Shown one piece after another: positions 1-53,469 of a stretch of DNA of 53,469 bases; the stretch's first letter is position 1; every line of letters begins with the position of its first letter. The stretch is from NCBI GenBank assembly GCA_018057705.1, contig JAGPDF010000029.1:1-53469 (forward strand), in the 5' to 3' direction. The stretch comes from Thermoanaerobaculia bacterium. GTDB taxonomy: Bacteria; Acidobacteriota; Thermoanaerobaculia; Multivoradales; JAGPDF01. Under the pieces are notes generated by a model. It was not told the DNA's origin. It saw nothing but the letters and a program-made list of their open reading frames with translations, and did not search any database. The position numbers and the translations under genes were made by a program.

Positions 1-41
1 TCCTCCAGGGATCGCACTCGGTCGGGGTCAGGCTCGCTCAT
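1..41 (-). CDS. 5' end of a leftward gene cut by the window edge
   Basis: An ATG on the minus strand overlaps the TGA stop of the membrane-protein gene to its right (ATGA overlap), and the frame stays open to the edge of the window. Only about 13 codons are visible, starting M-S-E-P-D-P-D-R-V-R-S-L-E. The overlap suggests translational coupling with the upstream gene. No function can be assigned from so short a piece. Confidence 0.45.
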   Translation of the reverse strand, partial: MSEPDPDRVRSLE

Positions 42-448
42 GCTCTCCACCGATCGCCCGGCTTCCGCACGAACTCGGCGAGGACATAGGGCCAGGGAAT
101 CACTGCCGGGAAGATGACGAGGCCCAGAAGACAGTCGCGGATCGTCTCCTGCATGGCGGGGTCGATCGGGTTGCCGGAGAGCCAGAGCGGCAGGGCGATC
201 GCGCTCAACCAGATCGACTTCCAGACCAACTCGAAGAGCAGCAACGGCAGGAGGCGCAACGGATAGCGGATACCCAGTGCCGCGAGCACCGTCACCGCCG
301 CGAGCAAGCTGCGGCCGACGCTGTGCCAGAGAGTCCAGGCCTTCACTGGGTGAAGCAGTGTCGGCCAGATGACGAGCCCCAGCCCCACCACGATGAGCAG
401 GTACGTTCCCCGAAGCAGATAGAGGCGAAAGGTCGATACCTCGGACAT
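38..448 (-). CDS. Small multi-pass membrane protein of unknown function
   Basis: The 136-residue product is strongly hydrophobic with about four likely transmembrane segments: a first at residues 10-30, two in the middle (about 45-60 and 65-90) and one near 108-126. Residue composition and topology resemble small DoxX-like or uncharacterised inner-membrane proteins, but I recognise no family motif. A GGAG-containing leader precedes the ATG. The stop overlaps the start of the next leftward gene, so the two are probably one operon. It diverges from the histidine kinase gene across about 210 bp in which I see no clear regulatory element. Confidence 0.7.
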   Translation of the reverse strand: MSEVSTFRLYLLRGTYLLIVVGLGLVIWPTLLHPVKAWTLWHSVGRSLLAAVTVLAALGIRYPLRLLPLLLFELVWKSIWLSAIALPLWLSGNPIDPAMQETIRDCLLGLVIFPAVIPWPYVLAEFVRKPGDRWRA

Positions 449-659
449 TTTCGAACTCCGTGTTCACCGGGTTCCGACGTGGAAGCGGTGGCCGCGCCAG
501 CGAGCTCGCCGAGTATCGAGCCGGGGCGGCAGCACGACAAGACGCATGCGACGAACGGCGGTCCCCACCCCTCGAGATGCCGCCCACGCCGACGAACCGC
601 CGCCGCTCGCGATCCCGGAGGCCCATTGTCCAGGGAGGCGCCGACCCATCGATCGTAAG

Positions 660-1769
660 ATGACGAACATGGTCGTACCGTCGGCGCCCACGGCTCCTGA
701 GGCTCCCGCAATGCGCACGGCGTTCCCTCGAGCTCCCGCATGGCGACGCCTCGGGTGCGCGCTCACCATGGCGCTCGGCGTCGCCCTGCTGCTGAGTTCG
801 GAGTGGACGCCGGGCCCGTCGCCGCTTCTCCTGCGCACAGTGCTGCTCGGACTGGTGGGCGTCTGGGTGTTTGGGCTTTTCGAGCGCTGGCCGAGGCGGC
901 TGCCGCGCTGGCTGTCGCGCTGGGTGCTGCAGGTCGTCGGCGTCGGCGTGGCGATGCCGACGACGACCGTCACGGTCTACCTCCTCTCGACGCGGACCGG
1001 CGCACCGGCTTTCTGGCTCGACCCGGGCCGGATGGACGGCTGGATGATGCTCACCTTTCTCAGCATCCTGCTGGCGCCGTGGATGGCACTCGGCGCGCTG
1101 CTGCGCCAGAAAGAGGCGTTCGCCCGGCATCAGGCACTCGCCTTCGAGCTCGAGAGGAGCAAGCTCGAGCGCCAGGCGCTGGACGCGCGACTCCACCTCC
1201 TCCAGGCGCAGGTCGCGCCACACTTCCTGTTCAACACCCTCGCCAACGTGCAGGCGCTGGTCGATGCGGGATCGCCGCGCGCAGCGATCGTACTGCGAAG
1301 TCTCATCGCCTATCTGCGCGCCGCCGTCCCGTTGCTCCACGAGCCCACGACGACGCTCGGCCGGGAAGTACAGCTCGTCGAGGCGTACCTTGCGCTGATG
1401 CACATGCGCATGCCCGATCGTCTGCGCTTCGAGCTTCACGTCGACGAGTCGGCAGTCCGGCTGCGGTGCCCGCCGGCGACGCTCCTGACATTGGTGGAGA
1501 ACGCCGTGCGCCACGGCATCGACCCAAGTGAGGAGGGCGGCTCGATCACCATCGAAGTGCAACGGCGGGGCGAGCGTTGTCTCATCCGCGTCAGCGACAG
1601 CGGCGTCGGCCTGCGGCAGACGGACCAGGGACTGGGGACGGGCCTCGCCACCCTGCGCGAGGGTCTGCAGCTCCTGTTCGGCGACGACGCTTCGTTGCGT
1701 GTGCGCGCGCTCGAGCCGCGCGGCGTCCGTGCCGAGCTCGAACTGCCGGCGCGCGAGGAGGCGCGTTGA
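660..1769 (+). CDS. LytS/AlgZ-type membrane sensor histidine kinase
   Basis: The 369-residue protein has an N-terminal membrane region (about residues 30-150, roughly four helices) followed by a short coiled linker and a His_kinase (PF06580) domain. The phospho-acceptor motif Q-V-A-P-H-F-L-F-N is at about residue 188, and the ATP-binding region shows N-A-V-R-H-G and later G-x-G-L-G-T-G-L. This is the kinase type that pairs with LytTR response regulators. The ATG at 660 was chosen because the further upstream in-frame codons give an arginine/proline-rich stretch unlike a protein start. The stop overlaps the regulator's ATG by one base, so both are co-translated. The signal it senses is unknown. 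Confidence 0.85.
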   Translation: MTNMVVPSAPTAPEAPAMRTAFPRAPAWRRLGCALTMALGVALLLSSEWTPGPSPLLLRTVLLGLVGVWVFGLFERWPRRLPRWLSRWVLQVVGVGVAMPTTTVTVYLLSTRTGAPAFWLDPGRMDGWMMLTFLSILLAPWMALGALLRQKEAFARHQALAFELERSKLERQALDARLHLLQAQVAPHFLFNTLANVQALVDAGSPRAAIVLRSLIAYLRAAVPLLHEPTTTLGREVQLVEAYLALMHMRMPDRLRFELHVDESAVRLRCPPATLLTLVENAVRHGIDPSEEGGSITIEVQRRGERCLIRVSDSGVGLRQTDQGLGTGLATLREGLQLLFGDDASLRVRALEPRGVRAELELPAREEAR

Positions 1770-2560
1770 TGGTCGAGCGCCCGACGGCACTCGTCGCCGA
1801 CGACGAGCCGCTGTTGCGCGAGGCCCTCACGCTGCAGCTGGCGAAGGCTTGGCCCGAGCTCGAGGTCGTCGCGCAGGCACGCAACGGCCGCGAGGCTCTC
1901 GACCTGTTCGAAGCAGAGCAGCCCGACGTCTGTTTCCTCGACGTCCACATGCCCGGCATGTCCGGCCTGGACGCGGCCAACCAGATCGGCCGGCGCGCGC
2001 ACCTGGTATTCGTTACGGCGTATGACCACTATGCAGTCCAGGCCTTCGCGGAAGGTGCGCTCGACTACCTGCTGAAGCCGGTCGAGCCCGAGCGTCTCGC
2101 GGAAACCGTCGTTCGCCTCAAGGAGCGCCTGCGGGCCGCGCGGCCTGCGGTGAACACCGAGGAGCTGCTGGCGCAGCTCACGACGCAGCTCGCCGGATTG
2201 CAGCGCGCGGCAGCCCCCACTCCGCTGCGCTGGATTCGCGCGCAAGTGCGCCAGACCCTTCGCCTGATCCCGGTGGACGAGGTCGACTACTTTCGTTCCG
2301 ACGCCAAATACACCATGGTGGCCTGGCGCAACGAGGCCGGGCAGCCTGCTGAAGCGGTCGTCCGGCTGGCGCTCAAGGAGCTCGTCACGCAGCTCGACCC
2401 GCAGCAGTTCGTCCAGGTCCATCGCTCCGTCGTCGTGAACCTGCGATCCATCAGCCATGTCGCGCGGCGCGACAACGACACGGCGGAGATCCACCTCAAG
2501 GGGCGCAGGGAGATCCTGCCCGTGAGCCGCAGCTGCCTGCACCTGTTTCATCAGATGTGA
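1769..2560 (+). CDS. LytTR-family response regulator
   Basis: The 263-residue protein has a receiver domain (residues 7-120; acidic pair D11-D12, phospho-acceptor D58 in F-L-D-V-H-M-P-G, conserved lysine in L-L-K-P-V) and a C-terminal LytTR DNA-binding domain (about 155-263, with V-D-Y-F-R-S-D-A-K-Y and V-H-R-S-V-V-V-N motifs). It is the cognate regulator of the preceding kinase, from which it is separated by a TGATG overlap. LytTR regulators bind direct repeats upstream of targets; I could not identify such a site in this window. A convergent gene follows 75 bp downstream. Confidence 0.9.
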   Translation: MVERPTALVADDEPLLREALTLQLAKAWPELEVVAQARNGREALDLFEAEQPDVCFLDVHMPGMSGLDAANQIGRRAHLVFVTAYDHYAVQAFAEGALDYLLKPVEPERLAETVVRLKERLRAARPAVNTEELLAQLTTQLAGLQRAAAPTPLRWIRAQVRQTLRLIPVDEVDYFRSDAKYTMVAWRNEAGQPAEAVVRLALKELVTQLDPQQFVQVHRSVVVNLRSISHVARRDNDTAEIHLKGRREILPVSRSCLHLFHQM

Positions 2561-2635
2561 ACGGCGCCGCCGGCAGTCGGTGGCCTAGGCGACCCGGATG
2601 GCTGCCCGCCGCCGCTGGCGCCGGCGGTCTCGACC

Positions 2636-4168
2636 TCAGGGGTCGAGCGGGCGGTTGGCGGCGATCGTCGCGAGCTCGCCGGGGGTGAGTCCGGCGCGTT
2701 CGGTGAGCAGGGCGAGAGTGCGGCGCGGATCGAAAACGGGGTGGTCACTGCCGAGGACGATCCGCCCGAGACCGGCGCGACGCAGGTCCGCGCCGAGCGC
2801 GGAAGCCTCTTCCGTTGTCGTCGGTGGCACTCCTTCGGACTCCTTCTCGAGGATCACCGCCGAGGTGTCGAAGAAGACCCGCGGCCGCGGATCTCCGGCG
2901 GCGCGGCGCTCCTCGAGCCAGTCGACGAGGGTCCCAAAGACCTGCCGGGTCCACGGCCCGTAGCCGCCGCTGCCACCGAGGTGGGCCACGAGGAGCGTCA
3001 GCTCGCGCCGCGGCGCGAGCACCGTGCGCGCGAAGTGCGCGATGTCTGCCGCCACCAGGCCACGCCGCTGCGGGTCGACGTGGAGCAGCACGGGCTGGCC
3101 GCGCTCCTCGGCGCGCGCGAGAATGCGGCCGACCACCTCGAGGTGGTTGGCGTCCGCGAGGTCGACGTCGGAGGCGGCGAGGTGGAGTTTGACGCCGGCG
3201 GCGTGGAGCTCGGCGTGGCAGCGATCGAGCTCCGCCTCGGCATAGGGGCGCAGCACCGCCACCGAGCAGAAGGCGACCGCCCTTCCGGGCGTGCGCGCCG
3301 CCTCGCGGACCACATGGTCGTTCTCGCGTGCCGCACGGGTCCGCTCCTCCTCGAGCGAGAGCCCCATCTCGGCGCGAAATCCCGAGCGACCGTACATGTG
3401 TGCCATCGAGACGAGGGCGACCCCCTCGACCACGGCCGGTTCGGCACCCCCCTCTGCGAGCAACGTCCTCGCCGACAGGTAAACCTCGTCGGGGCGCGAG
3501 AAGGGGACGCCGAGCGACTTCCAGTCGCGCAGCAGATCGGGACCGAGCAGGTGGACGTGGTGGTCGAACAATGCCGACGTTTTCTCCGGGCTCGTTGCGC
3601 TGCCGGCGCGTGGTGCGGACCTCGCGGGCGCGGGGGGCGGCACCGGGGCGGTGCCGGGAGGAGCTCCGACCGCGACGCCTTCGGCCGCGAGCTCTTCGGG
3701 GGAGAGCGTCCGGAAACCGGAGACATGTGAAGCGATCGCCTGCCAGCGGCCGGCGCGGCGGATCAGGACATTCGACGACTGATACTGATAGCCGCCGTCG
3801 GGATCGGACTCGGGCCCGACGACCACGCCGCGCCCGGCGACGACCGCAGTGCCGTTCTCGAACACTTCGAGGCGCCGGATCTCGAAGCGGAAGGAACGGT
3901 TGATCCACTTGCTCCGCGCCACGTGGGCGAGCTCGGTCGCCTTGTCGGACCACTCACCGTTGGGGTCGATCAGCCGGAACTCCTCGGCCAGGAGCCGGTC
4001 GAGAAGTGCGGCGTCCCCCTCGCGATAGGCGCGCGGCCAGAGGACCTCCTTGATCTCGCGCAGCTCGGTTTCGTCGGGAGTCGGGTTCGCAGCACCGACC
4101 GGGGCGCCGGCTCCGAGCGCGCAGGCGGACGCGAACATCAGCGACGGAATCAGTAGCCCTCTTCTCAT
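2636..4168 (-). CDS. Secreted NTF2-like (DUF4440) / amidohydrolase fusion protein
   Basis: The 510-residue protein starts with a signal sequence (residues 1-27; a cysteine at 16 makes a lipoprotein possible, but the box is not canonical). Residues about 30-155 resemble a DUF4440/SnoaL-type cone fold, with W-x-x-A-Y-x-x-G-D and the R-x-G-R-W-Q end motif. After a proline-rich linker, residues about 205-510 form an amidohydrolase_2-type barrel with D-H-H-V-H-L (metal-binding HxH), L-L-H-V-D, V-A-H-L-G-G and G-S-D-H-P. Hydrolytic ligands look intact, so it should be an active periplasmic or extracellular metal hydrolase of unknown substrate. A strong GGAGGAGCCAG ribosome site lies just before the ATG. 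Confidence 0.8.
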   Translation of the reverse strand: MRRGLLIPSLMFASACALGAGAPVGAANPTPDETELREIKEVLWPRAYREGDAALLDRLLAEEFRLIDPNGEWSDKATELAHVARSKWINRSFRFEIRRLEVFENGTAVVAGRGVVVGPESDPDGGYQYQSSNVLIRRAGRWQAIASHVSGFRTLSPEELAAEGVAVGAPPGTAPVPPPAPARSAPRAGSATSPEKTSALFDHHVHLLGPDLLRDWKSLGVPFSRPDEVYLSARTLLAEGGAEPAVVEGVALVSMAHMYGRSGFRAEMGLSLEEERTRAARENDHVVREAARTPGRAVAFCSVAVLRPYAEAELDRCHAELHAAGVKLHLAASDVDLADANHLEVVGRILARAEERGQPVLLHVDPQRRGLVAADIAHFARTVLAPRRELTLLVAHLGGSGGYGPWTRQVFGTLVDWLEERRAAGDPRPRVFFDTSAVILEKESEGVPPTTTEEASALGADLRRAGLGRIVLGSDHPVFDPRRTLALLTERAGLTPGELATIAANRPLDP

Positions 4169-4290
4169 CTGGCTCCTCCAGCTCCGGGCCGCCCAGGGAT
4201 CTCATGGACCTCCCCGGACTTCGGCGCGACTCGAGGACAAGGCTACCGTTCCCGAGCCTCCAGGGTCTTGTACGAATCGGCCGAGCCGGT

Positions 4291-4325
4291 GTTCTCCGCG
4301 CCACCTTCTTCATGGCGCGGAGAAC
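4291..4325. repeat. Perfect 12-bp inverted repeat between divergent genes
   Basis: GTTCTCCGCGCC at 4291-4302 is exactly complementary to 4314-4325, with an 11-base loop. No T-run follows, so it is a poor intrinsic terminator; it could be an operator or an RNA hairpin. It lies in the 388-bp gap (4169-4556) between the amidohydrolase and the hybrid kinase. The rest of that gap holds only a short CGGAAG/CTTCCG dyad (4494-4509) and a spurious upstream extension of the kinase frame. Confidence 0.6.
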
Positions 4326-4556
4326 GCGCGCACCGCCGGCGAGGAGGCGAGCGCCGGGAAGGCGCGAACCGCGTAGAAACTACGCTACCTCGGGGCGGGA
4401 GGAGGCACTAGGCTGGACACTGCCACAGTGTTGCTTGTCCTCGCGGAGGACAGCGATCCCATCTGTCTGGCCGTGCGCTCATCGACTTCCTGGCGGAAGA
4501 GCGCTTCCGGAGCTGATCCGCGACCTCGAGGCAGTCCTCTGGCGATGGAGAGCCCC

Positions 4557-6497
4557 ATGGAAGACAGTGCCCTCGTCGAACCCGCCTTCGTGACCACCCT
4601 CAGCCACGCCGCTGCCGATCCGTTCCGCCTGCTGGTCGAAGCGGTCAAGGACTACGGCATCTTCATGCTGGACCCGGCCGGAAATGTCACGAGCTGGAAC
4701 CCGGGCGCCGAGAAGAGCAACGGCTATCCGTCCGCCGAGATCCTCGGTCGGCACGTCTCCTGTTTCTACACCGCTGAGGACATCGCGGCCGGAAAGCCCG
4801 CGCACGGCCTCGAGGTCGCGCTGGCGGAGGGACGATTCGAGGAAGAGACGCTCTGCCTGCGCAAGAACGGTGAGCCCTTCTGGGCGATCGTGACGATCAC
4901 CAGCATCCACGACTCGTTCGGCCAGCATGTCGGATTCGCCAACGTCACCCGCGACATCACGGAGCGCAAGGAGGCCGAGGAATCGCTGCGCAAGAGCGAG
5001 CGGCTGACGCGCAACCTGCTCGAGCACCTGCCCCACCGGATCCTGGTCAAGAACCGCGACTCCGTCATGACCTTCTGCAATGCGCGCTATGCCGCGGACC
5101 TCGGGCTCACTCCCGCCGAGATCGTCGGCAAGACCGCCTCCGACTTTCACCCACCGCAGCTCGCCGCGGCCTACCGCGCAGACGACGAGGCGGTGATGGA
5201 GCTCGGGATCATGAGGGACCTGGAGGAGCCGTACTCGACCGCCTCGAGCACGGGCTGGGTGCATACCGTGAAGGTCCCCTACCGGGACGAGGCGGGAGAG
5301 ATCGTCGGCGTCCTCGTCGTCTTCGAGGACATCACCGAGCGCAAGCAACTGGAAGAGAATCTGCGCCAATCCCAGCGCCTGGAGGCGATCGGCCATCTCG
5401 CCGGCGGCGTCGCGCACGACTTCAACAACCTCCTCGGAGTCATTTCGGGCTACGGCGAGATCGCCCACAGCCGGCTGTCCGGCGACGACCCGTTGCTGGA
5501 GGACGTGGGTCAGATCCTCAAGGCCACCGAGCGCGCTTCCGGCCTCACCCGGCAGCTGCTCGCTTTCGGCCGCAAGCAGGTTCTGCAACCGCGCAACCTC
5601 GACTTGAACGCCACCATCTCCGATCTCGAGCGCATGCTCTCGCGGCTCCTCGGCGAGAGCATCGAGCTCACGACGGCGCTCACGCCCGATCTGGGACGCG
5701 TCCAGGCCGACCCCGGGCAGATCGAGCAGGTGCTGATGAACCTCGTCCTCAATGCGCGCGATGCCATGCCGGAGGGCGGGCGAATCACCATCGCGACCGG
5801 GAACGTGGAGCTCGAATCGGGGACGTGGCCCGGCGGCTCGCTCGCGCTCTCGGGTGCCTGCGTGCAGATTGCAGTCAGCGACACCGGCGTGGGCATGGAC
5901 GCAGCGACCCTGTCGCGGATCTTCGAGCCCTACTTCACCACCAAGGAGCCGGGCAAAGGAACGGGCCTCGGTCTCGCCACCGTGCACGGCATCGTCGTGC
6001 AGAGCGGCGGCGCGATCCGAGTCCAGAGCGAGCCCGGAAAGGGAACGACGTTCGAGATCCTCCTGCCGCGCCTCGACGAGACGAGTGCCCTGTCCGACGA
6101 GGAGGCGCCGGCGCCGCTCCGGAGCGGCCGGGAGACCGTTCTCCTGGTGGAGGACGAGACGCCCTTCCGGGAGCTGTTGCGGCGCGTTCTGGAGTCCAAC
6201 GGCTATACCGTCCTGGTCGCGGTGGACGGCCGCGAAGCCCTGGCGCTCGCCGCAGCGCATGGCGGCACGATCGAGCTGCTGCTCACCGACATGATCCTCC
6301 CCGGGCTGTCCGGATCCAGGATCGCCGAGTGCCTGGTGGAGGATCGGCCGGGGCTCAAGGTGGTCTACATCTCCGGGCACAGCCAGGAGGCCGTGGCGAA
6401 GAACGGCATGTCCGGTCCGGGCAGGGCCTTTCTGAGCAAGCCTTTCCGCCTCGATACCCTTCTGCGCAGGGTGCGGGACCTCCTGGACGCGGCCTGA
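4557..6497 (+). CDS. PAS-PAS hybrid sensor histidine kinase with C-terminal receiver
   Basis: The 646-residue protein has no transmembrane segment and should be cytosolic. Order: PAS/PAC (about 20-140, ending D-I-T-E-R-K), PAS/PAC (about 150-265, again ending D-I-T-E-R-K), HisKA with phospho-acceptor H287 in [11 protein letters not shown], HATPase ([17 protein letters not shown] and [10 protein letters not shown]), then a receiver domain with D578 in L-T-D-M-I-L-P-G. This is the common stand-alone PAS hybrid kinase. The ATG at 4557 is preceded at a 6-base spacing by GGAG; an in-frame ATG at 4545 and a GTG at 4428 are less likely because their products lack a family-like start. No partner regulator is adjacent. 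Confidence 0.88.
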
Positions 6498-6559
6498 CCC
6501 GCGCGCCCGGCTACGCAAGAGCGGTACCGCCCAGCCCTCGACGAACCGCCGATCCCGCC

Positions 6560-6568
6560 TGCTAGGCT
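6560..6568 (+). promoter_or_regulatory. Extended -10-like element TGCTAGGCT before the transglycosylase gene
   Basis: TGCTAGGCT lies 44 bases before the ATG at 6613. The same form (TGCTAGCCT) precedes the second TolB-like gene at 12283. It fits an extended -10 box (TGnTAnnnT); no good -35 is visible. Inference only. Confidence 0.3.
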
Positions 6569-6612
6569 CCTCCTCCATAGTCAGGTCTTCACGAGACCAG
6601 AGGAGTGCCGCC

Positions 6613-8160
6613 ATGGCGAACCAGCCGATCCAACCCTGCGAGAGCCTGTTGCTGGCCGCTCTCGCCGTCGCGTGCCTGGCCGCCACGACGACCGGATGCG
6701 GCAAGCCCGCAGACGCCCCGGCACTGACGTCGTCCGATCCTGCCGCCGACGCACCGCTGCCGACGCCGGCCTACGAGTCCGCCCTGCCCGAAGGGGTGCG
6801 GGAACACCTCGCCGAGCCGTTCACCGGCGATCTGGATCAGATGGTGGCGCGCCGCCTCGTCCGCGTCGGGGTCGCCGCCAACCGGACCTTCTATTTCGTG
6901 GACAGAGGGACGCAGCGCGGCGCCGCCTTCGAAATGGGCGTGGCTTTCGAGGACTACCTGAACAAGAGGCTCGGGACGAAACCCGCGACCAAGGTCAACG
7001 TGGTCTTCGTGCCTCTGCCGCGTGACCAGATGGGCACCGCGCTGATCGATGGCAAGGTCGACCTGGTCCTCGCCCAGGTCATCGTCCGGCCGGAGCTCCA
7101 GGCGATGGTCGATTTCTCGGATCCTGTCCGCACGAACGTCAGCGAAGTGGTCGTCGCCGGCCCGGGCGCGCCGGCGATCGCCACCGTCGACGATCTCTCC
7201 GGCAAGGAGATCTACGCGCGCCGCCTGAGCAGCGCCTGGAAGGCAGTCGAAGAGCTGAACGAGCAATTCGCGGCGAAGGGACTCCCTCCCGTCGTCCTCC
7301 GCGAGGTTCCAGGCAACCTCGAGGACGACGACCTGCTCGAGATGGCCAACGCGGGCATCATCCCGCTTGTGATCACCCACGACTACCTGGCGGAGTTCTG
7401 GCAGAAGGTCTTCACCCAGATCACCGTCCATGCGGCGGTTGCTGTGCGTACCGGCGCCACCATCGCGGTGCCGTTGCGGAAGAACAGCCCGAAACTGGCC
7501 GCCGAGCTGAACGCCTTCGTGGCCGGGAACGGCCTGGGCACGGCATTCGGCAACGTGATCGCGAAGCGCTACCTCGTCAACACGACGTTCGCAAAGTCGG
7601 CGACCTCCGAGGCCGAGCGCCAGAAGTTCCTGGAGCTGGCTCAGTTCTTCAAGAAGTACAGCGACCAGTACCAGATGGACTACATCCTCATGGCGGCGCA
7701 GGGCTATCAAGAGTCGCGGCTCGATCCAAACGCCAAGAGCCAGGTCGGCGCGATCGGCGTCATGCAGGTGATGCCGGCCACCGGCAAGGAGCTCGCGGTC
7801 GGCGACATCCGCGTGACCGAGAACAACATCCATGCCGGCGTCAAGTACATGCGGTTCATGATCGACCGCTACTACAAGGACGAACCGATGGACCAGCTGA
7901 ACAAGGGGCTGTTCGCCTTCGCCTCCTACAACGCCGGGCCGGCCCGGGTCCGCCAACTGCGCCAGGAGGCGGGCAAACGCGGTCTCGACCCCAACGTCTG
8001 GTTCGGCAACGTCGAACAGATCGCTTCCGAGCGCATCGGCCGGGAGACGGTCACCTACGTCGCCAACATCTACAAGTACTACGTCGCCTACACGCTGATC
8101 CTGGAGGACCGCACGCGCCGGGAGGCGTCGAAGCGGGCGGTCGAGGCCCGATCGAAATAG
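6613..8160 (+). CDS. MltF-like membrane-bound lytic transglycosylase
   Basis: The 515-residue protein combines a periplasmic solute-binding (SBP_bac_3-like) module, about residues 75-325, with a C-terminal goose-lysozyme-like SLT domain, about 355-500. The SLT motifs are clear: Q-E-S-R-L-D-P with catalytic glutamate at about 367, G-A-I-G-V-M-Q-V-M-P, A-S-Y-N-A-G-P and the late Y-V-A-N-I-Y-K-Y-Y. This is the MltF architecture, which cleaves peptidoglycan glycan strands to 1,6-anhydro products. A signal sequence is present; Cys29 (T-T-G-C) or Cys21 could be lipidated, though neither box is canonical. It stands alone, convergent with the alcohol dehydrogenase gene. Confidence 0.88.
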   Translation: MANQPIQPCESLLLAALAVACLAATTTGCGKPADAPALTSSDPAADAPLPTPAYESALPEGVREHLAEPFTGDLDQMVARRLVRVGVAANRTFYFVDRGTQRGAAFEMGVAFEDYLNKRLGTKPATKVNVVFVPLPRDQMGTALIDGKVDLVLAQVIVRPELQAMVDFSDPVRTNVSEVVVAGPGAPAIATVDDLSGKEIYARRLSSAWKAVEELNEQFAAKGLPPVVLREVPGNLEDDDLLEMANAGIIPLVITHDYLAEFWQKVFTQITVHAAVAVRTGATIAVPLRKNSPKLAAELNAFVAGNGLGTAFGNVIAKRYLVNTTFAKSATSEAERQKFLELAQFFKKYSDQYQMDYILMAAQGYQESRLDPNAKSQVGAIGVMQVMPATGKELAVGDIRVTENNIHAGVKYMRFMIDRYYKDEPMDQLNKGLFAFASYNAGPARVRQLRQEAGKRGLDPNVWFGNVEQIASERIGRETVTYVANIYKYYVAYTLILEDRTRREASKRAVEARSK

Positions 8161-8162
8161 GC

Positions 8163-8184
8163 CGCTACCCCTCTGCGGGTAGTG
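8163..8184. terminator. Candidate hairpin between convergent genes
   Basis: CTACCC (8165-8170) and GGGTAG (8177-8182) form a perfect 6-bp stem around a 6-base loop, extendable by a G-U and a C-G pair. It begins two bases after the transglycosylase stop, in the 55-bp gap before the convergent dehydrogenase. There is no T-run, as is common in GC-rich genomes. Confidence 0.4.
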
Positions 8185-8215
8185 GATGGGCCGAACCGCC
8201 CCAAGAGGCTGCCGC

Positions 8216-9325
8216 CTACTTCAGGCTCGCCATGTCGATGACGAAGCGGTACTTGACGTCGCTCCTCAGCAGCCGGTCGAAAGCGTCGTTGATCTTCGCG
8301 ATGGGAGTGAGCTCGATGTCGGCGGTGATCCCATGCTCGCCGCAGAACTCGAGCATCTCCTGCGTCTCGCGGATGCCGCCGATGAGCGAGCCAGCGAAGC
8401 GCTTGCGCCCGAAAATGAGGTGGATCACGCCGACTCCGAGCGGAGTTTCCGGAGCCCCGACCATCGTCAGCGTCCCGTTGCGCTTCAGCAGGCCGAAGTA
8501 GGGATTCAGGTCGTGCAGCGCCGAGACGGTGTCGAGGATGAAGTCGAAGCTGCCGGCATGCTTCTCCAGTTCGCCAGCACGGGTCGAGATCACGACGTCG
8601 TGGGCGCCGAGGCGGACGGCGTCCTCGGCCTTGCCCGGCGAGGTGGTGAATACGACGACCCGGGCGCCGAGCGCACGGGCGATCTTGACTGCCATGTGCC
8701 CGAGTCCACCGAGGCCCACCACGCCGACCTTCTGGCCTTCGCGAACGTTCCAGTGCTTGAGCGGTGAGTAGGTCGTGATGCCGGCGCAGAGAAGCGGCGC
8801 GGCTCCGGCAAGGTCGAGCCCGTTCGGAACTTTGAGCGTGAACGCCTCATCGACCACCAGGCTGTTCGAGTAGCCGCCGTAGGTGACTCCGCCGATGTGG
8901 GGGTCGGAAGAGTTGTAGGTAAAGGTCGCGGGCCCGGCGCAGAACTGCTCCTCGTGATCGAGACAGGCGGGGCAGGTGCGACAGGAGTCGACCAGGCAGC
9001 CCACCGCCGCGACGTCGCCCTCCCTGAAGTTGCGGACGTCGCTGCCCACCGCGACGACGCGGCCGACGATCTCGTGACCCGGGACGCACGGGTAGGTAGT
9101 CGGCATCGAGTTGTGCCATTCGTCGCGGACCTGATGCAGATCCGAGTGGCAGACGCCGCAATAGAGGACGTCGATCTGCACGTCTTTCGGTCCCGGGGTG
9201 CGGCGCCGGATGGTGGTGGGCGCGAGCGTCGAGCTCGCGCTCGCCGCCGCGTAGGCGCGGGCCTCGTAACTCTTCGCTGCCACTCCTGCGGATTCCGGCT
9301 GCGTCTCTCGAACGGTCTCGCTCAT
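8216..9325 (-). CDS. Zinc-dependent NAD(P) alcohol dehydrogenase (CAD/YahK type)
   Basis: The 369-residue medium-chain dehydrogenase has all expected zinc ligands: catalytic Cys in C-G-V-C-H-S-D, His-Glu in P-G-H-E-I-V-G and a later Cys in L-L-C-A-G-I-T, plus the structural four-cysteine cluster in the stretch ending E-E-Q-F-C. The nucleotide-binding loop is G-L-G-G-L-G. This subgroup (YahK, cinnamyl-alcohol-dehydrogenase-like) reduces a broad range of aldehydes with NADPH. The ATG at 9325 follows AGGAGGAGC; an upstream in-frame extension is arginine-rich and unlikely. It starts 28 bp after the metallopeptidase stop on the same strand, so it may be co-transcribed, though the two functions are not obviously related. 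Confidence 0.9.
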   Translation of the reverse strand: MSETVRETQPESAGVAAKSYEARAYAAASASSTLAPTTIRRRTPGPKDVQIDVLYCGVCHSDLHQVRDEWHNSMPTTYPCVPGHEIVGRVVAVGSDVRNFREGDVAAVGCLVDSCRTCPACLDHEEQFCAGPATFTYNSSDPHIGGVTYGGYSNSLVVDEAFTLKVPNGLDLAGAAPLLCAGITTYSPLKHWNVREGQKVGVVGLGGLGHMAVKIARALGARVVVFTTSPGKAEDAVRLGAHDVVISTRAGELEKHAGSFDFILDTVSALHDLNPYFGLLKRNGTLTMVGAPETPLGVGVIHLIFGRKRFAGSLIGGIRETQEMLEFCGEHGITADIELTPIAKINDAFDRLLRSDVKYRFVIDMASLK

Positions 9326-9353
9326 TTCGATGCTCCTCCTGTTCACGGGCAGT

Positions 9354-10421
9354 CTAGTCCGTCGGCGCTCCCTGGTCATCCGACGAATGCGCCAATGCGG
9401 TTACCAAGTGCGCCACCGCGGACCCGGCTGGCGGGGGCCTCGCGCGCAGCGATGTCGCCTCCCCGCTGACCCAGGCGGCGAACCGGCGCTCGAGCGTCGG
9501 AGCGTCGACTCCGAGCGCCGGGAAGAGCTCGGGGATCGTCGGGCGCTGCACGGTCTGGTCGCCGAGCCAGGAGCGGAAGCGCGGCGCGAGCTCCGGGTCG
9601 AGCAGCAGGAAGCGGACAAAGAGCGCCGCGAGCTCGTAGTCGAGACTCGCCGGACCGTGATCGAACGGCTCCGGCCCGCCAGCGACGAGCCGCTCCAGGG
9701 CGCCGGTGCGCCCCAGGCCCATGGCGAGCCAGCGCCGGCGCTGCGCTTCGACGCCGACGAAGCCTTCGAGCTTGCGGAACCCGGCGGCGGTCGCCGAGTC
9801 GCCGATCGCATCGGCCAGCCCTTCGGAGAGCCACCGCGCGCGCGGGAAGCCGAACAGCCGGCGCTCGGCCAAGTGCGCGAGCTCGTGCGCGAGAGTGGCC
9901 GCGAGCTCGTCGTCCGAAACATCGCCGGCCGCAAGAGCGACGATCCCCGCCCGGGCGTCGCTCCATGCGGCGTAGCCCTGCGGCAGGTCGCTCGTCGCCG
10001 TCACCGCGTCGCGATACCCGCGCCGGCTGGCGAAGAGCACGATCGTGCCGCGCGGCGGATGAGCGGGAGTGACCCCGAAGCGGGCCGCCACCTCCGCTTC
10101 GAGCGTGCCGGCGAGGGTCGCGCAGAACCGTTCGATCCCGTCGAGCCGGGAAGCTGGGAGATCGGAGAGGAGCCGGTACGGTCCGCACGGGCGGCGGCGC
10201 GCCGGCGGCTGCAGGAAGCGCTCGAGCTCGGCGACCGCTTCGGGTTCGCCGTCCGGCACCCCCCGCCCCGCCGGGAACGGCGGTCGCATCGGACTGGCAG
10301 CGGCAGGTGCGGCAGGCGCTGCCGCTGGTGGTGTAACGCCAGGCCGCCCGTCGCAGCCCGCTGCCGCCAGCGCAGCAAGGAGCGCGACGGCTCGAACGGC
10401 AGGCCTCGCGCGGAGCGTCAT
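9354..10421 (-). CDS. Secreted gluzincin-type metallopeptidase lipoprotein (DUF1570-like)
   Basis: The 355-residue protein has an N-terminal hydrophobic signal ending A-A-A-G-C, compatible with lipidation, then an alanine/proline-rich linker. The core carries a zinc motif H-E-L-A-H followed by W-L-S-E-G-L-A-D-A, where the glutamate is the expected third zinc ligand of a gluzincin (peptidase MA-like arrangement). Such proteins are widespread in acidobacteria and myxobacteria, usually without a known substrate. The motif is intact, so an active peptidase is likely. Upstream, 148 bp separate it from the divergent TolB-like gene. Confidence 0.72.
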   Translation of the reverse strand: MTLRARPAVRAVALLAALAAAGCDGRPGVTPPAAAPAAPAAASPMRPPFPAGRGVPDGEPEAVAELERFLQPPARRRPCGPYRLLSDLPASRLDGIERFCATLAGTLEAEVAARFGVTPAHPPRGTIVLFASRRGYRDAVTATSDLPQGYAAWSDARAGIVALAAGDVSDDELAATLAHELAHLAERRLFGFPRARWLSEGLADAIGDSATAAGFRKLEGFVGVEAQRRRWLAMGLGRTGALERLVAGGPEPFDHGPASLDYELAALFVRFLLLDPELAPRFRSWLGDQTVQRPTIPELFPALGVDAPTLERRFAAWVSGEATSLRARPPPAGSAVAHLVTALAHSSDDQGAPTD

Positions 10422-10544
10422 CGCTGCCCCATTCTACGGCGGCGTTCCGGTCCGCCTTTCCCGGAAGGGCCCAAGAGGCGCCAGAAGCCTTGCATTCCGC
10501 CCCGCGACAGCGGCCCGCGTCTGTCGCCATCGGCCTCGATCCTG

Positions 10545-10569
10545 CGTTCTCCCTGAAAGGAGGCACTCC
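10545..10569 (+). repeat. Leader repeat, copy 1 (before first TolB-like gene)
   Basis: The 25 bases directly before the ATG match the 25 bases before the next TolB-like gene (12293-12317) at 22 positions, both running CGTTCTCCCTGA to ACTCC and including an AGGAG ribosome site. The duplication that made the two genes therefore included their leader. Confidence 0.7.
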
Positions 10570-12261
10570 ATGGACTGCCAGCGCCCGCTCACCACCGATC
10601 GAGATCGCCCCCGACCTGTTCGGCGGGAGCGCGAACGGCGCTCTTGTGCTGTTGCCACCCTCGCGCTCCTGGCGACTCTCGCCGCCTCCCCGCCGGCGGC
10701 GACCGCCGCTTCGCACCGCCTGAGCCAGGGTCTGCCGTTCAGCGATGTCCCTGCCGCCAGCGCGCAACTGAGCCCAGATGGCCACTTCGCCGTCTATATC
10801 CACGACGCGACGGTCGACGAAGCCCGGGAGCTCTGGAGTGTGCGCGTCGCCGGCGGCGCGCCGGTGCGCCTGTCCGGCCCCCTGCCCGGCAGCGTCACCG
10901 TCGACTCCTTCGCAATCAGCGCCGACAGCCAGCGCGTCGTCTACACCGTCGCCCAGGAGACCGCCGGCCAGGTCGAGCTCTACAGCATCCCCATCGCCGG
11001 CCCCGAAGGGTCCTGGACCCAGCTCAACGGGGAGCTGCCGGCAGGCGGCGATGTCCTGAGCCTGAAGATCAGTCCGGACAGCACTCGGGTCGTCTATGTC
11101 GCCGACCAACAGGCGAACGACGTTTTCGACGCCTGGACCGTGCCGATCGCCGGCGGCACGCCGATTCGCCTCCGGCCCTTCGTCACCCTGGCCGGCTCGG
11201 GCGTCCTCGACACTCCGAGCGGACCCTCGATCAGTCCCGACAGCGAGAGAGTCGTCTTCCACGCCAACTTCTCCGATCTCGACTACTGGGAGCTGTGGAG
11301 CGCCCGCGTCGATGGCACCGGCGGGATCGTGCAGCTGACGGAAGCGACGGCCGCCAGCCACAACGTCTTCGGCAACCGCTTCAGCCCCGACAGCTCTCGC
11401 GTCCTCTATTTCGGCTACCAGCAGGACAACGTCACCACGGAGCTCTACGGCGTACCGAGCGCCGGCGGAAGCGCGGTGAAGCTCAACGGCCTATTGACGC
11501 CCGGTGGCAACGTCTGGAGCTACGTCTTCAGCCCGGACAGCACTCGCGTCGTCTATCTCGCCGCCCAGCAGACCGCCGGCGTCGACGAGCTCTACAGCGT
11601 GCCACTCGCCGGCGGCGGGGTGGCAAAGCTCAATGGCGCGCTGACCCCCAACGGAGAGATCTTCGAGGCCACGATCAGCCCCGACAGCGCTCGCGTCGTC
11701 TACCGCGGCGACGAGGACACCGACGAGGTCTTCGAGATCTTCAGCGTGCCGCTCGCCGGCGGCAGCGCGGTGAAGTTGAACCCCGCACTTCCCGCCGGGG
11801 GAAGCGTTCTATCCCTGGCAATCGCCCCGGATAGCGCGCGCGTCGTCTACCGGGCCGATCAGAATGACGACGAGGTGCAAGAACTCTTCAGCGTGCCTCT
11901 GGCAGGCGGGACGTCGGTGCGGGTGAGCGACGAGCCCGTCTTCGGGGGCGATATCGCGGACTTCAAGATCGCTCCGGCAAGCGACTTCGTCTTCTACCGC
12001 GGAGACATCCTGACCGACGGCGTCCACGAGCTCTTCCGGGGGACGATCGCTGGTATTTCCAGCGCGGCCGTCCGGGTGAGCGGTCCGATGGTGGCGGGCG
12101 GCTCCGTCGGCGGCGCGTCGTCGTGGGCGGTCCTCCCGGACGGCCGCCAGGCGATCTACAACGCCGACCAGGAGGTCGACCTGCAGAACGACCTCTACCT
12201 CGGCGACGTCTGTCTCCTGTGCGACGGCTTCGAGGCCGGCGACTCCTCGCGCTGGAACTGA
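10570..12261 (+). CDS. Secreted TolB-like (PD40) beta-propeller protein 1 with GFEAGD C-terminus
   Basis: The 563-residue protein has an arginine-rich start and a hydrophobic signal ending in A-T-A-A-S (about residues 30-50). It then shows ten repeats of about 45-50 residues with the core I-S-P-D-S-x-R-V-V-Y and the partner E-L-Y-S-V-P-L-A-G-G, the TolB/PD40 beta-propeller pattern. The protein ends C-L-L-C-D-G-F-E-A-G-D-S-S-R-W-N. A CLLC pair just before the tag could form a disulfide or bind metal. Start chosen at an ATG after AAAGGAG; the frame is open further upstream but has no signal. It is a close paralogue of the next gene. Function unknown; no enzymatic residues are apparent. Confidence 0.85.
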   Translation: MDCQRPLTTDRDRPRPVRRERERRSCAVATLALLATLAASPPAATAASHRLSQGLPFSDVPAASAQLSPDGHFAVYIHDATVDEARELWSVRVAGGAPVRLSGPLPGSVTVDSFAISADSQRVVYTVAQETAGQVELYSIPIAGPEGSWTQLNGELPAGGDVLSLKISPDSTRVVYVADQQANDVFDAWTVPIAGGTPIRLRPFVTLAGSGVLDTPSGPSISPDSERVVFHANFSDLDYWELWSARVDGTGGIVQLTEATAASHNVFGNRFSPDSSRVLYFGYQQDNVTTELYGVPSAGGSAVKLNGLLTPGGNVWSYVFSPDSTRVVYLAAQQTAGVDELYSVPLAGGGVAKLNGALTPNGEIFEATISPDSARVVYRGDEDTDEVFEIFSVPLAGGSAVKLNPALPAGGSVLSLAIAPDSARVVYRADQNDDEVQELFSVPLAGGTSVRVSDEPVFGGDIADFKIAPASDFVFYRGDILTDGVHELFRGTIAGISSAAVRVSGPMVAGGSVGGASSWAVLPDGRQAIYNADQEVDLQNDLYLGDVCLLCDGFEAGDSSRWN

Positions 12262-12282
12262 GGCGTTGCTGTCGCCTTCCGA

Positions 12283-12291
12283 TGCTAGCCT
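12283..12291 (+). promoter_or_regulatory. Extended -10-like element TGCTAGCCT before second TolB-like gene
   Basis: TGCTAGCCT lies 26 bases before the ATG at 12318, within the 56-bp gap after the first TolB-like gene, so the second gene may have its own promoter. It matches the element at 6560 in eight of nine bases. No clear -35 is seen. Confidence 0.3.
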
Positions 12292-12292
12292 C

Positions 12293-12317
12293 CGTTCTCC
12301 CTGACAGGAGAGACTCC
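12293..12317 (+). repeat. Leader repeat, copy 2 (before second TolB-like gene)
   Basis: Twenty-two of 25 bases match 10545-10569, with the same distance to the ATG. The three differences lie in and next to the ribosome site (CAGGAGAG here, AAGGAGGC in copy 1). Confidence 0.7.
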
Positions 12318-13997
12318 ATGGATCGCCCGCGCCCGCTCACGACTGTTCCCCCTCGCATTCGAGACCGACGGGCGCCGCTCGCCGTCGCCGCTCTTGCCAT
12401 CTTGGCGTCTCTCGCTCTTGCCACGCCGCCGGCGACAGCCGCTTCCCACCGCCTGAGCCAGGGGCTGCCGTTCAGCGACGTGAGTTGGTGGGAGGTGAGC
12501 CCCGATGGCCAGTTCGCCGTCTATGTCCACGACGCCGAGCTCGACGACGCCCGGGAGCTCTGGAGCGTGCGCGTCACGGGCGGCGCTCCGGTCCGGCTGT
12601 CGAACCCTCTGCCCGGCGGCGTCAGCATCGAGGACCCGTTCGAGATCAGCCCCGACAGCCAGCGCGTCGTCTACCGCGTCGCCCAGCAGACCGCCGGCCA
12701 GGTCGAGCTCTACAGCACCCCCATCGCCGGCCCCGAGGGGGCCTGGATCAAACTCAACGGGGAGCTACCCGCGGGTGGCGATGTCAGCCACCTGCGGATC
12801 AGCCCCGATAGCACCCGCGTCATCTACTACGCCGACCAACAGGCCGACGACGTCTTCGACGCCTGGACCGTACCGATCGACGGCGGCACATCCATCCGCC
12901 TGCGGCCGTTCGTCACCCTGAACGGTTCGCGGGTCCTGCACGGCCAGGAAACGCCCCTGATCAGTCCGGACAGCGAGCGCGTCCTGTTCTACGCCAACTT
13001 CTCGAATCTCGCCTATTTCGACCTGTGGAGCGCCCGCGTCGACGGCACCGGCGGGATCGTGCAGCTCACGGATACGACGGCCGACCTCACCTCTGTGATC
13101 GTTCCTGGAATCAGCCCCGACAGCAGTCGCGTCCTCTATTTCCGATATCTCAGCGACAACCTGATCAAGGATCTCTATAGCGTACCGATCACCGGCGGCA
13201 GCGCGGTGAAGCTCAATGGAGCGCTGACTCCCGGTGGCAGCGTCTGGAACTACACGTTCAGCCCGGACAGCACGCGCGTCGTCTATTTCGCCGCCCAGCA
13301 GACTGCCGGCGTCAACGAGCTCTACAGCGTGCCGATCGCCGGCGGCGGGGCGACGAAGCTCAACGGCGTGATGCCCTTTTTTTCCGGTGTGCAGAACTAC
13401 GCAATCAGCCCCGACGGCTCGCGTGTCGTCTACAGTGCCAACCAGGACACAGAGGACTTTACCGAGCTTTACAGCGTGCCCCTCGCCGGCGGCGCGGTGA
13501 CGAAGCTCAGCCCGCCGTTGCCCACCGGAGGCAATATCTTCCACCTGGCGCCGCTGGCGATCGCCCCGGATAGCTCGCGCGTCGTCTACCTGGCCGATCA
13601 GCGTCAGAATGATGTACAGGAACTCTTCAGCGTACCGCTCGCTGGCGGGGCGTCGAGCCGGGTGAGCGACGATCCCGTCTTCGGGGGCGATGTCGCGGAG
13701 TTCGAGATCGCTCCGGGGAGCGACTTCGTCTTCTACCGCGCAGACCTCCTGACCGACGGCGTCCACGAGCTCTTCAGGGGGAGGATCGCCGGCATCTCCG
13801 GCGCGGACGACCGATTGAGCGGCCCCATGGTTTCCGGGGGAGAGGTCGGCCAGAACTCCTGGGCAGTTCTCCTGGACGGCCTCCAGGTGGTCTACGGGGC
13901 CGACCAGGAGGTCGACGAGCAGAAGGACCTGTTCGTCGGCGATCTCTGTCTCCTGTGCGACGGCTTCGAGGCCGGCGACTCCGGGCGCTGGGACTGA
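12318..13997 (+). CDS. Secreted TolB-like (PD40) beta-propeller protein 2 with GFEAGD C-terminus
   Basis: The 559-residue protein is a tandem paralogue of the preceding one and aligns along its whole length: signal ending A-T-A-A-S-H-R-L-S-Q-G-L-P-F-S-D-V in both, ten PD40-type repeats and an end C-L-L-C-D-G-F-E-A-G-D-S-G-R-W-D. The main differences lie in the middle blades, for example a block around 13371-13400 with a seven-T run. Probably extracellular or periplasmic, of unknown ligand. The next gene is convergent (66 bp gap). Confidence 0.85.
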   Translation: MDRPRPLTTVPPRIRDRRAPLAVAALAILASLALATPPATAASHRLSQGLPFSDVSWWEVSPDGQFAVYVHDAELDDARELWSVRVTGGAPVRLSNPLPGGVSIEDPFEISPDSQRVVYRVAQQTAGQVELYSTPIAGPEGAWIKLNGELPAGGDVSHLRISPDSTRVIYYADQQADDVFDAWTVPIDGGTSIRLRPFVTLNGSRVLHGQETPLISPDSERVLFYANFSNLAYFDLWSARVDGTGGIVQLTDTTADLTSVIVPGISPDSSRVLYFRYLSDNLIKDLYSVPITGGSAVKLNGALTPGGSVWNYTFSPDSTRVVYFAAQQTAGVNELYSVPIAGGGATKLNGVMPFFSGVQNYAISPDGSRVVYSANQDTEDFTELYSVPLAGGAVTKLSPPLPTGGNIFHLAPLAIAPDSSRVVYLADQRQNDVQELFSVPLAGGASSRVSDDPVFGGDVAEFEIAPGSDFVFYRADLLTDGVHELFRGRIAGISGADDRLSGPMVSGGEVGQNSWAVLLDGLQVVYGADQEVDEQKDLFVGDLCLLCDGFEAGDSGRWD

Positions 13998-14063
13998 ACG
14001 GCCGTCGCGCTCCGCGCTGGGACGTTACGCGGCACTCCCCGCTCGCGACGACTCCGCAGCGCC

Positions 14064-15626
14064 TTACTTCGCCAGCTCGTAGAGGTACTCGACGTACGAC
14101 ATCGTCGCGCCGTCGAAGCCCTGCACCTTCGGGTTCGTGGAGTCGATGAGGAAGTACTCGTCCGGGGCGTGGGCGCCGCTGCCGTGGCCCAGGCCGAAGT
14201 GGCCCGAGGGGAGCGCGAGCGGCGCGTCGGTGAAGACGAAGCCGGGGTAGGAGCCGGCGTTCCTGGGCCAGACGAGCGGGTCGATTCCGGCGCGCTTCAG
14301 CACGGCGATCTGCGCCTGGATGAGCGGCGCTGCGGCCGCCGTGCTCGTCGGGTCGTAGCCGCCGGTCACGTTCACTTCGATGTCCCCGAAGCCGCGCTTC
14401 GCGAGATGCGCCTGGAGCGCCGCCACCGCGCCGGCCTTCGTCATGTCGGGCACCAGTCGCAGGTCGATCTTCGCCACTGCGCGGTGCGGCAGGATGGTCT
14501 TGCCACCCGGCCCGGTGTAGCCCCCCACCAGCCCCTGGATGTTCACCGTCGGCTGCGACACCAGGCGCTCGTTGGCCTCGCGCCAGGGCAGATCGTCGAT
14601 CCAGTGCTGCACGCCGAGGAGCTTCTTCGCCTTCTCCTCGCTGCGCCGCTCGGTGGCTGCGGCGACCATCGCGCGCTCCTCGGCGCTGATCGGCCGCGGC
14701 TGCGGATAGCCGTCGATGGTGATCGTGTTGCCGTCCGCGGAGACCAGTGTGTCGAGCGCCTTGACCAGCCGCCAGGCCGGGCTGTCCACCATCGCCTTGA
14801 GCGAGGAGTGGACGTCCTTCGACGGACCGCGCCCCCAGGTCTCGCCGCTCGCCACCAACTCGAGCTCGACCACGCCCTTGGCGCCGAGGCTCACCGTCAC
14901 GTTGCCGTCGGGGTCCTGCCCCGCTCCGGGCATGAAGACGCCCGAGCACTTGGCAAAGGCAGCCTGCACCTCGGGACGCAGGACCAGCTGGCCGATGTGC
15001 GGCGAGCCGATCTCCTCCTCGCCCTCGGCGACCAGCACGAGGTTCACCGGGAGCTTGCGGCCGGCGCCGCGAATCGCGTGCAGCGCTGCGAGGAGCGCCG
15101 CCTGGGGACCCTTCTGATTGACCGCACCGCGTCCGACCATCGCCCGCCCGAGCCCGGGCTTCTCCACCATCCGCGCTTCGAGCGGCGGCGACGTCCACTC
15201 GGCGGGATCGTACTGCTTGACGTCGTACATGAAGTAGAGCCCGACGGTCTTCGCCGCACCGGCGTCGAGCGTCGCGAAGACGCCCGGCTTGCCATCGGTC
15301 TCGAGAACCGTCACCTGCTGGAATTCGGCCTCCCGCGCGAGCTTCGCCATGTGCTCCGCGCCGGCGGGAAAGTTCAGGCTCTCGGCCGCGATCGACGGCA
15401 GCGCGATCCAGTCCCGCAAGCGTTGGACGTTCTCGTCGTGCCGTGCCGCGACCTCGCGCCGGATGGCGGCGAAGTCCGCAGGATCGGCCGGCCTGGCGTA
15501 GGCGCCGCTCGCGGGAGCCAGGGAGGCGAACGCCGCCATGGCAACGGTTCGCCGAAGGAGGAGCGCGGTGCGGAGCCGTGGAGACGGACGGCGGCGGGAC
15601 GTGGGCCGATCGGCGCGGATTCTCAT
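14064..15626 (-). CDS. Secreted M20-family peptidase-like protein with altered metal site
   Basis: The 520-residue protein has a long arginine-rich signal (cleavage near A-Y-A-R at about 45) and an M20/M25/M40 di-zinc hydrolase fold. The catalytic pair is kept (A-E-G-E-E-E-I-G-S), as is the last histidine (G-A-H-A-P-D-E). However, the usual first ligand motif H-Y-D-V-Q is F-M-Y-D-V-K-Q (His to Met), and the bridging aspartate of D-x-K-G is Asn (A-V-N-Q-K-G-P). The site is therefore modified, either dead or a distinct subfamily. It lies 45 bp downstream of the alpha/beta hydrolase, at the end of the FG-GAP gene series. A TAGGGT box ends ten bases before the ATG. A fragment of this gene recurs at 28928-29090. 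Confidence 0.8.
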   Translation of the reverse strand: MRIRADRPTSRRRPSPRLRTALLLRRTVAMAAFASLAPASGAYARPADPADFAAIRREVAARHDENVQRLRDWIALPSIAAESLNFPAGAEHMAKLAREAEFQQVTVLETDGKPGVFATLDAGAAKTVGLYFMYDVKQYDPAEWTSPPLEARMVEKPGLGRAMVGRGAVNQKGPQAALLAALHAIRGAGRKLPVNLVLVAEGEEEIGSPHIGQLVLRPEVQAAFAKCSGVFMPGAGQDPDGNVTVSLGAKGVVELELVASGETWGRGPSKDVHSSLKAMVDSPAWRLVKALDTLVSADGNTITIDGYPQPRPISAEERAMVAAATERRSEEKAKKLLGVQHWIDDLPWREANERLVSQPTVNIQGLVGGYTGPGGKTILPHRAVAKIDLRLVPDMTKAGAVAALQAHLAKRGFGDIEVNVTGGYDPTSTAAAAPLIQAQIAVLKRAGIDPLVWPRNAGSYPGFVFTDAPLALPSGHFGLGHGSGAHAPDEYFLIDSTNPKVQGFDGATMSYVEYLYELAK

Positions 15627-15670
15627 TTGCGCCGGACCCTACCACCGCCGGCAGCGGCCCGCCTCCGGGC

Positions 15671-16669
15671 TCAGCCCCCTCCCCTGGCAGCTCCACCGCT
15701 CGCGGTGGGCTCGGCCATGAGGTGCTCAACCGTTGCCGCCACAACCGCGTCGCGCTGCAGCAGACCGCGGTGGCCCAGGCCGAAAGTCCGCACGAGACGT
15801 GCGCCGGTCCACCGGTCCACCAACCTTCGCGAGTGCTCCCAGTCGACCTCGGCGTCGTCGGCGTCGTGAAAGGCGAGGAGCGGTCGCTCCAGCTCGCGGG
15901 CCAGCCTGGCCCCGCGGACCGACTCGAGCGTCCGCCCGACCCGCCGCTCGACACATTGGCGCACGCTCTCGAGCAGCTCTTCGTCGAGTCCGGTCTCGCG
16001 ACGGAACGAGTCGAGGTAGGGATCGAAATTCTCCGCCGCGGCGAGGTAGACGAGACGCTCCGCGCGACCGCCGGTCGCCACCGCGAGGGTCGCGGCCAGC
16101 GCACCGAAACCGTGCGCGACGATGCCGCGCGGCGGCGCCCACTCCGAATGGCGGCGCAACAGGGCGGCCACCATCGCGGCGAGCTCGATCACGTCGAGCT
16201 GGTGCCCGGACGCCTCGCCGTGCGCCGGGGCATCGAACGCCACCACCCGCGCACCTTCGCGGCGCAGCGGTGCGACGAAGGCCGCGAGGTCCGCAGCGCG
16301 CCCGCCCCAGTCGTGAACCAGCAGCACCGTCGGTGGCCGATACGAGGCCCCCTGCCAGACCCAGATCGGGAACTCCCCGGCCGCCGTCGGCGCACTTTCG
16401 CGCCGGGCGAGCGCGAAAACGGCGCGCTCGGCCTCCGTGAGCGGCCGGCGCGGCGGCTCGAGCAGGAGTCGAGCGCCGCGCCGGACCGCGGCTTCACGAG
16501 AGAATCCGGCGAGAGCACGCAGCGCCACTCCTTCGAGAGCTCGCCGCCAGCCGCCGACCGGGCGCGCAGCCGTGCGTTGCGTGCCCGAGGGGTCCCGCGC
16601 CAGCGGAATCCTCTCCCGAAGATCGCCATCCTGCGTCAGCGAATGGACCACCGCCTCGCGCGGCCTCAC
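15671..16669 (-). CDS. Alpha/beta-hydrolase-fold protein lacking the nucleophile serine
   Basis: The protein (about 332 residues) has a helical N-terminal part and an alpha/beta hydrolase core from about residue 110: H-D-W-G-G (oxyanion region), F-D-A-P-A-H-G, D-A-D-D (acid region) and G-L-G-H-R-G (histidine). The nucleophile elbow expected as G-x-S-x-G reads A-H-G-F-G, so the serine is a glycine. It starts with GTG in a GTGA overlap with the FG-GAP gene stop; a GTG six codons upstream is also possible. No signal peptide is seen. Translational coupling to the FG-GAP gene argues for a linked role, but none can be named. Confidence 0.7.
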   Translation of the reverse strand: MRPREAVVHSLTQDGDLRERIPLARDPSGTQRTAARPVGGWRRALEGVALRALAGFSREAAVRRGARLLLEPPRRPLTEAERAVFALARRESAPTAAGEFPIWVWQGASYRPPTVLLVHDWGGRAADLAAFVAPLRREGARVVAFDAPAHGEASGHQLDVIELAAMVAALLRRHSEWAPPRGIVAHGFGALAATLAVATGGRAERLVYLAAAENFDPYLDSFRRETGLDEELLESVRQCVERRVGRTLESVRGARLARELERPLLAFHDADDAEVDWEHSRRLVDRWTGARLVRTFGLGHRGLLQRDAVVAATVEHLMAEPTASGGAARGGG

Positions 16670-18321
16670 GGCGCCACCGCCGACCACTCGAGCGCGTCGT
16701 GGCTCTCGAAACCGTCGATGAAGAGCTGGCCGAAAAGGACTGCGACGGAGCCCGCTTGGGAGGCGGCGGTGTCCGACGAGAACAGCGAGCGCTCCGGTCC
16801 GCCGATCGCGAGATCAGCGAGGCCGTTGCCATCGAAGTCTCCGGAGACGAGGGCGGAGCCGTAGTGGGAGCCCACATTCGTCTCTCCGGGAATCATCCCG
16901 ATCGGAAAGGCGCCCGGCCAGAGCCAGCGGGTCGCACTTCCCGCAAGCCCCGCCGCGCGTCCGCGAATCACGGTGACGGCGCCATAGCCGTCCGTTCCGG
17001 AGACGCTCTCGTGCGCGGCGCCGATCACGAGCTCGTCGAAACCGTCGCCGTCGAAGTCGCCGGCCGCGAGCGCCGAGCCGAACTGGTCGTTGATCTCGGA
17101 GCCGCTGCCCCAGATGCCGTCCTCCGAGAGCCAGGGGGCCGCGACGGTCGACAGCCCTCCCGCTGTGCCGTAACTCACGATCACCTGCCCGGAGTCGACC
17201 TTCTCCGGCCCGGCTCCATCCTCGAACGGAGCACCCATCGCGAGGTCGGCGAAGCCGTCGCCATTGAAATCGCCGGCCGCGAGCGCGGTGCCGAACTGAT
17301 CGCCCGTCTCGGGAAGCTCGCCGAACGCCCCCTGGTCGAAGAGTTGGTGGTGGACGAAGATCAGGGAGAACGGACTGCCGTAGACGACGAGCACCGCGCC
17401 GACCTGGGCCACCTGCGGGATGCCGATCGCCAGGTCGTCGAAGCCGTCGCCGTTGAAGTCGCCGGTCGCGACCGCGCCGCCGAACTGGTCCAGCGCGCCG
17501 GGCACACCGGGGAGACCCTCGAGCCCGAAGCGCATCAGGTAACCGCCAGCCGATCCCTCTGCGTTCTGATCGACGACCATGACCGCGCCAGCGCGACAGA
17601 GCCCTGCCGGGCAGTTCGCCGCGTCTCCCGGGATGCCGATCGCGAGGTCGTCCTTGCCGTCGCCGTTGAAGTCACCGAAGGCCAGCGCCTCGCCGAAGCG
17701 CTCGCCGGCGGCCGGCGAACCCGGGAGAAGCCCGCCGGGGGCCTGCGAGAACGAATACTCCGCGACCGGCTGAAGCCGTCCGAGCTCGTTGGGCAGGCCG
17801 TAGTGCAGATGCACCCCGCCCATGCTGATGACGGTCGAGCCGACGACATAGTCGTTGCTCGGGATGCCGACGGCGAGATCGTCGTAGCCGTCGCCGTCGA
17901 AGTCGCCCGCCGCGAGAGCCCGGCCGTAGGCATCGAGCGCCTCGGCGGGATCGACCGCGTTGTTCCACGGCAGCACCGGGAGGAGAAGGCCAAGGGCGCC
18001 GGCCGGCGCGCCGAAGCGCACCTGCACCGAGCCCACATCCGCAATCTCGGGGAGCCAGTCATTCCCCGGAACGCCCATAGCGAGGTCGTCGTAGCCGTCG
18101 TGATTGAAGTCTCCGACGGCGAGCGCGAAGCCGAAGTAGTCGTCCTGACCGGGACTCTCCGGGCCGGTTCCCGTCTCGAGCCAGAGCTGCGCATGGGCAG
18201 CGGAGAGCCCGATGGCCGGGCGTTGTGCGCCGACCGGAGCGCCGTGGACGATCGCGAGGCTCACGGGTACGGCGAGAGACAGGGCGAGGAGCGAGCGAGA
18301 CATCTTCGAGTTTCTGTTCAT
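16666..18321 (-). CDS. Secreted FG-GAP (integrin-alpha-type) beta-propeller protein, paralogue 1
   Basis: The 551-residue protein has a signal peptide (residues 1-33, ending G-A-P-V-G-A-Q) and seven repeats with the calcium-loop core G-D-F-N-x-D-G-x-D-D-L-A-x-G-x-P, which predicts a seven-bladed FG-GAP propeller. Blade 3 carries a C-P-A-G-L-C pair found at the same place in all four paralogues. The end is L-F-I-D-G-F-E-S-H-D-A-L-E-W-S-A-V-A-P. It lies 50 bp downstream of paralogue 2 and has its own promoter-like element. It is most similar to paralogue 2 (shared W-L-P-x-I, N-A-V-D-P-A segments). Likely an extracellular or surface binding protein; ligand unknown. Confidence 0.88.
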   Translation of the reverse strand: MNRNSKMSRSLLALSLAVPVSLAIVHGAPVGAQRPAIGLSAAHAQLWLETGTGPESPGQDDYFGFALAVGDFNHDGYDDLAMGVPGNDWLPEIADVGSVQVRFGAPAGALGLLLPVLPWNNAVDPAEALDAYGRALAAGDFDGDGYDDLAVGIPSNDYVVGSTVISMGGVHLHYGLPNELGRLQPVAEYSFSQAPGGLLPGSPAAGERFGEALAFGDFNGDGKDDLAIGIPGDAANCPAGLCRAGAVMVVDQNAEGSAGGYLMRFGLEGLPGVPGALDQFGGAVATGDFNGDGFDDLAIGIPQVAQVGAVLVVYGSPFSLIFVHHQLFDQGAFGELPETGDQFGTALAAGDFNGDGFADLAMGAPFEDGAGPEKVDSGQVIVSYGTAGGLSTVAAPWLSEDGIWGSGSEINDQFGSALAAGDFDGDGFDELVIGAAHESVSGTDGYGAVTVIRGRAAGLAGSATRWLWPGAFPIGMIPGETNVGSHYGSALVSGDFDGNGLADLAIGGPERSLFSSDTAASQAGSVAVLFGQLFIDGFESHDALEWSAVAP

Positions 18322-18357
18322 ACTGGGTTACGCGGTCGCGCGTGTCGCGGCGGCTCA
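18322..18357 (-). promoter_or_regulatory. Bipartite promoter-like element before FG-GAP paralogue 1
   Basis: Read toward the gene: TGAGCCGCCGCG, 13 bases, CGTAACC, 4 bases, ATG. The same two boxes at the same spacings precede FG-GAP paralogue 4, while the 13-base spacer differs. With transcription starting at or near the ATG, the boxes sit where -35 and -10 elements would. Candidate target of the nearby sigma factor (inference). Confidence 0.45.
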
Positions 18358-18371
18358 GTCCGACCGCCGCG

Positions 18372-20030
18372 TCAGGGAAGGAGCGTCGACCACTCGAGTG
18401 CGTCGTCGCTCTCGAAGCCATCGACGAAGAGTTGGCCGTAGACGACCGCCGCAGCGCCGACCGCTTCGCTCGCGCCGAGTGAGCGCGCCGGCGCGCCGAT
18501 CACGAGGTCGCCGAAGCCGTTGCCGTCGAAATCGCCCACCGCCAGGGTGCGGCCGAATGCGGCGTCGAGCTCGGACTCCCCTGGCCGCTCGGCGATCATG
18601 CCGAGAGGGTAGCTCGCGGGAGAGAGCCCGCGAGCGATGACGCCCTCCGACAATCCGGCAGGTCGGCCGCTGAAGACCGTCACGCCCCCGGCGTTCGTCA
18701 ACCCCAAGGCGTAGTCCTCGCCACTAGCGCCGACGGCCAAGTCCGCGAAGCCATCGCCGTTGAAATCCGCCGACGCCAGGGCGACGCCGAAATGGTCGAA
18801 GGGCTCCAAAGCTCCCCCCTGTTCGTCGAAGAGAAGGCTCGATCCACCGAACGAGATCCCTTCTGCAGACCCGTAGGCCACGACCACGGCCCCCTCGTTC
18901 CCTTGGTCGGGGAGGACATCTTCGCCGACGATGCCCATGGCGAGATCATCGAAGCCGTCGCCGTTCCAGTCGCCCGCGGCGAGCGCGAAGCCGAAGAGAT
19001 CCGTCACCTCGCCCGATTCACCGAAATCGTCCTGCTCGAGCCACTGATGGTCGCTGAAGATCAGTGAGAGAGGGCTGCCGTAGACCACGAGCACCGCGCC
19101 GGCGCCCCCGACTTCGCCCGGGACGCCGACTGCGAGATCGTCGAAGCCGTCGTGGTCGAAGTCGCCCGTCGCCAGCGCGTGGCCGAACATGCCATCCACC
19201 GATGGACTTTCGGGCAGGCCGTCGAGACCCGGCGAAAGGAGGTAGCCGCCGATGCTCCCGCCGGCGTCGAGGTTGATCACCATCGCCGAGCCGCCGCGAC
19301 AGGGCGTCAGGCCGCAAAGTGCGACGTCCTGGGGGATGCCGACCACAAGGTCGTCCCTGCCGTCGCCGTTGAAGTCGCCGAAGGCTACCGCCGCGCCGAA
19401 GTTCTCGTCCGCGAATCCCGGGCCCGGCAGACCGCCTCCCGCGACTTGCGAGAACGAGTACTGCGCCACGCGCTGGATCCGCCCGTCGGCGTTGTGTCGA
19501 CCGAGGTGCAGCTGCACGCCGCCCATGCTGCGGACGCTCGCGCCGTCGAAGGAGTCGTTGCCGGGAAGCCCGACGGCGAGATCGTCGCGCCCGTCGCCGT
19601 CGAAGTCGCCCGCGGCGAGAGCGTAGCCGTAGCGATCGAGCGCCTGCGCGGGATCGACCGCGTTGTCCCAAGGCACCAGCGGCAGCACCGAATCGAGCGC
19701 GCCGACGGGCGCCCCGAACCGCACCTGCACGGAGCCGGCGTCGGGGATTCCCGGCAGCCAGTCGTCGTGGGGCGCCCCCACCGCGAGGTCGTCGTAGCCG
19801 TCGGCATTGAAGTCGCCGGCCGCCATCCCGAAGCCGAAGAGCGCTCCCGCCTCCGGACCGACCGGAGAGTCCCCCTCTTCGAGAAAGAGCTGCGCGCCCG
19901 CCGCGCAGAGACCGACCGCAGGGCGGGCTTCGACGCCCGCGTACGCCGCGGAGCTGAGCGCCCCGAGCTCGGCGATCGCGGCGACCGCGCCGATTGCAGC
20001 GATCGCGCGCACTCGAGCCCGAGCCGTCAC
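18372..20030 (-). CDS. Secreted FG-GAP beta-propeller protein, paralogue 2
   Basis: The 552-residue protein starts at a GTG in a GTGA overlap with paralogue 3; this start gives an alanine-rich signal peptide ending A-A-Y-A-G, whereas the open frame upstream is arginine-rich shadow sequence. Seven FG-GAP blades follow (for example G-D-F-N-A-D-G-Y-D-D-L-A-V-G-A-P). The blade-3 cysteine pair is C-G-L-T-P-C. The protein ends L-F-V-D-G-F-E-S-D-D-A-L-E-W-S-T-L-L-P. Like paralogue 1 it lacks the extra C-D-P-x-x-x-R-C insert in blade 1. Secreted, function unknown. Confidence 0.87.
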   Translation of the reverse strand: MTARARVRAIAAIGAVAAIAELGALSSAAYAGVEARPAVGLCAAGAQLFLEEGDSPVGPEAGALFGFGMAAGDFNADGYDDLAVGAPHDDWLPGIPDAGSVQVRFGAPVGALDSVLPLVPWDNAVDPAQALDRYGYALAAGDFDGDGRDDLAVGLPGNDSFDGASVRSMGGVQLHLGRHNADGRIQRVAQYSFSQVAGGGLPGPGFADENFGAAVAFGDFNGDGRDDLVVGIPQDVALCGLTPCRGGSAMVINLDAGGSIGGYLLSPGLDGLPESPSVDGMFGHALATGDFDHDGFDDLAVGVPGEVGGAGAVLVVYGSPLSLIFSDHQWLEQDDFGESGEVTDLFGFALAAGDWNGDGFDDLAMGIVGEDVLPDQGNEGAVVVAYGSAEGISFGGSSLLFDEQGGALEPFDHFGVALASADFNGDGFADLAVGASGEDYALGLTNAGGVTVFSGRPAGLSEGVIARGLSPASYPLGMIAERPGESELDAAFGRTLAVGDFDGNGFGDLVIGAPARSLGASEAVGAAAVVYGQLFVDGFESDDALEWSTLLP

Positions 20031-21745
20031 GGCGCCACCGCCGACCACTCGAGCGCGTCCGCGCTCTCGAAACCGTCGACGAAGAGCTGACCGTAGACCA
20101 CGGCGACGGCGCCCACGGCGGTAGCCGGCAGGAGATCGCGACCCGGGGCTCCTAATGCCAGGTCGTCGAAGCCGTTGCCGTCGAAGTCTCCCGTCGCGAG
20201 CGCTGCGCCGAATCCGGCGTGCTCGTCCGACTCGCCCGGACGCTCGGCGATGAGCCCCCAGGGGTAGAGGTGGGGCAAGAGATGCCGCGCCGGACTTCCC
20301 ACCAGTCCGAGGAAGGCGCCGCGAATGAGCACCGCTGCGCCGCTCGATTCTCCCGCAGAGGCAGTGTCCTCGCCGGCCATTCCGACGACGAGATCGTCGT
20401 AGCCGTCGGCGTCGAAGTCGCCGGCGGTGAGCGCCGAGCCGAAGCGATCGCCCGCCTCCGAGCCGCTGCCGAAGATGCCGTCTTCGGTCAGCCATGGCGC
20501 TTGCTCGGTCAGCAGGCCCGCGGTGGAGCCGTAGCTGACGATGACCTCGCCGGAGTCGATTCGATCCGGGCCGGCGCCATCCTCTCCCGGAGCCCCCATC
20601 GCCAGATCGTCGTAACCGTCGTGGTTGAAATCACCGGCGGCGAGGGTCTTGCCGAACTCGTCTCCGGCCTCCGCCGTCTCGCCGAAGCTGCCCTGGAAAA
20701 AGAACTGGTGCTCGGCGAAGAGCAGGGAGAACGGGCTGCCGTAGACCACCAGAACTGCACCCCATCCGTCACGGTGAGGAATGCCGGTCGCGAGGTCGTC
20801 GTAGCCGTCGCCGTTGAAGTCGCCGGTGGCCACTGCCCAGCCGACCTGGTCCTGGTCGGCCTGCGCGCCGGGAAGCCCCGGGGCGCCGAGGAACATCGAG
20901 TAGCCTCCGACCTCGCCCGCATCGTTGAGGTCGATCACCATCACCGACCCGGATCGGCAGGGAGCTGGACCGCATCCACCTCGACTGTAGGGAATGCCGA
21001 CAGCGAGGTCGTCCTTCTGGTCGCCGTTGAAGTCGCCGAAGGCGACCGCGAAACCGAACAGCTCGAACGCAGAGGGAAAACCGGGAAGTCCCGAGCCCGG
21101 AGCCTTCGAGAACGAGTGTTCGGCGATGGGTTGGAGCGTCCCGCTGCCCGCCGGCCTCCCCAAGTGGAGCTGTACCGCTCCCGCCTGGACCAAGGAGCCG
21201 GTCGTCGGCACGAAGTTGAAGGGGACGCCCACGGCAAGGTCGTCGAACCCGTCGCCGTTCCAGTCGCCGGCGGCGAGAGCGTGGCCATAGCGCTCCTCCG
21301 CCTGCGCGAGATCGAGCGGGTTGGCCACCGGCGAGAGCACCACCCGGTTCGCGAGCGGCGTGGCGGGCGACCCGAGGCGGACCTGCGCCGAACCGCAGCG
21401 CAAGTTCACCGGATCGCAAGGGTTGGCCGGGATACCCGCAGCGAGGTCGTCGAAGCCGTCGCCGTTGAAGTCACCGACGGCGAGAGAGGCACCGAGACCG
21501 TCGGAGCTCCCCGGACTGTGGGGATAGCTCCCCTCTTCGAGCCAGAGCTGAGCGCCCTTGGCCGAGAGGCCGATCGAGTGGCGGCCCTGGGCCAGCGCCG
21601 AGGAGGCGCCGAGGACGCACAGAAGTATCGCGAGCCCAGCCGCAATCGGCACCACCAAGTGGCGAAGGCGGAAGGCCCGCCGCGCACGAGCCGTCCTCCG
21701 AGCCCCACTCCATCCGGATCGCACGTCCTTCCACCGCGCGTTCAC
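20027..21745 (-). CDS. Secreted FG-GAP beta-propeller protein, paralogue 3
   Basis: The 572-residue protein begins at a GTG overlapping the stop of paralogue 4 (GTGA). Its N-terminus is longer and basic, with the hydrophobic signal at about 30-48 ending A-S-S-A-L-A-Q. Seven FG-GAP blades follow. Two cysteine inserts are seen: C-D-P-V-N-L-R-C in blade 1 (shared only with paralogue 4) and C-G-P-A-P-C in blade 3 (shared by all). The end is L-F-V-D-G-F-E-S-A-D-A-L-E-W-S-A-V-A-P. Its closest relative is paralogue 4. An in-frame methionine-like start six codons earlier lies inside the previous gene and is less likely. Confidence 0.87.
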   Translation of the reverse strand: MNARWKDVRSGWSGARRTARARRAFRLRHLVVPIAAGLAILLCVLGASSALAQGRHSIGLSAKGAQLWLEEGSYPHSPGSSDGLGASLAVGDFNGDGFDDLAAGIPANPCDPVNLRCGSAQVRLGSPATPLANRVVLSPVANPLDLAQAEERYGHALAAGDWNGDGFDDLAVGVPFNFVPTTGSLVQAGAVQLHLGRPAGSGTLQPIAEHSFSKAPGSGLPGFPSAFELFGFAVAFGDFNGDQKDDLAVGIPYSRGGCGPAPCRSGSVMVIDLNDAGEVGGYSMFLGAPGLPGAQADQDQVGWAVATGDFNGDGYDDLATGIPHRDGWGAVLVVYGSPFSLLFAEHQFFFQGSFGETAEAGDEFGKTLAAGDFNHDGYDDLAMGAPGEDGAGPDRIDSGEVIVSYGSTAGLLTEQAPWLTEDGIFGSGSEAGDRFGSALTAGDFDADGYDDLVVGMAGEDTASAGESSGAAVLIRGAFLGLVGSPARHLLPHLYPWGLIAERPGESDEHAGFGAALATGDFDGNGFDDLALGAPGRDLLPATAVGAVAVVYGQLFVDGFESADALEWSAVAP

Positions 21746-23397
21746 TGGGTCACCCCCGACCACTCGAGCGCGTCGCCGCTGTCGAAGCCATCGAGGAAGA
21801 ACTGGCCGTAGACGACGCCGACCGCGCCGACCGAGATGCTCGGCGCGAGCTGTCGTTCGGGCGCGCCGATGGCCAGGTCAGCGAAGCCGTTGCCGTCGAA
21901 GTCGCCGGCGGCGAGCTCCGCGCCGAAGCTCGCGAACACGTCCGTCTCCCCCGGGCGCTCGGCGATCATGCCGATGGGGGAGTTGCCGGGCGAGAGTTGC
22001 CGCGAGGGGCTCCCCGCGAGCCCGGACTCACGCCCCAGGATCACCGTCACGGCGCCGCTCCCGGCGCCGGCCATACCGCTCTCGCCAGCCGCGCCGATGG
22101 CGAGGTCCGTCTTCCCGTCGCCGTTCCAGTCACCAGCGGTGAGCGCCGAACCGAAGCGATCCTCGCTCTCCGAGCCGCTGCCGAAGATCCCGTCTTCGGA
22201 GAGCCACGGCGCCCCATCGAGGCGGAGACCGCCGGCGGAGCCGTAGCTCACGATCACCAGACCGACGTTGAACTGGCCGGCGCCGGCGAGGTCTTCGCCC
22301 GGGGCACCCATCGCCAGGTCGGCGTACCCATCGTGATTGAAGTCTCCTGCGGACAGCGTCCGGCCGAAGCCGTCGCCCACCTCCGGCAACTCGCCGAAGC
22401 TCCCCTGATCCAGCAACTGGTGGTCGCCGAAGAGGAGCGAGAACTCACTCCCATAGACCACCAGCACGGCGCCCACACCGTCGCGCTGCGGGATGCCGGT
22501 CGCGAGGTCGGCGTAGCCGTCGCCATCGAAGTCGCCGGCCGCCACCGCATAGCCGTATTCGTCGTTTGCCGCCGGGAGCCCCGGGAGCCCCTGCCGGCCG
22601 AGGCTCATCGGGTACCCGCCGAGACTCAGGTTGTCGTCGAGATCGATCACCATCACCGCGCCGGCCGCGCACGGCGTCGCGCCGCAGAGATTGCGGTCGT
22701 AAGGGATGCCGACCGCGAGATCGTCCTTGAGGTCGCCGTTGAAGTCACCGAAGGCGACGGCGTGGCCGAACCCCTCCGACGCCGAGGGAGTTCCAGGGAG
22801 AACGCCGAGCGCACCCTCCGCGAAGGAGTACGTGGCGATCGCTTGCAGCGGTTGGAGCGCCGACGGCAGACCGAAGTGCAGCTGCAGGCCCCCTGCCGGC
22901 ACCAGGGAGACGCCTGCGTGGACGAGGTTCCGGGGAACGCCGACGGCGAGATCGTCGCGCCCATCGCCGTTGAAATCGCCCGCGGCGAGCGCCGACCCAT
23001 AGCCTTCGTCCTGGTTTGCGGGGTCATTGCTGTTGGGCACGGGAGACAGCACGATCCGGCTCGTGAGCGCGGCCGACGCCGCGCCCATGCGCACCTGCAC
23101 CGCGCCACAGCGAATCTCCTGCGGGTCGCAGGCGTTCCCCGGCGCCCCCGAAGCGAGATCGGCGAAACCGTCGCCGTTGAAATCGCCGGCCGCGAGCGCG
23201 CTGCCGAACCTGTCGGAGTTCCCTGGATTGTGCGGATCGACCCCCTCTTCGAGCCAGAGCTGCGCGTACTTGGCTTGAAGACCGATGGTGTGCCGACCCT
23301 GCGCGAGGGCCGGAGAGAGCGCCAGGATCGCGATGGAGCCGGCGATCGCTGGGGCTAGAAGTCGGACGAATCGCGGGTGCATGGAGTTCTTGTTCAT
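21742..23397 (-). CDS. Secreted FG-GAP beta-propeller protein, paralogue 4 (first gene of the series)
   Basis: The 551-residue protein has a signal peptide (1-33, ending L-S-P-A-L-A-Q) and seven FG-GAP blades. Blade 1 has C-D-P-Q-E-I-R-C and blade 3 has C-G-A-T-P-C. The C-terminus is F-F-L-D-G-F-D-S-G-D-A-L-E-W-S-G-V-T-Q, the only copy with F-D-S. The gene heads the leftward series and diverges from a sigma-factor gene 116 bp away. There is no Shine-Dalgarno sequence; instead a CGTAACC box lies four bases before the ATG, shared with paralogue 1. Role unknown, presumably extracellular binding or surface structure. Confidence 0.88.
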   Translation of the reverse strand: MNKNSMHPRFVRLLAPAIAGSIAILALSPALAQGRHTIGLQAKYAQLWLEEGVDPHNPGNSDRFGSALAAGDFNGDGFADLASGAPGNACDPQEIRCGAVQVRMGAASAALTSRIVLSPVPNSNDPANQDEGYGSALAAGDFNGDGRDDLAVGVPRNLVHAGVSLVPAGGLQLHFGLPSALQPLQAIATYSFAEGALGVLPGTPSASEGFGHAVAFGDFNGDLKDDLAVGIPYDRNLCGATPCAAGAVMVIDLDDNLSLGGYPMSLGRQGLPGLPAANDEYGYAVAAGDFDGDGYADLATGIPQRDGVGAVLVVYGSEFSLLFGDHQLLDQGSFGELPEVGDGFGRTLSAGDFNHDGYADLAMGAPGEDLAGAGQFNVGLVIVSYGSAGGLRLDGAPWLSEDGIFGSGSESEDRFGSALTAGDWNGDGKTDLAIGAAGESGMAGAGSGAVTVILGRESGLAGSPSRQLSPGNSPIGMIAERPGETDVFASFGAELAAGDFDGNGFADLAIGAPERQLAPSISVGAVGVVYGQFFLDGFDSGDALEWSGVTQ

Positions 23398-23433
23398 GAC
23401 CGGTTACGCGCAGCGGTCCACCGCCGCGGCTCA
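23398..23433 (-). promoter_or_regulatory. Bipartite promoter-like element before FG-GAP paralogue 4
   Basis: TGAGCCGCGGCG, 13 bases, CGTAACC, 4 bases, ATG. Eighteen of the 19 box bases match the element at 18322-18357, with both spacings identical and a diverged spacer. It lies in the intergenic region shared with the divergent sigma-factor gene. Confidence 0.48.
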
Positions 23434-23499
23434 CCGCGCGCGAGCGCGGCTCGGCGCAAGGCCCGGCGGCAGGCGAGAGACGCCCCTCTCCTTCGAGAG

Positions 23500-23505
23500 T
23501 AGAAT
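23500..23505 (+). promoter_or_regulatory. -10-like TAGAAT directly before the sigma-factor gene
   Basis: TAGAAT ends eight bases before the ATG at 23514 and follows a small CTCTC/GAGAG hairpin (23486-23499). If used, transcription would begin at or near the ATG and the message would be almost leaderless. No matching -35 hexamer is obvious. Confidence 0.42.
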
Positions 23506-23513
23506 CCGCCTCC

Positions 23514-24095
23514 ATGAACCGCCCGGCGCGCTCCGCCGTCGACATCACGGACCTGCTGCGCGCCTGGCGCGCCGGCGGCGCCGACGCCTCCGAAGAGCTG
23601 CTGGCGAAGATCTACGGCGCGTTGAAGAAGATCGCCGCTTCGCAGCTGCGCCGGGAGCGCGCCGCCCACACCCTGCAGACCACAGCGCTGGTCAACGAGG
23701 CCTTTCTCCGCCTGCTCGACCAGCAGCGCGTCGATTGGCGGGATCGCGCCCACTTCTTCGGCCTCGCGGCGACGATGATGCGGCGGATCCTGGTCGACTA
23801 CGCCCGCGCCCGGAACGCCCAGAAACGCCAGCTTCCGGGCGAGCACGCAGCCCTCTCGATCACTTCCGTGCATCTGCCCGACCTGGATCTGCTCGATCTG
23901 GATCGCGCGCTTTCCCGCCTTGCGGAGGACCATCCCCGGCAGGCGCGGGTGGTCGAGATGCGCTATTTCGCGGATCTGGAGATCGAGGAGATCGCCGACG
24001 TCCTCGAGATCTCCCCGGCCACGGTCAAGCGCGATTGGCAGTTCGCCCGTGTCTGGCTGCGGGCCGAGCTCGCGGGCGGGCCGCCCGCGACCTGA
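23514..24095 (+). CDS. ECF-like sigma factor (TIGR02999 type), first copy
   Basis: The 193-residue protein has sigma region 2 (about 15-85: T-T-A-L-V-N-E-A-F-L-R-L and M-R-R-I-L-V-D-Y-A-R-A-R-N-A) and sigma region 4 (about 125-185: E-M-R-Y-F-A-D-L-E-I-E-E-I-A-D-V-L and V-K-R-D-W). This is the TIGR02999 acidobacterial/planctomycete sigma-70-like type, typically found beside Ser/Thr kinases and not beside a classical anti-sigma factor. The kinase gene follows on the same strand after 128 bp. It diverges from the FG-GAP series, which carries a bipartite promoter-like element. Those genes are therefore candidate targets. Confidence 0.9.
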   Translation: MNRPARSAVDITDLLRAWRAGGADASEELLAKIYGALKKIAASQLRRERAAHTLQTTALVNEAFLRLLDQQRVDWRDRAHFFGLAATMMRRILVDYARARNAQKRQLPGEHAALSITSVHLPDLDLLDLDRALSRLAEDHPRQARVVEMRYFADLEIEEIADVLEISPATVKRDWQFARVWLRAELAGGPPAT

Positions 24096-24223
24096 GCCGC
24101 CCCACAGCAGGGGCGAGGCTCGAGATGAGCAAGATTCCGCAAGCACCGATCCCTCTGGATCAGCTAGCTTGATGGACCGGAGAGCGCCACGGTGGCAGCG
24201 CACCGTGGGTGATCCGGAAGATC

Positions 24224-27046
24224 ATGTTGGCGCCTCCAGAATCCCTTCCCGACCTTTTCGCTCGCGCGCTCGATCTCGACGAGGTGGCGCGCCGCGCGCT
24301 GCTCGAACGGACCCTGGGGGAGAACCGGGAGCTCGGCGAAGGTCTCGCGCGTCTGCTCGAGAATCTGACCGAGCAGGCCTCACCGATCGATCGATCTCCC
24401 TGGCGCGAGCTCGATGAGAGCGGTGAAGGCGCCGGCGCAATTCCGGCGCGGATCGGCCCCTACAGCATCGTTCGCGAGCTCGGTCGCGGCGGCATGGCAC
24501 GCGTCTACCTCGCCGAGGAGAGAACCGATCTCTTCGCACGCACCCTTGCCGTCAAGGTCCTCGACCGCGCGCCTTTCGACGATGGCGCGATCCGCCGCTT
24601 CCGCGACGAGGTACGGATCCTCTCCTCGCTCGAGCATCCGGGAATCGCCCGATTCCTCCACGGTGGCAGAACGGACGACGGCGTCTGGTTCCTGGCGCTC
24701 GAGCACGTCGACGGCGACGATCTCCTCTCCTGGTGTCGCGCGCATTCGCTTTCCGTCCGGGCGCGCGTCGAGAGCTTTGTCGAAGCGCTCGACGCGATCA
24801 GCTTCGCCCATGACCGCGGCATCGTCCATCGCGACCTCAAGCCGGATCATCTCCTCATCGACCGCGCCGGGCGACCGCGGCTGCTCGACTTCGGCATCTC
24901 GAAGCTCGTCGACCCTGAGCCGGGAGGGGGTCGAGCGGCGACACGCACGGACGCTCGCGCCTTGACGCCCGCCTACGCCAGCCCTGAGCAGTTCCGCGGC
25001 GAATCGGCGACGCCCGCCTCGGACGTCTACTCGCTGGGAGCGATCCTCTATGAGCTCCTCGTCGGCCGGCGCCCGTTCGCCGAGATCGAGTCCGAGCGCT
25101 CGCGCTTCGAGCGCGCGGTGCTCGAAACCGATCCCGAGGCGCCGTCGAGCGTCGCGCGTCGGTTTGCGATGTCCGGAGGGCTCGACGCCACGACCGACTC
25201 CGCAACGGCCTGGTCGGGCGAACTCGCGCGCGACCTCGACGCGATCTGCCTCAAGGCACTGCGCAAAGTGCCGACCGAGCGCTACCGCGACGCCAACGAG
25301 CTGGCGAGCGACCTGCGCCGCTTCCTCGACGGGCGACCCGTGGCGGCGCGGCGCGGTGGTTGGCGCTATCGTCTGACCCGATTCGCGCGACGCCATCGCC
25401 ACCAACTGGCCGTGGGCGCGGCACTTCTCGTCGCCTCCGTCGCCGTCGCCTTCGCCCTGTCCCGCGGCGGCGCGCCCGCCGAGCCTCCGTCGCCTCGCCC
25501 GTTTCCCTTCTCCGAGCTCGGGTCCCTCGAGGTCGAGGACCTCCGTCGCCGGTTCGCCGAGACCCCTGAGGACGTGGAGACCGGATCGGCCCTCTCCCTG
25601 CGGCTGCTGCGCGACCAGAGTTTCGAACAGGCCCGTCTGGTGCTCGCCAGCCTGCGCCAGATTCCGGGACAGGAGCAGCATCCGCTGATCGACTACGTGG
25701 AGGCGCAACTCGCCTCCAACCAGAACGAACCGCATCGCGCGCTGGTCCATCTGACGCGCGCGCGAGACCGAGCCTTGCTCGCCGGGCGCGGCGACCTTCT
25801 GGGACAGATCCGCGCCTCTCGCGGCCGGCTGCTCGCGACTCTCGGACGGCGCTCCGAAGCCGGGCGCGAGATGGAGATGGCCTTGCGCGACTTCGAGACC
25901 ACCTCCGATCATGCCTCGCAGTCGCGCGTGCTGAACGACCTCGCGATCGAGCAGTTGCAGCGCGGCGAGCTCGATCGCGGCGAGCAACTCCTCGAGCGCG
26001 CGATCGCCGAAGCGCAAACTGCCGACAACTTTCCCGGAACCATGATCTTCAACCTGGCGTGCGTACAGATGGTGCGGGGCCGACCCGACCTCGCTGAGAT
26101 CCGCCTGCGCGGGTTGGTGGAAGCTCGCCGCGCGGGCCCGAACCGACGCCAGCTCGGCGAGGCGCTCGCCCAGCTGGCGCGCGCACTGGCGCAGCAGGGC
26201 CGTGGCGGCGAGGCCGAGCCGCTGCGCGAGGAGGCGCTCGCCCTTCTGCAGCCGGCCAGTGGCAGCGGCCAGCTGAAGTATCTGCTTCACCTCTCGGGCG
26301 AGCTGGAGCTCGAACGCGGCAATCTGGAGGCCGTCGAACCTCTCGTGGGTCTCCTGCGGAGCGCCTCCGAGAGCGCTGGTGAGGCGCTCGCGCTCGCCCT
26401 GGCGATCGAGCTCGAGGCCCGCGCTCACGCGGCGCGCGGGCAGTTTGTCGAGGCGAGAGAGCGCTTCGCCGAAGCTCGACGGCTGTTCACGGAGGGGGGC
26501 GAGCTCGACGCCGCTGCAGAGTGCGGCGCAGCCGAAGCGGCAGCGGAGGTACGCGGGGCGAACTTCACCGCCGCCGAGAGCGCTTCGCTGGGCTCTCCCG
26601 AGCGCCTGTCGGCGGGAGCGGAAGGCAGCCGGATGGTCGTCCTCGCGCGAGCCATAAGGGTGCGGGCGGCGCTCGGCGAGGGGCGCGCAGCGGAGGCGTG
26701 GGAGCTCTTCGCGACGTTGCCCGACGACAGCCGTTCCCCCGCCGTCGATGTGCGATCGGCTTATCTGCTCGCCCGCGGAGGCCTCGCTGCGGCCGCGCGG
26801 CAGTTCGACGACAGCCGCCGCGATTTCGAGCAGGTCATCCGGGAAGCCCGGGCCGCTGGACGAAAGCTCGAGGAGCTCGACGCTCGACTCGAGCTCGCTG
26901 CGCTCCAGCTTGCCGCCGACGGTCCGCAGCGCGCTGCGGCCACTGCCCAGGACGTCGCCGTCGAGGCCCGGCGGCTCGGTCTCGGCGGAGTCGAGTCTCG
27001 CGCCCGGTCGATCGAGGCCGTGTTGGCACTCCTCAGGGCCCGCTAG
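24224..27046 (+). CDS. Membrane Ser/Thr protein kinase with repeat-rich extracytoplasmic C-terminus, first copy
   Basis: The 940-residue protein has an N-terminal helical segment of the D-L-F-x-x-A-L-x-L-x-x-x-x-R type (residues 5-50), a Hanks-type kinase domain (about 80-370) with G-R-G-G-M, A-V-K-V-L, H-R-D-L-K-P, D-F-G and S-P-E-Q, one transmembrane helix (about 390-410) and a long TPR-like alpha-helical region to the end. The metal-binding asparagine of the catalytic loop is histidine (H-R-D-L-K-P-D-H-L-L). ATG 24224 was chosen because GGAAG lies four bases upstream; GTG 24209 is possible. By analogy with sigma-kinase pairs such as PknT/EcfP, it may phosphorylate the adjacent sigma factor. 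Confidence 0.87.
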   Translation: MLAPPESLPDLFARALDLDEVARRALLERTLGENRELGEGLARLLENLTEQASPIDRSPWRELDESGEGAGAIPARIGPYSIVRELGRGGMARVYLAEERTDLFARTLAVKVLDRAPFDDGAIRRFRDEVRILSSLEHPGIARFLHGGRTDDGVWFLALEHVDGDDLLSWCRAHSLSVRARVESFVEALDAISFAHDRGIVHRDLKPDHLLIDRAGRPRLLDFGISKLVDPEPGGGRAATRTDARALTPAYASPEQFRGESATPASDVYSLGAILYELLVGRRPFAEIESERSRFERAVLETDPEAPSSVARRFAMSGGLDATTDSATAWSGELARDLDAICLKALRKVPTERYRDANELASDLRRFLDGRPVAARRGGWRYRLTRFARRHRHQLAVGAALLVASVAVAFALSRGGAPAEPPSPRPFPFSELGSLEVEDLRRRFAETPEDVETGSALSLRLLRDQSFEQARLVLASLRQIPGQEQHPLIDYVEAQLASNQNEPHRALVHLTRARDRALLAGRGDLLGQIRASRGRLLATLGRRSEAGREMEMALRDFETTSDHASQSRVLNDLAIEQLQRGELDRGEQLLERAIAEAQTADNFPGTMIFNLACVQMVRGRPDLAEIRLRGLVEARRAGPNRRQLGEALAQLARALAQQGRGGEAEPLREEALALLQPASGSGQLKYLLHLSGELELERGNLEAVEPLVGLLRSASESAGEALALALAIELEARAHAARGQFVEARERFAEARRLFTEGGELDAAAECGAAEAAAEVRGANFTAAESASLGSPERLSAGAEGSRMVVLARAIRVRAALGEGRAAEAWELFATLPDDSRSPAVDVRSAYLLARGGLAAAARQFDDSRRDFEQVIREARAAGRKLEELDARLELAALQLAADGPQRAAATAQDVAVEARRLGLGGVESRARSIEAVLALLRAR

Positions 27047-27058
27047 TCCGAACTGGCT

Positions 27059-27538
27059 TCAGGTGGCCCGCAGGCGGCCGGCCGCGCTGTCGTCGGCGGC
27101 GGCCGCGATGGCGGTGAGCACTCGTCGCGTCACGTCGGCGTCGGCGCCGACCTCGCTGGCGAGGGCGGTCTCGAACCGGGCGTGGAAGCGGCGAGCGGCC
27201 GCGAGCAGTTTCCGGCCGCGCGCTGCCAGTTGGATGGCGTTGGCTCGGGTATCGCGAGGGCTCGGCCGTCGGGTGACGAAACCCCGCGCTACCAGATCGT
27301 TGACGATCTTGCCCGCACCCTGGTCGGTGATGCCCAGGTGTGCAGCGAGGTCGCGCTGGCTCGGCGGCTCCGCGCTCGCGGCGATCGCGCGCACGACGTA
27401 GCCCACCGTGGGCGTCAGGTCGGCGAAGCCGCGGCGCTCCAGATCGGCGCGCAGCTGATCGACGAAGGCCTGGTAGGCGAGGCCCAGGAGGATTCCGAAA
27501 TCGGCACGGCTTTCGGGCTTGAGCTTTTGTGCAACCAT
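27059..27538 (-). CDS. MarR-family transcriptional regulator
   Basis: The 159-residue protein fits the MarR winged-helix family in length and pattern: dimerising N-terminal helix, recognition region with S-Q-R-D-L-A-A-H-L-G-I-T-D-Q-G-A-G-K-I-V-N-D-L-V-A-R around residues 60-85 and the wing R-R-P-S-P-R-D-T-R-A. It ends 12 bp after the convergent kinase gene and diverges from a cupin gene across only 16 bp, an arrangement typical of a MarR repressor controlling both itself and the neighbour. The effector is unknown. Confidence 0.9.
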   Translation of the reverse strand: MVAQKLKPESRADFGILLGLAYQAFVDQLRADLERRGFADLTPTVGYVVRAIAASAEPPSQRDLAAHLGITDQGAGKIVNDLVARGFVTRRPSPRDTRANAIQLAARGRKLLAAARRFHARFETALASEVGADADVTRRVLTAIAAAADDSAAGRLRAT

Positions 27539-27554
27539 GGTTTAGTATAACTCC
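27539..27554. promoter_or_regulatory. AT-rich divergent promoter/operator between marR-like and cupin genes
   Basis: The 16-bp gap contains GTTTAGTATAAC, an imperfect GTT-N6-AAC dyad and one of the most AT-rich spots in the window. It holds a -10-like box for each gene: TAGTAT ending seven bases before the cupin ATG, and TATACT on the other strand ending six bases before the regulator ATG. A repressor bound here would block both. Both messages would be leaderless. Confidence 0.5.
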
Positions 27555-27929
27555 ATGACGATCATTCGCGCTTCCTCCGCTCCGCGCTTCAACTTGCCGG
27601 GCCTCGACGTCACGGGTCTCGCCGCTCCCAGCCGCGGCGCCCGTGAAACGAGCGTCTGGCGCCTGACACTGGCTCCGGGCGCTCCTGGTGCACTGCACTC
27701 GGTCGACCGCGAGGAGATCTTCGTCGCCCTGGCCGGACACGCGACCGTCGTCCTGGGCGGCGTCGAGCATAGTTTCTCCGCCGGCGATGCTCTGGTGGTC
27801 GCCGCCGGCGAGACTTTCTCGCTCGCCAACCACGGCGACGAACCGTTCGAGGCGATCGCGGCGCTGCCGGTCGGCGGCAAAGCCGCCATGCCGGGGGGCG
27901 AAGCGTTCCTGCCGCCCTGGACGACCTGA
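27555..27929 (+). CDS. Single-domain cupin protein
   Basis: The 124-residue protein is a small cupin barrel: motif 1 G-A-L-H-S-V-D-R-E-E-I-F-V-A-L-A-G and motif 2 F-S-A-G-D-A-L-V-V-A-A-G-E-T-F-S-L-A-N. Motif 1 keeps one His and Glu; the second histidine of the classical HxH is Val and motif 2 has Asn in place of the final His, so metal binding is uncertain. Divergent from a MarR regulator and probably controlled by it. Substrate unknown. Confidence 0.82.
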   Translation: MTIIRASSAPRFNLPGLDVTGLAAPSRGARETSVWRLTLAPGAPGALHSVDREEIFVALAGHATVVLGGVEHSFSAGDALVVAAGETFSLANHGDEPFEAIAALPVGGKAAMPGGEAFLPPWTT

Positions 27930-27951
27930 TCTCCGGTCCGGACGCGACGGC

Positions 27952-28842
27952 CTAGCTGCGGCGCCCGTTGCCTGCGGGCGACGGCAGCTCAGCCTTGGCG
28001 AGTACGAAGGCCGGCGGCCTCGCCGGTGCCGTTCGAAACTCTGATGGGGAGACTCCGAACTCGCTGCGAAAAGTCGTCGAGAAGTGGCTCAGCGAGCCGA
28101 ATCCGACCGCGAAGCAGACCTGCGTCACCTGGCCGCCCTCGCGCAGCCGCCGGGCGGCCTCGCGCAGGCGCACGCCGACGAGGAATCGGTGCGGCGTCTC
28201 GCCTTCGAGCTCGGCGAAGACACGCGCAAACGGATAGAGGCTCATCCCGACCTCGCGCGCCAGATGCGAGAGCGACAGCGGCTCGGCGAAGGCCGTCCGC
28301 ATCATCTCCTTGGCGCGGTCGATCCGCGCCGCGTACCAGGAGAGTTGATGCGCGCGGTAGAGGGGGCGGCGGCCGGGAGCCGCGCCGAGGGTCCACCAGA
28401 GTGCGCCCGCGAGCGCTTCGAGCCGCGCCGCCTCACCTGGCGGACTCACCGCGAGACTGTGCCGCAGGTACGCGCGGCGGTTGGTCAACTCGAGGACCGG
28501 GGCGATCCCGGCAGGCGTGGCGGTGATGGCGGCGGCACCCGCCGAGCGCAGGCTCTCGATCGTCGAATCGCGGTAGAGCACGCTCAGGCACTCGTCTTCG
28601 GGATACTCCTCGTCGTGGGCGCAAGAGAACTCGAGTCCAGGACGCGTCACGAAAAGGCGGTCGGGGGTGACCGTTTGCCAGGCTTGGCCGATCCGCACGC
28701 GAAACGAGCCCGAACAGACGAAATTGACCGCATGGCCTTCGGCCCGCTCGCGCTCCGGATCGCGATGGGGCGTCAGGGGATCGTGCCCGAACCGTTCGAG
28801 CGCGATCGCCGGGGTGCGGCCGATGGAATGGACGAGGTTCAC
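27952..28842 (-). CDS. AraC-family transcriptional regulator
   Basis: The 296-residue protein has an N-terminal cupin-like effector region (about 1-165) and a C-terminal AraC HTH pair (about 185-285): L-S-L-S-H-L-A-R-E-V-G-M-S for the first helix-turn-helix and V-C-F-A-V-G-F-G-S-L-S-H-F-S-T-T-F-R-S-E-F-G-V-S-P for the conserved second. Two cysteines in the sensing part (F-V-C-S-G-S and D-E-C-L) are noted. It is convergent with the cupin gene and has no obvious target gene next to it apart from that neighbourhood. Confidence 0.9.
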   Translation of the reverse strand: MNLVHSIGRTPAIALERFGHDPLTPHRDPERERAEGHAVNFVCSGSFRVRIGQAWQTVTPDRLFVTRPGLEFSCAHDEEYPEDECLSVLYRDSTIESLRSAGAAAITATPAGIAPVLELTNRRAYLRHSLAVSPPGEAARLEALAGALWWTLGAAPGRRPLYRAHQLSWYAARIDRAKEMMRTAFAEPLSLSHLAREVGMSLYPFARVFAELEGETPHRFLVGVRLREAARRLREGGQVTQVCFAVGFGSLSHFSTTFRSEFGVSPSEFRTAPARPPAFVLAKAELPSPAGNGRRS

Positions 28843-28927
28843 GTAGCGAGATCCTCCGGCAACGGTCCGCCGACGCGGCGGCGACGCCGAGCCCGCAATC
28901 TAGCAAGAAAGCGCCAGCGGCGACCGA

Positions 28928-29090
28928 CCGCCCGAGCCCGGGCTTCTCCACCATCCGCGCTTCGAGCGGCGGCGACGTCCACTCGGCGGGATCGGACTGC
29001 TTGACGTCGTACATGAAGCAGAGCCCGACGGTCTTCGCCGCGATCGACGGCAGTGCAACTCAGTCCCGCAAGCGCTCGACCGCCTCGTCT
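28928..29090 (-). pseudogene. Fragment of an M20 peptidase gene with an internal deletion
   Basis: Bases 28928-29041 match 15144-15257 of the M20 gene with two differences in 114. The match then jumps to the part starting at 15390, skipping 132 bases (44 codons), with the shared pentamer GCCGC at the junction. The second block (29042-29090) is less similar, about 80%. The fragment keeps the M-Y-D-V-K-Q variant of the metal motif. No start or stop makes a sensible protein. It sits in a 364-bp gap (28843-29206) between the AraC regulator and a divergent lipoprotein gene; the rest of that gap shows no gene. Confidence 0.75.
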
Positions 29091-29206
29091 TGGGGTCGCC
29101 GTTCGTTTCTGCGGGCCGGCCCCTCCGAACGGGCGGCCTCGGCGGCGGGCCGGCGTGGTACTCAGGAGTCACCCCGGCAAGGTTGACCGGGCGAAGGACG
29201 GACCGC

Positions 29207-30127
29207 ATGCGAAACCGTCGCCAATCGGCCGTCGGGCTGCGCTGTGACCGACGTGAGTGCCTCCGGCTGCTGGGCTTCGCCGCCGGCGCCATGGCGACCG
29301 GCTGCGTCTCGGGCTGCGACGGCCGGGGGCCGGTCGAGCCGGAACCGGTGCGGATCGCCAGCCGGCTGCTCGGCGCCGTCGACCGCGAAGCCGTCCATGG
29401 CGGCGTCATCATCGCCTACACCGACGGCCGTTTCCTCCCGGCCTGGACCGGCGTCGACGGCGAAGGGCGGTTCGCCTTCGAGACCGTTCGGGGCAGCACC
29501 ATCCGGGTGATCGCGGACGGCTACGGGACGCGCACGGCGACGCCGATCGATGTCATCGGCCCGGAGCTCTTCCTGATCCCCCGCCGGGACCCGTTCCTGT
29601 ACGACCGGGTGCGCGGGGTCTTCCTCGGTTCCAGCAGCGGGCTGGTGCGGCTGTCGAGCCGCAATCTCACCGCCGGCGAGCGCAGCCGCACGATGACCGT
29701 CCTGTTCGCTCCGGACCTTCCCGAAACCTACCGGGAGGCCGTCCTCGAGTATCTCGGCCGCGCGAGCGAGTTCACCGCTGGCGGCCTGGATCTGGGTTCG
29801 ATCGCGGTCCGCGAAGGTCCGGTACTCGATACACCCGAAGACGGGCTGTTCAAGTTCCGGCTCGCCAGTTCGATAGCAGAAGATGCGGTGACCCTGGTGA
29901 AGGCGAACACCAGCGTCATCTCGGGCTCTTCGACGACCTTTCGCCCCGGCCTCCAGGGCTCGCGGCTCCGGGAGGTCGCCGGGCACGAAGTCCTCACCAG
30001 CTGGGGCGCCATCGGAAGCTCGCCGAACGGCGGCCTCATGGACCCGGGTGCGAGGCCCGAGGATCCTCGCGACGTCCCGATGGTGACGATCGCCTACCGC
30101 CTCGAAGCCGGCTACGTCTGGGCCTGA
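29207..30127 (+). CDS. Exported lipoprotein-like protein with a degenerate metzincin-like motif
   Basis: The 306-residue protein begins with a twin-arginine-like stretch (C-D-R-R-E-C-L-R-L-L-G-F) and V-S-G-C, a possible lipobox. A short carboxypeptidase-regulatory-like part may lie at about 45-110 (G-G-V-I-I-A-Y-T-D-G-R to F-E-T-V-R-G). Near the C-terminus at H260, V-A-G-H-E-V-L-T-S-W-G-A-I-G-S-S-P-N-G-G-L-M lines up with the matrixin motif V-A-x-H-E-x-G-H-x-L-G-L-x-H-S through L-M, but the second and third histidines are Thr and Gly. So it looks like a protease fold that lost zinc binding. An ATG further upstream would give an unlikely N-terminus. Confidence 0.6.
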   Translation: MRNRRQSAVGLRCDRRECLRLLGFAAGAMATGCVSGCDGRGPVEPEPVRIASRLLGAVDREAVHGGVIIAYTDGRFLPAWTGVDGEGRFAFETVRGSTIRVIADGYGTRTATPIDVIGPELFLIPRRDPFLYDRVRGVFLGSSSGLVRLSSRNLTAGERSRTMTVLFAPDLPETYREAVLEYLGRASEFTAGGLDLGSIAVREGPVLDTPEDGLFKFRLASSIAEDAVTLVKANTSVISGSSTTFRPGLQGSRLREVAGHEVLTSWGAIGSSPNGGLMDPGARPEDPRDVPMVTIAYRLEAGYVWA

Positions 30128-30130
30128 GCG

Positions 30131-30173
30131 GCCGGCGCGGGAGGCAGGCGCGGGGAACCCGCCTCAGGCCGGC
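30131..30173. terminator. Candidate hairpin between convergent genes
   Basis: The 36-bp gap before the convergent TVP38-type gene, plus a few bases of that gene, can form nested pairs: GCCGGC at 30131 with GCCGGC at 30168, and an inner GCGGG (30150-30154) with CCCGC (30158-30162) around GAA. The pairing is interrupted and no T-run follows, so this is a modest candidate for a shared bidirectional terminator. Confidence 0.33.
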
Positions 30174-30979
30174 TCGACCGGGACAGCGACCGGCACGGGC
30201 GGCGGCTGCGTTTCCGGCGTTTCCAGACCGCCGCGAAGCCGGCGCAGCAGCGGGGGTGCGAGGAGCAGGAGAAGGGCCAGACCGGCGAGCGGCGCCAGGG
30301 TACGCCAGGTGATCACCTCCGCCATCGTCGCCGCCCCGGCCGCCTGATGGATGACGTTGACGTAGAGGGTCCCCTTGATCGCCAGACCGAGCGCGGTGCT
30401 GGCCAGGAACCTGCCGCGCGGGATCCCCAGGAGCCCCGAGGCGAAGTTGATCGCCGTGTGCGGGAAGCTCGGCGCCACCCGCACGGCGAGGAGCGTCGCG
30501 AAGTCGCTCCGCCGGGCGAGCAGCCGCAGCAGGCGGCCGTCACCTGCCTCACGCTCGCCGCTCCGGCCAGCAGCACGCGCCAACGAGTAGGCGCCCATCG
30601 CGCCGACGACGCCTCCGACGACGAACGTCGGGGCGGCGATCAAAGGCGCAAAGAGAATCCCGGCGACGAAGACCATCGCCGAGCCGGGCAGACCGGCCGC
30701 GAAGAGCACCGCGGTCACCAGGGCGACCAGCGGGGCGAGCCACCAGCTGTCGACATGCCCCTGAGCCAGAGCGACGCCGGCGCGCCAGTCGAGGAGTCCC
30801 GCCCGCTCGAGTCCGAAACCGATCCCCGCGGCGAGCGCCATGAGCACGACGAGCCGCAAGCCCCGCCGGCCGCGCGGCGCGTTCCCGACAGCGGCAGGGA
30901 CTGGCGCTACCGGCAAGGCGCGCGCCCCGTCACCGGACCCGAGAGGCCGGCGGCGCGAGAGGTGGGGGAATCGGCGCAT
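30164..30979 (-). CDS. TVP38/TMEM64 (VTT domain) inner-membrane protein
   Basis: The protein (about 271 residues from this ATG) has several membrane segments and the VTT-domain signature: G-L-P-G-S-A-M-V-F-V-A-G-I-L-F-A-P, followed by a G-A-M-G-A-Y-S-L-A-R-A-A-G region and R-V-A-P-S-F-P-H-T-A-I-N-F-A-S-G-L-L-G-I. TVP38/DedA-like proteins are linked to lipid scrambling or transport. A TTG start at 31018 is possible; the ATG at 30979 is preferred because a TACTTT box ends nine bases before it. The tail is proline-rich. It diverges from a secreted-protein gene. Confidence 0.85.
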   Translation of the reverse strand: MRRFPHLSRRRPLGSGDGARALPVAPVPAAVGNAPRGRRGLRLVVLMALAAGIGFGLERAGLLDWRAGVALAQGHVDSWWLAPLVALVTAVLFAAGLPGSAMVFVAGILFAPLIAAPTFVVGGVVGAMGAYSLARAAGRSGEREAGDGRLLRLLARRSDFATLLAVRVAPSFPHTAINFASGLLGIPRGRFLASTALGLAIKGTLYVNVIHQAAGAATMAEVITWRTLAPLAGLALLLLLAPPLLRRLRGGLETPETQPPPVPVAVPVEPA

Positions 30980-31096
30980 CGCCGGGCGAAAGTACCAAGA
31001 GATCGGCTCGCGGACCAACCCAGGGTTTCCTCAGCGCGCTCGAAGTGGCCCCTGGGGGGTGATCGATACGTAGCGGTGGGCACAAGGAGTCCCACC

Positions 31097-32932
31097 ATGC
31101 GCTTCTCTTCGCTCGCTGCACTGCCGGCACTCGCCCTCTTCCTCGTTCCGGGACCGACCGCGACGGCGCGCGCCGCCGCCCCTACTGCCGACTCCCCGGA
31201 GCCATTGGCACCCTGGGAGCCATGGCTGGCGCTCGCCCTTTCGCCGGATGCACAGGCCAAGAGCGACGCTGCCGAGGTGCTCTTCTTCCTCGCCGCCGAC
31301 GAGCACGGCGGTCCGGAGGAACTCTGGAGCCTCCCGCGCTCGGGCGGGACCGCCCGCCGTCTGTCGGGGTCACTCGCACCTGGCGAGCGCGTCGGGGAGT
31401 TCGCGCTCAGCCCCGACGCGCGCGCGCTCGCCTTCACCGTGCTGGCGGACGGCGGGCCGCGCCGGCTCTTCTGGACTCCGGCCGCCGGCGGCGCGCCGCG
31501 CCTCGTCAGCAGCGACCTCGGGCCGTCCGACGGCGGCGCGCGCTTCGCCTTCCGGCCGGACTCGCTGGCGCTCGGCTTCGTCGGCCGAGGAGATCGAGCC
31601 CAGGTCTTCGCGCTCTTCGAAGAGATCTTCTCGAACGGCTTCGAAAGCGGCGACTCCGCGGGATGGAGCGACACGACGGCGAACCCCTGTCCGACGCCCA
31701 CGGGCGGACCGACGCTGCACGCCAGCTCGATCCTCTCGAACGAGACCTGGACGGCCAACGCCAGTCCGCACGTCCTGACCTCGAACGTCCTGGTGCCGCC
31801 GGGTGTCACGCTCACCATCGCGCCGTGCGCCGAGGTGCGCGTTCGTCCGGGATTCGACCTCACGGTCCAGGGGACCCTGACGGCTGTCGGAACCCCCCTG
31901 CAGCGCATCCGGTTCCTGCGTGACGTCGCCGCATCGCCCTGGGATTCGATCTGGGTGAAGAGCCCGGGGACGGCGACGCTCTCCTTTCTCGACCTCTCCG
32001 GGGGCGGCGCCGCCGGCGCCTCGATCGTCGCCGAAGGCGTCGATACCCTTCCCGCCGCGCAACCGCTCTTCGTCGACCACGTCAAGGTCATCGGCTCGAC
32101 CAGCTACGGCGTCCGGCTCATCCGCCGCGCCGCCTTCGCCGACGGGTCGCGCGACCTCGTGGTCCTGGGCGCGGGAGCGACGGACCCGACCGCCCCGTTC
32201 CCGGTTCGCATGTCGCTCAACACCGTCGGGTCGCTGCCGGTCGGAAGCTACACCGGCAACGCCAGCGACCAGATCCAGGTCATCGGCGAGGGCGACTCCG
32301 CGGTTGCGGTCGACGACGCTTTTCACGCGCGGGGAGTTCCCTATCAGGTCGGTGGCCCGGCCGGCGCCTTCGGTCTGATCGTCGTCGATGGCAACCCGGC
32401 TCTTGCGACGCTCACCATCGACCCCGGCGTCGAGATCCGCTTCTACAGCGCCGGGTCGAACATCGGCGGCCTGTTCGTCGGGACGAGCGGCAGCCCGGTC
32501 GCCACCGGCCGCCTCGTCGCAGCGGGTACTGCGGCAGCGCCGATCCTGTTCACTGGCGCCGGCGGCGCGCCGGTCGCGGGGAGCTGGGAGGGGATCACCT
32601 TCTTCGGTGCGCTCGCAGCCGGCAACGTCCTCGACCACGTGCAGATCGATGCCGCGGGGGACAACGGCGGCGATGCCGGGTTCGGCTGTCCGCCGGCGGC
32701 GTTTCCGGAGACTTCGGGCGCGCTCAAGATCTTCAGTCCGCCCGGAAGCTCGTTCCTGACCCACTCGACGATCTCGCGCTCGAGCACGCACGGCGTCTTT
32801 CGCGCCTGGACCGGAGCCCAGGTCGACTTCATGACCGGCAACACCTTCGACGACGTGTTGTTCTGCAATCAGGTCCTGCCGAAACCTCCCCTGCCCGCGG
32901 TCTGCCCGGCGAATCCGGAGTGTCCGCAGTGA
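31097..32932 (+). CDS. Secreted protein: short TolB-like repeats, internal GFESGD motif, then beta-helix-like region
   Basis: The 611-residue protein has a signal peptide (1-25, ending A-R-A-A) and three TolB-like repeats (about 35-170, for example E-L-W-S-L-P-R-S-G-G and F-A-L-S-P-D-A-R-A-L-A-F) like those at 10.5-14 kb. At about residue 178 comes I-F-S-N-G-F-E-S-G-D-S-A-G-W-S-D, the same motif that ends other secreted proteins here, but now internal. The remaining 420 residues look like a right-handed beta-helix (P-P-G-V-T-L-T-I-A-P-C-A-E-V-R-V type repeats). An AAGGAG site precedes the ATG at 7 bases. The stop overlaps the next gene's GTG. Confidence 0.8.
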   Translation: MRFSSLAALPALALFLVPGPTATARAAAPTADSPEPLAPWEPWLALALSPDAQAKSDAAEVLFFLAADEHGGPEELWSLPRSGGTARRLSGSLAPGERVGEFALSPDARALAFTVLADGGPRRLFWTPAAGGAPRLVSSDLGPSDGGARFAFRPDSLALGFVGRGDRAQVFALFEEIFSNGFESGDSAGWSDTTANPCPTPTGGPTLHASSILSNETWTANASPHVLTSNVLVPPGVTLTIAPCAEVRVRPGFDLTVQGTLTAVGTPLQRIRFLRDVAASPWDSIWVKSPGTATLSFLDLSGGGAAGASIVAEGVDTLPAAQPLFVDHVKVIGSTSYGVRLIRRAAFADGSRDLVVLGAGATDPTAPFPVRMSLNTVGSLPVGSYTGNASDQIQVIGEGDSAVAVDDAFHARGVPYQVGGPAGAFGLIVVDGNPALATLTIDPGVEIRFYSAGSNIGGLFVGTSGSPVATGRLVAAGTAAAPILFTGAGGAPVAGSWEGITFFGALAAGNVLDHVQIDAAGDNGGDAGFGCPPAAFPETSGALKIFSPPGSSFLTHSTISRSSTHGVFRAWTGAQVDFMTGNTFDDVLFCNQVLPKPPLPAVCPANPECPQ

Positions 32933-34206
32933 CCTCGCGGGGTGCGGCAATCCTCGCTCTCGGGCTGGCGGCTCTTCCGGCGCTTCCCGCGTCCGCCACG
33001 GCCGGCACCGGGCGGCTGGTTTCGCAGTGGATGAGCCGGGCGCCCGCGATCGACGGCGAGATCGCGGCGGCGGAGTGGAACGAGGCGCGGCTCGTCGAGC
33101 TCGGCAACGGCGTCTCGGTGCGGATCGGCAACGATTCCCGGACGCTCTACCTCGCGGTGCTCGATGCCGGAGACGTCGAGCTCGGAGAGGACGATGGGCT
33201 CGTTCTCCTGTTCGACGACGAAGGAGGAACGGCGCCGGTGCTCGACGACGGCAGCTGGGCCGGTCTCGCGTGCCACCAGGCGGCGGAGTACGGCGAGGGG
33301 ATGCTGCAGATCGTCGACGCGCCATCGGGGCCGTCGAGCCCGTCGATCACCTTCCGGGAGTATGCGGCGGGGACGTACTGTCCAGCGCAGGCGTTGGACG
33401 ACCGGGTGAGCTCAAGTTCCACCGCGCGGCCCGAAGGGGTGACCTGGGAGGCGGCGATTCCGCTCGACGGCACGTCGCCGCTCAGGGCCGGCGCGGGCGA
33501 GCGCTTCGCCCTCTTCCTGCTGCTCTACCGCGACGGTGCCCAGGCCGGCTGCCTGCCGGCCTGTTCGACCGTCGACGTGGCCGACTTCCGCAACCTGGTG
33601 CTGGCTTCGGGCGGCTGCAACACGGGTCCGCAGGGCTTCGGCAGCGGACAGACGCAACCCGATCTGCCGCTCGACTGGAGCAGCGATCTGGGCGCCGGCA
33701 GCGGCGAGGTCTGGGTTCAGTCCGCGGTCGACGGCGACCAGTTCTACTGCGGCATGAACGTCACCGGGGGCGCGGGAGCCTCCGGCTGCGTCACGAACGT
33801 GCACTACCTCTCGGCGGAGGCCGAAGCGTTGCTGCGCCTGCCGCTCGCGCTCGCCGGACAGGGTTCGGTGACAGTGCGCCTGCGCGCCAACTTCCAGTCC
33901 GGCGCGTCCGGCGACTTCCTCGCCTTCGGTGCCCGGTACGAACAGATTCCGTTCTTCTCGATGCTCCTCTGGCAGACGAGTCACGGCGCTCCGGGCGGGC
34001 CCGGGAGCTCGGTCGACCTCGACCTCTCGCTTTTCACCAACAACTTGCCGCTCGAGCTCACTTTCTGGCACCACACGACCACTGCCGGGACTTCAGACGG
34101 CGGCTTCGCGCAGATCGACGACGTCGAGCTCCTCTGCGGCCCGAGCCTCTTCGCCGACGGCTTCGAGAGCGGTCTCACAACGCACTGGACCGCGACCCTT
34201 CCCTGA
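32929..34206 (+). CDS. Secreted CBM9-like protein with GFESG C-terminus
   Basis: The 425-residue protein starts at a GTG overlapping the previous stop (GTGA), which gives a signal peptide ending A-S-A-T-A-G. Residues about 25-190 match the pattern of a CBM9-like/DOMON-type domain (A-P-A-I-D-G-E-I-A-A-A-E-W-N-E-A at its start), often a carbohydrate- or ligand-binding domain. The rest is a cysteine-containing beta-rich region with D-D-V-E-L-L-C-G near the end, followed by L-F-A-D-G-F-E-S-G-L-T-T-H-W-T-A-T-L-P. It is translationally coupled to the beta-helix protein and lies 80 bp before the second sigma factor. Confidence 0.78.
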   Translation: MTSRGAAILALGLAALPALPASATAGTGRLVSQWMSRAPAIDGEIAAAEWNEARLVELGNGVSVRIGNDSRTLYLAVLDAGDVELGEDDGLVLLFDDEGGTAPVLDDGSWAGLACHQAAEYGEGMLQIVDAPSGPSSPSITFREYAAGTYCPAQALDDRVSSSSTARPEGVTWEAAIPLDGTSPLRAGAGERFALFLLLYRDGAQAGCLPACSTVDVADFRNLVLASGGCNTGPQGFGSGQTQPDLPLDWSSDLGAGSGEVWVQSAVDGDQFYCGMNVTGGAGASGCVTNVHYLSAEAEALLRLPLALAGQGSVTVRLRANFQSGASGDFLAFGARYEQIPFFSMLLWQTSHGAPGGPGSSVDLDLSLFTNNLPLELTFWHHTTTAGTSDGGFAQIDDVELLCGPSLFADGFESGLTTHWTATLP

Positions 34207-34227
34207 TCGCCGCCCTCCGAGATCGCG

Positions 34228-34236
34228 CCCCCCCCC
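34228..34236 (+). repeat. Run of nine C in the leader of the second sigma factor
   Basis: A C9 tract (34228-34236) lies in the 80-bp gap between the CBM9-like gene and the sigma factor, about 50 bases before the ATG. Such tracts can vary in length by slippage and change promoter spacing; here this is only a possibility. Confidence 0.5.
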
Positions 34237-34286
34237 AGCCGCCGTTCGCCCCGCGGTCCCATTCGGCCGTAACATGCGCGGCGATC

Positions 34287-34882
34287 ATGGAAGAGGTCGA
34301 AGGACGGGACCGGGGGGCCGTCACGCGGCTCCTGCGCGAAGCCGACGGCGGCAGCAAGGAGGCGCTCGATGCGCTGTTCGCCCTGCTCTACGAGAAGCTC
34401 CGCGGGATGTCGCATCGACTCCTCGCGGCCCATGTGCGCAATCCGACGCTCTCGACCACGGCCCTGGTGCACGAGGCGTATCTCAAGCTCTCGCGCGACC
34501 ACGAGTGGTCGGCGCGCGATCGCGAGCACTTCCTGTCGATCTCGGCGCGCGCCATGCGCCAGATCGTGGTCGACGCGGCGCGTGCCCGCGGTGCCGACAA
34601 GCGCGGCGGCGGCGCCCCCGTCGTGGCGCTCTCCGGCCTCGAGTCGGCACGGACCGCGACTCCCGAAGAGGTCCTCGCCCTCGACCAGGCGATCTCGCGC
34701 CTCGCCCGGATCGATCCGGAGCTCGAGCAGATCGTCGAGCTCCGATTCTTCGCCGGTCTCTCGCTCGAGGAGATCCGCGAGTTGACCGGCACCCCCGAGC
34801 GCACTCTCAAGCGGCGCTTCCGCGCCGCCCGTGCTCTCCTCCTCGAGGAGCTCGGCCCGGGGCCGCCTGCCGGGCCCGGCGC

Positions 34883-34886
<4 letters not shown>
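34287..34886 (+). CDS. ECF-like sigma factor (TIGR02999 type), second copy
   Basis: The 199-residue protein matches the first copy in layout: region 2 with T-T-A-L-V-H-E-A-Y-L-K-L and M-R-Q-I-V-V-D-A-A-R-A-R-G-A-D-K-R-G-G (about 45-105), region 4 with V-E-L-R-F-F-A-G-L-S-L-E-E-I-R-E-L and R-T-L-K-R-R-F-R-A-A-R (about 140-190). The ATG at 34287 is the first that yields the family start; the frame is open far upstream inside the previous gene but is shadow there. The stop overlaps the kinase start (GTGA), tighter than in the first copy. The genes just upstream are tagged secreted proteins, as in the first module. Confidence 0.9.
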
Positions 34887-37420
<2,534 letters not shown>

Positions 37421-37495
37421 CCGGAGGCGTCGTGAGCTTCTTTCCCGTCTGTCGGCGGCCACGCGCCGGACGGACGCGCCAGCATCGGTTGAGGT

Positions 37496-39316
37496 CTAGG
37501 GCTGCCCGAAGAGCGCGGCGACCGCGGCAGCGTGGGCGGCGAGCAGGGCGGCGCGTTTGATCTTGAGGGTCGGGGTGAGCAGCTCCGGGTAGTCCTGCGG
37601 CGTGCCGGGGAGAACGAGGAGCTTCTTCGGCTTCTCGAAGTCGGAGAAGGCGGCGAGCCCGGCGCGGGCCCGCGGCAGGAGCGCCGTGGCCGCGTCCTCG
37701 CCGGCCGCGGCGATCCGGGCGAGCTCGGCGCGATCCACGAAGACCGCCGCGGCCACGAACGGCCGGCCCTCTCCGAACAGCACGGCGCCATGGAACGGCG
37801 CCGTCGAGGCGAGCGCCAGCTCGATCGGCTCCGGCGAGAGCTTCTTGCCTGTGGAGAGCATGATCAGGCTCTTGCAGCGTCCCTCGATGTAGAGGAAACC
37901 CGCTTCGTCGACCCGTCCGAGGTCGCCGGTGCGGAAGAAGCCATCCGCGGTCCAGACCTCCGCTCCGTCCTCTGGCTCGAGGAAACCGGAGAGCAACAGC
38001 GGACCACGCACCTCAAGCTCGCCGTCGGCGCCGAAGTGCACCTCGTGATCGGCTGTGATCCGGCCGGCGCAACCCTGCCGCCGCGGACCGGCGAGCAGGT
38101 TCGAGGAGATCATCCCCGCCGTCTCGCTCATCCCGTAGAGCTCGACCAGGGGGATGCCGAGACTCTCGAAGAACCGGAAGAGCGCCGGCGGGGCCGGCGC
38201 GCCGCCGGCAAACAGGCCGCGTACCCGGCCACCCAGCCGGGCGCGCAGGGCGCGACCGACGAGCCGGTCGGCGAGACGCGTGCCGAGAGCGTCCCCGATC
38301 CGCCGCGAGCCGTCGAGACGCCGGCGCGCGGCGGCTGCGAGCGCCCGGCGCACCGCCCACCGCAAGGGGGGCGGGAGCGCGGCGATCTTCGCCTCGACCC
38401 CGTCGCGCATGCGCTCGTAGACCAGGGGCACGGAGAAGAAGTAGGTCGGGGCGAGAGCGAGGCCGGGCTCGAGCTCTTCCCGCCGGGCCACCATGATCAA
38501 CTCATGCCCCTGCGCCAGGGCGAGGGTGAACTGGGCGTGCCCGGCGATATGCCCGAAGGGCAGGAAGTGGAGACCGACATCGTCCCCGGTGGTCGCCACG
38601 GAGGCCTGACCGGCGTCGAGCGCGTGCACCATCGCGCGCTGCGCAAGACGCACGCCCTTCGACCGCCCGGTGGTGCCGCTGGTGAAGAGGAGCAGAAACG
38701 GGTCCTCCTCCCCGACCGCCGCGGCGAGCGCCGCCATCTCCTCCGGCGCGAGGCCGGGCGCCTCGTCGCCGACGGCAGAGGCGAGCGCAACGACCGGGAG
38801 ACCGGCCGGCACCGAGTCCGGCGCGAGGCGGGCGCCGGTAATGACCGCCGCAAGCCCGGCGGCGATGAGCTCCGGCGCGGCCGGCTGAAGCTTCTCCCAC
38901 TGCGCTGCGGTCGAGACGAAGATCACCCGCGGCGCGACCCGGCGCGCGATCCCGGCCACGGTCTCCGCCCCCAGGCTCGAGAAGACCGCCGCCGGCTCGG
39001 CGCGCAGCAACTGCGTGCCCAGCGCCACCATCTGCCACTCCGGTGAGTTCTCGGCCAGCAGGAGGACGCGCAAGCCCGGCCCGACACCGACCGAGCGCAG
39101 AAGCCGGGCCGCCCGTCCCACTCCGGCCGCGAACGCGCCGCGCGACAGCGTGCACGGCGCGCCGAGCGCACCGCCGTCGCCGGCCGGCGGCTCGAGAAAA
39201 CGCAGAAAACGCCGCTCCGGCTGGCGGCTCGCTGTCGCCACGAGAAGCGCCGGCAGCGTGCGCGCCGCGAAACGGCGAGGCTCGAGTCGAGGGAAATCCT
39301 GCCGCTCGGTCGTCAT
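37496..39316 (-). CDS. AMP-forming long-chain acyl-CoA synthetase-like protein
   Basis: The 606-residue protein belongs to the AMP-binding (ANL) superfamily: A3 loop L-L-F-T-S-G-T-T-G-R-S-K-G-V, later Y-G-M-S-E-T, the hinge region G-F-F-R-T-G-D-L-G and a C-terminal lysine in T-L-K-I-K-R. Length and order fit FadD15-like long-chain fatty-acid:CoA ligases, which activate fatty acids to acyl-CoA through an acyl-adenylate. The ATG overlaps the stop of amrA (ATGA), so it is the last gene of the amrB-amrA series. No other lipid gene is adjacent, and the link with the AmmeMemoRadiSam genes is not explained. Confidence 0.87.
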   Translation of the reverse strand: MTTERQDFPRLEPRRFAARTLPALLVATASRQPERRFLRFLEPPAGDGGALGAPCTLSRGAFAAGVGRAARLLRSVGVGPGLRVLLLAENSPEWQMVALGTQLLRAEPAAVFSSLGAETVAGIARRVAPRVIFVSTAAQWEKLQPAAPELIAAGLAAVITGARLAPDSVPAGLPVVALASAVGDEAPGLAPEEMAALAAAVGEEDPFLLLFTSGTTGRSKGVRLAQRAMVHALDAGQASVATTGDDVGLHFLPFGHIAGHAQFTLALAQGHELIMVARREELEPGLALAPTYFFSVPLVYERMRDGVEAKIAALPPPLRWAVRRALAAAARRRLDGSRRIGDALGTRLADRLVGRALRARLGGRVRGLFAGGAPAPPALFRFFESLGIPLVELYGMSETAGMISSNLLAGPRRQGCAGRITADHEVHFGADGELEVRGPLLLSGFLEPEDGAEVWTADGFFRTGDLGRVDEAGFLYIEGRCKSLIMLSTGKKLSPEPIELALASTAPFHGAVLFGEGRPFVAAAVFVDRAELARIAAAGEDAATALLPRARAGLAAFSDFEKPKKLLVLPGTPQDYPELLTPTLKIKRAALLAAHAAAVAALFGQP

Positions 39317-39945
39317 CTCGAGCCGCGACGACCCCGGCCCGGAAGCGGCGCTGCCGCCTCGCCGCCTCCCAGAGCAGGCCCCACCGCGATCGACTCGGCG
39401 CGGTAGCGGAAGAGGCGCCGGGCCGGCGACCAGCTCCCTGGCCGGAGTCCGGCCTTGCGCTCGAGCTGGGCGACGAACGATTCGGGATCGGGGAGCTGCT
39501 GCCACACCGCCGGCAGGAAGGTCGCGCCATGCCCGTCCTCCTCGAGCACCAGTCCGTCGACTCCGGGCACGAGCGCCGCCAGCAGTTCGGCGCGTCCGCC
39601 GACCGCGAGCGGCTCGGGCGGATGGAGGAGCGTCAACTCGACCGAAAGCTCTGCGAGCTCGTGGGCTTCGACGGGATCGAAGCGCGGGTCGCGCAGGGCG
39701 GCCGCGCGGCCGTTCTCGGCGACGTCGAGCCCGAGCCCCCGCCGCGCCCGGATCGAACCGATGCAGCCGCGTAGCTCGCCTGCGGCGCGCAGCGTGACGA
39801 AGCTCGCGCCGGGCTCGGCGAGTGGCCCCACCATCCACTCCCGCGGCGGGGTGTAGCGACAGCCGCTCGCCGCCGCCACCACCGACTGCCGGGCGATCGT
39901 CGCGAGGGCGGTGCGCGACTCGGGCGAAAGGTCCCACTCAGGCAA
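39313..39945 (-). CDS. amrA: AmmeMemoRadiSam system protein A (AMMECR1-like)
   Basis: The protein (about 210 residues from a TTG overlapping the amrB stop) is the AMMECR1 domain: F-V-T-L-R-x-x-G-E-L-R-G-C-I-G-S with its invariant R-G-C-I-G, the D-P-R-F-D-P-V segment, T-L-L-H-P-P-E-P-L and F-L-P-A-V-W-Q-Q-L-P-D near the end. Its biochemical role is still unsettled; family members occur with Memo and a radical SAM enzyme. A frame open upstream inside amrB is shadow sequence. Sits between amrB and the acyl-CoA synthetase with overlaps on both sides. Confidence 0.9.
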   Translation of the reverse strand: MPEWDLSPESRTALATIARQSVVAAASGCRYTPPREWMVGPLAEPGASFVTLRAAGELRGCIGSIRARRGLGLDVAENGRAAALRDPRFDPVEAHELAELSVELTLLHPPEPLAVGGRAELLAALVPGVDGLVLEEDGHGATFLPAVWQQLPDPESFVAQLERKAGLRPGSWSPARRLFRYRAESIAVGPALGGGEAAAPLPGRGRRGSR

Positions 39946-40732
39946 GGGCGAACGCTCCGTAGCCGACCACCCGGTCTTTTCCGGCCAGGCCGCCGGCGGT
40001 GTCGCCCGAGCTGCGCAGGTCGAGCTCGGAGACGGTGAGTCCGCGGCGTCGCGCGGCGAGCAGCAGACCGCGCAGCGGATTCCTTCCGCAGGCGTCACCG
40101 GCCGCAATGCCGTCCACGTCGAGCGCGACGATGGCGTCGGCCGTCGCCCGGTCGCGCGCGGCGGCGGTCGCAGCGTCGAGGAAGTGCGACAGATCCGTCG
40201 AGACGACGATCAGCGTCTCCTCGCCGCCCCAGAGCCGATCGAGGACCGCAGCCACCTCTTCCGGGGTGGCGTCGCCGACGACGAGCGGCACGAGCTCGAA
40301 GCGCTCGAGCGCGACCTGGAGAAACGGCAGCTCGACCTCGAGCGCATGCTCGCGTTCGTGCGGCAGGTCGGAAACGACGACCTGCGGCAGAGAGGCGAGA
40401 TGGACCGCGGCGTCGGCCGCGACCGGCACGTCGCCCAGCGGCGTCTCGAACGCTTCGGCCACCGGCAGCGCCAGGCCGGCGAACGGCACGAAATGCGACG
40501 GTCCGAGCAGCACGACGCGGTCGATCTCGCCGCGCCCCGACGCGAGCTGATGAAAGGCGCTGCCCGCCACCGGGCCGGAGTAGACGTAGCCGGCGTGCGG
40601 CGCGATGAGCGCCTTCGGGCGCCACCCGAGCGGCGGAGCGGCTGCCGCAAGATGGCCACGGACCTCGGCTTCGAGGCGGCGTGGATCGGCCGGATAGAAA
40701 CTGCCGGCCACGGCCGCAGGACGGACCTTCAT
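39938..40732 (-). CDS. amrB: AmmeMemoRadiSam system protein B (MEMO1-like)
   Basis: The 264-residue protein has the full Memo fold signature: R-P-A-A-V-A-G-S-F-Y-P start, A-P-H-A-G-Y-V-Y-S-G, G-P-S-H-F, S-T-D-L-S-H-F and D-A-C-G. The two histidines and the cysteine known as metal ligands in MEMO1 are present. Memo-type proteins resemble extradiol dioxygenases and bind iron or copper. It starts an operon with amrA and the acyl-CoA synthetase. A 13-bp element identical to one before amrS lies five bases upstream of the ATG. Confidence 0.93.
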   Translation of the reverse strand: MKVRPAAVAGSFYPADPRRLEAEVRGHLAAAAPPLGWRPKALIAPHAGYVYSGPVAGSAFHQLASGRGEIDRVVLLGPSHFVPFAGLALPVAEAFETPLGDVPVAADAAVHLASLPQVVVSDLPHEREHALEVELPFLQVALERFELVPLVVGDATPEEVAAVLDRLWGGEETLIVVSTDLSHFLDAATAAARDRATADAIVALDVDGIAAGDACGRNPLRGLLLAARRRGLTVSELDLRSSGDTAGGLAGKDRVVGYGAFALA

Positions 40733-40737
40733 GTCTG

Positions 40738-40750
40738 GAGGATACTCCTC
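40738..40750 (-). promoter_or_regulatory. Shared 13-bp element GAGGAGTATCCTC before amrB
   Basis: Read toward the gene, GAGGAGTATCCTC ends five bases before the amrB ATG. The identical 13-mer, at the same spacing, precedes amrS (41545-41557). It is an inverted repeat (GAGGA/TCCTC) and contains a -10-like TATCCT at positions -12 to -7 from the ATG. Confidence 0.55.
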
Positions 40751-40795
40751 CCGAAGCCGGCGAGAGAGGCTGAGCCTCGGGCACCGTTGCGACGA

Positions 40796-41440
40796 TCAGG
40801 GCTCCCCTGCCGTCGCCTCCCTGGCAGCGCCGAGAGTCACCGTTCGTGGAGCCGGGAGGAGAGCTCCCGGGACGGGCTCCCCGGCGAGACGATAGAGGGC
40901 TCGACTCGCGATCCGTTCCGCGGCGGCGCGGGGAGTCCCGGGCCCGCCACCCGGCTGGAGAGTCACGGTCAGCTCGAGATCGCGCCAGCCGACTTTGAGC
41001 ATCCGCAGCTCACCGCCCGCCCACCAGGCGATGTCGCCCACGCCGGAGACTGCGGAGAGGTCGCCGGTGGACAGTCGCCGCAGCATCGGCAGCGCGGCCT
41101 CGAGCTTGCGTCGCACCGTCGCTGGGCTCGCGAACCGGCGGACTTCGAGCGCCGCGTCGAGGATCGCGCCGGGTCCGTGACCGTAGGCGCAGCGCGCGAA
41201 CTCCGCTCCCGAGCTCGCGTCGAGCGGCCCGCTCAACTGGCCGATTTCGCGATCGGGCAGCTCGTCCGCAGCCTCCGAAGGCGGAAAGAGGGCGCAGGCG
41301 TCGAACGTCTCCGGGCCCCGCGGACCGGTGAAGGGGGCCCCGTCCGACCCGGCGCCGCAGGCGAGGATCAGAGCGGGGAGAACGCCGAGCAGGGGAAGAA
41401 ACGCGAACCGAGGGGCCGAGCGATGGGGGCCGTAGCGCAC
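40796..41440 (-). CDS. Hypothetical lipoprotein between amrB and amrS
   Basis: The protein (about 214 residues) has a signal sequence ending L-I-L-A-C-G, a good lipobox. The mature part carries two cysteines (D-A-C-A-L-F-P and A-R-C-A-Y-G) spaced as in DUF3558-like lipoproteins, and W-W-A-G-G-E-L in the middle. I cannot assign a function. GTG at 41440 is preferred to a TTG three codons earlier because a TAGATT box ends seven bases before it. It lies between the divergent amrS and amrB; amrB has its own element, so co-transcription is uncertain. Confidence 0.65.
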   Translation of the reverse strand: MRYGPHRSAPRFAFLPLLGVLPALILACGAGSDGAPFTGPRGPETFDACALFPPSEAADELPDREIGQLSGPLDASSGAEFARCAYGHGPGAILDAALEVRRFASPATVRRKLEAALPMLRRLSTGDLSAVSGVGDIAWWAGGELRMLKVGWRDLELTVTLQPGGGPGTPRAAAERIASRALYRLAGEPVPGALLPAPRTVTLGAAREATAGEP

Positions 41441-41447
41441 GCCGCAC

Positions 41448-41453
41448 AATCTA
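41448..41453 (-). promoter_or_regulatory. -10-like TAGATT before the lipoprotein gene
   Basis: On the minus strand TAGATT lies at -13 to -8 from the GTG start. Same near-leaderless layout as at the sigma, cupin, amrB and amrS genes. Confidence 0.35.
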
Positions 41454-41544
41454 TCGGATGCCGCCCCGCTTGCGCAGGCTCGCTCGCGAGCCGCCCGGCA
41501 GCGCGATCGGCCGCGCAGTGCCGGTACGGGAAAGATGCCGGGGA

Positions 41545-41557
41545 GAGGAGTATCCTC
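41545..41557 (+). promoter_or_regulatory. Shared 13-bp element GAGGAGTATCCTC before amrS
   Basis: Identical in sequence and in distance to the ATG (five bases) to the element before amrB. Either a common operator or a shared -10/leader element; it could coordinate the split AmmeMemoRadiSam genes. Confidence 0.55.
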
Positions 41558-41562
41558 GAGGC

Positions 41563-42687
41563 ATGGCCGACGCTCCCCTCGCGGCTTCGTTTCCCAACCC
41601 CTTCAGCCATCCCACGCGATACTGGCACCGGCTGGACGACGGACGCGCGCAGTGCGACGTCTGTCCGCGCTTCTGCAAGTTGCGCGACGGCCAGCGCGGG
41701 CTCTGCTTCGTGCGCGCCGCCGCGAACGGCGAGATCGTGCTCGCGAGCTGGGGGCGTTCGTCGGGATTCTGCGTCGACCCGATCGAGAAGAAGCCGCTCG
41801 CCCACTATCTGCCCGGCACGCCGATCCTCTCGTTCGGCACCGCGGGCTGCAATCTGGCCTGCGATTTCTGCCAGAACTGGGACATCTCGAAGTCACGCGA
41901 GACCGACACCCTCGCCGACGCCGCGACACCGGAGACGATCGCGCGCGCCGCGAAGGAGCTCGGCTGCCGCGCGATGGCGTTCACCTACAACGATCCGACG
42001 GTCTTTCTCGAGTACGCCATCGATGTCGCCGACGCCTGTCACGCCGTGGGGATCGCGGCCGTGGCGGTGACCGCCGGCTACATCTGCCCCGAACCGCGCC
42101 GCGAGCTCTACGCCCACCTCGACGCGGCGAACGTCGACTTGAAGGCCTTCACCGAGGAGTTCTACAGGAAGATCTGCCACGGGCATCTCGAGCCGGTGAA
42201 GGAGACGCTCGTCTACCTCGCGCACGAGACCTCCGTCTGGTTCGAGATCACCACCCTCCTCATTCCGGGCGAGAACGACTCCGACGGCGAGCTCGACGCC
42301 ATGTCGCGCTGGATCGTGGAGGCACTCGGCCCCGACGTGCCGCTCCACTTCACCGCCTTCCATCCCGACTACCGGATGCTCGACCACCGGCCCACGCCGC
42401 CCGCGACACTCACCCGGGCGCGGCAGATCGCGCTGGCGAACGGACTGCACTACGTCTACACCGGCAACGTCCGCGACGCGACCGGCGGCTCGACCTGGTG
42501 CCCGGGCTGCGGCGCGCGCGTCATCGGCCGCGACGGCTACGAGATCACTGCCTGGAACCTCGCGAGTCCTCTCGACTCGGGCGCCTGCGCCGCCTGCGGC
42601 ACGAAGATCCCGGGCAGGTTCGAAGCGCGCCCCGGAACCTGGGGCGCGCGCCGGCAACCGGTGCGCCTCTCGACCTTCGCGACGTAG
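41563..42687 (+). CDS. amrS: AmmeMemoRadiSam system radical SAM enzyme
   Basis: The 374-residue protein carries the radical SAM cluster motif G-C-N-L-A-C-D-F-C-Q-N-W (C-x3-C-x2-C), an N-terminal C-D-V-C-P-R-F-C-K-L cysteine group and a C-terminal zinc-ribbon-like pair (C-P-G-C and C-A-A-C). Other conserved stretches are F-T-Y-N-D-P-T-V-F-L-E-Y, P-G-E-N-D-S and H-F-T-A-F-H-P-D-Y-R-M. Together with amrA and amrB it completes the AmmeMemoRadiSam trio, whose substrate is not established. It is divergent from the lipoprotein and amrB genes. Confidence 0.93.
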   Translation: MADAPLAASFPNPFSHPTRYWHRLDDGRAQCDVCPRFCKLRDGQRGLCFVRAAANGEIVLASWGRSSGFCVDPIEKKPLAHYLPGTPILSFGTAGCNLACDFCQNWDISKSRETDTLADAATPETIARAAKELGCRAMAFTYNDPTVFLEYAIDVADACHAVGIAAVAVTAGYICPEPRRELYAHLDAANVDLKAFTEEFYRKICHGHLEPVKETLVYLAHETSVWFEITTLLIPGENDSDGELDAMSRWIVEALGPDVPLHFTAFHPDYRMLDHRPTPPATLTRARQIALANGLHYVYTGNVRDATGGSTWCPGCGARVIGRDGYEITAWNLASPLDSGACAACGTKIPGRFEARPGTWGARRQPVRLSTFAT

Positions 42688-42733
42688 AAGTCTCCCGGCC
42701 ACGGGGTCCGCAGAGCGATACTCTCGCCCTACC

Positions 42734-43186
42734 ATGCCGCGAATCCTGGTCGATGCCGATGCCTGTCCGGTGAAGGAGGAGGTTTATCGCGTCGCGCGGC
42801 GGCTGGGCGTGCCGGTCGTCGTCGTGGCGAACAGCCGGATGCAGGTACCTCTCGCCGCGGCGATCGAGTTGAAGGTCGTGGCGAGCGGCCAGCTCGACGA
42901 TGTCGACGACTGGATCGCCGAACGCGCCGGCCCGGACGACATCGTCGTCTCCGCCGACATCCGGCTCGCCGCCCGCTGTCTCGCGGCCGGCGCGCAGGTG
43001 CTCGGGCCCGACGGCCGGGCGTTCACCGAAGAGGGCATCGGCTCGGCGCTCGCGACCCGCGAGTTGATGGCCGGGCTGCGCGAGCTGGGGACGATCTCCG
43101 GCGGTCCAAAGCCGTTCGCGCCGCAGGATCGGTCGCGCTTCCTGCACGCCCTCGACGAGGCCGTCCGAGAAGCTCGCCGGCGTTAG
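42734..43186 (+). CDS. YaiI/YqxD family protein (UPF0178)
   Basis: The 150-residue protein has the family's start I-L-V-D-A-D-A-C-P-V-K and later D-I-V-V-S-A-D-I-R-L-A and G-P-K-P-F-A-P-Q-D-R-S-R-F, and matches the usual length of about 150. The acidic residues suggest a PIN-like nuclease fold, but no activity is established. It follows amrS by 46 bp; a TACTCT box ends nine bases before the ATG, so it may have its own promoter. Confidence 0.9.
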   Translation: MPRILVDADACPVKEEVYRVARRLGVPVVVVANSRMQVPLAAAIELKVVASGQLDDVDDWIAERAGPDDIVVSADIRLAARCLAAGAQVLGPDGRAFTEEGIGSALATRELMAGLRELGTISGGPKPFAPQDRSRFLHALDEAVREARRR

Positions 43187-43226
43187 GGCAGCCCGGTTCG
43201 CAGAATCCCGACGGCCGTCGCCCCGC

Positions 43227-45383
43227 TCAGGGCACCGCGCTCGACCAGGCGCTCGTGTCGCCGGTGCCGAAGCCGTCGTTGAAGAGCGGCCCCTCCACGA
43301 CCTGGCTCGACGTCGCGGCGTAGTTGTCGAGCGACGTCGCTTCGCCGAAGCCGGCGGCCGGAAGCGCCGCGGCGACGGCGACGAAACCGGCACCCGGAGC
43401 GCTGACCGGGCCCGGATGCGTCGCGACGATGGCAAACGTGACCGCCGCCCCGGGCGGCAGTGCGATCGCGGCATCGAGGCCCCCGGCGCCGCTCGCCGGG
43501 CAGACTCCGCCGCCAGTCCCGCCGCAGGTCCAGCTGACGTCCTGGAGGTCGCGCAGGCTCGGCAGCACCGCGCGCGCCCCGGCCAGTGTTCCGCCGGCGT
43601 TCGCGACCGCGAGCGTCGCCGCGAAAGGCGCCTGCTCGGGGATCTCGGCCGGCAGGGCAAGCGTGGCGACGAGGTCCGACGACCCCGACTCGCCGCAGCC
43701 GGTGGCGGCGGCAGATGTGGAGCAGAAGTCGCAGGCGTCGCCGGCGCCGTCGCTGTCGGCATCGGGTTGGGCGAGCGGCGAGACGTTGGGCGGATTGAAG
43801 ATCACCGGGCAGTTGTCGGCGCCGTTGGCGTAGCCGTCACCGTCGAAGTCGGCGTCCTTGGGCAGGCCATCGTGCACCGGGAAGCCGCCGCTCACGGCGA
43901 GGCGCGCCGGCCGGCAGGTCGGTTCGCCGGCGAGCACGTCGGAACAGAAGAACGCCGGGTAGGAGGCCGAGTTCGCGAGCTGGAGGGTGGCGTAGTCGCT
44001 GCTGATCTCGCTCGTCAGGCAGAGCCGCAGGTCACGCCCGCACACCTGGATCGCGGCGTCTGCGCAAGCCGCTCCCGTCCATACGGCGAGAACCGCCTCC
44101 TCGCCGAGGAGAGCCTTGCCGGCGCGCAGCACCAGGGCCACCTGGCTCGAGCCGGCCTCGATCACGGCGCGGTAGGGCTCGCGCCCGGCGCGGTCGAAGA
44201 CGACGACGTCGCCCTTGCGGCCGACGGCGAGCTGGCCGATCTCGTCGTCCATCGCGCCGGCCACCGCGGCGTTGAGCGTCGCCGCCTCGAACAGATCGCG
44301 GTCGGAGAGCCGCCCCGCCAGGTGGCGCCGGTTGTAGGCGTCCGCGCAGCGCAGCTCGCGCAGCAGGGTCGCCGATCCGGTGACGATCCAGTCGCTGCCG
44401 AGGGCGAGCGGTACACCGCGGCGGGCGAGGTCGGTCACCGGCGCGGTACGGCCGTAGAGCGCCAGATTGCTGCGCGGCGACCAGACGAGAGTCGAACCCG
44501 CCGCGGCCATCTCTGCGACATCCGGCGCCGTGATGCCGATGCCCCTCGCGATGAGCGCGCCGTCGATCTCGTCGACGCCGCCGGCCACTCCACTGCTGTC
44601 CGAGGCGCAGACGAACTCGTTCGCCGCAGTGGCGTCGATGCCCTCGGCGAGGACCATCCAGAACGGTTGGCCGGGCGCCGGCGCGGGCAGCGCTCCATAG
44701 GCGCAGCTGCCGTCGAGGCGGGTACCGCCGGTGTCGTTGAAGGGGAAGGCGTCATCGTCCCAGAACGGGCTCGAAAGGCCCTCGAGATTCGCAGTGTCGA
44801 GGTTGCGCACGAGTCCGGCCGGGCCGACCTGACCGCGCATCGCGGTCGTGCCGGCCATGAGGTGGCGCAACTCCCCCCAGCGCTGCTGGGTGACCGAGGC
44901 GGCTCCCAGGACGTCGATCTGGGAGTGTCCGTTCTGACCCAGCCGCCAGTCGTGGCGATGCTCGAAGCGCTCGTCGCCCCAATCGGCGGGCAGGTTCTGC
45001 GCATAGTTCAGAAAATCGACGCCGTTCACCAGGCCGGGGGAGATGACGCCATCGAGGCAGTCGATGCGGGTCGCCGTGGCGTAGCCGGGCGATGCCGAGC
45101 AGTCGCAGGCGGCGCAGACGATCGTGCCCGCCGCATCGAGCAGCAGATGGCCGTTCTCGAGCACTTCGCCGGGCGCGAGCACGGTACCGCGCATGAGGAG
45201 CCCGGCGTCGCCCGCGGTCGCGGCGCAGACGCCCGAGGGCGCGGGCGGCGGCGGCGCCGGACATACCGTGGCGAGCGCGGGCAGATGGCCGAGGAGGGCG
45301 AGCGCCGTCCAGGCGGGCGCGGCGGCGCGCCGCGGGACGAAACGGTGCCGACGGACTGCCATCGTTCGCAGGTCTGCGGACAT
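43227..45383 (-). CDS. Secreted amidohydrolase-like pseudoenzyme with TSP3-type calcium repeats and GFGTGD C-terminus
   Basis: The 718-residue protein has a signal region (about 10-35) and an amidohydrolase fold (about 50-430). Expected metal ligands are missing: the H-x-H after I-S-P-G-L-V-N reads G-V-D-F (near residue 118), the histidine before L-A-E-G-I-D is Val, and the one in the following strand is Gly. Only L-G-S-D-W is kept. Then come thrombospondin-3-like loops (D-A-D-F-D-G-D-G-Y, D-N-C-P, D-A-D-S-D-G-A-G-D-A-C-D), a beta-sandwich-like region and the end L-F-N-D-G-F-G-T-G-D-T-S-A-W-S-S-A-V-P. Probably a secreted binding or structural protein. Confidence 0.82.
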   Translation of the reverse strand: MSADLRTMAVRRHRFVPRRAAAPAWTALALLGHLPALATVCPAPPPPAPSGVCAATAGDAGLLMRGTVLAPGEVLENGHLLLDAAGTIVCAACDCSASPGYATATRIDCLDGVISPGLVNGVDFLNYAQNLPADWGDERFEHRHDWRLGQNGHSQIDVLGAASVTQQRWGELRHLMAGTTAMRGQVGPAGLVRNLDTANLEGLSSPFWDDDAFPFNDTGGTRLDGSCAYGALPAPAPGQPFWMVLAEGIDATAANEFVCASDSSGVAGGVDEIDGALIARGIGITAPDVAEMAAAGSTLVWSPRSNLALYGRTAPVTDLARRGVPLALGSDWIVTGSATLLRELRCADAYNRRHLAGRLSDRDLFEAATLNAAVAGAMDDEIGQLAVGRKGDVVVFDRAGREPYRAVIEAGSSQVALVLRAGKALLGEEAVLAVWTGAACADAAIQVCGRDLRLCLTSEISSDYATLQLANSASYPAFFCSDVLAGEPTCRPARLAVSGGFPVHDGLPKDADFDGDGYANGADNCPVIFNPPNVSPLAQPDADSDGAGDACDFCSTSAAATGCGESGSSDLVATLALPAEIPEQAPFAATLAVANAGGTLAGARAVLPSLRDLQDVSWTCGGTGGGVCPASGAGGLDAAIALPPGAAVTFAIVATHPGPVSAPGAGFVAVAAALPAAGFGEATSLDNYAATSSQVVEGPLFNDGFGTGDTSAWSSAVP

Positions 45384-45471
45384 ACGCGTTCTCCGGGTTC
45401 TTTGCGGCGCAGTCTCGCACAATCGGATCCGGCCCGGTGCGATCGCACCCACCGGGGCGACCGCTCCCGGA

Positions 45472-46101
45472 CTAGGGCAGGCGCCGGGCCACCGGCGCTT
45501 CGGCGAGGATCTCGTCGAGTCGGGTGATGACGTCGCCGCCCGCGAGGCGCTGCGCGGGCAGGTAGGCGACCAGCCAGCCGGAGGTGGTTTCGGGCAGCAC
45601 TTTCACCCGATGCGCGTCGGTGATCGGCGTGCCGAACGGCCCCGCGGCGTCGGCGAGGAGGGGCTTGCCGGCGAGGTCGAGCGGGCCGCGCATCGAATCG
45701 AGGATCTCGCCCGGGAGGCCGGAGCGCAGCGTGACCGGAAAGTCGAACGAGCCATCGCGCATCATGCACGACGGCACCTTGAGCTCGATCGAGAGCTGAT
45801 TGTTCAGGTCGACCAGGGGATGGATGCCCGGCAGCGCCTCGCCCTTGAGCAGGCGGCGCACCAGCGCCTCCGAAGAGGGCCGGTAGCGCGCCGGATCGGT
45901 GCCGGCCGCCTTGAACAGCCGCCGCAGCGCGGTCACCGTCGGATCCTCACCGAGCTCGGCCGGGGTCCACTCGGCGCGCAACTGCGTCGCGGCCCGCTCC
46001 CGCCGCGCGGCAAGCGCGGGCTCGCCCTCGCCGGTGGCTTCGAGGTGGATCCAGCAGAGCTCCCAACCCGGCAGGGCGACGGCGAACGAGGGTGCGCTCA
46101 T
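45472..46101 (-). CDS. B3/4 (tRNA-editing-like) domain protein
   Basis: The 209-residue protein matches the stand-alone B3/4 domain family, related to the B3/B4 domain of phenylalanyl-tRNA synthetase beta: Y-R-P-S-S-E-A-L-V-R-R-L-L-K-G and L-P-G-I-H-P-L-V-D-L-N-N are the family hallmarks, followed by S-C-M-M-R-D-G. Proposed roles include editing or amino-acid/tRNA recognition, but stand-alone members are poorly characterised. No signal peptide, so cytosolic, unlike both neighbours. Confidence 0.85.
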   Translation of the reverse strand: MSAPSFAVALPGWELCWIHLEATGEGEPALAARRERAATQLRAEWTPAELGEDPTVTALRRLFKAAGTDPARYRPSSEALVRRLLKGEALPGIHPLVDLNNQLSIELKVPSCMMRDGSFDFPVTLRSGLPGEILDSMRGPLDLAGKPLLADAAGPFGTPITDAHRVKVLPETTSGWLVAYLPAQRLAGGDVITRLDEILAEAPVARRLP

Positions 46102-46146
46102 GCCGCGGATTCTCTCACCGCCGGCCCGGCCGCACTCGCTGGCGAA

Positions 46147-49100
46147 CTACGGCAACACCACGCTCCAACCCGTTGCGTCGCCGGTCTCGAAACCGCTGGT
46201 GAAGACCGGTGCCGGCGGAGTGCCGATGACGAAGGCCGCGGAAGCAGCGGGCCCGGGATTGAAGGCGCTGTCGACGGCCTCGAGGGTCCAGGTGTAGCTG
46301 CCCTCGGCGAGGCCCGAGAGGGTCCACTCGCTCGCGACGCTCAGGTTCCCGGGCTCTGGAGAGCGGCGCGCGGTCGAGACCGGAACGCCGTCACGATAGA
46401 GCCGGAGCTCATAGGTCAACGCCTGCGCCGGAGTGAGGTCGTCCTCGGCAGGGCTCCACCAGAGGTCGACGGAGTTGTCCCCCAGGACCTGCGAGTCCAG
46501 GAGGCTCGGCGCCGTGGGTGCCAGGTTCTCCGCCACGGAATCGTTCAGGTAGAGATGCATCTGCGTCTCGATGAGTCCGTTGCCCCCCGGAACGAAGTAG
46601 GAGCCGGCGATGAAGTAGTCGAGATCGCCTTCGCCGTCGATGTCGAGCCAGCTGAACGAGCCACCGCTGAATCCCATCGCGCGCGGGGCCGGCAGCTGGT
46701 TGCCCGAGTCCGAGAAGACGCCGCCGTCGTTGTCGAGGACCTTCGCCCGCCCTTCGATCTGCGAGCCGGAGTTGTACGTCCCCGCGAGGAGGATGTCGAC
46801 GTCGCCGTCGGAGTCGTAGTCGGCCCAGTAGGCCGCGGTCAGGTCGAACCAGCCCTCGCAGAAGACACAGTCCATGAGCTCGACCGGCACGAAACTCTCG
46901 GCATCGTTGCGATAGAGGCGCAACACCGTGTTGTAGCTGTCGTCGATCTCCTTGACGTTGCCGGCGACCAGGATGTCGAGATCGCCGTCGTCGTCGTAGT
47001 CGCCCCACTGCGCCTCGCCGTGCTCGACGGTGAGCGTGCCGAGGATCTCCTCGCCGACGAAGACGCCGTTGCCGTCGTTGCGGAACCGGTGGATGAAACC
47101 GGTTTCGGTCAGCGGAGCGATATGGACGAGGAGCAGGTCGAGGTCCTGATCGCCGTCGAAGTCCGCCCAGCTGCTCTGCATGTGGTTGGAGCGGCCGAAG
47201 TCCGTCGCCTCTTCGGTGAACAGCCACCCGCCGCTGCCGTTGCTGCCATCGTTGCGCATCAGGGCGGTGCGTGACGTGAAGGTCTCGTCGTTCCAGATCG
47301 ACGGCAGCAGGAGATCGAGATCGCCGTCGTTGTCGTAGTCCGCCCAGCTGATCGAGTTCAGGTCGAAGTCGGCCTGGTCGTTGTCCTCCCAGTAGCCCGG
47401 CAGGATCGTGTCGGTCGGCACGAGCGTGCCGGCGTCGTTCCTGTAGATCACCGTCTGGCCTTCGCTGCCGAGCGCGAGATCCTGGTCGCCATCGCTATCG
47501 ACGTCTCCCCAGGCGAGGTCCGAAGCACCCACGGTCACGGTGCCCAGAGGGACATCGATGTACGAGAAGTTCCATTCGGTCGCCGCATCCGGCGCCGGCG
47601 GACCATCGTTGCGCAGCAGGACCATCATCTCCTCGACGCTCGTGTTGTAGACCACGTAGTACCCGAGGACGGCGATGTCGAGGTCGCCGTCGCCGTCGTA
47701 GTCGGCCGGAGCGGTCGTGGCCACCCAGAAGTCCTCGTCCTGCGGCGTCACGAAGAGCGGATCGAGCGGGGTGACCTCGGTGAAATCACCGAAGGTGCCC
47801 CCCGGACCGGGCTGAACCACGACGGCGTGGCCCGCGACGTCGGAGTCGCCGTCGTCGTCGGTCACCGTGAGGGCGACGATGTAGGTGCCGGCCGCGGCGA
47901 ACAGGTGCGTCGGGTGCCGCTCGGTCGAGGTCGAGCCGTCGTCGAAGCTCCACAGCCAGGAGGCGATGGTGCCGTCGTTGTCGCTGGAGGAATCGGTGAA
48001 GGCGACCGACAGCCCGGTGGTCGAGAAGTTGAAGGCGGCGGCCGGCGGCTGGTTGACCGGCGGCGGCGGCGGTCCCGAGAAGTGACGGATTGCCCCCTGC
48101 CAGCCGGCGATCCAGGCATCCCCGGCCGGATTCGCGGCGATGGCCGCGAAGGCCCCGAAGCCGGCCGGGCCGGCGTCCATGACTGCCCAGTTCGCTCCCC
48201 CGTTGGCCGAATAGAGTGCGTGGCCTCCCGCCGTCGCCACCCAGAGCTCGCTCGGGCCGACCAGCGCGATGTCGACGAGCTGGTCGTCGGCGGAAGGCGT
48301 CGGCAGGAGCTGCCAGCTCGCGCCGCCGTCCGTGCTCCGCACGGCATAACCGCCTCCACCGACGGCGTAGCCAATGGCCGAGTCCCAGAAGTCGAGGTCC
48401 TTCACCTGCGGGGCCAAACCGGGCAGCGACCCCTGCGTCCAGCTCAAACCACTGTCGGTCGTGCGGTAGAAGGTACCGTCGTACGACGCGGCCCAGCCGC
48501 TCGGGCCGGCGAAGTCCACCGCGACGTAGGTTCCCAGAAAATCGGTCACCGGCACCCAGGTAGCGCCGGCGTCTACGGTGTGAAACAGGGCCGCGCTGGC
48601 GAACCCCTGGCCGATGACCCAGCCGTCGACACCGGTCGCGAAGTGCAGATCGACCGCTGCGAGCTCGGGGGGCGCGGAAGCGCTCGCGGTCCACGACGCC
48701 CCACCGTCGGTGCTGCGATAGACCCGGCCGGTGCCATCGACCGCCACGGCCTCCTGCGGCCCGATCACTTGCACCGCCTCGAGACTCGCTGGGGTCAAGG
48801 TGGCGCGCAACAACCAGGCCGCGGAGCTGCCGGCGCTGGTCAGCACCTGCCCGGCCTGCCCGACCGCGATCCGATCGCCGTTGGCGAAGCGGTCGAGGTC
48901 GCGCAGCTCCGTCCCCGAGCCGCTCGAGATCTGGTGCCAGCTCGCACCGCCATCGGTGGTGCGCAGGACGAAGCCGGGGCCGTAGCCGAAATAGCCCGTC
49001 TGCGGGTCGGTGAAGACCGGCACGGCGCTGCCCAGGAAGCCCGGAGCCGGACCGGGGGTGGCGAAGGTCTGCGTCCAGGTGAGGCCGGCGTCCGTCGAGC

Positions 49101-50076
49101 GATGGAGATTCCCCGCGCCATCGGATGCGACCACGATCGATGCTGCTGGCAGGGCGAAGGCGACGCCGACCGCGAACGGACCCGGGTCGATCACCTCGCC
49201 GAGGTCGGTCCAGGTCTCTCCCCCGTCGGCCGAGCGGAAGATCCGGTCATCGTAGTCGGGATGCGTGCCGCTGCGCCCCCAGGCCAGCGCGACATCGGCG
49301 GCAACGGCAAGCAGCGCGTTTCGCCCCTCCGCTGCGTTGCTCCCTGCCCAGGTGAGGCCGCCGTCCGCCGAGCGCAGGAGGGTCCCGTCGACGATTGCCA
49401 CCGCCACTGTCGGCGTGAGAAACGCCACGGCGTCGGCCGCGCCGGCCTGCACCAGCGCGAACGTGTCACCGCCGTCGGTGGTGCGATAGAGACCCGTGCC
49501 GGAGACTCCCAGCCCCGTCAGGGCGTCGGCGAAGTCGAAGGCGATCATCTCTTCGGGCGACGGCGTCCAGGTGAGCCCGCCGTCGCGACTGACGTAGGCG
49601 CCGAAGTTCCCGGTCGTGACGCCGAAGCTCGCGGAGTAGAACTCCATGAAATAGGCCGAGCCGAGAAGTGGCAGAGGCTCCCAGGTGGTGCCCCCGTCCG
49701 TGGTGCGGTAGTTGCTGTTTCCCCACGCCCATCCGCGCTGATCGTCGAAGAAGAAGATCCCGTTGAGGCCGTCGCCGAGGCTTTCCGGCACGTCGCGCTG
49801 AATCCAGGTGCCGCCGCCGTCGTTCGACTCGAAGAGCGCGCCACTGGCGTCGAACGAGTCGTCGTCGGTGGCGAGGAAGACTCGCCCCGGGGCCGGAGCC
49901 GCGACTCCGTGGACCTCGAGGTGGGTCGGCAGCGGACTCTGCGTGCTCCACTGGGCCAGGGCCGGGGTCCCGAGAGCCAGAACCAGGCTACCCAGACCCA
50001 AGAGGAGCGCCCCCAGGTGCGCAGCGAAGGAGGGTCCGGCGGCGGCAGTACGAAGCGTCACGGGGGCGTCGTTCAT
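46147..50076 (-). CDS. Giant secreted protein: YCF48/BNR repeats, PKD, VCBS/FG-GAP repeats, Fn3-like, GFETGD C-terminus
   Basis: The 1309-residue protein has a signal peptide (about 15-42, ending P-A-L-A-Q). Residues about 45-670 hold many BNR/YCF48-type repeats (S-x-D-G-G-x-T-W pattern such as R-T-T-D-G-G-A-S-W). A P-P-P-V-N-Q-P-P linker leads to a PKD domain (about 680-760, with W-x-F-D-D-G-S). VCBS/FG-GAP repeats of type W-G-D-Y-D-D-D-G-D-L-D-I-L follow (about 775-1190), then an Fn3-like domain (about 1195-1290). The end is V-F-T-S-G-F-E-T-G-D-A-T-G-W-S-V-V-L-P. The in-frame extension upstream was rejected because the signal starts at this ATG. Likely extracellular. Confidence 0.85.
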   Translation of the reverse strand: MNDAPVTLRTAAAGPSFAAHLGALLLGLGSLVLALGTPALAQWSTQSPLPTHLEVHGVAAPAPGRVFLATDDDSFDASGALFESNDGGGTWIQRDVPESLGDGLNGIFFFDDQRGWAWGNSNYRTTDGGTTWEPLPLLGSAYFMEFYSASFGVTTGNFGAYVSRDGGLTWTPSPEEMIAFDFADALTGLGVSGTGLYRTTDGGDTFALVQAGAADAVAFLTPTVAVAIVDGTLLRSADGGLTWAGSNAAEGRNALLAVAADVALAWGRSGTHPDYDDRIFRSADGGETWTDLGEVIDPGPFAVGVAFALPAASIVVASDGAGNLHRSTDAGLTWTQTFATPGPAPGFLGSAVPVFTDPQTGYFGYGPGFVLRTTDGGASWHQISSGSGTELRDLDRFANGDRIAVGQAGQVLTSAGSSAAWLLRATLTPASLEAVQVIGPQEAVAVDGTGRVYRSTDGGASWTASASAPPELAAVDLHFATGVDGWVIGQGFASAALFHTVDAGATWVPVTDFLGTYVAVDFAGPSGWAASYDGTFYRTTDSGLSWTQGSLPGLAPQVKDLDFWDSAIGYAVGGGGYAVRSTDGGASWQLLPTPSADDQLVDIALVGPSELWVATAGGHALYSANGGANWAVMDAGPAGFGAFAAIAANPAGDAWIAGWQGAIRHFSGPPPPPVNQPPAAAFNFSTTGLSVAFTDSSSDNDGTIASWLWSFDDGSTSTERHPTHLFAAAGTYIVALTVTDDDGDSDVAGHAVVVQPGPGGTFGDFTEVTPLDPLFVTPQDEDFWVATTAPADYDGDGDLDIAVLGYYVVYNTSVEEMMVLLRNDGPPAPDAATEWNFSYIDVPLGTVTVGASDLAWGDVDSDGDQDLALGSEGQTVIYRNDAGTLVPTDTILPGYWEDNDQADFDLNSISWADYDNDGDLDLLLPSIWNDETFTSRTALMRNDGSNGSGGWLFTEEATDFGRSNHMQSSWADFDGDQDLDLLLVHIAPLTETGFIHRFRNDGNGVFVGEEILGTLTVEHGEAQWGDYDDDGDLDILVAGNVKEIDDSYNTVLRLYRNDAESFVPVELMDCVFCEGWFDLTAAYWADYDSDGDVDILLAGTYNSGSQIEGRAKVLDNDGGVFSDSGNQLPAPRAMGFSGGSFSWLDIDGEGDLDYFIAGSYFVPGGNGLIETQMHLYLNDSVAENLAPTAPSLLDSQVLGDNSVDLWWSPAEDDLTPAQALTYELRLYRDGVPVSTARRSPEPGNLSVASEWTLSGLAEGSYTWTLEAVDSAFNPGPAASAAFVIGTPPAPVFTSGFETGDATGWSVVLP

Positions 50077-50421
50077 GGTCGAGTCCTGGCCTTTCTGCGA
50101 TCGTTCCGGGCCTTCATGCCCAGGGGGAGCCGGAACTTTCCGGGTGGTTCCGGACCCGGCTCGATGGGAGAGACAGTCGAGAGGGGTCGAAAGGAACAGG
50201 CCATGTCGCGGCGTTGGTGCCGACCCGACCGGCGAGTCGCCTTCCGGAGGTGGGCAGATGGACGCCGGCCGCCGCTTTCGAACCTCCACTTGTACACCTG
50301 TTCCCGCCGTCGCGAGCCACCCCGGAGAGCAGGACGACCCCGGTTCGGTCACCGGCCGGGCACCCGGGAGGAGGGGGCGGCTGACGAAGCGCCGGCCCTT
50401 TCGCGACGGGAAACGGGTCGT
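50077..50421. other. 345-bp region between the giant secreted-protein gene and modC
   Basis: Both genes flanking it are on the minus strand. I see no gene, no clear promoter hexamers and no T-run terminator. Small features are a CCGGT/ACCGG dyad (50340-50355) and an AGGAC sequence before the giant gene's ATG. The minus-strand frame of that gene stays open here but encodes no signal or domain. Confidence 0.5.
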
Positions 50422-51549
50422 TCAGTAGGCGGCCAGCAGGCGACAGGCCTGGGCCTTGAAGACGAGGTGGACGGGCACACCCGGCGCGAGCGCGAGCTCG
50501 CGGCAGGCGCGGCGGCTCACGACGACGGCGATCGGCTGCGCCTGCCGGCCGAGCGAAGCGTTCACCACGGCCGCCGCATGCAGGTCCCCGCTTTCGGGAA
50601 GGTGCACCTCGCCCACGGTCGCGGCCAGAATATTCTGGGCCGAGAGCCCCGTCGCCGGACCCCGAGCGAGGAGGATGTCGCTCGCCCGGACCTCGAAGGC
50701 GACGCGCTGACCAGACACGAAGTGCCCTTCGTCGGCGACCGCGATGCACAGGCCGGGTTCAATCTCGACCATGGCGAGCGACTCGGCGACCGCCGCGACC
50801 CGCCCTTCGAGGACGTTGCCCATCTCCTGGCCGCTTCTCCCGTCCGATCCGGCCCCGAGCCGGTGCGCGCCGAAGATGGCGCGCGGCGGACCGCAGGCGA
50901 CCACCCTTCCGGCGTCGAGCACGCAGACTTCGCGACTGAGCAGGGTGATTTCGGACGGGTCGTGGGAGACGTGGACGGTCGGGATCCCGAACTCGTCGCG
51001 GATGCGCAGCAGGTAGGGCAGGATCCGCCGCCGCAGCGGCAGGTCGAGACTGGCGAGCGGCTCATCGAGGAGCAGGAGGTCGGGGGCCGAGCAGAGCGCG
51101 CGACCGAGCGCGACGCGCTGGCGTTCACCGCCCGAGAGCAGCGCTACCGGCCGGTGCGCGAGGTCTCCGAGCTCGAGCAGCTCGAGGACATGCTCCGCGG
51201 ACAGCCGCTGCGTTGGCCGCGGCGCGTGGCGCGCCCGGCGCTCACCGAAGCGGAGATTCCCGAGGACGTCGCGATGCGGGAAGAGCGCCGCCTCCTGGGG
51301 CACGTAGCCGACGCCACGCGCCTCGGGCGCGAGCGCCACGCCACGGCCGCTGTCGAGCCAGGTCCGTCCGCAGACCTCGATCCGCCCGCGCGCTCCGCGG
51401 CGGATGCCGGCGAGCGCCTCGAGCACCGAGCTCTTGCCGGCCCCGGAGGCGCCGAAGAGCCCGAGCGCGCTCTGCTCCGTCTCCCAGGCGATCGCGAGGT
51501 CGAAGCTGCCGCAGGGAACCTCGAGGTCCAGGCGAAGCCCGGGGGGCAT
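50422..51549 (-). CDS. modC: Molybdate ABC transporter ATP-binding protein
   Basis: The protein (about 375 residues) has Walker A G-A-S-G-A-G-K-S-S, Q-loop Y-V-P-Q-E, signature L-S-G-G-E-R-Q-R-V-A-L-G-R-A-L, Walker B L-L-L-L-D-E-P-L-A-S-L-D and the switch histidine in V-H-V-S-H-D. The C-terminal half (about 250-375) has TOBE/MOP-type strands that bind oxyanion. Length fits ModC. A TTG at 51561 overlapping the modB stop is a possible alternative start. It is the last gene of modABC, energising molybdate (or tungstate) import. Confidence 0.9.
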   Translation of the reverse strand: MPPGLRLDLEVPCGSFDLAIAWETEQSALGLFGASGAGKSSVLEALAGIRRGARGRIEVCGRTWLDSGRGVALAPEARGVGYVPQEAALFPHRDVLGNLRFGERRARHAPRPTQRLSAEHVLELLELGDLAHRPVALLSGGERQRVALGRALCSAPDLLLLDEPLASLDLPLRRRILPYLLRIRDEFGIPTVHVSHDPSEITLLSREVCVLDAGRVVACGPPRAIFGAHRLGAGSDGRSGQEMGNVLEGRVAAVAESLAMVEIEPGLCIAVADEGHFVSGQRVAFEVRASDILLARGPATGLSAQNILAATVGEVHLPESGDLHAAAVVNASLGRQAQPIAVVVSRRACRELALAPGVPVHLVFKAQACRLLAAY

Positions 51550-51557
51550 CTGCGCGG

Positions 51558-52226
51558 TCAACGGGGCCGCCGTCTGTGCAAGAGAACCTCCACCGTCCAG
51601 AGCGCCGCGAAGGCGAGGACGACGGTGATGGCGACGAGCGTCATCGCCTCGGAGTCCCGTCCGACCTGCATGTCGCTGAAGATCGCGAGCGCCAGGGTCT
51701 GGGTCTCGCCGGGGATGTTGCCGGCGACGATCACCGTGGCGCCGAACTCACCGAGGGCGCGGGTGAAGCCGAGCACCGCGGCGGCGGCGAGACCGCGACG
51801 GGCGAGCGGCAGCGTCACCTCCGCGAAGGCCCGCAGCGGGCCGAGACCGAGAGTGCGCGCCATCGACTCGAGGCGCGGATCGACCTCCTCGAAGGCGAGG
51901 CGTGCCGTACGCACGACGAGCGGCAACGCCATGATCGCGGAAGCGAGGACGGCCCCCTTCCAGGTGAAGAGCAGGTCGGGATCGAAGCCGAGGGTGTGCT
52001 CCCCCAGGGGACCGTCGCGCGCCAGGAGGCGAAGCAGCAGATAGCCGATCGCGGTCGGCGGCAGGACCAGCGGCAGCGCGGTCAGCGTCTCGAGGAGCGC
52101 CCGCCCCGGCACCTCGCGGCGCGCCAGCAGCCAGCCGAGCGCGATCCCCGGCGGCAGGATCGCGAGCGTCGCGCAGAGCGCCACCTGGGCGGAGAGCCCG
52201 AGCGCGACGAGCGCACCGTCGTTCAT
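51558..52226 (-). CDS. modB: Molybdate ABC transporter permease
   Basis: The 222-residue protein has about five membrane helices and the permease loop E-F-G-A-T-V-I-V-A-G-N-I-P-G-E-T-Q-T-L-A typical of ModB (EAA motif region R-A-L-G-E-F-G-A-T). It starts in an ATGA overlap with modA and ends close to the modC start. Length and motif fit ModB. Confidence 0.93.
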   Translation of the reverse strand: MNDGALVALGLSAQVALCATLAILPPGIALGWLLARREVPGRALLETLTALPLVLPPTAIGYLLLRLLARDGPLGEHTLGFDPDLLFTWKGAVLASAIMALPLVVRTARLAFEEVDPRLESMARTLGLGPLRAFAEVTLPLARRGLAAAAVLGFTRALGEFGATVIVAGNIPGETQTLALAIFSDMQVGRDSEAMTLVAITVVLAFAALWTVEVLLHRRRPR

Positions 52227-53014
52227 CGGGCGCTCTCGCGGCGCCCGAAGCCGTGGCGGGCGAAGACTTCCACCGCTTCCGGGCCGCACAGCCAGGCGAC
52301 GACCGCGCGCGCCCGTTCGAGATGCGGCCGGTCGGCGAGCGCCGCCAGGGCATAGGAGATCGACGGTCCTTCGCCTTCCGGCACCTCGAGGGCGACCCGA
52401 ACACGAGGTGCATGCACGACGTCGGTGCGATAGACGATGCCGGCCTCGATGGCACCCGATTCGACCGCCGCGAGCGCCGCCCGGACGTCGAGCGCCGGCA
52501 CGACGCGCTTCGCGACGGCGCTCCAGACACCGCTTTGTTCGAGCCACGCGCGGGCGTACTTTCCTGCCGGTACGGCCTCGGGATGGGCGAGCGAGAGCCG
52601 CCGGACCGCAGGCGAAGCGAGATCCCGGGCACTCGTCAGGCGCAGCGGGCTATCCGCCGGCACGATCACGACCAAGCGGTTGCTGAGCGGTGAGCGGCGG
52701 GACGCCGCGTCGACGAGGCCTTCGGCAGCGAGGTGGTCCATCCAACCCTCATCCGCCGAAAAGAAGAGATCGGCCTTCCCCGCCGCGACGATCTGTCGCG
52801 CCAGGTCGCTCGAAGCGCCGAGGTTCCAGACCAGCGTGGTACCTGTCGCCCGTTCGAGCGCCGGGGTGAGCTCTCGAAGGACGTCGCGCAGACTTGCCGC
52901 CGCGTAGAAGCGGAGCTCGACCGGCGCCCCGGGGCCGGCGGTCACCGATGCCTGCGCCGGCGAAGCGACCGCCAGAAAAGAGAAGAGCAGGCAAATCGAC
53001 CGGGCCAGGTGCAT
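52223..53014 (-). CDS. modA: Molybdate ABC transporter substrate-binding protein
   Basis: The 263-residue protein has a signal peptide ending P-A-Q-A-S and the ModA pattern: Y-A-A-A-S-L-R-D-V-L-R-E-L, N-L-G-A-S-S-D-L-A-R-Q-I, D-L-F-F-S-A-D, S-L-A-H-P-E-A-V-P-A-G-K-Y-A and A-G-I-V-Y-R-T-D. The serines and the V-P-A-G-K-Y stretch bind the oxyanion. It heads modABC; no ModE box of the E. coli type was seen upstream. The upstream in-frame extension lacks signal character. Confidence 0.93.
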   Translation of the reverse strand: MHLARSICLLFSFLAVASPAQASVTAGPGAPVELRFYAAASLRDVLRELTPALERATGTTLVWNLGASSDLARQIVAAGKADLFFSADEGWMDHLAAEGLVDAASRRSPLSNRLVVIVPADSPLRLTSARDLASPAVRRLSLAHPEAVPAGKYARAWLEQSGVWSAVAKRVVPALDVRAALAAVESGAIEAGIVYRTDVVHAPRVRVALEVPEGEGPSISYALAALADRPHLERARAVVAWLCGPEAVEVFARHGFGRRESAR

Positions 53015-53240
53015 GGGCGCGCGTACTCCTCGGCGGTCCTGGGCAAACCCTTCGACCGCGCGGCGAGCCATCGTATCCGACACCTCGCCGTACCCGCCCG
53101 TCCCAGGAGAGTAGTTTCCGCTCTTGCGGGAGGGCTCAAGGTGCGCCACCATGGACTTGGAGAAGGAGGGCGCCGTTCCTTCTTCGGTCCCGCAACGCAG
53201 GCCAGCCACTCGCAGGTCGACCCCGAAAGGAGCCGCAATC

Positions 53241-53453
53241 ATGTCCGTAGCCAAGATCATCGAAATCAGCGCCGCCTCCAGCAAGAGCTTCGAAGACGCC
53301 GTCGCCACCGGCATCGCGCGCGCCGACGCCTCGCTCGACGAGGTTCAGGGCGCCTGGATCAAGGAGCAGAAGGTGAAGGTCGAGAAGGGCAAGATCGTCG
53401 AGTACCGCGTCATCATGATGGTGACCTTCCTGCTCAAGGCCAAGAAGAAGTAG
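53241..53453 (+). CDS. Dodecin
   Basis: The 70-residue protein fits the dodecin family, small flavin-binding proteins that assemble into dodecamers and store riboflavin or FMN: start V-A-K-I-I-E-I-S-A-A-S-S-K-S-F-E-D-A-V, W-I-K-E-Q-K-V-K-V-E-K-G and R-V-I-M-M-V-T-F. An AAAGGAG site lies eight bases before the ATG. It is divergent from modABC with a 226-bp gap. Confidence 0.93.
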   Translation: MSVAKIIEISAASSKSFEDAVATGIARADASLDEVQGAWIKEQKVKVEKGKIVEYRVIMMVTFLLKAKKK

Positions 53454-53469
53454 GCGTTCTGGCGCGCCG

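Follow-up and report, generated by a model that had tools for sequence, protein, structure and literature searches.

Leaderless genes, as described in the excerpt of Zheng et al. 2011 used here (PMC3160421), carry a TANNNT hexamer approximately 12 bp upstream that represents their -10 box, and the same excerpt reports such genes in three of three Acidobacteria genomes at a mean of 13.3%. For Deinococcus-Thermus, the excerpt of PMC12340547 describes a -10 motif near ORFs that was experimentally shown to drive leaderless transcription and to require a particular spacing. Memo-Ammecr1 systems are treated in PMC7159879 (in the part of that article used here), while the literature searched on AmmeMemoRadiSam, AMMECR1, Memo and radical SAM proteins turned up nothing on the promoters of amr genes.

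All three proteins of the AmmeMemoRadiSam gene set (TIGR04335, TIGR04336, TIGR04337) were recognised, as in the known set, within the window (the whole stretch of DNA that was analysed, 53,469 nucleotides in length), with amrBA and amrS running in opposite directions. The features of the locus are as follows, the two TATCCT hexamers being assigned as putative -10 boxes from the genome-wide spacing peak and from relatives, and the TAGATT hexamer being read from the sequence.

39313-39945, minus strand: amrA (AMMECR1-like, AmmeMemoRadiSam protein A; TIGR04335, 169.4 bits), TTG start
39938-40732, minus strand: amrB (Memo-like, AmmeMemoRadiSam protein B; TIGR04336 (AmmeMemoSam_B), 239.6 bits; PF01875)
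40738-40750, minus strand: 13-mer GAGGAGTATCCTC before amrB, exact match
40739-40744, minus strand: putative -10 hexamer TATCCT of amrB, 6-nt spacer to the ATG
40799-41440, minus strand: lipoprotein-like gene between amrB and amrS, with a 217- or 214-aa reading
41448-41453, minus strand: putative leaderless-type hexamer TAGATT of that gene, 7-nt spacer to the GTG at 41440
41545-41557, plus strand: 13-mer GAGGAGTATCCTC before amrS, exact match
41551-41556, plus strand: putative -10 hexamer TATCCT of amrS, 6-nt spacer to the ATG
41563-42687, plus strand: amrS (AmmeMemoRadiSam radical SAM enzyme; TIGR04337 (rS), 629.8 bits)
42719-42724, plus strand: TACTCT, 9 nt before the ATG of the next gene
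42734-43186, plus strand: YaiI/YqxD-family gene (PF02639)

The names amrB and amrS given in the original prediction were upheld by the TIGR04336 and TIGR04337 matches. Among the 80 matches listed for AmrS, the best (76%) was to an Acidobacteria metagenome-assembled genome and another (75%) to a member of Thermoanaerobaculia. The TTG start of amrA sits within the final codons of amrB, overlapping the amrB stop, which suggests that amrBA may be translationally coupled. A difference from the AmmeMemoRadiSam set is that amrBA and amrS diverge here from either side of one 214-aa lipoprotein-like gene; in G003 and G004, amrB and amrS were read as directly divergent. The intervening gene, for which the GTG at 41440 is the analyst's choice of start, had no Pfam or NCBIfam match, and its start resembles a lipoprotein signal when judged by eye. 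The signals before this gene and the YaiI-family gene (TAGATT-N7-GTG and TACTCT-N9-ATG, respectively) are of the same type as those of the amr genes with different letters, and neither lies within a copy of the 13-mer.

Coordinates confirmed the observation of the original prediction that an identical 13-bp inverted repeat stands five bases before the ATG of both amrB and amrS on opposite strands, and that the TATCCT within it occupies -12 to -7 relative to each ATG. The repeat consists of two 5-bp arms flanking GTA and is followed by CAGAC-ATG at amrB and by GAGGC-ATG at amrS. The hexamer has the TANNNT form of leaderless genes, with its first T approximately 12 bp before the start. A search of 40600-41700 gave no sigma-70-type -35/-10 pair, a point against the promoter reading; a -35 element is often absent from leaderless -10 boxes. 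In the whole draft genome (177 contigs, 5,082,361 bases or 5.08 Mb, 96% complete), exactly two copies of the 13-mer were identified, both before amr genes and at the same offset, with zero copies of the same sequence read backwards as a control. This restriction is what might be expected if the palindrome were an operator in this genus, with a regulator bound over both -10 boxes to keep amrBA and amrS coordinated, an explanation that we nevertheless regard as very unlikely for reasons given below. A genome-wide regulon was also considered and was rejected, as sites with two or fewer mismatches to the 13-mer (90, the two exact copies included) were not above the 101 found for the backwards control.

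The spacing of TANNNT to candidate start codons was scanned over 60 stretches of this genome and the window, 1.25 Mb altogether, with a filter for in-frame stops being left out because it favours TAA and TAG at spacers 6 and 9. Before ATG (4,980 candidate starts), TANNNT was found 33, 31, 18 and 21 times at spacers of 6, 7, 8 and 9, respectively, compared to four at spacer 5 and a mean of 6.9 (maximum 12) at spacers 12-30. A weaker peak was seen before GTG (7,737 candidates; 20, 14, 2 and 13 at spacers 6-9 against a mean of 6.8 and a maximum of 17). The control codons CTG and ATC, which are not expected as starts, showed no peak, with counts of 16, 11, 3 and 11 against a mean of 10.9 and a maximum of 22 for CTG (11,736), and 12, 7, 4 and 16 against a mean of 10.7 and a maximum of 21 for ATC (10,510). 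The backwards hexamer TNNNAT rose slightly before ATG, with 28 and 27 at spacers 6 and 7 compared to a mean of 14.3 and a maximum of 22, partly because TANNAT matches both patterns.

Among 728 called genes, 143 possess TANNNT at a spacer of 6-10 from some candidate start, compared to 44 and 45 at the control spacings of 16-20 and 21-25, respectively. TANNNT is enriched genome-wide over controls at the spacing seen before the amr genes, and the excess of approximately 100 genes (approximately 13%) is close to the Acidobacteria mean given in the excerpt of PMC3160421. The pattern GTATCCT-N4-9-ATG was found at 39 sites across eight of eight family genomes (ten of these sites being in this genome), compared to two for the backwards pattern. 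Contexts were inspected for 29 of the 39 sites together with that of L003, and 24 of these 30 led into an open frame of at least 80 aa, with proteins that presumably include, by eye, a tRNA synthetase, a cysteine synthase and a TsaD-like protein; GAGGA stood directly before GTATCCT in none of the 30. Besides amrB and amrS, GTATCCT exactly six bases before an ATG was found at only one place in this genome, opening just 24 aa.

TANNNT at spacer 6-10 was identified before amrB at five of seven family loci (G000, G003, G004, G005, G006; not G001 or G002) and before amrS at four of six (G000, G004, G005, G006; not G003). The latter total includes the partial amrS of G001 (L039), at which TANNNT was absent at spacers 0-30. 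A locus was scored if any candidate start had such a spacer, several starts being possible at amrS of G006, amrB of G004 and others, and this also occurs by chance (44-45 of 728 at control spacings). The form of the hexamer varies at these loci (TATCCT, TATCGT, TACCCT, TACCAT and TATTCT). Outside the family, in the wider order, the signal is mostly absent, being present at 4 of 17 amrB and 2 of 23 amrS loci, while at several of the others TANNNT lies 11-26 bases ahead of the start, a placement that may be fortuitous. These counts omit two of 30 amrS loci (L203 and L205, which have no N-terminus) and six of 30 amrB loci (L229-L234, distant copies or no N-terminus), as well as the distant AmrS-like loci L037 and L038, and G033 contributes two amrB loci. 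G007, the sole other genome of the same genus among those compared (84% complete), gave no amrB or amrS match.

A second, distant pair of AmrS-like and AmrB-like genes lies side by side in some relatives, with 39-46% identity to the proteins of the window (L038 and L232 on G005:C69, L229 on G050:C447 and L230 on G001:C81). The TGA flagged inside L038 falls where the match ends and can be read as a normal stop codon.

The 13-mer itself was absent from all seven other family genomes, and nine elements of relatives that were compared (of 13 amr loci with a spacer of 6-10) share 4-11 of its 13 letters and keep 1-4 of its five arm pairs. The palindrome is not conserved in the family, which argues against an operator, as does the shortness of a 5-bp arm; none of the proteins profile-scanned at the locus was a regulator by family match. 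Across the order, the exact 13-mer was found in 7 of 59 genomes, with six sites outside this genome, and the contigs that carry these six gave no AmrB or AmrS match; five of the six lie inside open frames of at least 160 aa, and at the site in G008 an ATG four bases beyond TATCCT leads into a frame of only 21 aa. All five arm pairs are formed in one of the 143 hexamer-aligned 13-mers of leaderless-type genes, that one being the amrS copy itself, a point in favour of an operator. Even so, we consider it very unlikely that AmmeMemoRadiSam proteins A and B are coupled to the radical SAM enzyme through an operator that is specific to the genus and overlaps both leaderless -10 boxes.

The original prediction had offered a common regulator or a shared leaderless promoter, either of which would keep the split AmmeMemoRadiSam genes in balance; the gene between them likewise has a leaderless-type hexamer, of different letters. 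The leaderless promoter is favoured by the TANNNT spacing peak and by the conservation of the hexamer and its near-spacing at most loci of the family, whereas the common regulator is not sustained, given the absence of the 13-mer from the other family genomes, the incomplete palindrome at the relatives' amr genes compared and the occurrence of GTATCCT before unrelated genes. As observations that would count against its proposal, it had named absence of the element before amr genes in close relatives, which is the case for the 13-mer in the family, and its being common before unrelated genes, which holds true of the -10 hexamer but not of the 13-mer.

The arm GAGGAG could also be taken as the Shine-Dalgarno site of a leadered mRNA, with TATCCTC as its spacer. 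It does resemble the anti-Shine-Dalgarno complement, and this genome shows an enrichment of Shine-Dalgarno-like pentamers ahead of ATG, but their peak lies 6-8 bases before the ATG (41, 46 and 43 of 2,402 starts, counting starts with an in-frame stop within 1000 and searching 600 bases back). The AGGAG of the amr elements is at 12, where the genome count of 14 is similar to that of the surroundings. In addition, family relatives alter GAGGAG while retaining TANNNT at nearly the same spacing, and a Shine-Dalgarno role is considered highly unlikely. The meaningful part of the sequence before amrB and amrS is TATCCT-N6-ATG.

With TATCCT read as a leaderless-type hexamer, the identity of the two copies over all 13 bases was compared to other genes. 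Within the 143 leaderless-type genes, one of 10,153 pairs of hexamer-aligned 13-mers was identical and four differed at one base, giving a chance identity of approximately 1e-4 to 3e-4 (1 to 3 in 10,153) for a pair named in advance; a value this low favours an operator, although many pairs and offsets could have been noticed. Of the 264,628 gene pairs sampled, 74 had some 13-mer in common at equal offset before candidate starts, and in three of the 74 the shared 13-mer covers TANNNT at leaderless spacing. As the gene caller chose a longer amrA frame (39313-40107) and omitted amrB, the 728 genes do not include amrB, nor do the 74 pairs include the amr pair. The three pairs with a shared 13-mer over TANNNT are L065/L090, L062/L086 and L071/L093, which have 13-14 bp in common over their leaderless-type -10 hexamers and the genes of which appear unrelated by their N-termini. 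Of the 26 places examined with one or two mismatches to the 13-mer, only L026 is followed by an ATG at a distance of exactly five bases, with a 228-aa open frame; here GATCCT replaces TATCCT, hence no TANNNT. A further three (L014, L020, L028) have an ATG or GTG six bases after the variant, without TANNNT, and the variant within the window (28599-28611, minus strand) lies within an open frame and has no start codon so placed. Because many pairs were open to notice, the 13/13 identity between amrB and amrS is only mildly surprising and not compelling, and is a small residue that the promoter reading leaves over.

This identity could also go back to a small duplication or a conversion event involving the two promoters, in keeping with amrS elements of three family relatives that have only 8 of the 13 letters. 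Against such an event, the identity ends at 13 bp, with bases -36 to -19 matching at 5 of 18 positions, and in four family relatives the element at amrB already has 8-11 of the 13 letters, making this origin extremely unlikely.

From the sequence evidence taken together, the elements before amrB and amrS are very probably ordinary leaderless promoters, the surroundings of which are identical by coincidence, rather than a dedicated switch. TATCCT would represent the -10 box of the main promoter class, presumably of sigma-70 type, six bases before the ATG. RNA polymerase would open the DNA at this hexamer, and transcription would begin at, or within 1-2 bases of, the A of the ATG. The resulting amrBA and amrS mRNAs are predicted to be leaderless and translated without a Shine-Dalgarno site, with amrBA probably forming one transcript. 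The same type of promoter may serve roughly one gene in seven of this genome. GAGGAG and the final C would represent flanking sequence, and coincidence most likely accounts for their palindromy and for their being identical at the two genes.

The known leaderless promoter signal is by this reading extended to a family with Acidobacteria (Thermoanaerobaculia) as its nearest named relatives. Short look-alike elements before start codons are to be expected in such genomes. The signal may be of use in correcting the annotation of start codons, but no regulatory circuit can be deduced from it on its own. The signal at amrB and amrS is like the TA-like signal in the excerpt of PMC3160421 in the form of its hexamer, in the position of its first T approximately 12 bp before the start codon and in its occurrence in Acidobacteria, and is unlike it in that two neighbouring genes here have their hexamers embedded in the same 13-bp palindrome. 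It is similarly like the Deinococcus-Thermus motif, as given in the excerpt of PMC12340547, in being a TANNNT hexamer a few bases before an ORF, and differs from it in belonging to a different phylum and in having a predicted role here where that of the other was demonstrated by experiment.
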